This document shows positions 1 to 37,171 of a stretch of 37,171 nt of DNA, piece by piece. Below the pieces are notes generated by a model. It did no database searches. It was not told where the DNA came from and saw only the letters and a program-made list of their open reading frames with translations. This stretch comes from Synergistaceae bacterium (lineage in GTDB: Bacteria > Synergistota > Synergistia > Synergistales > Aminobacteriaceae): the NCBI GenBank assembly GCA_017445205.1, contig JAFSUP010000096.1, positions 1-37,171 on the forward strand. The letters run 5' to 3'. The first letter of the stretch is position 1. The number at the start of each line of letters is the position of its first letter. The position numbers and the translations under genes are program-made.

Positions 1-888
1 ACCCTCTTGCACTATGTCATTACGAACTGAAAGAAGGTTATTTGCAATCAAAATTTCTTGTCCCTCTTTTGAAAGAATGAAGTCATAGAGCAGTTTCCCG
101 TTCTCTTGATTGGCGCTTCCCTTTACAAGTCCTATCGGTGAGAAAATCGAAATTAAATCTTCAGGGAGATAAGTAAATCCTATCGGCGATCCTTGTGCCA
201 TCAAGTTATGTGAAACATAGTCGAGCATTACTCCAACTTGATACGCACTTGCGGCTACTTGGTTGTGTGTGGCTGTTGTGCCTGATTCAAGTTCGCAACC
301 GTTAGCGCGCAGCTTTTTGAAGTATTCTTCGCCGTACTTCGGACTTGCAGGCAACGCAGCTACAAAATATTTCGTTGTACCGGCCGAAGCAGGGTCCGTC
401 ATTACAATTTGACCTTCCCATTTTGAATCCAATAAGTCGTTCCATGATTTCGGCGCTTCTTCGGGCGTTACAAGTGCAGAGTTGTATCCAATGCCCATGT
501 TCATCATTCTAGCTCCGGTGTAGTATCCGTCGGGGTCTATGAATTTTGAATCAATCGCTGCTGCTTCGGGTGAAGAATACTTTTCAAGGATTCCTTCTTT
601 TTTGAAAGATAGATAGTCAGAAGGATCGCCGACCCAAATTATATCTGCTGCAACTTGTCCCGCCTGATGTTCGGTTGCAATTTTTGTAATTACTCTACCC
701 GTACCCGCGAAATAGTAATCCATGACGATGCCGGGATATTTGGCCTCAAAGCCCTTTTTAATTGCAAGTAACTGATCTTCCTGCATTGATGAATACATCA
801 TGACTTTGCCCGCAGGGGCCGCCGTCGCTGACGATACTACAAGGACGCAGAAAGCAAAAAGAATTGCCGCAAAAGATATTCGTTTCAT
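1..888 (-). CDS. ABC transporter periplasmic substrate-binding protein (family 1, iron(III)-type), 3' end beyond window
   Basis: Translation from the ATG at 888-886 stays open to the window edge for 296 codons, so the C-terminus of about 40 residues is missing. The N-terminus MKRISFAAILFAF... followed by SSATAA is a Sec signal peptide. The mature protein begins KVMMYSSMQEDQ and continues with FEAKYPGI, YYFAGTGRV and ADIIWVGDPSDY, then MTDPASAGTT and YNSALV. These match family-1 binding proteins of the Fe(III)/AfuA-FbpA group; related members bind thiamine or 2-aminoethylphosphonate, so the ligand is uncertain. It would deliver its ligand to an ABC permease presumably encoded to the left of the window. 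A weak AAAGG ribosome site precedes the start. It is divergent from alr with a 128-base AT-rich gap. Confidence 0.85.
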   Translation of the reverse strand, partial: MKRISFAAILFAFCVLVVSSATAAPAGKVMMYSSMQEDQLLAIKKGFEAKYPGIVMDYYFAGTGRVITKIATEHQAGQVAADIIWVGDPSDYLSFKKEGILEKYSSPEAAAIDSKFIDPDGYYTGARMMNMGIGYNSALVTPEEAPKSWNDLLDSKWEGQIVMTDPASAGTTKYFVAALPASPKYGEEYFKKLRANGCELESGTTATHNQVAASAYQVGVMLDYVSHNLMAQGSPIGFTYLPEDLISIFSPIGLVKGSANQENGKLLYDFILSKEGQEILIANNLLSVRNDIVQEG

Positions 889-1016
889 AAACGAAAACCC
901 GCCTTTCAATTTAGATTTATGAATTTTTTATTGTGATTTTTTAATTTTATCCGGAAAGTTTGATTTTTCAATTTTTAGTATAATATCGCGAAATTGTATT
1001 TGAAGGAGACTTTTAC

Positions 1017-2159
1017 ATGGACGATCTGCAAATTGCAACGTCGCGAACGTGGGCAGAAATCAATCTTGCCAACCTCGAACATAATTTTAAAATCTTAAAA
1101 TCACTTCTTAACCCCGGTGCAAAATTTTTGGCGGTCTGCAAGGCAGATGCTTACGGGCATGGTGTCATAGCCTGCGCGAAAAAATTACAGGCTTGTGGCG
1201 CAGACTGGATAGCCGTTGCCAGCGTCGTTGAGGGCGTTGAGCTTCGCGAAAACGGAATTACGCTCCCGATTTTGTGCTTAGGTCAAGCAAATCCCGAACT
1301 CGCTTCTTTAATGTGCGAACACGAAATCACTCAGGCCGTAGGAGATTTTGAAAACGGCAAAGCACTTTCAGATTATGCGCGCTTGGTCGGTAAAAAAATA
1401 AAAATTCATGTGAAAATCGACACTGGCATGAGCCGCACAGGATTTTATTGGCCGGAGTCTGATTCTGACAAAGCAAGCACCGCAGCCGAAATTAAAAATT
1501 TGTGTGAGCTACCGGGTCTTGAAGCCGAAGGGCTATTCACGCACTTCGCAGCAGCTGATGAAGATGAAAATTTTACGCGCCTTCAATTAAAAAAATTTCT
1601 TGATGCTAAGAACACGTTAGCCGCGCTTGGCCTCGCCTTTAAAATTTCTCATGCCGCCGCAAGCGTTGGAGTTTTGAATTATCCTGAAGCTCATTTAGAC
1701 ATTGGAAGATTCGGGCTTGTGCTTTACGGTTACGCCTCGACGGACACGGGCAACGAAGGCAGCACGTTAGGTTTGAAGCCGGTTATGAAAGTCAAGAGCA
1801 AAATTACAGCAGTTCGAAAGCTCCCGACAGGAACGACAATAAGCTACGGGCGAACATTCACATTAAAGCGCGATTCTGTGATTGCAGTTTTGCCGATCGG
1901 ATATGCTGACGGATTGCCGCGAGTTCTCTCGAACGAGTTTAGCGTAAAAATTCATAATTCGCTTTGCCCTATCTTGGGAAGAATTTGTATGGATATGTGT
2001 ATGGCGGATGTTACAGACTTAGAAGGCGTGAAGCCGGGCGACGTTGCTACGATTTTTGACGAAGATTTAATTCCATTGGCCGCGAAAAATTCCGGAACGA
2101 TAATTCACGAGATTGTTTGCAGTCCTTCGCCGCGAGTTCCGCGAGTTTTCATTGAGTGA
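1017..2159 (+). CDS. alr: Alanine racemase
   Basis: PLP-dependent interconversion of L- and D-alanine in the cytoplasm, supplying D-Ala for peptidoglycan. The 380-residue length is typical. The PLP-binding lysine lies in the motif AVCKADAYGHG (K42). The second catalytic base is the tyrosine of ISYGRTF (Y277), followed by the family signature LPIGYADGLPR and by GRICMDMCMADVT. The N-terminal two thirds is the TIM-barrel and the rest the beta domain. The start is fixed by AAGGAG at 1003-1008, eight bases before ATG, and a TATAAT at 979-984 could be its -10 box. It is monocistronic and convergent with putP. An exported D-Ala-D-Ala dipeptidase is encoded elsewhere in the window (31515-32213), but no direct link is evident. 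Confidence 0.96.
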   Translation: MDDLQIATSRTWAEINLANLEHNFKILKSLLNPGAKFLAVCKADAYGHGVIACAKKLQACGADWIAVASVVEGVELRENGITLPILCLGQANPELASLMCEHEITQAVGDFENGKALSDYARLVGKKIKIHVKIDTGMSRTGFYWPESDSDKASTAAEIKNLCELPGLEAEGLFTHFAAADEDENFTRLQLKKFLDAKNTLAALGLAFKISHAAASVGVLNYPEAHLDIGRFGLVLYGYASTDTGNEGSTLGLKPVMKVKSKITAVRKLPTGTTISYGRTFTLKRDSVIAVLPIGYADGLPRVLSNEFSVKIHNSLCPILGRICMDMCMADVTDLEGVKPGDVATIFDEDLIPLAAKNSGTIIHEIVCSPSPRVPRVFIE

Positions 2160-2166
2160 AGAAGGG

Positions 2167-2211
2167 CCGCGCCCGCAGTCCGGGTGGGCGGGTGGGAGGA
2201 CAAGGGCGCGG
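2167..2211 (+). other. GC-rich hairpin with a perfect G-quadruplex motif between convergent genes
   Basis: In the 61-base gap between the alr and putP stop codons, CCGCGCCC (2167-2174) pairs with GGGCGCGG (2204-2211). Inside it GTCC (2178-2181) pairs with GGAC (2198-2201). The apical loop is GGGTGGGCGGGTGGG (2182-2196): four G3 runs with one-base loops, the canonical form of a very stable parallel G-quadruplex. The stretch is far richer in GC than anything nearby. On the plus strand the quadruplex would form in alr mRNA; on the minus strand (putP) the same DNA gives a C-rich hairpin followed by ACTTC rather than a T run. A role as a bidirectional terminator is inference. Confidence 0.75.
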
Positions 2212-2220
2212 GAAAAAAAT

Positions 2221-3690
2221 TTATTCTTTCGACATTGCTAAGGCTTTATCAAAAAGTTCTTCGACTTCCTTTGATGGCTTAGGCGAGAACAACGACACAA
2301 GCACCGCCACTATAAGTCCTGCCACAAAGCCAGGAATGATTTCATAAATTCCAGTTTCCGACATATGAGTTAGCCACGCTATATCGACAACTGCGCCTAC
2401 AAAAATTCCGCAAGCTGCTCCAGAAAATGTAAATCTCTTCCAGAATAAACTCAACATTATCGCTGGCCCGAATGCCGCGCCAAAAACTCCCCACGCGTTC
2501 GACACAAGCGACATTATCGACCCCGCATCAGGTCTTGAAGCTATGAAAAGCGCTACACCCGATATAACAAGAACGACTATACGCCCGGCCCACAGCATTT
2601 CGCGATTCCCAGCCTGATTTTGTCTTATAACAGGTCTGTAAACGTCTGAGGCAAACGCCGACGCCGCTGAAAGCAGCTGACTGTCCGCCGTGCTCATTGC
2701 CGCCGCTAAAACCGCCGAGAGAAGTATTCCTGAAATTACTGCGGGGAAAATTCTTCTCGTCATTACGACAAACACAAGCGAATTATTATTAACCGATTCC
2801 TCGAAGCCGATAAACATTCTTCCGACAACTCCGACAAATACCGCGAACGTTAAGATTATGAGCGTCCATGATATTCCGATTTTGGCCGATTTTCTTAATT
2901 CTTTCTGCGAGTTTATCGACATGAATCTAATTATTATGTGCGGCATTCCGAAATATCCAAGTCCCCAGCCGAAGCCCGAAACTATATCTTGCCAGTTCGC
3001 AACCGGATTCCAATAATTCGGCGTGTCAATCGCTGCTGCCGCGTTCGGTTCAAGCATACTCGCTGCCACGATCGGAACGATTAACATAGCGCATAAAACT
3101 AACATTCCCTGGAAGAAGTCCGTCCATGAAACAGCAGAGAAGCCTCCCAAGAATGTGTAGCCAATGACGATGACCGCCGCCAAGTACATTGCTACGGTTG
3201 TGTCAAGTCCTGTTACTGTGTTAAAGAGAGTTCCGCAGGCTTTGATACTCGACGCTGCGTAAATCGTATAAGCAACAAGAAACACAGCCGCCGAAATTAA
3301 TTGCAGAGTCTTTGACTTTGATAAAAATCTGTTCGTCAAGTATTGCGGGATCGTAATTGAGTCATCAGCCGCGATTGAGAATGTGCGGAGGCGAGGAGCT
3401 TCATAAATCCAGCTTAACGAATAGCCGAGCGCAAGTCCGATAGCGATCCAGATTTGTCCAAGGCCAAGCGCATAAATCGACGTAGGCAGGCCCATTAAGA
3501 CCCACGCGCTCATGTCCGAAGCACCCGCAGAGAGAGCAGCTACCCAAGGCCCCATCTTTCTATCGCCGAGGAAGTAGCCGCGTTCAGTCTGATTCTTTTC
3601 GCGGAGGAAGAACCACACTCCGATTCCCAACATAAAAAGCAGATAAATTATAAAGACGCTTACTTCTGTTATATTCAAGTTATAAAACAT
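2221..3690 (-). CDS. putP: Sodium/proline symporter (SSS family)
   Basis: Inner-membrane Na+-coupled uptake of proline or a similar substrate; 489 residues with about 13 hydrophobic segments from residue 8 to 475. Family landmarks include LGDRKMGPWVAALSAGASDMS near residues 41-61 (the Na+-site region of SSS proteins), GYTFLGGFSAVSWTDFFQG near 176-194 and SAVLAAAMSTADSQLLSAAS near 326-345. These are closest to PutP among SSS transporters. AAGGAG directly abuts the ATG at 3690, with no spacer. A TTG four codons later (3678) has a 12-base spacer, like the fbaB start, so initiation may be there. It is last in a minus-strand run and converges with alr. Confidence 0.92.
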   Translation of the reverse strand: MFYNLNITEVSVFIIYLLFMLGIGVWFFLREKNQTERGYFLGDRKMGPWVAALSAGASDMSAWVLMGLPTSIYALGLGQIWIAIGLALGYSLSWIYEAPRLRTFSIAADDSITIPQYLTNRFLSKSKTLQLISAAVFLVAYTIYAASSIKACGTLFNTVTGLDTTVAMYLAAVIVIGYTFLGGFSAVSWTDFFQGMLVLCAMLIVPIVAASMLEPNAAAAIDTPNYWNPVANWQDIVSGFGWGLGYFGMPHIIIRFMSINSQKELRKSAKIGISWTLIILTFAVFVGVVGRMFIGFEESVNNNSLVFVVMTRRIFPAVISGILLSAVLAAAMSTADSQLLSAASAFASDVYRPVIRQNQAGNREMLWAGRIVVLVISGVALFIASRPDAGSIMSLVSNAWGVFGAAFGPAIMLSLFWKRFTFSGAACGIFVGAVVDIAWLTHMSETGIYEIIPGFVAGLIVAVLVSLFSPKPSKEVEELFDKALAMSKE

Positions 3691-3730
3691 CTCCTTAAAA
3701 ATTCAAAAAATTCGTTGCATTTTAACAAAA

Positions 3731-4351
3731 TTATTCTGTCCATTCAACGCTAAGCGACAAAATCGCCCACGTATCCTTGTTGTTCCATCTATAAGGCTTT
3801 GCCTTCGCTACGAAATTTGCCGGTCGGTGTTTAGGATTGTCGAGTTCGTAAAGTTCTCCCGACATTGTTATAAAACTTTCGCCCTTGTCAGCTTCTTGAA
3901 CGTCAGCATAATAAATTACGTCGCTGTCCCAATTGCGTTTGTCAAAGTGATAAAGTTTTCCATCGAAATCAATTTCAGGAGAGTCGCCCATGACTTTTTG
4001 ATGTTTAACGGGTAAGTCAAAATATTTTCGCACGGACGCGGCCACGGATTCTTTAGCGATTGTTGACGAGCCGAATTCGCAATTTTTTCGTGTGCATTTC
4101 TGAATTAATTTTTTGTTGTTGATTATGTTGTGCCCGATCCCGAAGCGAATTAACTCGCTCATGGCGTACGGGTCGCCCAAATGTAAAATTTCGTCCGGGC
4201 CGTCTTCTTCTAAATCGAACTCATACATATTTAACTCTGTGAAGTTGCTGATGAAGATTCCCATGCGTTTTTTCTCGTCGGATTTTTTCGCGGCGCCCAT
4301 TGAGAAAATTACAATGAGAATTAATGATAAGGCTAAAAATTTTCTTTTCAT
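3731..4351 (-). CDS. Small secreted protein of unknown function
   Basis: A 206-residue protein that I do not recognise. It starts with a clear Sec signal peptide (MKRKFLALSLILIVIFSMGAA), without a lipobox cysteine. The mature part is charged and soluble, rich in Asp, Glu and Lys, with two cysteines close together (CTRKNC near residues 86-91) that could form a disulfide. The second half reads like a small beta-rich domain (DFDGKLYHFDKRNWDS, FITMSGELYELDNP). GGAGG lies before the ATG, and a candidate extended -10 promoter at 4391-4383 suggests it can be transcribed independently of the permease upstream. Forty bases separate it from putP downstream. Confidence 0.7.
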   Translation of the reverse strand: MKRKFLALSLILIVIFSMGAAKKSDEKKRMGIFISNFTELNMYEFDLEEDGPDEILHLGDPYAMSELIRFGIGHNIINNKKLIQKCTRKNCEFGSSTIAKESVAASVRKYFDLPVKHQKVMGDSPEIDFDGKLYHFDKRNWDSDVIYYADVQEADKGESFITMSGELYELDNPKHRPANFVAKAKPYRWNNKDTWAILSLSVEWTE

Positions 4352-4382
4352 AAAAATCCCTCCTGTTAAAAAATCTCGAAAA

Positions 4383-4391
4383 ATTATAGCA
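4383..4391 (-). promoter_or_regulatory. Candidate extended -10 promoter for the small secreted protein gene
   Basis: Read on the minus strand the sequence is TGCTATAAT, a perfect extended -10 element (TGnTATAAT), 32 bases upstream of the ATG at 4351. No good -35 box is visible, as is common with extended -10 promoters. Confidence 0.5.
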
Positions 4392-4408
4392 GGCAGGGAA
4401 TCTTAAAC

Positions 4409-5317
4409 TTAAAATAGAAGGTCAATAATAAGTCCGTTAATCAGCGAATATAAAATCACGAACGCAAGATAAGCAACGAATTTCCCCGCGCCTAAAACGA
4501 TTTTCAAAGCTCCGAGATTAGTAATTTTTGTGGCCGGGCCTGTTATCATAAACGCGCTTGCACTCGCGAGGCTCATTCCGTCGGCTAGCCATTGTATTAA
4601 TAATGGAATCGTTCCGCCTCCGCAAGCGTATAACGGCACTCCGATTGTAGCGGCCATTAAAACCCCAAAGCCGTTCTTGCGGCCGAATAAACGCGCAAAT
4701 GATTCCGCCGGGACATAACGCTGAAACAAAGCCGTTAAAAAAATTCCAAGTAAAAAATAAAACCCAGTTGCTTTAAGATTGCGGCCGAAATTTTTTATGT
4801 AGCGTAAAAAAATATTTGGGTCGGTATCGTGATTAGAAATTTCGTAGAAGCCGCTGAAATTAAAAAATTTTTTCTTTGTGAGTTTGTTGTAAAGATTAAC
4901 CGCTAAGCCTGCGAAAATTCCACACGCGAAGCACGAAGCGATTCTGATTATTAAAGCAGTTCGGCCAAGAGCGGTGCTGTAAATTATTAATTGCGGATTC
5001 AACAAAATCGAAGCCATCATGAACGACGCTAACCAATCTTCGCGCATTCCCTTTTCATTAAAAGAAGCGGCTATAGGGATCGTCCCGTACATACACAAGG
5101 GCGAAGCTATTCCCAAAATGCACGCCGGAACAATCCCGAAGAGGCTCAATCGTTTCTCATTCATTGCGGCAAAAAGCGAATGAATTTTATTTTTACCGAA
5201 CACAGAAACGAAAGAGCCGATCGCCATTCCCATCAGCCAATATAAATAAATCTGCTCAAACTGAAGGGAAAAATAATACCAGAGATATATAAACTCTCTT
5301 TGAAAAATTTTAATCAA
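4409..5317 (-). CDS. Permease of the ArsP/YraQ (DUF318) superfamily
   Basis: A 302-residue inner-membrane protein with about eight hydrophobic segments and an internal duplication. SPLCMYGTIPIAASF in the first half mirrors GVPLYACGGGTIPLLIQW in the second, and each is followed by a conserved helix (ASILLNPQLIIYS and MITGPATKITNLG). That two-fold pattern is characteristic of the PF03773 permeases, some of which export organoarsenicals; the substrate here is unknown. The start is TTG at 5317, overlapping the end of the DUF362 gene by 8 bases, with no convincing ribosome site, so translation is probably coupled to that gene. An internal start at or before M29 is possible. Co-expression with the exported DUF362 protein is likely. 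Confidence 0.78.
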   Translation of the reverse strand: MIKIFQREFIYLWYYFSLQFEQIYLYWLMGMAIGSFVSVFGKNKIHSLFAAMNEKRLSLFGIVPACILGIASPLCMYGTIPIAASFNEKGMREDWLASFMMASILLNPQLIIYSTALGRTALIIRIASCFACGIFAGLAVNLYNKLTKKKFFNFSGFYEISNHDTDPNIFLRYIKNFGRNLKATGFYFLLGIFLTALFQRYVPAESFARLFGRKNGFGVLMAATIGVPLYACGGGTIPLLIQWLADGMSLASASAFMITGPATKITNLGALKIVLGAGKFVAYLAFVILYSLINGLIIDLLF

Positions 5318-6239
5318 TGTTCACAAAGTTATATTCGCGGCTTCCGAGTCCGATTTCGGCGGCGTGTTCAAGAGTGTGAATGCCGTGTCGCGATTCCATT
5401 CTCTTAATTAAAGACTCGCCGTCGGGAGCTTTGTAAACTAAATCGACACAAGCCTGATCGAGTGCTACAGGGTCAAGCGAACCTAAAATTCCAATGTCGT
5501 GCATGTCGGGAGCGGCCGGGTTTCCGTCGCAGTCGCAGTCAACGCTTAAATGATTCATGACGCTGATGTAAAGCATTTTTTCACCGTTGCCGAACTTGTC
5601 TGAAACAGATTTTGCGGCTTCAGCCATTGACTCTAAGAAAGCGTCTTGGTCATCGTACCAGATGCTCCCTGAGTCTTTTGTTCCCGCTGTGTGAATTACG
5701 ACTTTACCATGCGAGGAGCCAATGCCGATTGAAATATTTTTGATTGCTCCGCCGAAGCCTCCCATAGCGTGGCCTTTAAAGTGTGACAGGACTAAAACAA
5801 AATCGTAATTATTCAAGTGTGAGCCGACGTAATTTTGTTTCAAGTGCTTGCCACCTGTAACTGTCAAAGGCGTGTCGCCGTCTTCGTCCATGATGTCAAC
5901 TTTTGCAATTTTTGTGAAGCCGTGGTCTTCAGCTACTTGCTTGTGCATAGCCGTTGAAGCTCTTGAACCGCCGTAAGCTGTGTTGCACTCGACTATAGTT
6001 CCGTTGACCTTCTGAACGAGTTCTTTAATTAAATCCGGTGAAAGATAATGAGTGTTTCCTGCCTCGCCTGTGCTAAGCTTCACAGCGACTTTGCCGTCAG
6101 CTTCGCGCCCGAGCTTGTTGTAAATCGCCATTAAGCCGGCCGGTGAAATATCTTTTGTGAAGAAGACCGCCGGAGCTTCAGCGAACGACGCGCCCGCAAA
6201 AATCGAAACGAGCAGCAACGAAGTTAAAAAAGTTTTCAT
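5310..6239 (-). CDS. DUF362-family protein with an added signal peptide
   Basis: The first 20 or so residues (MKTFLTSLLLVSIFAGASFA) form a Sec signal peptide with an ASFA cleavage site. The mature chain starts VFFTKDISPAGL and carries the features of the roughly 310-residue, ferredoxin-less DUF362 proteins: VAVKLSTGE, NGTIVECNTAYGGSR, LVLSHFKGHAMGGFGGAIKN, SVDCDCDGNP and LGSLDPVALDQACVDLVY. The function of the family is not established; the CxC pair and acidic residues could bind metal or a cluster. Relatives usually lack a signal peptide, so export is the odd feature. A good AAAGGAG precedes the ATG. It is the first gene of a probable operon with the permease and is divergent from fbaB with a 109-base gap. 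Confidence 0.82.
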   Translation of the reverse strand: MKTFLTSLLLVSIFAGASFAEAPAVFFTKDISPAGLMAIYNKLGREADGKVAVKLSTGEAGNTHYLSPDLIKELVQKVNGTIVECNTAYGGSRASTAMHKQVAEDHGFTKIAKVDIMDEDGDTPLTVTGGKHLKQNYVGSHLNNYDFVLVLSHFKGHAMGGFGGAIKNISIGIGSSHGKVVIHTAGTKDSGSIWYDDQDAFLESMAEAAKSVSDKFGNGEKMLYISVMNHLSVDCDCDGNPAAPDMHDIGILGSLDPVALDQACVDLVYKAPDGESLIKRMESRHGIHTLEHAAEIGLGSREYNFVNID

Positions 6240-6348
6240 GAAAATTTCTCCTTTGCATTAATTTTTTTAATTTTAGACTTTGAAGCGCGCTTTATTGCAA
6301 GTGTTATATAATACAAATGAAAAAATTTTTAAGGAGATGTGTTTCAAA

Positions 6349-7425
6349 ATGGAATTTGGAAAAATTGAAGCTCTACTCGGAAAAGAAGCCGAGAGCCTTT
6401 TAACTCACAAGTGCGAAACAATTTCAAAAGATTTGCTCTCGCTCCCCGGCCCTGATTTTGTTGACCGCGTCGTCAGCATGACCGATCGCCCTATCCCCGT
6501 TATGCGTGCAATGCAAACTCTTTTCAATCATGGAAGACTTGCAGGCACCGGCTATATTTCGATTTTACCTGTCGATCAGGGTATCGAACACTCTGCGGGC
6601 GCTTCATTCGGTCCGAATCCGATTTATTTTGACCCCGAGAACATTATCAAATTAGCAATGGAAGCTGGCTGTAACGCAGTTGCTACTACGCTCGGAGTTT
6701 TAGGCGCAACCGCAAGAAAGTATGCTCACAAAATTCCTTTCGTTCTTAAGCTCAACCACAACGAACTTTTGACTTACCCGAATCAGTTTGACCAGGTTTT
6801 ATTTGCGTCCGTGAAACAGGCTTATGAACTTGGCGCCGTCGCAGTCGGAGCTACGATTTATTTCGGCAGCCCTGAATCAACACGACAGATTCAAGAAATC
6901 TCAAAAGCTTTCCATGAGGCTCATAAGATGGGAATGGCTACGATTTTGTGGTGCTATCTTCGTAACTCGGCATTCAAAGTTAAGAAAGACGACGTCGTTA
7001 CGGATTATCACGCGTCAGCAGACTTGACCGGCCAGGCCAACCATCTTGGCGTTACGATCGAAGCCGACATCATCAAGCAGAAGCTCCCGACGAATAACGG
7101 CGGCTATCTTGCAATGGGCAAAGGCTACGGAAAAATTTCAAAGGAAATGTACGAGAAACTCACGACCGAACACCCGATCGACTTAGCGCGCTATCAGGTT
7201 GCTAACTGCTACATGGGCAGAGCGGGCTTGATTAACTCGGGCGGAGCTTCCGGCGGTGCCAGTGATTTAAGCGAAGCCGTTCGCACAGCAGTCGTGAACA
7301 AGAGAGCCGGCGGAATGGGCTTAATCCTTGGGCGCAAAGCTTTCCAGCGTCCCATGAACGAAGGCGTAGAAATCATTAACGCTGTTCAAGATGTCTATCT
7401 CTGCAAAGAAATCACAGTAGCGTAA
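6349..7425 (+). CDS. fbaB: Class I fructose-bisphosphate aldolase, DhnA/FbaB type
   Basis: Schiff-base aldolase interconverting fructose-1,6-bisphosphate with dihydroxyacetone phosphate and glyceraldehyde-3-phosphate in the cytoplasm. The product is 358 residues, close to E. coli FbaB (350). The run [20 protein letters not shown] (residues 225-244) is a family hallmark, and its lysine (K243) is the likely Schiff-base residue by analogy with archaeal aldolases. [10 protein letters not shown] (73-82) and [11 protein letters not shown] (131-141) are also conserved. The reading frame is open from 6280, but the ATG at 6349 is the real start: it has AAGGAG at 6331-6336 with a 12-base spacer and gives the family N-terminus. 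A possible -10 TATAAT lies at 6307-6312. The gene ends in a strong repeat-derived terminator. Confidence 0.93.
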
Positions 7426-7431
7426 AATTAA

Positions 7432-7567
7432 TTAGGAATTAGGAGTTAGGAGTGAGGAATTATTTTTTATTCTTTGCTCCTAATTTTTTTATGTCAAAAC
7501 ATAAATTCTGCGTCTGAAATTCATCTTTTCTTCTTAACTTCCTACTTTCTAACTCCTAATCTCTAAC
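7432..7567. repeat. Paired heptad repeats (TTAGGAG family) in opposite orientations
   Basis: The first block (7432-7461) is a run of 7-base units TTAGGAA/TTAGGAG/TGAGGAA on the plus strand. The second block (about 7534-7567) carries the complementary type (TTCCTAC, TTCTAAC, TCCTAAT, CTCTAAC). The two blocks together fill most of the 186-base gap between fbaB and the threonine aldolase gene. This is the fullest copy of a family that recurs at 11365, 14950, 18092, 22341, 25383, 28533 and 35566. Confidence 0.8.
7446..7490 (+). terminator. Intrinsic terminator of fbaB formed by the heptad repeat
   Basis: TTAGGAGTGAGGAAT (7446-7460) pairs along its full 15 bases, with G-U wobbles, with ATTCTTTGCTCCTAA (7469-7483), leaving an 8-base loop. 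Seven T residues (7484-7490) follow directly. This is a textbook Rho-independent terminator 20 bases after the fbaB stop. Confidence 0.85.
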
Positions 7568-7572
7568 TGTAA

Positions 7573-7578
7573 TATAAT
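7573..7578 (+). promoter_or_regulatory. Candidate -10 box for the threonine aldolase-valS unit
   Basis: TATAAT lies 33 bases before the TTG start at 7612 and after the fbaB terminator, so a fresh promoter is expected here. No recognisable -35 is seen at the right distance; that position falls inside the repeat block. Confidence 0.4.
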
Positions 7579-7611
7579 ACCGGCAAAAGATGAATGGAGA
7601 TGAAATTTTAA

Positions 7612-8658
7612 TTGCCCAAAATAAAATTTGAAACTGACTATCAAGAGGGCGCTCACCCAAAAATTCTTGAGCGTCTCACAGCTACAAATCTTGAACAAAC
7701 TTCGGGCTATGGCGTTGACGCTCATTGCGAACGCGCTAAAGATTTGATTCGTAAGACAATCAACAAACCTAACGCAGAAATTTTCTTCGCGGTCGGCGGC
7801 ACTCAAACTAACACAATCGCTATAAAATTCTTATTGAACCCTTGCGAAGGCGTTGTTTGTATTGACACAGGACATATTAACGTTCACGAGTCCGGCGCAA
7901 TAGAAGCTACAGGACATAAAATCATAACATTGCCGGGACATAACGGCCTTCTTGACGCTGGCGACTTGAAAAAATATCTTGAAGCTTTCTACTCTGATCC
8001 CACTTGGGAACATATGACACCGCCGGGCATGGTTTACGTTTCTTATTCTTCGGAGTATGGAACACTTTACACTAAAGACATGCTCACGAAAATTAAATCC
8101 GTCTGTGATGAATACAATTTGAAATTTTTTATTGACGGTGCACGACTTGGCACGGGCCTGATGTCCGAAGCTACTGACGTTAATATAAAAGAACTCGCAG
8201 ACTTGTGCGACGTTTTTTATATCGGTGGAACTAAGAACGGCGCGTTATTCGGCGAAGCTCTCGTGTTCACGAAGCCAGAAAAATTTAATTTGCGATTGTT
8301 CCGAACTCTTATAAAGCAACAAGGCGGACTTTTAGCTAAAGGTCGCTTGCTCGGGATTCAATTTGAAGTTTTGTTTGAAGACGGTTTATATTTTGAAAAC
8401 GCTCGCCACGCTGACAAACAGGCAATGAAGATTAAAAACGCTTTCACAGAAGCAAAAATTCCATTTTTATTTGAGTCATTCACGAACCAGCAATTCCCGA
8501 TTTTGACAAAAGAACAAAATGAAAAATTAAGCAAAGAATTTGATTATGAAGAATGGGAGCCGCTTGACGATAATAGAATCGCCGTGAGATTTTGCACAAG
8601 CTGGGCAACAACTGACGAAGCCGTAGAAAAATTGATAAACGCAATCAAAAATTTATAG
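7612..8658 (+). CDS. Threonine aldolase family PLP enzyme (low-specificity L-threonine aldolase type)
   Basis: Predicted to cleave L-threonine or L-allo-threonine to glycine and acetaldehyde in the cytoplasm, using PLP. The 348-residue protein starts with the family opening YQEGAHPKIL and has the PLP phosphate loop AVGGTQTN (60-67), the aspartate that binds the PLP nitrogen in FIDGARLG (D175), and the Schiff-base lysine in YIGGTKNGALFGE (K208). Some family members act on other beta-hydroxy amino acids, so specificity is not certain. The start is TTG, with GGAG at 7596-7599 and a 12-base spacer; the frame gives the expected N-terminus. valS follows after 15 bases and is probably co-transcribed. 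Confidence 0.88.
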   Translation: MPKIKFETDYQEGAHPKILERLTATNLEQTSGYGVDAHCERAKDLIRKTINKPNAEIFFAVGGTQTNTIAIKFLLNPCEGVVCIDTGHINVHESGAIEATGHKIITLPGHNGLLDAGDLKKYLEAFYSDPTWEHMTPPGMVYVSYSSEYGTLYTKDMLTKIKSVCDEYNLKFFIDGARLGTGLMSEATDVNIKELADLCDVFYIGGTKNGALFGEALVFTKPEKFNLRLFRTLIKQQGGLLAKGRLLGIQFEVLFEDGLYFENARHADKQAMKIKNAFTEAKIPFLFESFTNQQFPILTKEQNEKLSKEFDYEEWEPLDDNRIAVRFCTSWATTDEAVEKLINAIKNL

Positions 8659-8673
8659 AACAGAGATGAAATT

Positions 8674-11370
8674 ATGACAAAAAAAATTCGCAACAGAAAT
8701 CTTGAGAAAAATTATTCTCCTGATTCAATCGAACAGAAATGGTACGCAAAGTGGCTAGAGAATGGACTCTTTAATGCCGAAATCAATCCCGAAGCAAAAG
8801 CTTTTTCAATCGTAATTCCGCCGCCGAATGTTACAGGATCTCTTCACGTTGGCCACGCCTTCGACCACACGTTTCAAGATATTATGTGCCGCACTAAACG
8901 AATGGAAGGCTATAGCGTCTTATGGCTGCCGGGCACTGACCACGCCGGAATAGCGACTCAAAACGTCGTCGAGAAAGATTTAGCCAAGAAAGGAATTTCA
9001 CGTTACGACTTAGGCCGCGAAGAATTTGTAAAACGCGTTTGGGAATGGAAAAAAATTTACGGCTCTCGAATTATCGAGCAAATGAAACGCCTCGGCAACT
9101 CCTGCGACTGGCGACGAGAAAGATTCACTCTTGATGAAGGACTTTCAAAGGCCGTTCGCGCTGTCTTCGTGAGATTATATAAGAAAGGATTAATCTATCG
9201 CGGAAAGTATATCGTGAACTGGTGCCCGCGTTGCGCCACTGCGATTTCAGATTTAGAAGTCGAGTACGAAGAGAGTCAGGGGAATTTTTATTACGTCAAG
9301 TATCCTATCGTAGAGAAGGACGCAGGCGAAGAATTTTTGTTAGTCGCTACGACGCGCCCGGAAACAATAATCGGCGACGTCGCTATAGCAGTTCACCCAC
9401 GAAGCGAGAAATATAAAAATCTCATCGGCAAGCATGTTCGTGTCCCATTAACAGAGCGCGAAATCCCTATAATCGAAGATAACATGGTCGATCCTGAGTT
9501 CGGAACGGGCTGCGTGAAAATCACTCCCGCTCATGACCCTAACGACTTCTTAGTCGGACTTAATCATAATCTTGAACAAATTCAAGTTATCGACTCTCAA
9601 GGCATCATGAACGAGAACGCAGGCAAATATAAAGGCATGACCATAGAGCAAGCTCGCGAAGAGTCCGTGAAAGATTTAGAAGCTCTTGGCCTGTTGTTGA
9701 AAGTCGAAAAAATCACTCACTCAGTCGGACATTGCCAACGCTGCGGTACGACCGTAGAGCCGTATCTATCTGAACAGTGGTTCGTTAAGACAAAACCTTT
9801 AGCCGAGCGCGGCGTTCAAGCTGTCAAAGACGGGCGCATTAAGTGGGTGCCGGAGCAGTGGGAGAAGACTTATTTTAATTGGATGGAAAATATCCGCGAC
9901 TGGTGTATCTCGCGTCAGTTATGGTGGGGACATAGAATCCCGGCGTGGATTTGCTCTGACTGCGGACACATAACCGTAGCCGAAAACGATCCGACTGAGT
10001 GCGAACACTGCCACAGCAAAAACATCAAACAAGAGAGCGACGTTCTTGATACTTGGTTTAGCTCTGCTTTGTGGCCGTTCTCGACGATGGGCTGGCCTGA
10101 CGATAAGCCGGAATTAAAATATTTTTATCCGACTTCATTAATGGTAACTGGCTTCGATATTATTTTCTTCTGGGTCGCCAGAATGATAATGATGGGTCTG
10201 GAATTTATGGACGATGTGCCGTTCCGTGATGTTTATATTCATTCGTTGATTCGCGACGAACACGGCAAGAAGATGAGCAAGACTAAAGGCAATGTCATTG
10301 ACCCGTTAGTCATGATTGACAAGTACGGAGCTGACGCTCTTAGAATGACTCTCGCCGCGCTTTCTGTACAGGGACGCGACATTTTATTATCGTCAACAAG
10401 AATCGAAACTTACAGATTCTTCATGAACAAGCTCTGGAACGCCGCGCGCTTTGCTCTTATGAATCTTGATGACGAAGTTCACGAGATTGATATTAATCAG
10501 CTTCACTTACACGATAAATTCATTTTGACAAGAACGCAAGAAATGGCTGCGAAAGTTCGTGAGCTAATCGACGGCTACGATATTGGAACAGCGGCGCGAA
10601 GTCTTTATGATTTTGTGTGGGGCGACGTCTGCGACTGGTATCTTGAAATGTCGAAGCCGGCATTAAAGGGCGACGAGGGCGAAGAGCGTCGAAAAACTAC
10701 CGCGGGAGTTCTCGAAGAAGTTTTCAAAACTACGTTGCCATTATTGCACCCGTTTATTCCGTTCGTAACTGAAGAACTCTGGGCGGCGTTTGGTTACGGC
10801 GTGAACCACGCTGGCAGCGACGAGTTTATAATGCGTTCAAAGTGGCCGGAAGCGAAGGAAGAATTTATTTTCGACGGTGTTGTTTCAGAAATGAAAATTT
10901 TGCAGGACGCTGTAAGAACTTTAAGAAATCTCCGTGCAGAAGCTCACGTAGCTCCGCAGCAATGGCTTAATAAAGTTGTTATTCGCGTAAATCTTGATTC
11001 AGAAGCCGCGAAAATTCTCAATGCGTCATTGAATCAAATTTCAAATCTTTGTCGCGTCCATGATGTAATTCTTGAAGCTCCTTCGAGCGAATGGACTTAC
11101 GGTGCGTCATTGTCATCAGTAACGGGCGAAGCTGAAATTAAATTGCCCGTCGGTGATGTTCTGGACGTCCCGAAGGAAATCACAAGACTTGAAAACGAAA
11201 TCGCCTCAATCGAAAAAGAAATTGCTAAGAGTAAAGCGCGACTCGATAAGGCCGATTTTGTTGCTCGCGCTCCCGCTGAAGTCGTTGAGAAAGAGCGCGG
11301 GAAAGTTTCCGAAGGCCAAGCGCAGGTTGAAAGACTGAAAGCAAATTTGGGAAGCTTGAAAAGCAATTAG
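8674..11370 (+). CDS. valS: Valine--tRNA ligase
   Basis: Charges tRNA-Val with valine in the cytoplasm; 898 residues, as expected. The class I signatures are present: HVGH in PPNVTGSLHVGHAF (58-61) and KMSKT (533-537). Zinc-ribbon-like pairs occur (CPRC, CQRCG, CSDCG and CEHC), and an editing domain lies between residues about 190 and 340. WFSSALWPFSTMGWP and VTGFDIIFFWVARM are typical of ValS. The last 65 or so residues form a charged coiled coil, the tRNA-binding arm. No T-box leader is seen upstream. The stop codon TAG (11368-11370) lies within the first unit of a heptad repeat. Confidence 0.97.
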   Translation: MTKKIRNRNLEKNYSPDSIEQKWYAKWLENGLFNAEINPEAKAFSIVIPPPNVTGSLHVGHAFDHTFQDIMCRTKRMEGYSVLWLPGTDHAGIATQNVVEKDLAKKGISRYDLGREEFVKRVWEWKKIYGSRIIEQMKRLGNSCDWRRERFTLDEGLSKAVRAVFVRLYKKGLIYRGKYIVNWCPRCATAISDLEVEYEESQGNFYYVKYPIVEKDAGEEFLLVATTRPETIIGDVAIAVHPRSEKYKNLIGKHVRVPLTEREIPIIEDNMVDPEFGTGCVKITPAHDPNDFLVGLNHNLEQIQVIDSQGIMNENAGKYKGMTIEQAREESVKDLEALGLLLKVEKITHSVGHCQRCGTTVEPYLSEQWFVKTKPLAERGVQAVKDGRIKWVPEQWEKTYFNWMENIRDWCISRQLWWGHRIPAWICSDCGHITVAENDPTECEHCHSKNIKQESDVLDTWFSSALWPFSTMGWPDDKPELKYFYPTSLMVTGFDIIFFWVARMIMMGLEFMDDVPFRDVYIHSLIRDEHGKKMSKTKGNVIDPLVMIDKYGADALRMTLAALSVQGRDILLSSTRIETYRFFMNKLWNAARFALMNLDDEVHEIDINQLHLHDKFILTRTQEMAAKVRELIDGYDIGTAARSLYDFVWGDVCDWYLEMSKPALKGDEGEERRKTTAGVLEEVFKTTLPLLHPFIPFVTEELWAAFGYGVNHAGSDEFIMRSKWPEAKEEFIFDGVVSEMKILQDAVRTLRNLRAEAHVAPQQWLNKVVIRVNLDSEAAKILNASLNQISNLCRVHDVILEAPSSEWTYGASLSSVTGEAEIKLPVGDVLDVPKEITRLENEIASIEKEIAKSKARLDKADFVARAPAEVVEKERGKVSEGQAQVERLKANLGSLKSN

Positions 11371-11397
11371 GAGTTAGGAATTAGGAAGTAGGAAGTA
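11365..11397. repeat. Heptad repeat copy overlapping the valS stop codon
   Basis: Five units of the form TTAGGAG, TTAGGAA, TTAGGAA, GTAGGAA follow one another. The valS stop codon lies in the first unit, so the repeat abuts or has replaced the original 3' end of the gene. Confidence 0.8.
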
Positions 11398-11419
11398 AAA
11401 AAATCCTGCTTCCTTTTTT
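11383..11419 (+). terminator. Intrinsic terminator of valS formed by the heptad repeat
   Basis: AGGAAGTAGGA (11383-11393) pairs with TCCTGCTTCCT (11404-11414) over 11 base pairs with one wobble and a 10-base loop, followed by a T run to 11419. It terminates valS just before the convergent flgL stop at 11425. Confidence 0.75.
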
Positions 11420-11424
11420 ATCTT

Positions 11425-14400
11425 TTATCTTAGGAAATCTAACAAGCTCGGCTGAATTAATCTAGCAATAACGGCCAAGTTCGCTTGATACATGTAATCC
11501 GCCATCATTAACTGCGAAATCACGTCCGCAGGGTCTGCTTTAACAAGTTTATCTTGTTCGTCAGTCATGACGTAATTTTCATTGGTTAATCGTTCGGTGT
11601 TGTAGTTGTAGCGCGCTTGCAAAGCTCCATCTTCGGCCATGACACTCAAAATATTATTTATGAAGTCGTCAACGCGCGGAAGCATTTTTTCGAGAAGGTC
11701 ATCTCTGTTTCCGGACTCGATCGCCGCGATAACGTCGTTAATCGTTCCGAAGCCGTTTTGTTTCATAGTGTTTGCTCCGCTTCGTACTGTGGCATTTTGA
11801 GTGTGAGCACCAGTGTTATATAAATCGTTTCCAAATCCGCGAGGTTGTGTAACCGTTGCTGCGCCCGAGGCATCGTACTCGTACATAATATAGGCTTTAT
11901 CTTCAAGATCGTAGCCGCCTCGATAGTGCGTTCTGTTCAAGACCCAATCGTGATCGCCTGAGCCAAGAAAATCATTCGTAACATTGTTGGTGCTGCCATT
12001 TTTGAAGAAGTCGATTTTGATTGAGTAGCCACGCGGCGAATACACCACAAGCTCTTCATCATCGTTGATTAAGGCTCTGACGTCTTCGTCCTGCATTCGT
12101 GCATTTATAAATTCGACGATGTCATCGGCTTTGATTTCGTCATCGTTGGTGACGTCGCGAATAGTCGTTAAGTCGAGTGTGTGTTTATAACCTGCCACTT
12201 CGATAACAAGAGTATCAGCCGGGAAATCCACAGCTCCGGAGTTATATTCTTGTGCGTTCACGTCCCAATTAAAAGACATAATCGGCACGGCAGTGTCGGC
12301 AGTACGTCCTTGAATCCCCGTCGAAAGGCCAAGAGCGTCTTCGGCAATGTGTCCCTTAATGTCGAGGACGTTCACGGCGGAGCCATCAACCGATGAAATC
12401 GAAATCAAAGGAAAATCGCCCGCGTTACGAGCGTCAAGTTGGCCCATATGAGTGTCATAATAATTAACGTAAAGCCAATCACCGGCCTGCACTCGCAATC
12501 TGTCCATAACGTCTTTCACGGTGTCATCTTCGTTTACGTCAATGTCAACACTGTGAGCAAGATTTGAAAATCTTATTGTGCCGTTTGTGAAGCGCAAATT
12601 ATCCGGGTTTGATTCGATATTGAGATATTTTTCTGCCACGTCTTGTGTGTCGTAGGCTTCGGCAAAAGTCGCATTGTCAATCATTTTCACGTGAGTTTGT
12701 TTCAAATTTGAAGTAACGCCGCCGTGAATCCCCATTTGAGCAGCTAAGCCGCCGGAATAATCGTTCCATTCGGGGTCATTAAAAGGCATATCGACGACCG
12801 TAAACGCTTCGCCCGAAAGAAAATACATTGAGCAAGAGCCGTCTATGTCTTTGCCGGTGCTGTCAACGTGTTGAGCAAAGCCCATGATGTCATAGCCTTC
12901 GATTTCGTTCACTTGGTCAACGATTTCTTGCATTAATAAAGCGCGATCTACAAAGCCGGTTTCTTTGTCAACAACTTTTGATTTTTTTATGTCAACGTCG
13001 TAATACATTCCGCAGTTCATTTGAACTCGCATAGGCACGCCGACATTATCATCGACGCACGGAGCAGAAGGGAAATTCACGCACTTCATGCCCGTTCCAA
13101 CCCGGTCTTTAGTGTAAGCGTCGGTTCGCAAAGCGGAAGAAAGATTCATTTTGTCGGCATAGTTATATTCGTTCATGTCTAAAAATATAACTTGCTCGCC
13201 ATTAAAACCACGCATAACGATTCGTTTCGTCTCTTCTTCGTAATCGTCCGAGTGATTAGAAAGCGTTTCTTCTGTAACATCATGGCCGCCCGGCTCAACG
13301 GTAACTTCGAGCCAACCTGCTCCGGCGTTTTTAAGACGATCGGCTAATTGTTCGATTGTATATTCACCGGAATTTAATTTTATATCGACGCTGTGTCCTC
13401 CACTGATGACGCGCCAATGAAGCTGCGTATCGTCTTCGACTTTTAATTTTTCGTCGGGAGCAAACTCGCGGCTCTTTGTTGCCGTTTCCATTCCGAGATA
13501 ATCAAAAATATCTATATGACTTTGATCAGTGTTGCGAACTGTGGATTTAATTATAACGGAGTCTTTTACGATTTCGTCATCATCGTTTCGGAACTCGCCG
13601 AAAAGTTTTTTTGCTCCGCCTTCGGCCTTTATGACGAGCGAAGGATAGTGCAAAGCTTCTTCGGCTTCGCTGATGTTTAATCTATCTGCGGGAATGTCGC
13701 CAATACGTTCGGCTAAAATTTCAATGCTGTTTCCGTCGGCTGAATGACGAGCGTAAATTCCCTCGATTGCGTTAATTTTTCCTGCGAGAGTTTCGGGCGT
13801 GTCGTCTTCTGTGATTTCGATAGTCGTTTCTGTAACAGAGCCGTCAAGCGTCGAAATTGTGAGCTTCGATGCTTCACCTTCAAATTCTAAATTCCAGCCT
13901 TCACCGTCAGCTCCGTCGCTCATATTGAGGCTCTTAATAGTCGCAGGCATAGGCATATAATCAGTATCGGGCCAGCCGGTTATGCCGACTTTCTCGCCGG
14001 TGTTGGATTTCAAATATAATTGTTGAGTTCCACTTTCATAATCTCGTTCTATATAAGCCGTTACGAGCATGTCCGCGCCTTGTTCTTCGAGTGAACGATT
14101 TACGATTGTCGCGAGGTCGTCAAGGCTGATTCCTGAAAGTTCGTTCGGGTCTCTGAATCCGTTTGCATCTGTGAAATTTAAGCTCTGAATATTTTCTTCG
14201 TTTGCAAATTCTTCTGTATGCTTGTTAGTTTTGTTTATGTCGGAGTCGCTCCAGTCTTCAGGAATGAAAACCGCGATTGTGCGATTGCCGACTGTAATTT
14301 GAACTTTTTCTTCGCGGCCTGTCCATTTCCAATCAAGCGGGACTTTGTGGGAGCAAATAAAATAAGTATCTTCGTTTTCTGGGATAATGTCGCTGCCAGT

Positions 14401-14934
14401 GAATGAGACATCGCCAAGAAGACTTTCACTCAAAACATATTTAATTCTGTCGTCAGAACCGCGATATTCGACAGTGCCGTCAGCTAATTCGACAAAAGGA
14501 GCGTCGCCAGAACTCGTGCCCCCAAATAAATATTGCCCGGCTACTTTTGTGTTTAAGTTGTCGAGCATGATTTTTTTATTTGCTTCTATTTGTGCGGTGA
14601 TGTCCTTTAGCTGGCTAGAGTCTAAAGCGGCATCGCCAGCTTCGATTATTAAATTTCGGATTGTCTTAGCCGCGTCGAGGACGTTTTGAAGCGCGCTATC
14701 TGCATATTTGAGCATCGTCAAGGCATCGTCAGTGCTGCTTTGATACTGATCGTTTGCATTTATGGCAGATTGAACAGTGAGCGAGCGCGATATTGCCGCA
14801 GGATTATCCGAGAGTTTTGAATATTTATTGCCTGAAGCTATCTGCTGTTGAAGGTCTTGAATATTTCTCTGATTTTGCCGCAGCGTATCCATCAGGCTCC
14901 CATACATTGTCGCAGTTGTTAGACGGCTGTACAT
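11425..14934 (-). CDS. flgL: Flagellar hook-associated protein 3 (hook-filament junction), greatly enlarged
   Basis: FlgL joins the flagellar hook to the filament and is exported by the flagellar type III system. The ends are canonical. Residues 1-145 hold the flagellin-like helices (TLRQNQRNIQDLQQQIASGN, NPAAISRSL, and GQYLFGGTSS at the end). The last 130 residues hold the partner helix, ending ADYMYQANLAVIARLIQPSLLDFLR. Between them lie about 900 extra residues, so the protein has 1169 residues against a usual 300-500. The insert is acidic and modular: HSVDIKLNSGEYTIEQLADR near 512 resembles HSVDIDVNEDDTVKDVMDR near 792, like repeated flagellin-IN-type domains. AGGAGG precedes the ATG. It is last in the flgMNKL operon and converges with valS. 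Confidence 0.9.
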   Translation of the reverse strand: MYSRLTTATMYGSLMDTLRQNQRNIQDLQQQIASGNKYSKLSDNPAAISRSLTVQSAINANDQYQSSTDDALTMLKYADSALQNVLDAAKTIRNLIIEAGDAALDSSQLKDITAQIEANKKIMLDNLNTKVAGQYLFGGTSSGDAPFVELADGTVEYRGSDDRIKYVLSESLLGDVSFTGSDIIPENEDTYFICSHKVPLDWKWTGREEKVQITVGNRTIAVFIPEDWSDSDINKTNKHTEEFANEENIQSLNFTDANGFRDPNELSGISLDDLATIVNRSLEEQGADMLVTAYIERDYESGTQQLYLKSNTGEKVGITGWPDTDYMPMPATIKSLNMSDGADGEGWNLEFEGEASKLTISTLDGSVTETTIEITEDDTPETLAGKINAIEGIYARHSADGNSIEILAERIGDIPADRLNISEAEEALHYPSLVIKAEGGAKKLFGEFRNDDDEIVKDSVIIKSTVRNTDQSHIDIFDYLGMETATKSREFAPDEKLKVEDDTQLHWRVISGGHSVDIKLNSGEYTIEQLADRLKNAGAGWLEVTVEPGGHDVTEETLSNHSDDYEEETKRIVMRGFNGEQVIFLDMNEYNYADKMNLSSALRTDAYTKDRVGTGMKCVNFPSAPCVDDNVGVPMRVQMNCGMYYDVDIKKSKVVDKETGFVDRALLMQEIVDQVNEIEGYDIMGFAQHVDSTGKDIDGSCSMYFLSGEAFTVVDMPFNDPEWNDYSGGLAAQMGIHGGVTSNLKQTHVKMIDNATFAEAYDTQDVAEKYLNIESNPDNLRFTNGTIRFSNLAHSVDIDVNEDDTVKDVMDRLRVQAGDWLYVNYYDTHMGQLDARNAGDFPLISISSVDGSAVNVLDIKGHIAEDALGLSTGIQGRTADTAVPIMSFNWDVNAQEYNSGAVDFPADTLVIEVAGYKHTLDLTTIRDVTNDDEIKADDIVEFINARMQDEDVRALINDDEELVVYSPRGYSIKIDFFKNGSTNNVTNDFLGSGDHDWVLNRTHYRGGYDLEDKAYIMYEYDASGAATVTQPRGFGNDLYNTGAHTQNATVRSGANTMKQNGFGTINDVIAAIESGNRDDLLEKMLPRVDDFINNILSVMAEDGALQARYNYNTERLTNENYVMTDEQDKLVKADPADVISQLMMADYMYQANLAVIARLIQPSLLDFLR

Positions 14935-14949
14935 TTTATTTCTTCCTCC

Positions 14950-14979
14950 TAAAAATTCCTGACTCCTACTTGCTTTATC
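14950..14979. repeat. Partial heptad repeat between flgK and flgL
   Basis: Read on the minus strand, GCAAGTAGGAGTCAGGAAT lies just after the flgK stop and shares GCAAGTAGGAGT with the copy between flgN and flgK. It has no complementary arm or T run, as expected inside an operon. Confidence 0.6.
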
Positions 14980-17900
14980 GGCCTACAAGCCCCATGCCGT
15001 TAATGATAGTGTTTAACATCTCGTCCATGGTCGTTATATAACGCGACATTGCACCGAACGCGCGATTTAATATCACCATGTCCATAAGTTCTTCATCTAT
15101 GTTCACGCCCGAAACGGCTTGACGCTGACTGTCTATTTGTTCGCTGACGGTCGATTGTGTAGTGTACATTAATTTTGCATGACCTGCTTCAGTTCCAATT
15201 TGCGATAACATAGCGTCATAAATCCCGCTGATAGTCATTGTGCCATGCTCAAGGACTTTTGAAAAATTCAAGTCGTTCATTCGTGAAGCGTTTGTGCCGT
15301 CGCCGCTGCCACCGCTGACGCCTTTAAGGGCTTTGCCGTCCGAGTCTTTTTGTCCCATTGCAGCGCCAATTAAAGATGGATCATAGGCGACGCGGTCATT
15401 GACTTTTAATTTTTCTGACGCTCCCGACTGGAAAGCAAGATTATCAAAGAACGCTACGCCTGTTGTCGTGATGTCGCTTGCTATTCCATAACCTGAATAT
15501 TGAAGAGCATTAATGTTTTTCACAAGTCCATAGGCCATTTCGTCAAGTTCGGATTTAAGATTAGGAATCATTCCGTCGCGAGATTCTTCGAGAGCCTTAA
15601 TCGATCCTTCGCGGATATGATGTCGCACTGTAATTACAGCGTTGCCGGCGGCTTTAAGGTTCAGCCACATTCCCTCGCTAACTTCCGATAATTCCGTAGC
15701 GCTGTAACGATTTTCTGTTGACGTCGAAGGGATTCGCCGCGCCATGTTAAATTTATTATCTGAAGAAAGATAGCGAACGCCGTTCAAACTAAATGAAGCG
15801 TCATTAGCAACGCCGGATTCAGGAATGTAAGCGATTTCTCTGAAACTTGTTAAATATTGTGTCCTGTTATTAGGGTCTCTTACGCTAGATTTTATTTGCT
15901 GATTTCGAGTGAGGCCAAGACGTCGCAACACTTGCATATTTCCATCTTCTGAACCCATGAGCGTAATTCGTTGAGCTTCACCGGCGACGTTAGCAGAAAT
16001 TTCAAGATAGCCTTTGTCAACTGAAGCATGAACCCATTGCTCCGGCTCTGTTAATCCAAATTCAGCTTGATATTTTTCGTTTATCTTGTTGCGAATTGTT
16101 ACGAGGCTATCAGAATTTTCAACGTCAATCGTAATCACGGGATTTTCATTTTTAATTCCCATTCGTTCAGCTAAATCGCCTTCTACGTCAGTTATAGATA
16201 AAAGATGATTTTCGCGGCTCTCAACATAAAATTGCGTGTAAGTTCCCGAGGCTGATTTTCCAGTTGTGACGGACAAATTCACGAGAGCGGGATTATCAGA
16301 ACTGGAAGCCGCATCGAAAGTTGCTGTCATGAAGTCGGATAAATCTTTCACGGTGAGAGATGAGCCTACGGTCTTTGTGGTCCCTAAATCTGAAGTCAAA
16401 ACCCATCTTTCTGTAGAACTGTTCCATGAGGCCGTAAAATCCACTTGATCGCCAGAAACACCGATTCTAAAAGTATGACGCTCGCCGGTTGTGCCTTCGC
16501 CCAAAATGTCGCCTTCAGAAAGTCCCTTCGCGGGATTGTCGCGAAAAACGTTTGAAGTTACTCGCGTTCCCTGCGTGCCAACTTGGATTCTAAAAGAGCC
16601 GGAAATATTCAGCGAGTCCGTAACGCTACCAGGTTCTGTGCGCATGTTGACATCGGTTAATTCTTCTTTGACTTCGATTAAAGTTCCCAACATTCCCGAA
16701 TAATCCGAGATTTCGATCGGCGACTTGTCATTAATTTTATTTCCGGAGCTGTCTTCTCTATCCGCCGTGAACGTGATACTTGTGGCCGTGTAACTCGCTT
16801 TCACATTGACATTTACATCGTAATCATCTGCGGAGATTTCAGCAGCTTCGTTAATAAAATCTGAAAGTTCAGAAACGTCGAGTTCGGTGCCTGCATTGAA
16901 GGACTCAAATAAATCTGCGCCGCTGTCATCTTTAGCTTCGCCGTTGAGTTCCGCACGCATAATCCATTCGCCGTTTATGTCCTTGTCGATTTTGATTGTA
17001 AGCACTGAAGGCTTTTCGTTGCCATCAAGAGTCCTGAACGATAATTTATAAGGTATATCCGCGGAGTCTGCCGTTAAAATTTCTCCGCCGTCAAAAGATG
17101 AAGTCTGAGCAGCACGAACTTCGAGGCAGTGAGCATTACCGCCGCCTGCTGTCCATTCGACGCCGTTCGCAATTCTGTCCACGTTTAATTGAAAAGTACC
17201 GTCAGGGCCGGTCGCAAGAGCTTCAGCTACGTCGGTGTTGTCAACAATATCAAACTCGTTTTCAGCAACTTGAACATCATAATAAACTTGATTATCCCAC
17301 ATGAACGCATGAGCTTTTAATTCACGAACGTGAACTCCTTGAACGAGAACGCGCCCGTTTACAGATAGAAAGAATTCTCCTTTGACGCCGTTGCGTTCTA
17401 ACGGCTCATTATAGGAGATGTCCATCATTTTAGAGAGTTTATCAAGAATTAAATCGCGCTGATCATATAAGTCATTTGCATTTTGTCCGAGGGCTTCGGC
17501 TGTAGTAATTTCTTGATTTAGGGCAGCAAGGTCATATAACATCTGATTAGCTTGTGTTACAGACTGCTGAACTTCCATATTAATAGACTCGTTGTAAGTG
17601 TTGAAATTATTAATCAAATTTTCGAGCATTCCGCCGATAGAGTTTGCCGACTCCACGAGAGCAGTGCGCGCGCTTGTGTCCTCTGGAGATTTTTGCAAAG
17701 TTTGCATGTTCGCAAAAAAAGTATCCATTGAAGAACGCAAGCCTTCAGAATTAGGTTCAGGAATGTAATTTTGAATAGCGTCGTAAAGATCGTTAATTTT
17801 TTCCCAATATCCTAAAGTCGCTTGATTATCACGAAATTGAAAATCTAAAAATTCATCGCGGATTCTCTCAATCGTGCTGGCGTACATGCCCTGACCTAGT

Positions 17901-18070
17901 TGTCCGACGTGCGGAATGTCTTCGGGCGTTACAGTTGAAAAAATTACGCGCTGACGAGAATAACCGTCAGTGTTCATGTTCGATATATTGTGCCCGACGG
18001 TCTGCATTCCTAGTCTAAAGGCGTTTAATGCGGATTTGCCCATTTCGATGCCGCCGAAAGTGCTGCTCAT
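14975..18070 (-). CDS. flgK: Flagellar hook-associated protein 1 (hook-filament junction), enlarged
   Basis: The N-terminus carries the flagellar rod/hook motif (MGKSALNAFRLGMQTVGHNI, then NMNTDGYSRQRV), and residues 60-215 form the helical D1 region with long coiled segments (NDLYDQRDLILDKLSKMMD). The C-terminus, SGVNIDEELMDMVILNRAFG ending in an amphipathic helix, is the usual closing domain. At 1031 residues it is about twice the usual FlgK. The insert includes two related modules: one around 337-465 (YKLSFRTLDG..., ELDVSELSDFINEAA) and one around 530-600 (HTFRIGVSGDQ..., SLTVKDLSDFMTATF). A flagellin-IN-like stretch with SLVTIRNKINEKY follows. GGAGGAG precedes the ATG at 18070. The gene is in an operon between flgN and flgL. 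Confidence 0.93.
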   Translation of the reverse strand: MSSTFGGIEMGKSALNAFRLGMQTVGHNISNMNTDGYSRQRVIFSTVTPEDIPHVGQLGQGMYASTIERIRDEFLDFQFRDNQATLGYWEKINDLYDAIQNYIPEPNSEGLRSSMDTFFANMQTLQKSPEDTSARTALVESANSIGGMLENLINNFNTYNESINMEVQQSVTQANQMLYDLAALNQEITTAEALGQNANDLYDQRDLILDKLSKMMDISYNEPLERNGVKGEFFLSVNGRVLVQGVHVRELKAHAFMWDNQVYYDVQVAENEFDIVDNTDVAEALATGPDGTFQLNVDRIANGVEWTAGGGNAHCLEVRAAQTSSFDGGEILTADSADIPYKLSFRTLDGNEKPSVLTIKIDKDINGEWIMRAELNGEAKDDSGADLFESFNAGTELDVSELSDFINEAAEISADDYDVNVNVKASYTATSITFTADREDSSGNKINDKSPIEISDYSGMLGTLIEVKEELTDVNMRTEPGSVTDSLNISGSFRIQVGTQGTRVTSNVFRDNPAKGLSEGDILGEGTTGERHTFRIGVSGDQVDFTASWNSSTERWVLTSDLGTTKTVGSSLTVKDLSDFMTATFDAASSSDNPALVNLSVTTGKSASGTYTQFYVESRENHLLSITDVEGDLAERMGIKNENPVITIDVENSDSLVTIRNKINEKYQAEFGLTEPEQWVHASVDKGYLEISANVAGEAQRITLMGSEDGNMQVLRRLGLTRNQQIKSSVRDPNNRTQYLTSFREIAYIPESGVANDASFSLNGVRYLSSDNKFNMARRIPSTSTENRYSATELSEVSEGMWLNLKAAGNAVITVRHHIREGSIKALEESRDGMIPNLKSELDEMAYGLVKNINALQYSGYGIASDITTTGVAFFDNLAFQSGASEKLKVNDRVAYDPSLIGAAMGQKDSDGKALKGVSGGSGDGTNASRMNDLNFSKVLEHGTMTISGIYDAMLSQIGTEAGHAKLMYTTQSTVSEQIDSQRQAVSGVNIDEELMDMVILNRAFGAMSRYITTMDEMLNTIINGMGLVGR

Positions 18071-18091
18071 AAAATTCTCCTCCTTGAAATC

Positions 18092-18124
18092 TTTACTTCC
18101 TACTTCCTAATTCCTAACTCCTAC
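18092..18124. repeat. Heptad repeat copy between flgN and flgK
   Basis: On the minus (sense) strand the gap contains GTAGGAGTTAGGAATTAGG followed by AAGTAGGAAGT. It is a single-arm copy without a hairpin partner or T run, so it should not terminate transcription inside the operon. Each unit contains an SD-like AGGAG or AGGAA. Confidence 0.75.
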
Positions 18125-18133
18125 TTGCTTTTT

Positions 18134-18589
18134 TCAGCCCCTGAAATCAGCCGAACCAGACTGCGAAAGAGTATCTCCGTTTAGTCTGCGCCATTCAGAA
18201 AGCAGCATTGAAGTATATTTTTCGTTCTGGTCGATTAGGCCGTTTAATATCATAATTTCTGATTTTAATAAAAAAACGGACTGCGCTAATTTCTCAGCAG
18301 CCCTCTTAAATTCTTCACGTTCATCGTTTTCCATAAATGACGCAAGCGAACTTGATTTTGCTTCGCACGAAAACATAGCGGCCAATTTGTTTGCAATATC
18401 CGCGCGAATGTTCTCGTGTGTCTGAACTTCAAATGAAATATCCCGCGTCTCGTCCATCAGTGAATTCACTGCTTCGGTGTCGCGGGCTTGCATTGCGTCG
18501 CGCTGTTCGCGCATTGCGTCAATAAGGTCATCTATGCAGTCGGCTTCGTCAAGAACTGCGTCAATAAGTTTCTCAACTTCGGCACGCAT
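18134..18589 (-). CDS. flgN: FlgN-like flagellar export chaperone
   Basis: A 151-residue, almost entirely helical acidic protein with heptad-like patterns (ALIDAVLDEADCIDDLIDAM-type helices). It matches the size and fold expected of FlgN, the cytoplasmic chaperone of FlgK and FlgL. Sequence conservation in this family is low; the call rests on position between flgM and flgK and on the helical pattern RAEVEKLIDAVLDEAD and FLLKSEIMILNGLIDQNEKY. The ribosome site is weak (GAAAG). The stop is followed directly by a repeat copy. An enlarged FlgK and FlgL here would be its clients. Confidence 0.75.
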   Translation of the reverse strand: MRAEVEKLIDAVLDEADCIDDLIDAMREQRDAMQARDTEAVNSLMDETRDISFEVQTHENIRADIANKLAAMFSCEAKSSSLASFMENDEREEFKRAAEKLAQSVFLLKSEIMILNGLIDQNEKYTSMLLSEWRRLNGDTLSQSGSADFRG

Positions 18590-18610
18590 TTTTCTTTCAT
18601 TATTTTTTAA

Positions 18611-18910
18611 TTACAGTTCCGCCGCTGCGTCAAGCATTCCGGCGAGTATCAGTCTTCCAGCCAGCTTATCAAGCGGGGGATTGTAAGTTCCCGATTCCAC
18701 CTGTGCTTTGAAATTTGCCACAACGTCCTCACGGACATCGGGAATATTTTTACTTTCGGCGTTGACTTTCGCAAGCAGTGTTCCAAACGAACTAAATTTC
18801 GCGTTGTCGGACTCTTCGGTTGAAGAATTGCCATTATAGGAAACACTCCGCCTTGATTTTTTTCCGTTCAGGGCATCGAGATTATATTGCCCCGATATTC
18901 TGCCAATCAT
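18611..18910 (-). CDS. flgM: Anti-sigma-28 factor FlgM
   Basis: A 99-residue protein whose C-terminal half has the FlgM signature VREDVVANFKAQVESGTYNP followed by LDKLAGRLI. This region binds and inhibits sigma-28 (FliA) until FlgM is exported through the finished hook. The N-terminal half is low in order and starts MIGRISGQYNLDAL, which fits an unfolded export substrate. A strong GGAGGAG precedes the ATG. It heads the flgM-flgN-flgK-flgL run, a common arrangement, and a candidate sigma-28 promoter lies 65 bases upstream. Confidence 0.88.
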   Translation of the reverse strand: MIGRISGQYNLDALNGKKSRRSVSYNGNSSTEESDNAKFSSFGTLLAKVNAESKNIPDVREDVVANFKAQVESGTYNPPLDKLAGRLILAGMLDAAAEL

Positions 18911-18974
18911 TTTTTACGCTCCTCCTTCTGATAAAGATTCAAAGTCTTTTGCTGACTTTCTCGTTTTGCATTAA

Positions 18975-19002
18975 ATTTCGGCTTTAAGTCCGGCTGTCTT
19001 TA
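18975..19002 (-). promoter_or_regulatory. Candidate sigma-28 (FliA-type) promoter of flgMNKL
   Basis: On the minus strand TAAA (19002-18999) is followed by 16 bases and GCCGAAAT (18982-18975). The consensus in enterics is TAAA, 15 bases, GCCGATAA. The match is 4/4 and 6/8 with one extra spacer base, 65 bases before flgM. Sigma-28 control of flgM and flgKL is standard for the class. Confidence 0.45.
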
Positions 19003-19065
19003 GCAAAAAAATTTTCTGAAAAATCGAAGGAGTGTGTTATAACTCAAAAATAAAAAATTTTTATA

Positions 19066-20388
19066 TTAAATTTCTATTTTCACGAATTTATAATAAATTG
19101 TTATTGCTATAGCGCACAAAATCCAACCGGCAGGATAGCCAAAGCCTACGACATAAATATTATTAGAAATAAATTTTGTCATGAAAAATAAATATATCTG
19201 ACGGAAAATAACATGCGTGCAAAGAGTTATAATCATCGGCGCTTTTGAATCGCCATAACCACGCAGCGCTCCTGATAAAACTTGATTAAAGCAGCAAACT
19301 ATAGCAAATGGCGAACATAAATGAATAAACAGAACCCCGTATTCAATAACTTCTGAAGCGGGACTGAATAAACTGGAAAGAATTGGCGCAAAAATATTCA
19401 GCGTCAAAGCGACACACAAAGAAACGGTAAATATAATTCCAAATGCTACCCATGTTCCATTTTTTGCACGTTGTATTTTGCCGGCTCCGACATTTTGTCC
19501 TATAAAAGTAGTTACGGCTTGTCCCATGCTTTGGATCGGGAGCATCATATATTGATCCAGTTTTACATAAATTCCCCAACCCGCTATACATGCCGTGCCA
19601 AAATAATTTACATACGCCTGAACAAATACGTTTGAAAACGCTACTATAGCCATCTGAAGGCCGACGGGAAGACCAATTTTTAAAATTAGACTTGAAATTT
19701 TTTTATCAAACTTCAATTTTTTTAACGCGCCTGTTGATGAAACAAGAACATATAAAACCAGCAATGCTGAAATCATTTGAGCAATAACCGTAGCGGCCGC
19801 AACGCCTGCTATTCCCAAATGAAAATAAACAACAAAAATTAAATCAAGAATTATATTGAGTATGCTACAAAAAATTAAAAAATACAAAGGGCGGCGACTA
19901 TCTCCCATTGCTCGCAAGACAGCTCCCCCCATGTTGTATATTAAAAGTCCCGAAATTCCTCCAAAATAAATTTTCAAATATAAATCTGCTTCTTCAAAAA
20001 CATCTGGAGGCGTTGAGATTTTTCGTAATAACCAGCTTGAACACGCTATTCCGATTATGGTCAAAATAATACAGGCTACGAACGTTAAAATCATTGTAGT
20101 TTGTATCGAAGTGTGAAGATTTTCTTTGTTTTTTGCTCCGAAATTCCTGCTGATGACCACACCTGCGCCAACAGCAGTCCCATTGAAAAATCTCACCAAC
20201 ATTCCGCAAATATGCGTCGTAGCACTGACGGCGGCAAGGGCTGACATTCCAACGTATCGACCTACTACTATGCTGTCAACAGTGTTGTATAAAAGTTGAA
20301 GTAAATTTTCAAGCAATAATGGCACCGTGAAAGCCAACAATACGGGCCATATTTTTCCGTCGGTCATATCTAGCTCATGCCGTTTCAT
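19066..20388 (-). CDS. MATE-family efflux transporter
   Basis: A 440-residue inner-membrane protein with 12 predicted helices, expected to export drugs or metabolites in exchange for Na+ or H+. MATE landmarks are LLENLLQLLYNTVDSIVVGR near 20-39, GTAVGAGVVISRNFGAKN near 65-82, MGGAVLRAMGDSRRPLYF near 155-172 and SMGQAVTTFIGQNVGAGKI near 275-293. The substrate is unknown. AAAGGAG precedes the ATG. The gap to the small membrane gene upstream is only 19 bases, so it may be transcribed with the TRAP locus, an unusual partner. The gene looks more AT-rich than its neighbours. Confidence 0.88.
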   Translation of the reverse strand: MKRHELDMTDGKIWPVLLAFTVPLLLENLLQLLYNTVDSIVVGRYVGMSALAAVSATTHICGMLVRFFNGTAVGAGVVISRNFGAKNKENLHTSIQTTMILTFVACIILTIIGIACSSWLLRKISTPPDVFEEADLYLKIYFGGISGLLIYNMGGAVLRAMGDSRRPLYFLIFCSILNIILDLIFVVYFHLGIAGVAAATVIAQMISALLVLYVLVSSTGALKKLKFDKKISSLILKIGLPVGLQMAIVAFSNVFVQAYVNYFGTACIAGWGIYVKLDQYMMLPIQSMGQAVTTFIGQNVGAGKIQRAKNGTWVAFGIIFTVSLCVALTLNIFAPILSSLFSPASEVIEYGVLFIHLCSPFAIVCCFNQVLSGALRGYGDSKAPMIITLCTHVIFRQIYLFFMTKFISNNIYVVGFGYPAGWILCAIAITIYYKFVKIEI

Positions 20389-20407
20389 TGTGAGTTCTCC
20401 TTTTTAT

Positions 20408-20644
20408 TTATTTCTTTTTGGGTTTAGGAGGAGCGAAATAACTCGCCGCAAAGCCTAAAAATCCCGCAAGCACCGACATCCAGATGCAATAGATTTCACA
20501 TTTGCCCGCCGCTAAAACAATTTCACCGTTTCCAAGCAACGCCGCAAAAAACTGTACAGCAACAAGCGCGAAGCCCATAAGCATGAATAAAGGAAGGCTC
20601 AACGAGAAGAAAAACGCAAGCACTTTATATATAAATGATTTCAT
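20408..20644 (-). CDS. Small two-helix membrane protein next to the TRAP permease
   Basis: The 78-residue product (MKSFIYKVLAFFFSLSLPLF...) has two hydrophobic helices, at about 8-37 and 54-70, and a basic tail PPKPKKK. The frame is open 11 codons further upstream, but the ATG at 20644 has GAGGAGG at a good distance and avoids overlapping the TRAP gene. It stands where a DctQ-type small TRAP subunit would be, but DctQ has about 160 residues and four helices. It could be a reduced small subunit or an unrelated protein; I do not recognise it. Confidence 0.65.
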   Translation of the reverse strand: MKSFIYKVLAFFFSLSLPLFMLMGFALVAVQFFAALLGNGEIVLAAGKCEIYCIWMSVLAGFLGFAASYFAPPKPKKK

Positions 20645-20666
20645 TGTCAAAATCCTCCTCTCAAAA

Positions 20667-22046
20667 TTAGCCGCCATATACCGGCAGAATCTGGAACATT
20701 ATCAACAGCACGATTATTATTTCTGGAAGTGCGTAATATATTACCAAGTCCTTGAAAATTTTGAAAGGCTCATCGACGTTCGCAATTCCGCAAGCGATAT
20801 ATATCGGCGCTGAATTCGGAGGTATGCAGCTCTGATTCGATACAAGATTTATGAACGCCACACACGAAGCCAACGGTGAAAGACCGATCGAACGCATTGC
20901 CATGTAACATACAGCTCCCATAGCGCTTGTAGTTCCAGTCGCGTTGAAAGGCCCGACCATCATTGTAATAATTCCGACTATCGCAAAAATTATTATCATT
21001 GAAGAAGCTCCGCCGTCGTTCAAAGACTTAAACAAGCTCGTAAACTCTTGGCTCATTCCCAAAATTGTGAGAAGTCTTGATGACAAGAACGCACAGAAAA
21101 GCATTGCGCCTAAATCGCTGAAGCGTCCTATGGATTTGTTGCAAAGTTTCCACCAACCTGAAATATTATGAGGAAGATACTTCCAGCCCTCAACGATCGC
21201 AAAGAAAGTTATTAAAATCGGGATCCAGAAAATCATTGAAATAGATTTGAACGCCCCCTTTGTTCCTGCAAGACGCGCCGAAATCCATTCGCCAGTCCCG
21301 AACATCGTGAAGAGCAACGGAATTAAAATTCCCAAGAAAATCATTAACGAGCGTCCGTTCTCTTTCAGAGCTTTCCCGATTGGCATTATGCTTTCACGCG
21401 GAACGGCCTTTAATCCTTCCTGCTTCGCAAAAATGAAAACGATTAACAATCTTACGATTAAAACGATACCGCCGACACTCATTAAGGCAAGATATAAACC
21501 GTCGCTCGAAACTTCCGCCGACACAACGTCAATCCCTAAAACTAAAAGCATGACGCTCGAAGGCGGAAAGACATTTCCTAAGCCGCCATTGCCCGCAACG
21601 ATTGAGGCAGAACGTTCTGGACTCCAGCCGCTCTCTTGCATCCACGGGATCGTTACAGAACCGATTGAAGCCGCGCTAGCACTCGCAACACCCGAAATCA
21701 TTCCGAACAACGCGCTGCCGATCGTTGCAACATACCCAGAGCCGCCGGGAAGCCAACCGATTAAACTGTTGAGAATGTTTACAAGGCGGCCGATAACTCC
21801 GGTTTGGTCAAGAACGTAAGCCATAAAGACAAAAGCAAGACCCGCGTAAATAACTTCCTGTTTCGCCGAGTATGCAAAAGCATCGTTGAACATGTCTACG
21901 GCATTTTTACCGCCCCAAGTCGCACCGATTATCAACATTACAAGGCACGTCCACAGCATCGACTCGCCCATCGAACGTTTCAGATAAACATTGAGGACAA
22001 TTATCAGCGCGATATAAATAAATAATGTTGTAATTCCTACGCCCAT
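20667..22046 (-). CDS. TRAP transporter large (DctM-type) permease
   Basis: A 459-residue membrane protein of the DctM family, the Na+-driven channel subunit of TRAP carboxylate importers. Characteristic stretches are GSALFGMISGVASASAASIG (near 111-130), GNGGLGNVFPPSSVMLLVLG (near 152-171) and FINLVSNQSCIPPNSAPIYI in the last quarter. No periplasmic DctP binding protein gene is next to it and no standard DctQ is visible, so the system may be incomplete or use parts elsewhere. GGAGG lies 8 bases before the ATG, overlapping the end of the rraA-like gene, whose stop is 3 bases upstream; the two were probably coupled. The substrate is unknown, probably a hydroxy- or oxo-acid given the rraA link. 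Confidence 0.85.
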   Translation of the reverse strand: MGVGITTLFIYIALIIVLNVYLKRSMGESMLWTCLVMLIIGATWGGKNAVDMFNDAFAYSAKQEVIYAGLAFVFMAYVLDQTGVIGRLVNILNSLIGWLPGGSGYVATIGSALFGMISGVASASAASIGSVTIPWMQESGWSPERSASIVAGNGGLGNVFPPSSVMLLVLGIDVVSAEVSSDGLYLALMSVGGIVLIVRLLIVFIFAKQEGLKAVPRESIMPIGKALKENGRSLMIFLGILIPLLFTMFGTGEWISARLAGTKGAFKSISMIFWIPILITFFAIVEGWKYLPHNISGWWKLCNKSIGRFSDLGAMLFCAFLSSRLLTILGMSQEFTSLFKSLNDGGASSMIIIFAIVGIITMMVGPFNATGTTSAMGAVCYMAMRSIGLSPLASCVAFINLVSNQSCIPPNSAPIYIACGIANVDEPFKIFKDLVIYYALPEIIIVLLIMFQILPVYGG

Positions 22047-22049
22047 GTC

Positions 22050-22620
22050 TTATGCCTCCGATCCATATTTTGAAAACCAATTATCGAGAGTGATAATCCC
22101 TTTGCCCTCTTTACGCTTTTCGGTGGTGCTTAAATGTTTCTTGCAATATTCGTCAAGGTCCGAGCCCATAAGCTCAAAAGTTTTGTCTTCCGAAGCGTGT
22201 TTGTTGTGAGCAATCTCTGCGACTTCTTCAGCGTCTTGACGACGAATTACTACAACTCCGTCCATGTCGCCGACTAAAATATCTCCGGGGAAAACCACTT
22301 GACCGCCGCAAGCAACAGGTGCATTAACCTCGCCGGGGCGTTAAAGCAATTATGAATTAGGAATTAGGGCCATTGACTACGATAATGTCGCCGGGCTGTG
22401 CCATGTCGAGAGCCTGATGAAAGAATAAATTATCGCCCGTCGGAACTTTGACAGTAAACGCAACACCGAGAAGCTGCTTTGCTGTGTCAGGATTTTGAAG
22501 TCTAATGTAGTCATGCATACAGTAAAGACGATTCATTTCGTCGTTGATGTTGCTTGACGGAAGCCCTCTGAACTTTTCACGAATGTTTTCAAAACGCCGG
22601 TTATATTCCTCGAAGTTCTC
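22050..22620 (-). pseudogene. RraA-family protein gene, internally deleted
   Basis: Two pieces of one RraA/HMG-aldolase-like protein lie in different frames. The N-terminal part runs from 22620, directly after an in-frame TGA: FRGLPSSNINDEMNRLYCM, then LLGVAFTVKVPTGDN and MAQPGDIIVVNG. It ends in a stop within a repeat at 22359-22357. The C-terminal part resumes at 22340 with RPGEVNAPVACGGQVVFPG, then DILVGDMDGVVVI, and ends at 22050. In intact relatives roughly 60 residues, including the active-site glycine-rich region and the conserved arginine-aspartate segment, lie between these points. A 28-base heptad repeat fills the gap. The true start also appears lost. The C-terminal piece can still be read from a GTG at 22298 as 82 residues. 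Confidence 0.8.
22341..22368. repeat. Heptad repeat copy at the rraA-like deletion junction
   Basis: The plus strand reads ATGAATTAGGAATTAGGG, two repeat units plus flanking AT-rich bases. It lies exactly between the two surviving parts of the rraA-like gene. Relative to the gene it is in the opposite orientation to the other gene-end copies. Confidence 0.7.
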
Positions 22621-22643
22621 TCAATGCTACGTATACAACTATA

Positions 22644-22928
22644 ATGGTTCCGTTGTGCAACGAAGCCGTCGCAGGCTGCTTTACTTCTCATATGAATTTG
22701 AGCAGCTGGAAGTCGGCAATGAAAGAAGACGTTAATATTTTTCCACTGATAAACGACGGAGCGCCGGTTAGTTTGAAGTTATATGTAATTTACAACAAGC
22801 AACGATATTTGAATCATCATTGTAGATATTTTCTAGAGCTTCTTGACGCAAGATTTTCAGCTATTGAAATTGAAAAATTAATTCATGTTAGCGAACTTAC
22901 GCAAACAAATATCTCACGGCTATTATGA
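22644..22928 (+). pseudogene. Remnant of a LysR-type regulator (C-terminal effector domain)
   Basis: Ninety-four codons remain, from a frame that is open without a plausible start. GAPVSLKLYVIYNKQRYLNH followed by HCRYFLELLDARF resembles the end of LysR effector domains, where a Y-L-V-Y-x-K-x-R-Y-L motif precedes a final helix. The upstream segment fits the preceding effector-domain strand and helix. No helix-turn-helix region exists; the sequence runs into the antisense side of the rraA-like 5' end. A LysR gene divergent from an rraA-TRAP operon is a common layout, so this is probably its lost regulator. The similarity is judged by eye. Confidence 0.45.
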
Positions 22929-22940
22929 TGCGTCCCGATT

Positions 22941-22949
22941 TGCTATAAT
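22941..22949 (+). promoter_or_regulatory. Extended -10 promoter for the glycosyltransferase-flippase pair
   Basis: TGCTATAAT is a perfect extended -10 element, 36 bases before the TTG start at 22986. No clear -35 box is present. Confidence 0.55.
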
Positions 22950-22985
22950 GAACAAACTCAAAGACTTTTTGCGGAGGTTGTTATA

Positions 22986-24032
22986 TTGAAAAATAGATTT
23001 CATTCGCCACTTGTCAGCGTCATAGTGCCGGTGTTCAATGTCGCGCCTTATATTCGCGAAGCGTTGGACAGCGTCGTAAGTCAGACTTACAAAAATCTCG
23101 AGTGCTTTCTCGTTGACGACGGCTCTACGGACGACTCTGGAAAAATCTGCGACGAGTACGCCGCGCGTGATGATCGCTTCATTGTAATTCATCAAGAGCA
23201 TCAGGGAGTCAGTGCTGCGCGTAACGCCGGGCTTGACGCAATGCGCGGGGAGCTTGTTGCGTTTCTTGACCCCGACGACGCTTATCGCCCGGAGTTCGTT
23301 GGCTCTATGGTCGAAGCGATGGAACGTGAAGAGGCCGATATTGTTGCGTGCAAATATACTATTCACTATACAACTAAGAAAATTACAGCAACCGGCCACG
23401 AAAAAACTTATCCGACAATTCGGGGGGGGGTATACGATTGGCGAGCAACGCTCAAAGAATTAGCAGATAGTAAGATTAATGTCTCTGTTTGGAATAAGCT
23501 GTATATCAGGGAACTTTGGAAAGATATTCGCTTCCCAGTCGGACAATTACACGAGGACAACGAAGCGACATATAGGATTTTTGAATTTTGTAAGAAGTTT
23601 TATGTTGTAAATCAGCCTTTATATCTTCATAGGAAACGCCCCGGAAGTATTACAACTACTATATCACAGATAAGTATCAACGATCAAATTTTAGCAAACT
23701 CTTTCGTTTGTTCTTTTATCGAAGCACGAGTCCCAGAATTTTTCACAAAAGCACACTTACAAAAACATCGTCAAGGATTTCTTAACTCGATGATTATTAA
23801 TTTTGCCCGTTGCTCTTATGAATCAGGCGACGAATGGAAAACACTTCGCGCGGAACTAAAAAACAAAATCATTGAGTTAGAAAAAGAAGTTGGAATTAAA
23901 AATTGCGCGCCTCGTACTCGCGTGGCCTTCTTTATGTTCAAAAATTGCCCGTGGCTTTTGAGTCCCGCGTATAAATTCGTGTGGCCGCTGCTTCGATCGT
24001 TAAGAGATTTTCTGAAGGGTAGACGTGGATAA
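22986..24032 (+). CDS. Family 2 glycosyltransferase with an in-frame G9 tract
   Basis: A GT-A-fold glycosyltransferase transferring a sugar from a nucleotide-sugar to a surface glycan, probably at the inner face of the membrane. The 348-residue protein begins VSVIVPVFNVAPYIREALDS, has the UDP-binding VDDGSTDDSG (43-52), and has the metal-binding motif in LVAFLDPDDAYRPEF (D95-D98). HEDNEATYRIF in the middle is typical of acceptor-domain residues in this family. The start is TTG, with GGAGG at a good distance. A run of nine G (23422-23430) encodes part of RGGV (146-149); loss or gain of one G would end translation within 11-16 codons. The flippase gene overlaps the end by 8 bases. Confidence 0.9.
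   Translation: MKNRFHSPLVSVIVPVFNVAPYIREALDSVVSQTYKNLECFLVDDGSTDDSGKICDEYAARDDRFIVIHQEHQGVSAARNAGLDAMRGELVAFLDPDDAYRPEFVGSMVEAMEREEADIVACKYTIHYTTKKITATGHEKTYPTIRGGVYDWRATLKELADSKINVSVWNKLYIRELWKDIRFPVGQLHEDNEATYRIFEFCKKFYVVNQPLYLHRKRPGSITTTISQISINDQILANSFVCSFIEARVPEFFTKAHLQKHRQGFLNSMIINFARCSYESGDEWKTLRAELKNKIIELEKEVGIKNCAPRTRVAFFMFKNCPWLLSPAYKFVWPLLRSLRDFLKGRRG
23422..23430 (+). repeat. G9 homopolymer tract inside the glycosyltransferase gene
   Basis: Nine consecutive G after a C, read CGG-GGG-GGG-GTA. With eight G the frame becomes RGGYTIGEQRSKN then TAG; with ten G it becomes RGGGIRLASNAQRISR then TAG. No other homopolymer of this length in G or C occurs in a gene of this window. Confidence 0.9.
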
Positions 24033-25395
24033 AAGGCGAGGCGTTCTGAACGTCAGCGTTTCGATTTCTTCAAGAATTATTTTGCTGGCGTCGGCTCTAG
24101 TCGTTAGGCGGCTATTAATTCGCTATATCGGAAATGACGTCAACGGCCTTAACTCTTTATATGCAAGCATAATCGGCATGTTGACAGTGGCGGAGCTTGG
24201 AGTCGGAAGCGCGATTGTGTTCTCAATGTACCGTCCGATAGTCGCAGGCGAGAAAGAAAAAGTCGCGGCGCTGTACCTTCTTTATAAAAAATTGTATCGA
24301 ATTATCGGCGCGGTGATTTTTTGGGCGGGCTTGTGCGTGATTCCGTTCTTGCCGTTGCTCGTCAACGATTACGAAAAAATTAACGTCAACGTCTATACAA
24401 CATTTTTTTTAACGCTTGTGTCCGTGGTTTTGACTTACGGTTACAGCGCGAAGACGTCTTTAATCGTGGCACACAAAAATAATTACATCACTACGGCTAT
24501 TATGACGGTCTCAAGGCTAGCGAGCGACGCTTTACAAATTGCAGCAATTTTAATTTATAAATCTTACGTTGCATTTTTAATTTGTAGTATCATTGAGACG
24601 CTTTTAATTTGGGGATTGACCGAGATAACCGCGCGGCGACTTCACGGGGACATAATAGCCATGAACGAATTCATAGACCCTGCAACGAAATCACAAATTG
24701 TTCGCAACATCAAGGCCATGTTCATGCACAAAATCGGTTCGATTCTCGTGAACTCTATCGACAGCATGATTATTTCAAGTTTTATCGGCGTGGTTGTGCT
24801 TGGAAGATATTCTAATTATGCGCTAATCGCTCGCACGTTGTCAGGAACGCTTGGATTATTTTTTTCACCGTTGACATCGATAATCGGGCATCTTTGTGTT
24901 TCAGAATCTCCCGAACGAATCGAAAAATATTTTAAACGTTTCTATATTCTTAATTACGTCCTCGGCGCGGCGGCGTTCTTGGGATATTATATTTTTGTCG
25001 ATTACGCTGTAATTTTGTGTTTCAGCGAAGGACTTGGCGTGTCGCGTTCAGTGGTTTATGTCATCACGCTGAATCAATTTATTCAATTTATGCGAATGAC
25101 GACGCTTTTATTTCGGGACGCGTCAGGAAGTTTTTATTACGACCGTTGGAAGCCCTTGGCCGAGGGCGTGGCGAATTTAATTTTATCGTTAATTTTTGTG
25201 AAAATTTTTCCTGAAAATTATCGTGTTGTCGGAGTCATCGTTGCAACGATCATAACGAATTTATTAATTTGTCATATTGTGGAGCCGTATGTAGTTTTTC
25301 GGCATGTGCTTTATAAAACACCGTGGGGATTTTATATTAAAAATTTTTTTTTCATAGCGTTGTTCGCGAGTTTGTTGTTAGGATTGAGGAGTTAG
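24025..25395 (+). CDS. Wzx-like polysaccharide flippase
   Basis: A 456-residue protein with about 12-14 hydrophobic helices, resembling polysaccharide export flippases of the MOP superfamily. Hallmarks are the start VLNVSVSISSRIILLASALV, GNDVNGLNSLYASIIGMLTV near 34-53 and AELGVGSAIVFSMYRP directly after, as in oligosaccharide flippases. It would move lipid-linked sugars made by the preceding glycosyltransferase. It begins with GTG at 24025, overlapping the glycosyltransferase stop by 8 bases, so the two are coupled; a frameshift in the G9 tract would also reduce its translation. The last codons (GLRS then TAG) are made of heptad repeat sequence. Confidence 0.82.
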   Translation: MDKRRGVLNVSVSISSRIILLASALVVRRLLIRYIGNDVNGLNSLYASIIGMLTVAELGVGSAIVFSMYRPIVAGEKEKVAALYLLYKKLYRIIGAVIFWAGLCVIPFLPLLVNDYEKINVNVYTTFFLTLVSVVLTYGYSAKTSLIVAHKNNYITTAIMTVSRLASDALQIAAILIYKSYVAFLICSIIETLLIWGLTEITARRLHGDIIAMNEFIDPATKSQIVRNIKAMFMHKIGSILVNSIDSMIISSFIGVVVLGRYSNYALIARTLSGTLGLFFSPLTSIIGHLCVSESPERIEKYFKRFYILNYVLGAAAFLGYYIFVDYAVILCFSEGLGVSRSVVYVITLNQFIQFMRMTTLLFRDASGSFYYDRWKPLAEGVANLILSLIFVKIFPENYRVVGVIVATIITNLLICHIVEPYVVFRHVLYKTPWGFYIKNFFFIALFASLLLGLRS

Positions 25396-25400
25396 GGATT
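25383..25400. repeat. Short heptad repeat forming the 3' end of the flippase gene
   Basis: ATTGAGGAGTTAGGGATT contains the units TGAGGAG and TTAGGGA. The final residues and the TAG stop (25393-25395) are encoded by it, suggesting that the original C-terminus was altered. Confidence 0.6.
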
Positions 25401-25406
25401 AAAAAT

Positions 25407-27014
25407 TTATTCGACTGCTACCGCTTCAGGAATAAAAATCTCTTCCTGCTCATCGGCGGGGACTTTCTCATCTTTCCAGATTATCCCTAGGCCAAGAGCC
25501 GTTAAAGCGAGTGCTACGATCGGATTCAAATAATTCATGAAACAATACGGAAGATAATCGAGCGTTGCGACGCCTAAAACGGAACTGACGTAAACGCCGC
25601 ATGTGTTCCATGGGACTAAAACCGAAGTCATTGTGCCGCTGTCCTCAAGCGAACGCGACAACATCACGGGAGCTAATTTCTTTCTTTGTCCCGTTTTGCC
25701 TGCCGGCCAAGAGCGTTCGTCGAAGGCACGTTTGAACATTCGACCCGGAACGATGATTGAAAGATACTGTTCGCTCAAAAATACATTCGCCATGAATGCC
25801 GACGCTAAAACCGAAGCGATTATTCCCGTTACGGATTTAACATGACGCATAAGAGCTTCAAGAATTACATCAAGAAATCCGCAAACTTCCATGATGCCGC
25901 CGAGCGATAATGCAACAACGATTAAGCAAATTGTCTCTAACATTGAGGTCATTCCGCCGCGCGTGAAAAGCCGCGTTAGAAGTTCTCCGACTTGTGCAAA
26001 GACTTCGGCACTGACGCCAAGCGCAGGAGACCCGGCCGTGAAAAATTGCGATAATGCCCCCGTAACACTCGACATAGCTTCAGGAGTCGCCGCCTGTGCA
26101 AATTCGCCTAAATGTTCAGGGACGTAACCGGAAAATAAAACTTCGAGAGTCTCAAATGGAGTCGAACCACGAACGAGCGATAACACGATGCTGCCCATGA
26201 TACCCGCAACGATTCCGGGGATAGCAGGAATTTTTGCTGAAGCCATAACCAAAATTATCATAGGCGGAATGAAAGCCCACAACGAAATATTAAACTCTGC
26301 TCTCATCATGCTCTGAATTAATGCGATTCTTCCGCCGTCAGAGCCCTGCGCCGAGTCGCCCATCATGAACGCTATTACAGCAGTGATTAAAAGAGTCGGA
26401 ATTGTCGTGTACATCATTGCTCGAACGTGATCGAAGAGTTCGCTTCCTGATACCGCCGGAGCTAAATTAGTCGTGTCTGACAACGGAGAAATTTTATCGC
26501 CGAAGTACGCGCCTGAAATTACGAAGCCCGCAGTTATTGGCAACGGAAGACCAAGGCCCGCGCTTATGCCGATTAAAGCGACTCCGACAGTCGAACTTGT
26601 TGTCCAGCAGCAGCCAGTAGCAAGAGCGACGACGACGCTAATTATTAATGAAGCGAGATAAAAATATCGAGGTGTCATGACTTCAAGGCCGTAATAAATC
26701 ATCGTAGCAACAACGCCGCTTTGAATCCATGAGCCTACAAGACAGCCAACGAGAACTAAAATTATAATTGCTTGAATGGAAACTTGAATAGCTCCGGCCA
26801 TTCCCTTTTCTAAATCTCCCCAGCTCTGCTTGAGATAAAAAACTCCAACGAGAGCCGCGAAGATTGTCGCGAACAACAAAGGAACTTGAGCCGGAAGTCC
26901 TAAGCCGAAGTGTGAGCCGCTTTCTAATTCAACGTCAACAACTCCAAACGTAACTATAAGAGCGCTAATACAAAGCACAAAAATCGAAAGTAAAAGACCG
27001 GGTCGCTTGCACAA
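25407..27014 (-). CDS. nhaC: NhaC-family Na+/H+ (or malate/lactate-type) antiporter
   Basis: A 535-residue inner-membrane antiporter with about 12 helices. NhaC features include ALATGCCWTTSSTVGVALIG near 130-149 and YFGDKISPLSDTTNLAPAV near 169-187, the core ion-binding stretch of the family, plus SMLETICLIVVALSLGGIM and VLVPWNTCGVYVSSVLGV towards the end. Some relatives exchange malate for lactate. The frame is open from a TTG at 27041, but the TTG at 27014 is preferred: AAAGGAAG lies 9 bases before it. A possible promoter with TTGCAA and TAAAAT lies at 27100-27073. It converges with the flippase gene, with 11 bases between stops. Confidence 0.88.
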   Translation of the reverse strand: MCKRPGLLLSIFVLCISALIVTFGVVDVELESGSHFGLGLPAQVPLLFATIFAALVGVFYLKQSWGDLEKGMAGAIQVSIQAIIILVLVGCLVGSWIQSGVVATMIYYGLEVMTPRYFYLASLIISVVVALATGCCWTTSSTVGVALIGISAGLGLPLPITAGFVISGAYFGDKISPLSDTTNLAPAVSGSELFDHVRAMMYTTIPTLLITAVIAFMMGDSAQGSDGGRIALIQSMMRAEFNISLWAFIPPMIILVMASAKIPAIPGIVAGIMGSIVLSLVRGSTPFETLEVLFSGYVPEHLGEFAQAATPEAMSSVTGALSQFFTAGSPALGVSAEVFAQVGELLTRLFTRGGMTSMLETICLIVVALSLGGIMEVCGFLDVILEALMRHVKSVTGIIASVLASAFMANVFLSEQYLSIIVPGRMFKRAFDERSWPAGKTGQRKKLAPVMLSRSLEDSGTMTSVLVPWNTCGVYVSSVLGVATLDYLPYCFMNYLNPIVALALTALGLGIIWKDEKVPADEQEEIFIPEAVAVE

Positions 27015-27072
27015 TGAAACATTCTTCCTTTCAAAATTCAAATTAAAAATTACGAAATTAAAAACGGCGCAA

Positions 27073-27100
27073 ATTTTAGAACATTTTCATTAAATTGCAA
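27073..27100 (-). promoter_or_regulatory. Candidate sigma-70-type promoter of nhaC
   Basis: On the minus strand TTGCAA (27100-27095), a 16-base spacer and TAAAAT (27078-27073). The match to TTGACA/TATAAT is 4/6 and 5/6. It lies 58 bases before the preferred TTG start and after the transglutaminase gene. Confidence 0.4.
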
Positions 27101-27115
27101 GAATTTTTTTTGTGA

Positions 27116-27904
27116 TTATAATTCGCTGACTTTGACTTTTATTTCTTGGGTTTGTCTTCCGCCGCCATAAAAGACGCCCTGATTAATCGAACAGTCTTTA
27201 GCGTCCCGGCCGGAAGAAATTTTTATGTAAGTGTCATCGCATTCTCTGTTGTGGGTAGGGTCAAGTATTCGCCATTCGCCTTCATTATAAATTTCTGTCC
27301 ACGCGTGAGTAGCGCCCTCACCGGGAATCATTCCGGCAATATAACGACAAGGAATTCTTTCAAGCCGACACATTGCTAAAAGAATATGCGCGTAATCCTG
27401 ACAAACTCCGCGTCTTAAATCAAAAGCTTCTTCGGCGGTCGTTGAAATTCCTGTTACGCCTTGAACGTAAGAAAAATCATCGTAAATCATGTTCATAATA
27501 TAGAACGCTCGCTCAAAATTATTTGCGAACAAACTCGGGGGCTCAAGTTCTAAATGAAATTTTCTGATTGTAGTTCCGGCTTTCGTTAAAGGAGTTTCGT
27601 ATTTAAAAATCCCGGTCTTATACTCTTCTTCAGTTAATTTTTTATTGATGTCTATATCGGCTTCGCCTTCGACGTCAACAGAAAAATGGTCGTGCGTCTG
27701 ATTGGCTGTACCATAAACGCACGTGTTCCCGAATGAATCTTTTTCAGTGCTTCTGAAATGCACGGGATAAATTTCGACATGCTCATTAAAAATTTTTTGT
27801 CTAGCGTCCGTCGAAGGGAAACACCGCAGCTTAAAATGATGTTCGTGAACAGGCAGCTCGAATTTTAATGACATGTGATACAAATATTGAAGTCTGCGAA
27901 TCAT
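27116..27904 (-). CDS. Transglutaminase-like cysteine protease domain protein
   Basis: A 262-residue protein with an N-terminal beta-rich domain (1-120) and a papain-like transglutaminase core. The catalytic triad is visible: C168 in RRGVCQDYAHI, H200 in GEGATHAWTEI and D215 in WRILDPTHN. There is no signal peptide, so it is cytoplasmic. Proteins of this type are regularly encoded with alpha-E and circularly permuted ATP-grasp proteins, as here, and are thought to cut or remodel peptides made by the ligase. Its substrate is unknown. The start ATG overlaps the alpha-E stop by 4 bases (ATGA), so translation is coupled. Confidence 0.88.
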   Translation of the reverse strand: MIRRLQYLYHMSLKFELPVHEHHFKLRCFPSTDARQKIFNEHVEIYPVHFRSTEKDSFGNTCVYGTANQTHDHFSVDVEGEADIDINKKLTEEEYKTGIFKYETPLTKAGTTIRKFHLELEPPSLFANNFERAFYIMNMIYDDFSYVQGVTGISTTAEEAFDLRRGVCQDYAHILLAMCRLERIPCRYIAGMIPGEGATHAWTEIYNEGEWRILDPTHNRECDDTYIKISSGRDAKDCSINQGVFYGGGRQTQEIKVKVSEL

Positions 27905-28527
27905 GAATTTAATTCTATCAAATTTTCGACCGCGCTTATAACTTCAGAGTGATTTATTTTATCTTTGCTCGCGAGAGCTTTTAATTTTTCGAGATTGTCG
28001 GCGTTATATCGTAATCCTGTTTTTGTGATTCTGTAAGTCAGACGAGAAATTTCTCGCCTTATATCCTCGTCGCTTGCGTTCATTCGTGCATATAAATCCA
28101 CACGTTCAATTCTCTTGCCGAGTTTTATAAGTCCGCGGGCGTGTTCGTCCTGTATCCTGTCGTCGGCCATTCCCCAAAAAGCTACGATGTTGTCGATAAC
28201 TTTTTGAAGATTCAGCATCGGAGCTTTAGATTTTTCGGCTTTGTTGATTTCATATAGAGCCAACTGAACATAACTAAAAGTTTCGGAGCCAATTTCATCG
28301 CGCAAGACTATGGCATTGTCGTAAGCGCGCAAGAGGCTCGAACGAATTGACGAAGGATTTTTTTCATCGAAGCAAAAATTTTTCACGAAGTCATTTTTTG
28401 ATTCATAATCCGCCGAGTCTGTTATCGAGTCGAATTCTTTTGCGAACGAACGAAGCCCCGTGTAAACTCTCTCGCTATAGCGTCCGAGCCATAATAACCT
28501 GTCGCTGTTTTCAAATGATAAAAACAT
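27901..28527 (-). CDS. Alpha-E domain protein
   Basis: A 208-residue all-helical protein of the alpha-E (DUF403) family. The opening FLSFENSDRLLWLGRYSERV matches the family start, and ALYEINKAEKSKAPMLNL and HARGLIKLGKRIERVDLYAR are further conserved helices. The biochemical role is not established; it nearly always accompanies a circularly permuted ATP-grasp protein and a transglutaminase. Family members often run to about 310 residues, so this is a short form. It follows the ATP-grasp gene after 18 bases; the only SD-like sequence (AGGA) lies in a repeat copy in that gap. Confidence 0.85.
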   Translation of the reverse strand: MFLSFENSDRLLWLGRYSERVYTGLRSFAKEFDSITDSADYESKNDFVKNFCFDEKNPSSIRSSLLRAYDNAIVLRDEIGSETFSYVQLALYEINKAEKSKAPMLNLQKVIDNIVAFWGMADDRIQDEHARGLIKLGKRIERVDLYARMNASDEDIRREISRLTYRITKTGLRYNADNLEKLKALASKDKINHSEVISAVENLIELNS

Positions 28528-28530
28528 AAT

Positions 28531-28550
28531 TTTCGTTCCTACTTTCTAAT
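28531..28550. repeat. Partial heptad repeat at the ATP-grasp stop codon
   Basis: On the minus (sense) strand AATTAGAAAGTAGGAACG includes the ATP-grasp stop TAG (28548-28546) and the only SD-like bases for the alpha-E gene. It is a degenerate copy. Confidence 0.55.
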
Positions 28551-29865
28551 TTTTTAAGACCCAAGTATCTTTGAAGCCGCCGCCCTGCGACGAGTTGACG
28601 ATAAAAGAATCAGGATTGCGTGAAAATCTCGTTAAGCCGCTCTTCCATACGACAGGCTCATCGGCCATAAGCACAAAGGCTCGCAAGTCTGCTTTACGCG
28701 GAACTGGCTGACCGTCTTCATAAATATCAAGGTCGAGAAAGTCAATCACTTCTTGAGCTATGAATCTCCGCGGCTCCGATTTTAAAAGCGTGATGAAATT
28801 TTCTTTTTCCTGTTTCGAGAGTTTGTTCGCGAACACGACACCATAACCGCCTGCTTCGGCTACGTCTTTCAAAACGAGCTTGTCAAAATTTTCGAGGACG
28901 TATTTCATGTCGGCTTCGTAGTACGGCAGATAAGTCGGAGCGTTCTGAAGAATAGGCTCTTCGTCGAGATAATATTTAATCATTGCCGGAACGAAATAAT
29001 AAATTCCTTTGTCATCTGCGACTCCATTACCGGGCGCGTTGATTAAAGCGACGTTGCCCTTACGATAAATATCAAAAATGTGAGGGATTCCGATTAATGA
29101 CTCGCGATAAAAATTCACCGGGTCAAGATACTCATCGGAAATTCTGCGATAAACCGCACCGACTTTTTCTTTTTTGCCAGAGTAGTCAATGAAATATAAA
29201 TTTTCGTTCTCGACGGTCAAGTCGTCGCACGTAACTAAATGCGCGCCGGTCTGTTCAGCGAGATACGAATGCTCAAAATAAGCCGCGTTAAATCTTCCCG
29301 GCGTTAGAACCACAGAAAGGCCGCCCGTGTTCACATACTCCATAGTTCTGCGCAAGAGTTCGGCATAGTTTCTGTTGTCCTCAATGCGATTTTCTTCAAA
29401 CGCTTCCGGGACTCCTTTGCGGCACAAGTCGCGTGCAATCATTGGATACGAAGCTCCCGAAGGGATTCTTAAATTGTCTTCGAGAATGTACCAGTTTTTA
29501 TTTTTGCCTTGGACTAAATCGATCCCGGAGATATGCGCGTAAATATTTTTTTGCGGTGTTACGCCGTCACACTGAACGAGATAGCCGCTGCCCGAATAAA
29601 TAAATTCTTCGGCGATGACTTTGTCTTTAATAATTTGTCGCTTTGAATAAATGTCGCGAATAAATTCGTTCAGAGCTTTTACGCGCTGCTTAAGTCCGCG
29701 CTCAAGAAAATCAAAATCTTCCGCGCTGATTACCCTTGGGATTATGTCGAACGGGAATAACTGCTCCTTAAATTCGCCGTTCTTATAAATTCCGAACTTC
29801 ACGCCATAACGCGCAAGAAGTTCATTGACGCTGTCGGCATATTTATATAAACCGTCTGCTAACAT
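28546..29865 (-). CDS. Circularly permuted ATP-grasp protein
   Basis: A 439-residue protein of the circularly permuted ATP-grasp family (DUF404/DUF407 type). ERGLKQRVKALNEFIRDIYS near 56-75, YSGSGYLVQCDGVTPQKNIY near 108-127 and NLRIPSGASYPMIARDL near 151-167 are family motifs, as are KDVAEAGGYGVVFANKLS and DLRAFVLMADEPVVW nearer the end. These proteins are predicted to ligate amines to carboxylates with ATP, making peptides or tagging proteins; no substrate is proven. The frame is open from 29889, but the ATG at 29865 follows GGAGG and seven T. Its ribosome site lies in a hairpin (see 29866-29911). It leads the three-gene cassette. Confidence 0.88.
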   Translation of the reverse strand: MLADGLYKYADSVNELLARYGVKFGIYKNGEFKEQLFPFDIIPRVISAEDFDFLERGLKQRVKALNEFIRDIYSKRQIIKDKVIAEEFIYSGSGYLVQCDGVTPQKNIYAHISGIDLVQGKNKNWYILEDNLRIPSGASYPMIARDLCRKGVPEAFEENRIEDNRNYAELLRRTMEYVNTGGLSVVLTPGRFNAAYFEHSYLAEQTGAHLVTCDDLTVENENLYFIDYSGKKEKVGAVYRRISDEYLDPVNFYRESLIGIPHIFDIYRKGNVALINAPGNGVADDKGIYYFVPAMIKYYLDEEPILQNAPTYLPYYEADMKYVLENFDKLVLKDVAEAGGYGVVFANKLSKQEKENFITLLKSEPRRFIAQEVIDFLDLDIYEDGQPVPRKADLRAFVLMADEPVVWKSGLTRFSRNPDSFIVNSSQGGGFKDTWVLKN

Positions 29866-29911
29866 AAAAAAACCTCCTTGTCTTTTCAAGCTTTAAAAGC
29901 TTAGCAAGGAG
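29866..29911 (-). promoter_or_regulatory. Leader hairpin that covers the ATP-grasp ribosome site
   Basis: In the minus-strand leader CTCCTTG (29911-29905) can pair with CAAGGAG (29880-29874), which contains the Shine-Dalgarno core. Inside it AAGCTTT and AAAGCTT (29902-29888) form a second palindrome. Seven T then lead straight into the ATG. The stem both hides the ribosome site and, with the T run, looks like an intrinsic terminator. Attenuation or translational control is inferred. Confidence 0.55.
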
Positions 29912-29958
29912 TAGAATATTAGCGCGATAATTCTTAATTGTCAAAATTGTTTAACAAT

Positions 29959-30378
29959 TTATTCCCACTTTCTATAAATTCCGGCTTGACGTTTTGCCTC
30001 GGCTTTCTTTGAAACGTGAGTGCCAAGCACGATATTATTAAAACCCTTTCGATTTAATAAAGCTTTCATTCGATTCATGAACGGGCAAGGCTGGCGGTGA
30101 GCATTGTCTGAACACACGCAAGAGGCAAAATGAATCACGACGTCGTCTTTAGTCATGTTAGCTTTCCTTAATCTCATTCCAAGATTTTCGAGCTTAGGCG
30201 TCAATAAATTTCCGCAGCAGCCTCCGCAAGTTATAGTCATGTAACGAACTTCTTCGGGGTAATTTTCAAATTTCCCTAAGCGTTCGTAAAAATCATTCAT
30301 GCACAAAAAACCCGAACATCTTTTCACGACATCTTCGCACTGAATAATAACAATAAGTTCCGGTGAATCATCAATCAT
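29959..30378 (-). CDS. CGGC-domain protein
   Basis: A 139-residue cytoplasmic protein of the CGGC family (putative metal-binding). The motif YMTITCGGCCGNLL puts C51-G-G-C54-C55 in the middle. Other cysteines are C14, C21 and C26 near the start and three in SCVCSDNAHRQPC near 106-118. The many conserved cysteines suggest binding of zinc or an iron-sulfur cluster; the function of the family is not known. GGGGAG precedes the ATG with a run of T between, as in the ATP-grasp leader. The ATP-grasp gene starts 93 bases downstream with its own leader. Confidence 0.82.
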   Translation of the reverse strand: MIDDSPELIVIIQCEDVVKRCSGFLCMNDFYERLGKFENYPEEVRYMTITCGGCCGNLLTPKLENLGMRLRKANMTKDDVVIHFASCVCSDNAHRQPCPFMNRMKALLNRKGFNNIVLGTHVSKKAEAKRQAGIYRKWE

Positions 30379-30426
30379 AAAAAAAATCTCCCCTCAGAAA
30401 ATTAAATTTCATGAGAAGAGATTATA
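30379..30426 (-). promoter_or_regulatory. Leader of the CGGC gene: -10 box plus hairpin covering the ribosome site
   Basis: On the minus strand TATAAT (30426-30421) is followed at once by CTCTTCTCA (30420-30412), which pairs, with two wobbles, with TGAGGGGAG (30396-30388). The latter contains the Shine-Dalgarno. Eight to nine A/T bases, mostly T, then reach the ATG. The design matches the next gene's leader. If TATAAT is the true -10, transcription would begin within the 5' arm. Confidence 0.5.
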
Positions 30427-30437
30427 TTTTTTATTTA

Positions 30438-31192
30438 TTATTTGTGAAGTTTTTTCCCGATGTAAATAAGTACGTTATCAGAGTAATAAGGCTCGGTAAG
30501 AGTTAAGCCGGCTGTTATGTCATAATTTTTCATTCCGGTTGTTTTTTCAAATTCAAATAAGAAAACTCCGTCGGCTCTCCCCGAAGTCAAAGTGGCGGCT
30601 CTTGCTCCTGAGTTAATGCTGACGAGTTCGACATTAATTTTAAGACGGCGTGCAATTTCCGCGAGCATTGCCGTGTTAAATCCTGCCGGTGTTCCATCTG
30701 CGGCAACGTAATCAATCGGCGGCATATCACCGGTAACGGCAATTTTCACGGTTTCAGCGTCAGGAAATTTTTCAAATTTTACGGGTTCGGGATTTTCGTC
30801 AGCGTCCATGACATATTGTGCTTTCAAAAATAAAAGCGTTTTGTCTTTTGTCATTGCTTTTATTGCTTCGTTGAAAGGCTCAAACCATTTGCTGCCTTCC
30901 TTAAATCCCATCGAAAGATAATATGTAACTCCGGTAGAAAATATGTACGGCAAATATTTTTCATTGTTGCCTTTCAGACGCAAAAGATATTCGCCAACAA
31001 CCCCGGCAAGCTCCATGGTGTCGATTTTTCCGGCCTCAAGAGCCATTATCAGCTGCTTCATACATAAATTTGACGTATTCTTCATTATCCATGCCTGAAT
31101 ACGTTAAATGACCTTCACGATAAGTAGCAGAAGCGGGTAGTCCCCCCAACGTTACCGATAGAAGCAGAAGAAGAGAAAACAAAAGTTTTTTC
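30438..31192 (-). pseudogene. Amino-acid-type (family 3) solute-binding protein, frameshifted
   Basis: The start is clear: AGGAGG before ATG at 31192 and a signal peptide MKKLLFSLLLLLSVTLGG followed by LPASA. The mature start TYREGHLTYSGMDNEEY and then VKFMYE is in the same frame, which stops soon after. The rest of the protein, from KQLIMALEAGKIDTMEL to the end YSDNVLIYIGKKL, is in a second frame that is open from about 31085. One extra base (or two lost) around 31045-31065 would explain it. The second part has the SBP-family-3 pattern VKIAVTGDMPPIDYVAADGT, PAGFNTAMLAEIARRL and ADGVFLFEF. A sequencing error or programmed shift cannot be excluded. Confidence 0.75.
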
Positions 31193-31199
31193 ATGATAA

Positions 31200-31500
31200 A
31201 CCTCCTAAAAAATGTGGATAAATTCTTTTCTTCTCCGCAAGATAGAGCGGGGAATCTTCAAATTTTTCTGTGCGAATGTAGTCCGTCAAGATATGCGCTC
31301 ACCATTTTAGAAACAAGTTCAGGCTCCAAACTAAAGGCCGCGACTTCCTATTATTATATTTTGGGGAATTTTTTTCTTCGCGGGTCATTGAGTTCAAAAT
31401 TTCTTCGTCCGTAAACTGCAAAGGAGCGTTAGCCCCTTCACAGTTTTCAGACAAAAAAATTACAAAAATTAAAATGCAAGCTGAAAATTTTCGCGCCTGA
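31200..31500 (-). pseudogene. Decayed gene for a small exported protein
   Basis: Three overlapping frames on the minus strand each hold a protein-like stretch, with no continuous frame. The first reads ARKFSACILIFVIFLSENCE then GANA (a signal peptide) and TDEEILNSMTREEKNSPK. The next reads SLEPELVSKMVSAYLDGLHS then HRKI. The last reads FEDSPLYLAEKKRIY. No start codon is in frame with the signal peptide. The pieces make sense in one order on one strand, which suggests a single gene with several frameshifts. No product is recognised. No intact gene occupies this 320-base gap. Confidence 0.4.
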
Positions 31501-31514
31501 ACATTTTTATTTTT

Positions 31515-32213
31515 TTATTTAATCTTCACCGGGAAATCAAAATAAGTATCCGGGTATGGCTCGTCGTTCAATGTGAAGTGCCACCACTCTGTTGAAAGCG
31601 GTCTGAAGCCGTGCGCCATCATAGCTTCGCGCAAAATCATTCGATTTTCAAACTGTTTCGGCGTGAGTCCTTTGTAATCAGGGTGAGACTTAAAACCGAA
31701 ATAATCGAACGTTCCGCCCATATCGACTTCTTTTTCTGTGTTCATGTCGAACAAAGTTAAATCGATGGTGCTGCCGCGCGAATGTCCGGACTTGTAATCA
31801 ATATATCCTTGCTCGAACAAAACAGATTTATCAAGTTCGGGATAAAAATATTTTTTCATTCTGGTGTCTTCGAGGTCTTCTGCCCAAGCTGCGAAATGGC
31901 TCACGGCTCTTTGAGGACGATAAGCGTCATAAATTTTCAATCTGTAGCCTTTAGTTACAAGTTCGTCACTAACAGCCTTTAACGCAGTCGCGGCTTCTTT
32001 GGTCAAAAATGCAACCGGAGCTTCGTAGCCGTTAATTCTGTCGCCGACAAAATTGTATGTCGAGTAGTAACGAATTTCCAAAATCGCGTCGGGCACGGCT
32101 TCAGACAGAAGAACAAAATCAGAATCGTCATCAGGACTGACAGCAAACGCGGCACTTGATGCAATAATTGAAAACATGAACGCAAATAAAAAAATACAAA
32201 ACGCCTTTCTCAT
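31515..32213 (-). CDS. Exported D-alanyl-D-alanine dipeptidase (VanX/DdpX family)
   Basis: Zinc dipeptidase expected to hydrolyse D-Ala-D-Ala. The 232-residue precursor starts MRKAFCIFLFAFMFSIIASS then AAFA, a Sec signal peptide, so it acts outside the cytoplasm. Active-site motifs are YDAYRP (R99), SGHSRGSTIDL (H144 and D151 bind zinc) and TEWWHF (E209 is the catalytic base, H212 binds zinc). The frame is open from 32324, but GGAGG before the ATG at 32213 and the signal peptide fix the start. An exported form points to murein-peptide recycling rather than glycopeptide resistance, which uses a cytoplasmic VanX with VanH and VanA; neither gene is here. It lies 14 bases after the second PAP2 gene. 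Confidence 0.9.
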   Translation of the reverse strand: MRKAFCIFLFAFMFSIIASSAAFAVSPDDDSDFVLLSEAVPDAILEIRYYSTYNFVGDRINGYEAPVAFLTKEAATALKAVSDELVTKGYRLKIYDAYRPQRAVSHFAAWAEDLEDTRMKKYFYPELDKSVLFEQGYIDYKSGHSRGSTIDLTLFDMNTEKEVDMGGTFDYFGFKSHPDYKGLTPKQFENRMILREAMMAHGFRPLSTEWWHFTLNDEPYPDTYFDFPVKIK

Positions 32214-32227
32214 AAAAAAATCCTCCT

Positions 32228-33169
32228 TTAAGAATTTTTCTTCCCGGTCGTGAGTTTTAATACTATCGGCCAGAAAATCATGATGTAAAAAATTAAAATG
32301 GTCTTTGAAACCAATTTTCCCCAATGAGGCCCGAAGAAGCCAGCCGTGATTCCGCCAAGGTTATAAATCAGCCAATAGAGCGGCACTAATCCGATTACAC
32401 ATATAACCACGCCTTTGAAATTCCAACCTGTCGGCTCAAATTTTATAAAGCGGCTTTCAATGTACCATGCTAACGCGAGCGAAGCGAAGGCTCCTGCGTC
32501 GCCCCAAGCGTCTATAGTCATCTTTTCGGGGTCAACAAGTAATTTCCCGTCAACATAATCCATCGGATAAGACTTATTAGTTACGTAAACGAGCGTCAGG
32601 ATTCCGGCAGCGGCGCACAAAATCATAACGAGCGTATCTTTCTCTGGGTGCTTGTCAATGTACTTCAAAAGAAAATCTGCGACGTAGAGAGAAAAAATTC
32701 CAAGGAACAATCCGACGACGACATCTTGAGGAGTGTGAACGCCAAGATAATTTCGTGAGAACATCGTTACTAAAATCGCAAGAATAAATAGAGCACACAG
32801 CCATTTAATTTTTTTCGCGTAAATCGCTAAGCCTCCGTATATCGGCGTTACCATCATCGTGTGGCCGCTTGGGAACGAATAACCGCCCGCAGTTTTTATT
32901 GCGTCTCCTGCGGGAATGATTCTCGCGTCACGAACCCACGGCCGATAAACGCAAGCCGATAATTTCACGATAGCGTTCAAAGTCTGGCTGATCTTCCATG
33001 ACAAGAGAATAAATAATCCCGTCCTCTTATTGAGGCACCAATATACGAACGCTGGCAAAAGTAAAATTTCTCTGACGCCGAACAGTGAAATCCATTCCAT
33101 AAATGGCGTCAAAGAATCGTTGATGGCGTTTCTGAAATCCTGAAGCCACAGCAAATATGTAATATCCAT
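32228..33169 (-). CDS. PAP2-family membrane phosphatase (second copy)
   Basis: A 313-residue inner-membrane phosphatase with several helices. The three PAP2 motifs are complete: KLSACVYRP (K69 to R76-P77), SFPSGHT (98-104; H103) and SRNYLGVHTPQDV (R139, H145). Family members dephosphorylate lipid phosphates such as undecaprenyl diphosphate or phosphatidic acid on the outer face of the membrane. The first 14 residues are identical to those of the gene upstream, and the two proteins align along their length, so they are tandem duplicates. AAGGAGG precedes the ATG. The gap to the first copy is 2 bases. The exported dipeptidase follows closely, hinting at a cell-wall role for the run. Confidence 0.9.
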   Translation of the reverse strand: MDITYLLWLQDFRNAINDSLTPFMEWISLFGVREILLLPAFVYWCLNKRTGLFILLSWKISQTLNAIVKLSACVYRPWVRDARIIPAGDAIKTAGGYSFPSGHTMMVTPIYGGLAIYAKKIKWLCALFILAILVTMFSRNYLGVHTPQDVVVGLFLGIFSLYVADFLLKYIDKHPEKDTLVMILCAAAGILTLVYVTNKSYPMDYVDGKLLVDPEKMTIDAWGDAGAFASLALAWYIESRFIKFEPTGWNFKGVVICVIGLVPLYWLIYNLGGITAGFFGPHWGKLVSKTILIFYIMIFWPIVLKLTTGKKNS

Positions 33170-33171
33170 TT

Positions 33172-34131
33172 TTAATTCCTCCTTGAGAAAATTTTAATTA
33201 CGGCTGGCCATATTGCAACTATATAGAGTGTCATAACGAAGCCACGCACGAAATGTCCCCAGTTTGGGCCGAACGTCCCTGTCATGAACGCGAAGAAAAA
33301 ATCTGTCCTGCCGGTGAATCCAAAAATCATTACATAGTACGGCGCGAAACCAATTAATGAAAGAAGCACGCCTTTGAAAGTAAAGCCCGGCGATTGAAAA
33401 TTTATAAATTTTTTTTCGAGACACCGGCCAATAACAAACCCAACGAGCATTCCGGCAGCGTGAAACGTTCCCTTCATCATGTCCACGGGGTCAACTATTA
33501 ATTTTCCGTCGATATAATCCATTGGGTAAGATTTTTTCGTGGCGTACACAATCAAAAACGTGGCAAGAATCAATCCGGCGACAAGAAAAAATTTTTCACG
33601 TTCCGGGTGTTCGACGATGTATTTAATTAATTTTGCAGCAGCGAAAACGTAAAATAATCCAAACGCGGTTCCGGCGATGACATCCTGCGGAGTGTGAACA
33701 CCGAGATAATTTCGTGAAAACGCCGTGAGCAAAATTAAAGCCACGCACAGCCACGAGACCCAAACCGCCGACTTTCTGCAAAGCACAGCAACGCCGGCGT
33801 AAATTGGCGAAGACCACATCGTGTGGCCGCTCGGGAATGAATAGCCGCCCGACATTTCGAAAGCTTGACTTGAGGGAACGATCCTCGCGTCACGAATCCA
33901 AGGTCGATAAGCGCAGACTGTGATTTTCATAAAGCCGTTCATGAACCAGCCAAGGCAAAGAGAAAGAAGCAAAAATATTCCTTTTCGTTTGTTTATGCAC
34001 CAGTATACGAACACCGGCACGAATAATAACCACGTGAATACAAAAAGAGAAATCCCATTTAGAAATGGGGTCAAGATATCATGAGTTTCATTTCTGAAAT
34101 CTTGAAGCCATAGTAAATATGTTATGTCCAA
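33172..34131 (-). CDS. PAP2-family membrane phosphatase (first copy)
   Basis: A 319-residue paralog of the next gene with the same N-terminus (MDITYLLWLQDFRN) and intact catalytic motifs: KITVCAYRP (K69, R76), SFPSGHT (H103) and SRNYLGVHTPQDV (R140, H146). Both copies share a distinctive YPMDYIDGKL or YPMDYVDGKL stretch near residue 200 in a loop after the core, which may define a subfamily. It starts with TTG at 34131, preceded by AGGAG with a 9-base spacer. It is the first gene of the PAP2-PAP2-dipeptidase run and is divergent from livJ, with a repeat-rich gap in between. Confidence 0.9.
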   Translation of the reverse strand: MDITYLLWLQDFRNETHDILTPFLNGISLFVFTWLLFVPVFVYWCINKRKGIFLLLSLCLGWFMNGFMKITVCAYRPWIRDARIVPSSQAFEMSGGYSFPSGHTMWSSPIYAGVAVLCRKSAVWVSWLCVALILLTAFSRNYLGVHTPQDVIAGTAFGLFYVFAAAKLIKYIVEHPEREKFFLVAGLILATFLIVYATKKSYPMDYIDGKLIVDPVDMMKGTFHAAGMLVGFVIGRCLEKKFINFQSPGFTFKGVLLSLIGFAPYYVMIFGFTGRTDFFFAFMTGTFGPNWGHFVRGFVMTLYIVAIWPAVIKIFSRRN

Positions 34132-34156
34132 GTTATCACACTCCTAAAAAAATTTT

Positions 34157-34362
34157 GCGTTTCAAATTATATACTCACGAAAAAAAATTTGTGAATCGAA
34201 TTTATGATTTTAAAATCGCGTTTGTGAATTTTGATGGCGAGGAAAAATTTTTGAGATTTTTGTAGTGACCAAAGTAGTGACCAAAATCATTCTCTTGTGC
34301 AAAAAATTTTTTTGAAATTCTGAATGAAAGTGTTTGTATTATATCACTCAAATTTGAAACGC
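34157..34362. repeat. Inverted repeats and a tandem 12-mer between divergent genes
   Basis: GCGTTTCAAATT (34157-34168) and its exact complement AATTTGAAACGC (34351-34362) bracket a 206-base AT-rich stretch. Within it GTAGTGACCAAA occurs twice in tandem (34262-34273 and 34274-34285). No target-site duplication is visible beside the inverted repeats. A minus-strand TATAAT at 34171-34166 may be the PAP2 -10 box. There is no convincing gene here. Confidence 0.65.
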
Positions 34363-34378
34363 GAAGAAAAATTTTCGG

Positions 34379-34387
34379 TGTTATAAT
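34379..34387 (+). promoter_or_regulatory. Extended -10 promoter for livJHM
   Basis: TGTTATAAT matches TGnTATAAT exactly, 37 bases before the livJ ATG. No -35 is evident. The inverted repeat arm ends 16 bases upstream, so a protein bound there could reach RNA polymerase. Confidence 0.55.
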
Positions 34388-34424
34388 TTTGAAAATTTTT
34401 TCAAAAATTAAGGAGATGTTTTCT

Positions 34425-35555
34425 ATGCGTAAATTTTTGGCGGCACTTATGCTTGTCTTAATTTTTTGTGCCGTTGCGTCTGCTGACAATGACGTTATCA
34501 AAGTCGGAGTTTTCAACTGCCTCACCGGTCAAAACGCTTTCGGCGGTCAGTTAGAACTCGAAGGCACACAGCTCGCTCACACTCTCAACCCCACAATCCT
34601 TGGCAAAAAAGTCGAACTTGTAATCGTTGACAATAAGTCCGACAAAGTCGAAGCCGCTAACGCCGTTACACGTTTAATCGAAAATGACAAAGTAAACGCG
34701 ATTATCGGCACTTACGGTTCATCACTCGCGATGGCCGGCGGCGAAGTTGCAGAGAAAGCCGGAGTTCCCGTAATCGGAACTTCATGCACAAACCCGCTTG
34801 TAACGCAGGATAAGAAATTTTATTTCAGAGTCTGCTTCATTGATCCGTTCCAGGGTGCAGGCGCGGCCACTTACGCTTTCAGAAATCTTGGCCTCAAACG
34901 CGCGGCGACTCTTGTCGATATGTCAAACGACTACAGCGTAGGACTTGGAAAATTTTTCCGCGACTCTTATAGAAAGATGGGCGGCGAAATTGTTGCGAGC
35001 TTGTTCTATCAGTCAGGCGACACGGACTTTACGGCACAGCTTACCGCTCTTATCGACGCGAAACCCGACATCGTATTCTTGCCGGCTTACTTCGCAGAGG
35101 GCGCAATCGTTTTGAAACAAGCTAAAGAACTCGGCGCGGCTTTCAAATTCATCGGAGCTGACGCTATGGACAATCCCGAAATCGTTACACTTGGTGGCGA
35201 CGCTGTCGAAGGATTCATGCATACGACATTCGCTTATGACCCGTCGATGCCGGAGATGAACGAAACCGCGAAGGCTTTCACCGAAGAATGGAACAAGATT
35301 CACCCTGACAAAGCCCCGAACGTAAACTGCGCTCTTGGTTATGACTGCTACATCATGCTTAAGGACGCAATCGAGAGAGCCGGAAGCGCAGAACCTGCGA
35401 AAATCCGCGACGCTCTTGAGACAGTCAAAGACCTTCCGACAGTTACCGGCATGACCACGATTAACGCAACTCACGACGCTGAAAAAGACATGGGCATCGT
35501 CGAGATTAAGAACGGCAAAAAAACATTCGTCGGAATCGTTGTCCCGGAAGTCTAA
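34425..35555 (+). CDS. livJ: Branched-chain amino acid ABC transporter, periplasmic binding protein
   Basis: A 376-residue type I periplasmic binding protein (LivJ/LivK family) that captures leucine, isoleucine, valine or a related compound. The signal peptide is MRKFLAALMLVLIFCAVASA. The family core follows: IKVGVFNCLTGQNAFGGQLE, VIVDNKSDKVEAANAVTRLI, IIGTYGSSLAMAGGEVAEKA and TLVDMSNDYSVGLGKFFRDS. The frame is open from 34389, but the ATG at 34425 is chosen because AGGAG lies 9 bases before it and it starts the signal peptide exactly. livH follows after 75 bases that contain a repeat hairpin. Specificity cannot be read from sequence. Confidence 0.92.
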   Translation: MRKFLAALMLVLIFCAVASADNDVIKVGVFNCLTGQNAFGGQLELEGTQLAHTLNPTILGKKVELVIVDNKSDKVEAANAVTRLIENDKVNAIIGTYGSSLAMAGGEVAEKAGVPVIGTSCTNPLVTQDKKFYFRVCFIDPFQGAGAATYAFRNLGLKRAATLVDMSNDYSVGLGKFFRDSYRKMGGEIVASLFYQSGDTDFTAQLTALIDAKPDIVFLPAYFAEGAIVLKQAKELGAAFKFIGADAMDNPEIVTLGGDAVEGFMHTTFAYDPSMPEMNETAKAFTEEWNKIHPDKAPNVNCALGYDCYIMLKDAIERAGSAEPAKIRDALETVKDLPTVTGMTTINATHDAEKDMGIVEIKNGKKTFVGIVVPEV

Positions 35556-35565
35556 TTTTTAGTTA

Positions 35566-35625
35566 GGAATTAGGAGTGAGGAGTTAGGAGTTAAAAATTT
35601 TTTCTTGCTTCTCACTTCTCACTTT
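35566..35625. repeat. Heptad repeat with hairpin between livJ and livH
   Basis: Units TTAGGAA, TTAGGAG, TGAGGAG and TTAGGAG are followed, after an AT stretch, by CTTCTCACTTCTCAC. AGGAGTGAGGAG pairs with CTTCTCACTTCT over 12 base pairs, two of them wobble, with a loop of about 24 bases. No T run follows the second arm. It may stabilise the livJ part of the mRNA rather than end transcription. Confidence 0.7.
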
Positions 35626-35630
35626 GTAAA

Positions 35631-36527
35631 ATGGAATTAAATATTTTTGTTCAACATTTTATAAACGCGCTTAGCTTAGGTTCGCTTTACGGGCTTGTCG
35701 CTGTGGGCTACACAATGGTGTATGGAATTTTGAGATTAATAAATTTTGCTCACGGCGATATTTTTATGCTAGGCGCGTATTTTGTTTACTTCGCAACAAT
35801 CGTTTATAAATTGCCGTGGGCGATTGGCGTTGTCCTTGCGATAATCGGCACGACTATTTGCGGCCTTCTTGTTGACAGGATCGCTTATAAACCGTTGCGC
35901 GAAGCTCCGCGAATTTCAGCTTTAATCAGCGCGATCGGCGTTTCGTTCTTCATTGAAAATTTTGCGGTCGTTGTCTTTACGGGAATGCCTCGCCCAGTCG
36001 TTCAGCCGCCGATTTTGATGAAGCCTATAGAATTTTCAAACGGCGTTCGCTTAATTCCGCTTGGAATTTTAGTTCCGGTCGTCGCGTTTTTGCTTGTCGG
36101 TGCGCTGCTGTGGCTCTTGTATCGAACAAAACCCGGCCTTGCGATGCGTGCAATCTCGTTCGACATAGAAACTACTCGAATGATGGGCGTTAGCGTCAAC
36201 AAAATAATCGCGCTTGCTTTCGGACTTGGTTCAGCATTAGCGGCAGTCGCGGGCATAATGTGGGCATTGCGTTATCCGCGTGTCGAGCCGTTCATGGGAA
36301 TGACACCTGGAATTAAAGCATTTATAGCGGCGGTGTTTGGCGGTATCGGTTCGGTGCCGGGGGCAATGATAGGCGGCTTGCTGCTCGGCTTTGTTGAGAT
36401 TATGTCGGTCGCGTTCTTTCCGACGCTTTCAGGCTACAAAGATGCGTTCGCGTTTTTGCTTTTAATTTTAATTTTGCTGTTCAGGCCGACGGGCTTATTA
36501 GGCGAGAAACTGGAGGATAAAATCTAA
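35631..36527 (+). CDS. livH: Branched-chain amino acid ABC transporter permease LivH
   Basis: A 298-residue inner-membrane permease with eight helices. The start ELNIFVQHFINALSLGSLYG and GYTMVYGILRLINFAHGDIF are LivH signatures. The stretch RTKPGLAMRAISFDIETTRM followed by MGVSVNKIIALAFGLGSALA is the EAA-like loop that contacts the LivG/LivF ATPases. It partners LivM and receives substrate from LivJ. There is no recognisable ribosome site: the repeat between livJ and livH runs to within a few bases of the ATG, so initiation may be weak or rely on coupling. It overlaps livM by one base (TAATG). Confidence 0.93.
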   Translation: MELNIFVQHFINALSLGSLYGLVAVGYTMVYGILRLINFAHGDIFMLGAYFVYFATIVYKLPWAIGVVLAIIGTTICGLLVDRIAYKPLREAPRISALISAIGVSFFIENFAVVVFTGMPRPVVQPPILMKPIEFSNGVRLIPLGILVPVVAFLLVGALLWLLYRTKPGLAMRAISFDIETTRMMGVSVNKIIALAFGLGSALAAVAGIMWALRYPRVEPFMGMTPGIKAFIAAVFGGIGSVPGAMIGGLLLGFVEIMSVAFFPTLSGYKDAFAFLLLILILLFRPTGLLGEKLEDKI

Positions 36528-37171
36528 TGCGACGAGCAAGAAGTTTAACTCTCACTATCTTTTCTGTAATTTTATTCGCGGTTTTTCTTAACAAGGCCCC
36601 GGAGTTTCTAAACGGTTATTGGCAAAGGATTTTGAATTTAATCGCCATCAACGCAATTTTAGCTTTAAGTCTGAATTTGATTTACGGAATTACGGGAATG
36701 TTCTCGCTAGGTCATGCTGGCTTCATGGCTATTGGCGCTTATGTTTCGGCGTTGCTAGTTTTGAGTCCGGCGCAAAAGAATGCAATGTGGATTCTCGAAG
36801 ATATTTACCCGTGGCTCTTGAACGTCAATGCACCGTTTGTAATTTCGTTGGTACTCGCGGGATTTGTCGCGGCGTTCTTCGGGCTTCTCGTTGCACTTCC
36901 GGTCTTGCGACTTGGCGGCGACTATTTAGGAATTGCTACGCTTGGCTTCGCTGAAATAATTCGAATCCTAATCACAAACACCGCGCGCTTGACTAACGGC
37001 TCGCTCGGATTAAAAGGGATTCCGGCTTATACAACGCTATTTATGAGCTGGGGCTGCTTAGGAATCGTTCTGCTTTGCACCGTCTGCATGTTGCGCAGCA
37101 ATTTCGGAGGTGTCCTTCGTGCTGTTCGTGATGATGAAGTCGCGGCCAAAATGATGGGCATTAACACCTTC
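36527..37171 (+). CDS. livM: Branched-chain amino acid ABC transporter permease LivM, 3' end beyond window
   Basis: The first 215 codons of LivM, the second membrane subunit, are present; about 100 residues are missing. Features include NAILALSLNLIYGITGMFSL then GHAGFMAIGAYVSALL, and LPVLRLGGDYLGIATLGFAE then IIRILITN, all LivM hallmarks. The final residues FGGVLRAVRDDEVAAKMMGI are the ATPase-contact loop. The start ATG shares its A with the livH stop, and TGGAGG inside the end of livH is the ribosome site. livG and livF are expected to follow. Confidence 0.93.
   Translation, partial: MRRARSLTLTIFSVILFAVFLNKAPEFLNGYWQRILNLIAINAILALSLNLIYGITGMFSLGHAGFMAIGAYVSALLVLSPAQKNAMWILEDIYPWLLNVNAPFVISLVLAGFVAAFFGLLVALPVLRLGGDYLGIATLGFAEIIRILITNTARLTNGSLGLKGIPAYTTLFMSWGCLGIVLLCTVCMLRSNFGGVLRAVRDDEVAAKMMGINTF

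Follow-up and report, generated by a model that had tools for sequence, protein, structure and literature searches.

The window, by which we mean the whole 37,171-nucleotide stretch of DNA that was analyzed, contains a gene for a 348-amino-acid glycosyltransferase at 22,986–24,032 and, immediately after it, a gene for a probable polysaccharide flippase at 24,025–25,395, both on the plus strand. The transferase open reading frame begins with a TTG codon, and a ribosome-binding-like GGAGG (22,973–22,977, plus strand) lies 8 nt before it. A promoter scan returned no confident promoter for this gene; a -10-like hexamer read from the sequence, TATAAT at 22,944–22,949 on the plus strand, was not among the output of the scan, is not accompanied by a good -35 element, and is a candidate only. 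The transferase matched Pfam Glycos_transf_2 with 138.6 bits (E = 2.6e-40; cut-off 23.3). Its predicted structure (model pLDDT 88.7) has a GT-A fold, and the fold matches coincide with its best solved relatives: GalT1 (5hea), which is the closest by sequence, and the teichoic-acid transferases RmlT, TarS, and TarP. We also found a DxD-type motif, DPDD, at residues 95–98 and a catalytic-type Glu-Asp pair at residues 190–191, the aspartate of which (D191) was invariant in an alignment of 17 homologs. By family score, fold, and motifs, the protein is thus a GT2 glycosyltransferase. When public genomes were scanned with the transferase, only three distant relatives were found in other lineages.

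The flippase gene starts with GTG and encodes a Polysacc_synt-like membrane protein of 456 amino acids. The assignment draws on the Pfam scores of homologs: the window protein itself had no Pfam match, a 33%-identical relative (locus L083) passed the Polysacc_synt cut-off of 28.2 bits with 29.7 bits, and the ortholog in genome G042 (75% identical) fell below it with 19.6 bits. A PDB profile search with the flippase gave nothing useful, and a scan of viral contigs found no relative of it. Elsewhere in the window, the minus strand encodes FlgL (1169 amino acids; 11,425–14,934) and FlgK (1031 amino acids; 14,975–18,070), each very large for a hook-associated protein and matching its family at the ends only. 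Just past a gene for an ABC substrate-binding protein, a short array (35,561–35,593) holds 4.7 tandem copies of AGTTAGG.

The host genome is a MAG of 1,922,108 bases (1.92 Mb) in 133 contigs and is 80% complete. Synergist-CTERM sorting signals (TIGR04564) exceeded the cut-off in this genome and in 8/8 of the genus relatives that were searched, as well as in another family of the order. They did so in 0/14 control genomes. This places the host in the Synergistota; a search for 16S rRNA in the host genome and its genus gave no hit.

Within the transferase gene, nine consecutive G occupy 23,422–23,430 on the plus strand. A preliminary description had located this run at codons 146–149 of an intact gene and had predicted that the loss or gain of one G would bring an early stop; both statements held. 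The run lies at exactly these positions, in codons CGG GGG GGG GTA of an open reading frame of 348 codons. By frame calculation, 8, 10, 11, or 13 G would give products of 158, 161, 159, or 162 amino acids, and 6, 9, or 12 G would keep the frame (347–349 amino acids); a change of a single unit from G9 therefore moves the product from 348 amino acids to 158 (G8) or 161 (G10). The catalytic-type D191 sits beyond the stop in the shortened forms. In dinucleotide-shuffled windows, only 0.01 runs like G9 were expected per window. Most GT2 paralogs that lack a tract are gapped at these residues, where the alignment shows a variable loop, and the confidence of the transferase model was lower near residues 131–150 (block means of 71 and 68), suggesting that the tract sits in a tolerant loop.

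Long G runs were far more frequent in the host genome than its composition predicts. We counted 15 separate G or C runs of at least nine where 0.32 were expected, and 8 runs of exactly G8 where about 1.7 were expected, giving 23 runs of at least eight against an expectation of about 2.0; all of these expectations are geometric extrapolations of the decay in runs of 3–6. Runs of 8, 9, 10, and 11 occurred 8, 11, 3, and 1 times, a distribution similar to that of Campylobacter with its maximum at 9–10, and there were 6 runs of exactly G7. In the fetched host-genome DNA, which was picked around runs of at least nine and is therefore enriched in the upper part of the spectrum, lengths 4–11 were represented by 230, 28, 5, 0, 0, 11, 3, and 1 runs. 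The length spectra of genomes G026 and G042 were excluded as evidence, since exact G9 was the criterion by which these loci had been chosen. Runs of G9 were present in 41/41 genus genomes searched, in 82/83 family genomes, and in 168/188 phylum genomes, the last a comparison in which GC content was not controlled and which we do not use as proof. Such an excess in the length and number of homopolymers is one of the features by which poly-G phase variation is recognized.

We then considered which genes carry such tracts. In six sampled genomes the carriers were mostly glycan genes, with a minority of tracts in promoter spacers; this is a plain tally of the Pfam matches among the sampled carriers. 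In genome G032, where 23 tracts were sampled, the transferase carriers included a FucT-domain fucosyltransferase and GT2, GT4-type, MUCI70-type, acyltransferase 3, and hexapeptide transferases. Further carriers there included two polysaccharide pyruvyltransferases, LicD, a CDP-alcohol phosphotransferase, a sulfatase, an amino-acid permease, and a lipoprotein-like MACPF-domain protein. Other genomes added GT11, FkbM methyltransferases, GLF, and LRR or PKD proteins, and the host genome also has tracts in genes for UbiA, radical SAM, LRR, DUF4230, and dynamin-like proteins. The carriers are thus mainly surface-structure genes, as in known poly-G phase variation, and non-surface proteins among them include the amino-acid permease and the dynamin-like and DUF4230 proteins. 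Two of these loci deserve separate mention. The G032 lipoprotein-like gene (L081 5,735–8,446, minus strand) has a weak MACPF-domain match and an in-frame G10 just past the signal region, and on host contig C106 (L016 366–2,990) two radical-SAM genes lie in tandem, both of which carry a C9 close to where the domain begins at its 5′ end; the tract is in frame in one gene and out of frame in the other.

Among 123 exact-G9 contexts from the genus, 14 had TTGAC within 13 nt on the 5′ side of the tract, compared with 1.2 in shuffles (maximum 6) and 1 in a downstream control. On host contig C120 (L018, about 5,720–5,770), TTGACA is followed by a 19-nt spacer containing G9 and then by TATTAT, about 85 nt before a gene for a predicted secreted protein; the G9 in this promoter-like spacer is a candidate transcriptional switch.

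We propose, with a probability of about 85%, that slipped-strand changes in the G9 tract phase-vary the gene of a surface-glycan glycosyltransferase, and that this poly-G switch is one of about 15–23 in the genome. This reading, already put forward in the preliminary description, is largely supported by the excess of tracts, the effect on the frame, the glycan carriers, and the differences in length and frame among homologs that are described below. During replication the tract would gain or lose one G. With nine (or 6 or 12) G, the full GT-A enzyme would be made, the ON state that the window contains; with eight or ten, translation would end at about 160 residues, the OFF state. Because this stop precedes the active-site Glu-Asp pair, the sugar would not be added when the gene is OFF. 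The product of the transferase presumably lies at the cell surface, and with glycan genes each bearing their own tracts, the cells of a population would form a mosaic with respect to surface structures. Within a strain, switching would be reversible and of high frequency. The flippase may be affected as well: as had been noted earlier, its GTG at 24,025 overlaps the transferase stop codon (24,030–24,032), by 8 nt, which makes polarity or coupling plausible, so that a change in the tract might have a polar effect on the flippase. A weak ribosome-binding-like GAAGGG before the flippase start (24,014–24,019, plus strand) could permit flippase expression while the transferase is OFF.

To see how the tract behaves in relatives, we compared one genome per species, and the variation reported is accordingly between species. 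The closest relative of the transferase, in G042, is 59% identical, is followed by the same flippase (75–76%), and has a G10 in frame. Homologous GT2 genes carry the tract at the matching place in G026 (two genes, one with an out-of-frame G10 and the other with an in-frame G9), G031 (G12, in frame), G017 (G14, out of frame), and G034 (G10, near a contig end). The relatives are therefore not uniformly nine, and none was seen to encode the tract residues by mixed codons; either outcome would have told against the preliminary description. In many further glycan genes of the genus, tracts like these were likewise found in frame or shifted; a pair of CDP-alcohol phosphotransferase genes, for instance, had G11 in frame in G017 and G10 out of frame in G032. 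One could argue that the window tract is effectively fixed, that is, short, rarely changing, and kept in frame, and that switching takes place only at longer tracts elsewhere: the reading frame is kept in the window gene as well as in its closest ortholog, with OFF forms seen in homologs only, and nine G is not far above the shortest lengths that are mutable. We regard this as unlikely. The ten G of the ortholog, with compensating length differences nearby, indicate that the tract has changed in length since the two genes split, and in G026 many exact-G9 tracts shift the frame of genes that are open apart from that. Nine is also the commonest length of poly-G tracts in Campylobacter, where a PhasomeIt survey found 9 G in 53% and 10 G in 26% (PMC6321876).

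Frame was next scored for tracts flanked on each side by 200 or more open bases, with controls taken from the same loci. Of 37 G runs of at least nine inside long reading frames, 16 were in frame and 21 were shifted. The corresponding numbers were 80 and 4 for G/C runs of five, 17 and 1 for G/C runs of six to seven (5/102 shifted for 5–7 combined), and 21 and 0 for A/T runs of at least eight; Fisher tests of the long G runs against control runs gave 7e-6 and 1e-10. Control runs were rarely or never shifted, so general homopolymer miscounting is not the cause of the shifts. Long intact frames persisted beyond the tract in the shifted genes, as expected if these genes are ON part of the time. 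Such frames would also be expected at a recoding site, where ribosomal or transcriptional slippage yields full-length protein from out-of-frame copies with the DNA unchanged. This explanation is very improbable, since the window gene is already in frame and needs no recoding, homologs differ in tract length and occur in all frames whereas programmed sites hold a fixed frame relation, promoter-spacer tracts exist for which recoding is irrelevant, and transcriptional slippage, where it is known, usually takes place on runs of A or T. An artefact of sequencing or assembly, through poly-G miscalls (for example, two-colour Illumina no-signal bases) or homopolymer miscounts, is hardly credible even though the genus genomes used are all probably MAGs and one host-genome run lies at a contig end (C114:1–9), because the tracts otherwise lie inside contigs, in both orientations, recur at the same site in homologs of different genomes, and concentrate in glycan genes, while A/T runs of eight or more were shifted in 0/21 cases.

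The sequence flanking the tracts showed a further regularity. The dinucleotide TA stood directly 3′ of the tract in 12/14 host-genome loci and in 23/23 loci of G026 (33/34 of those listed genome-wide), TGCG stood there in 6/12 loci of G042, and in G012 many tracts were directly followed by a CAAAATTACTTA-like sequence. By species (G026, G042, G012, and the host genome), the 3′ motifs were TAAC/TAAA, TGCGACTT, and CAAAATTACTTA. After shorter runs of G3–G6 in the same DNA, TA stood in 3–19% of cases and TGCG in no more than 1%. The 3′ motif was found in unrelated genes, in both coding orientations, and in promoters, and is therefore probably a feature of the DNA rather than of the proteins. Behind this species-specific motif there might be a process acting on DNA that generates or preserves the switches, either by seeding or copying tracts or through a bound protein that governs slippage; the tracts would then be more than chance homopolymers retained by selection, a suggestion that we consider doubtful but conceivable. 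On the 5′ side, a ATCAGTAATWATGC-like sequence recurs 10–20 nt before tracts in different genes of G012, G035, G036, G032, and G031 (for example, at L036 1,845–1,880) and shows partial complementarity to the AATTACT found 3′ of the tracts.

Overall, poly-G tracts occur across a whole uncultivated Synergistota genus, and apparently across much of the phylum, at numbers ranging from a few to dozens in each genome. They are largely on glycan genes, which would extend multi-locus phase variation to another phylum, and lone broken glycan genes in these MAGs would often be OFF switches rather than pseudogenes. The question can be tested with existing metagenomic reads. Among the papers searched, none reported phase variation for Synergistota or Synergistaceae, an absence that is not proof of novelty.

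In Helicobacter pylori, the fucosyltransferase genes futA/B and futC are phase variable through poly-C/G tracts. The genus resembles this system in having tracts in FucT-domain (L063) and GT11 (L065, L089, and L123) transferases, whereas the window gene is a GT2. In Campylobacter, reading frames contain 77% of the poly-G tracts, and each strain has between 5 and 81 affected genes (PMC6321876). The tracts described here resemble that phasome in being many per genome and mostly of 9–10 G, in lying mostly in reading frames of surface-structure genes with G on the coding strand, and in occurring in ON and OFF states among homologs. The differences are that the Synergistota are a different phylum, uncultivated, in which switching is proposed from comparison between genomes, and that the tracts of this genus have a species-specific 3′ motif. 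We know of no report of such a motif in Campylobacter. Lastly, Neisseria porA is switched by poly-G in a promoter spacer (PMC3639595). About a tenth of the sampled genus tracts similarly lie between -35-like TTGACA and -10-like elements, in predicted promoters, whereas the window tract is coding. Slipped-strand poly-G phase variation is a known kind of switch and is very probably found here in a new phylum.
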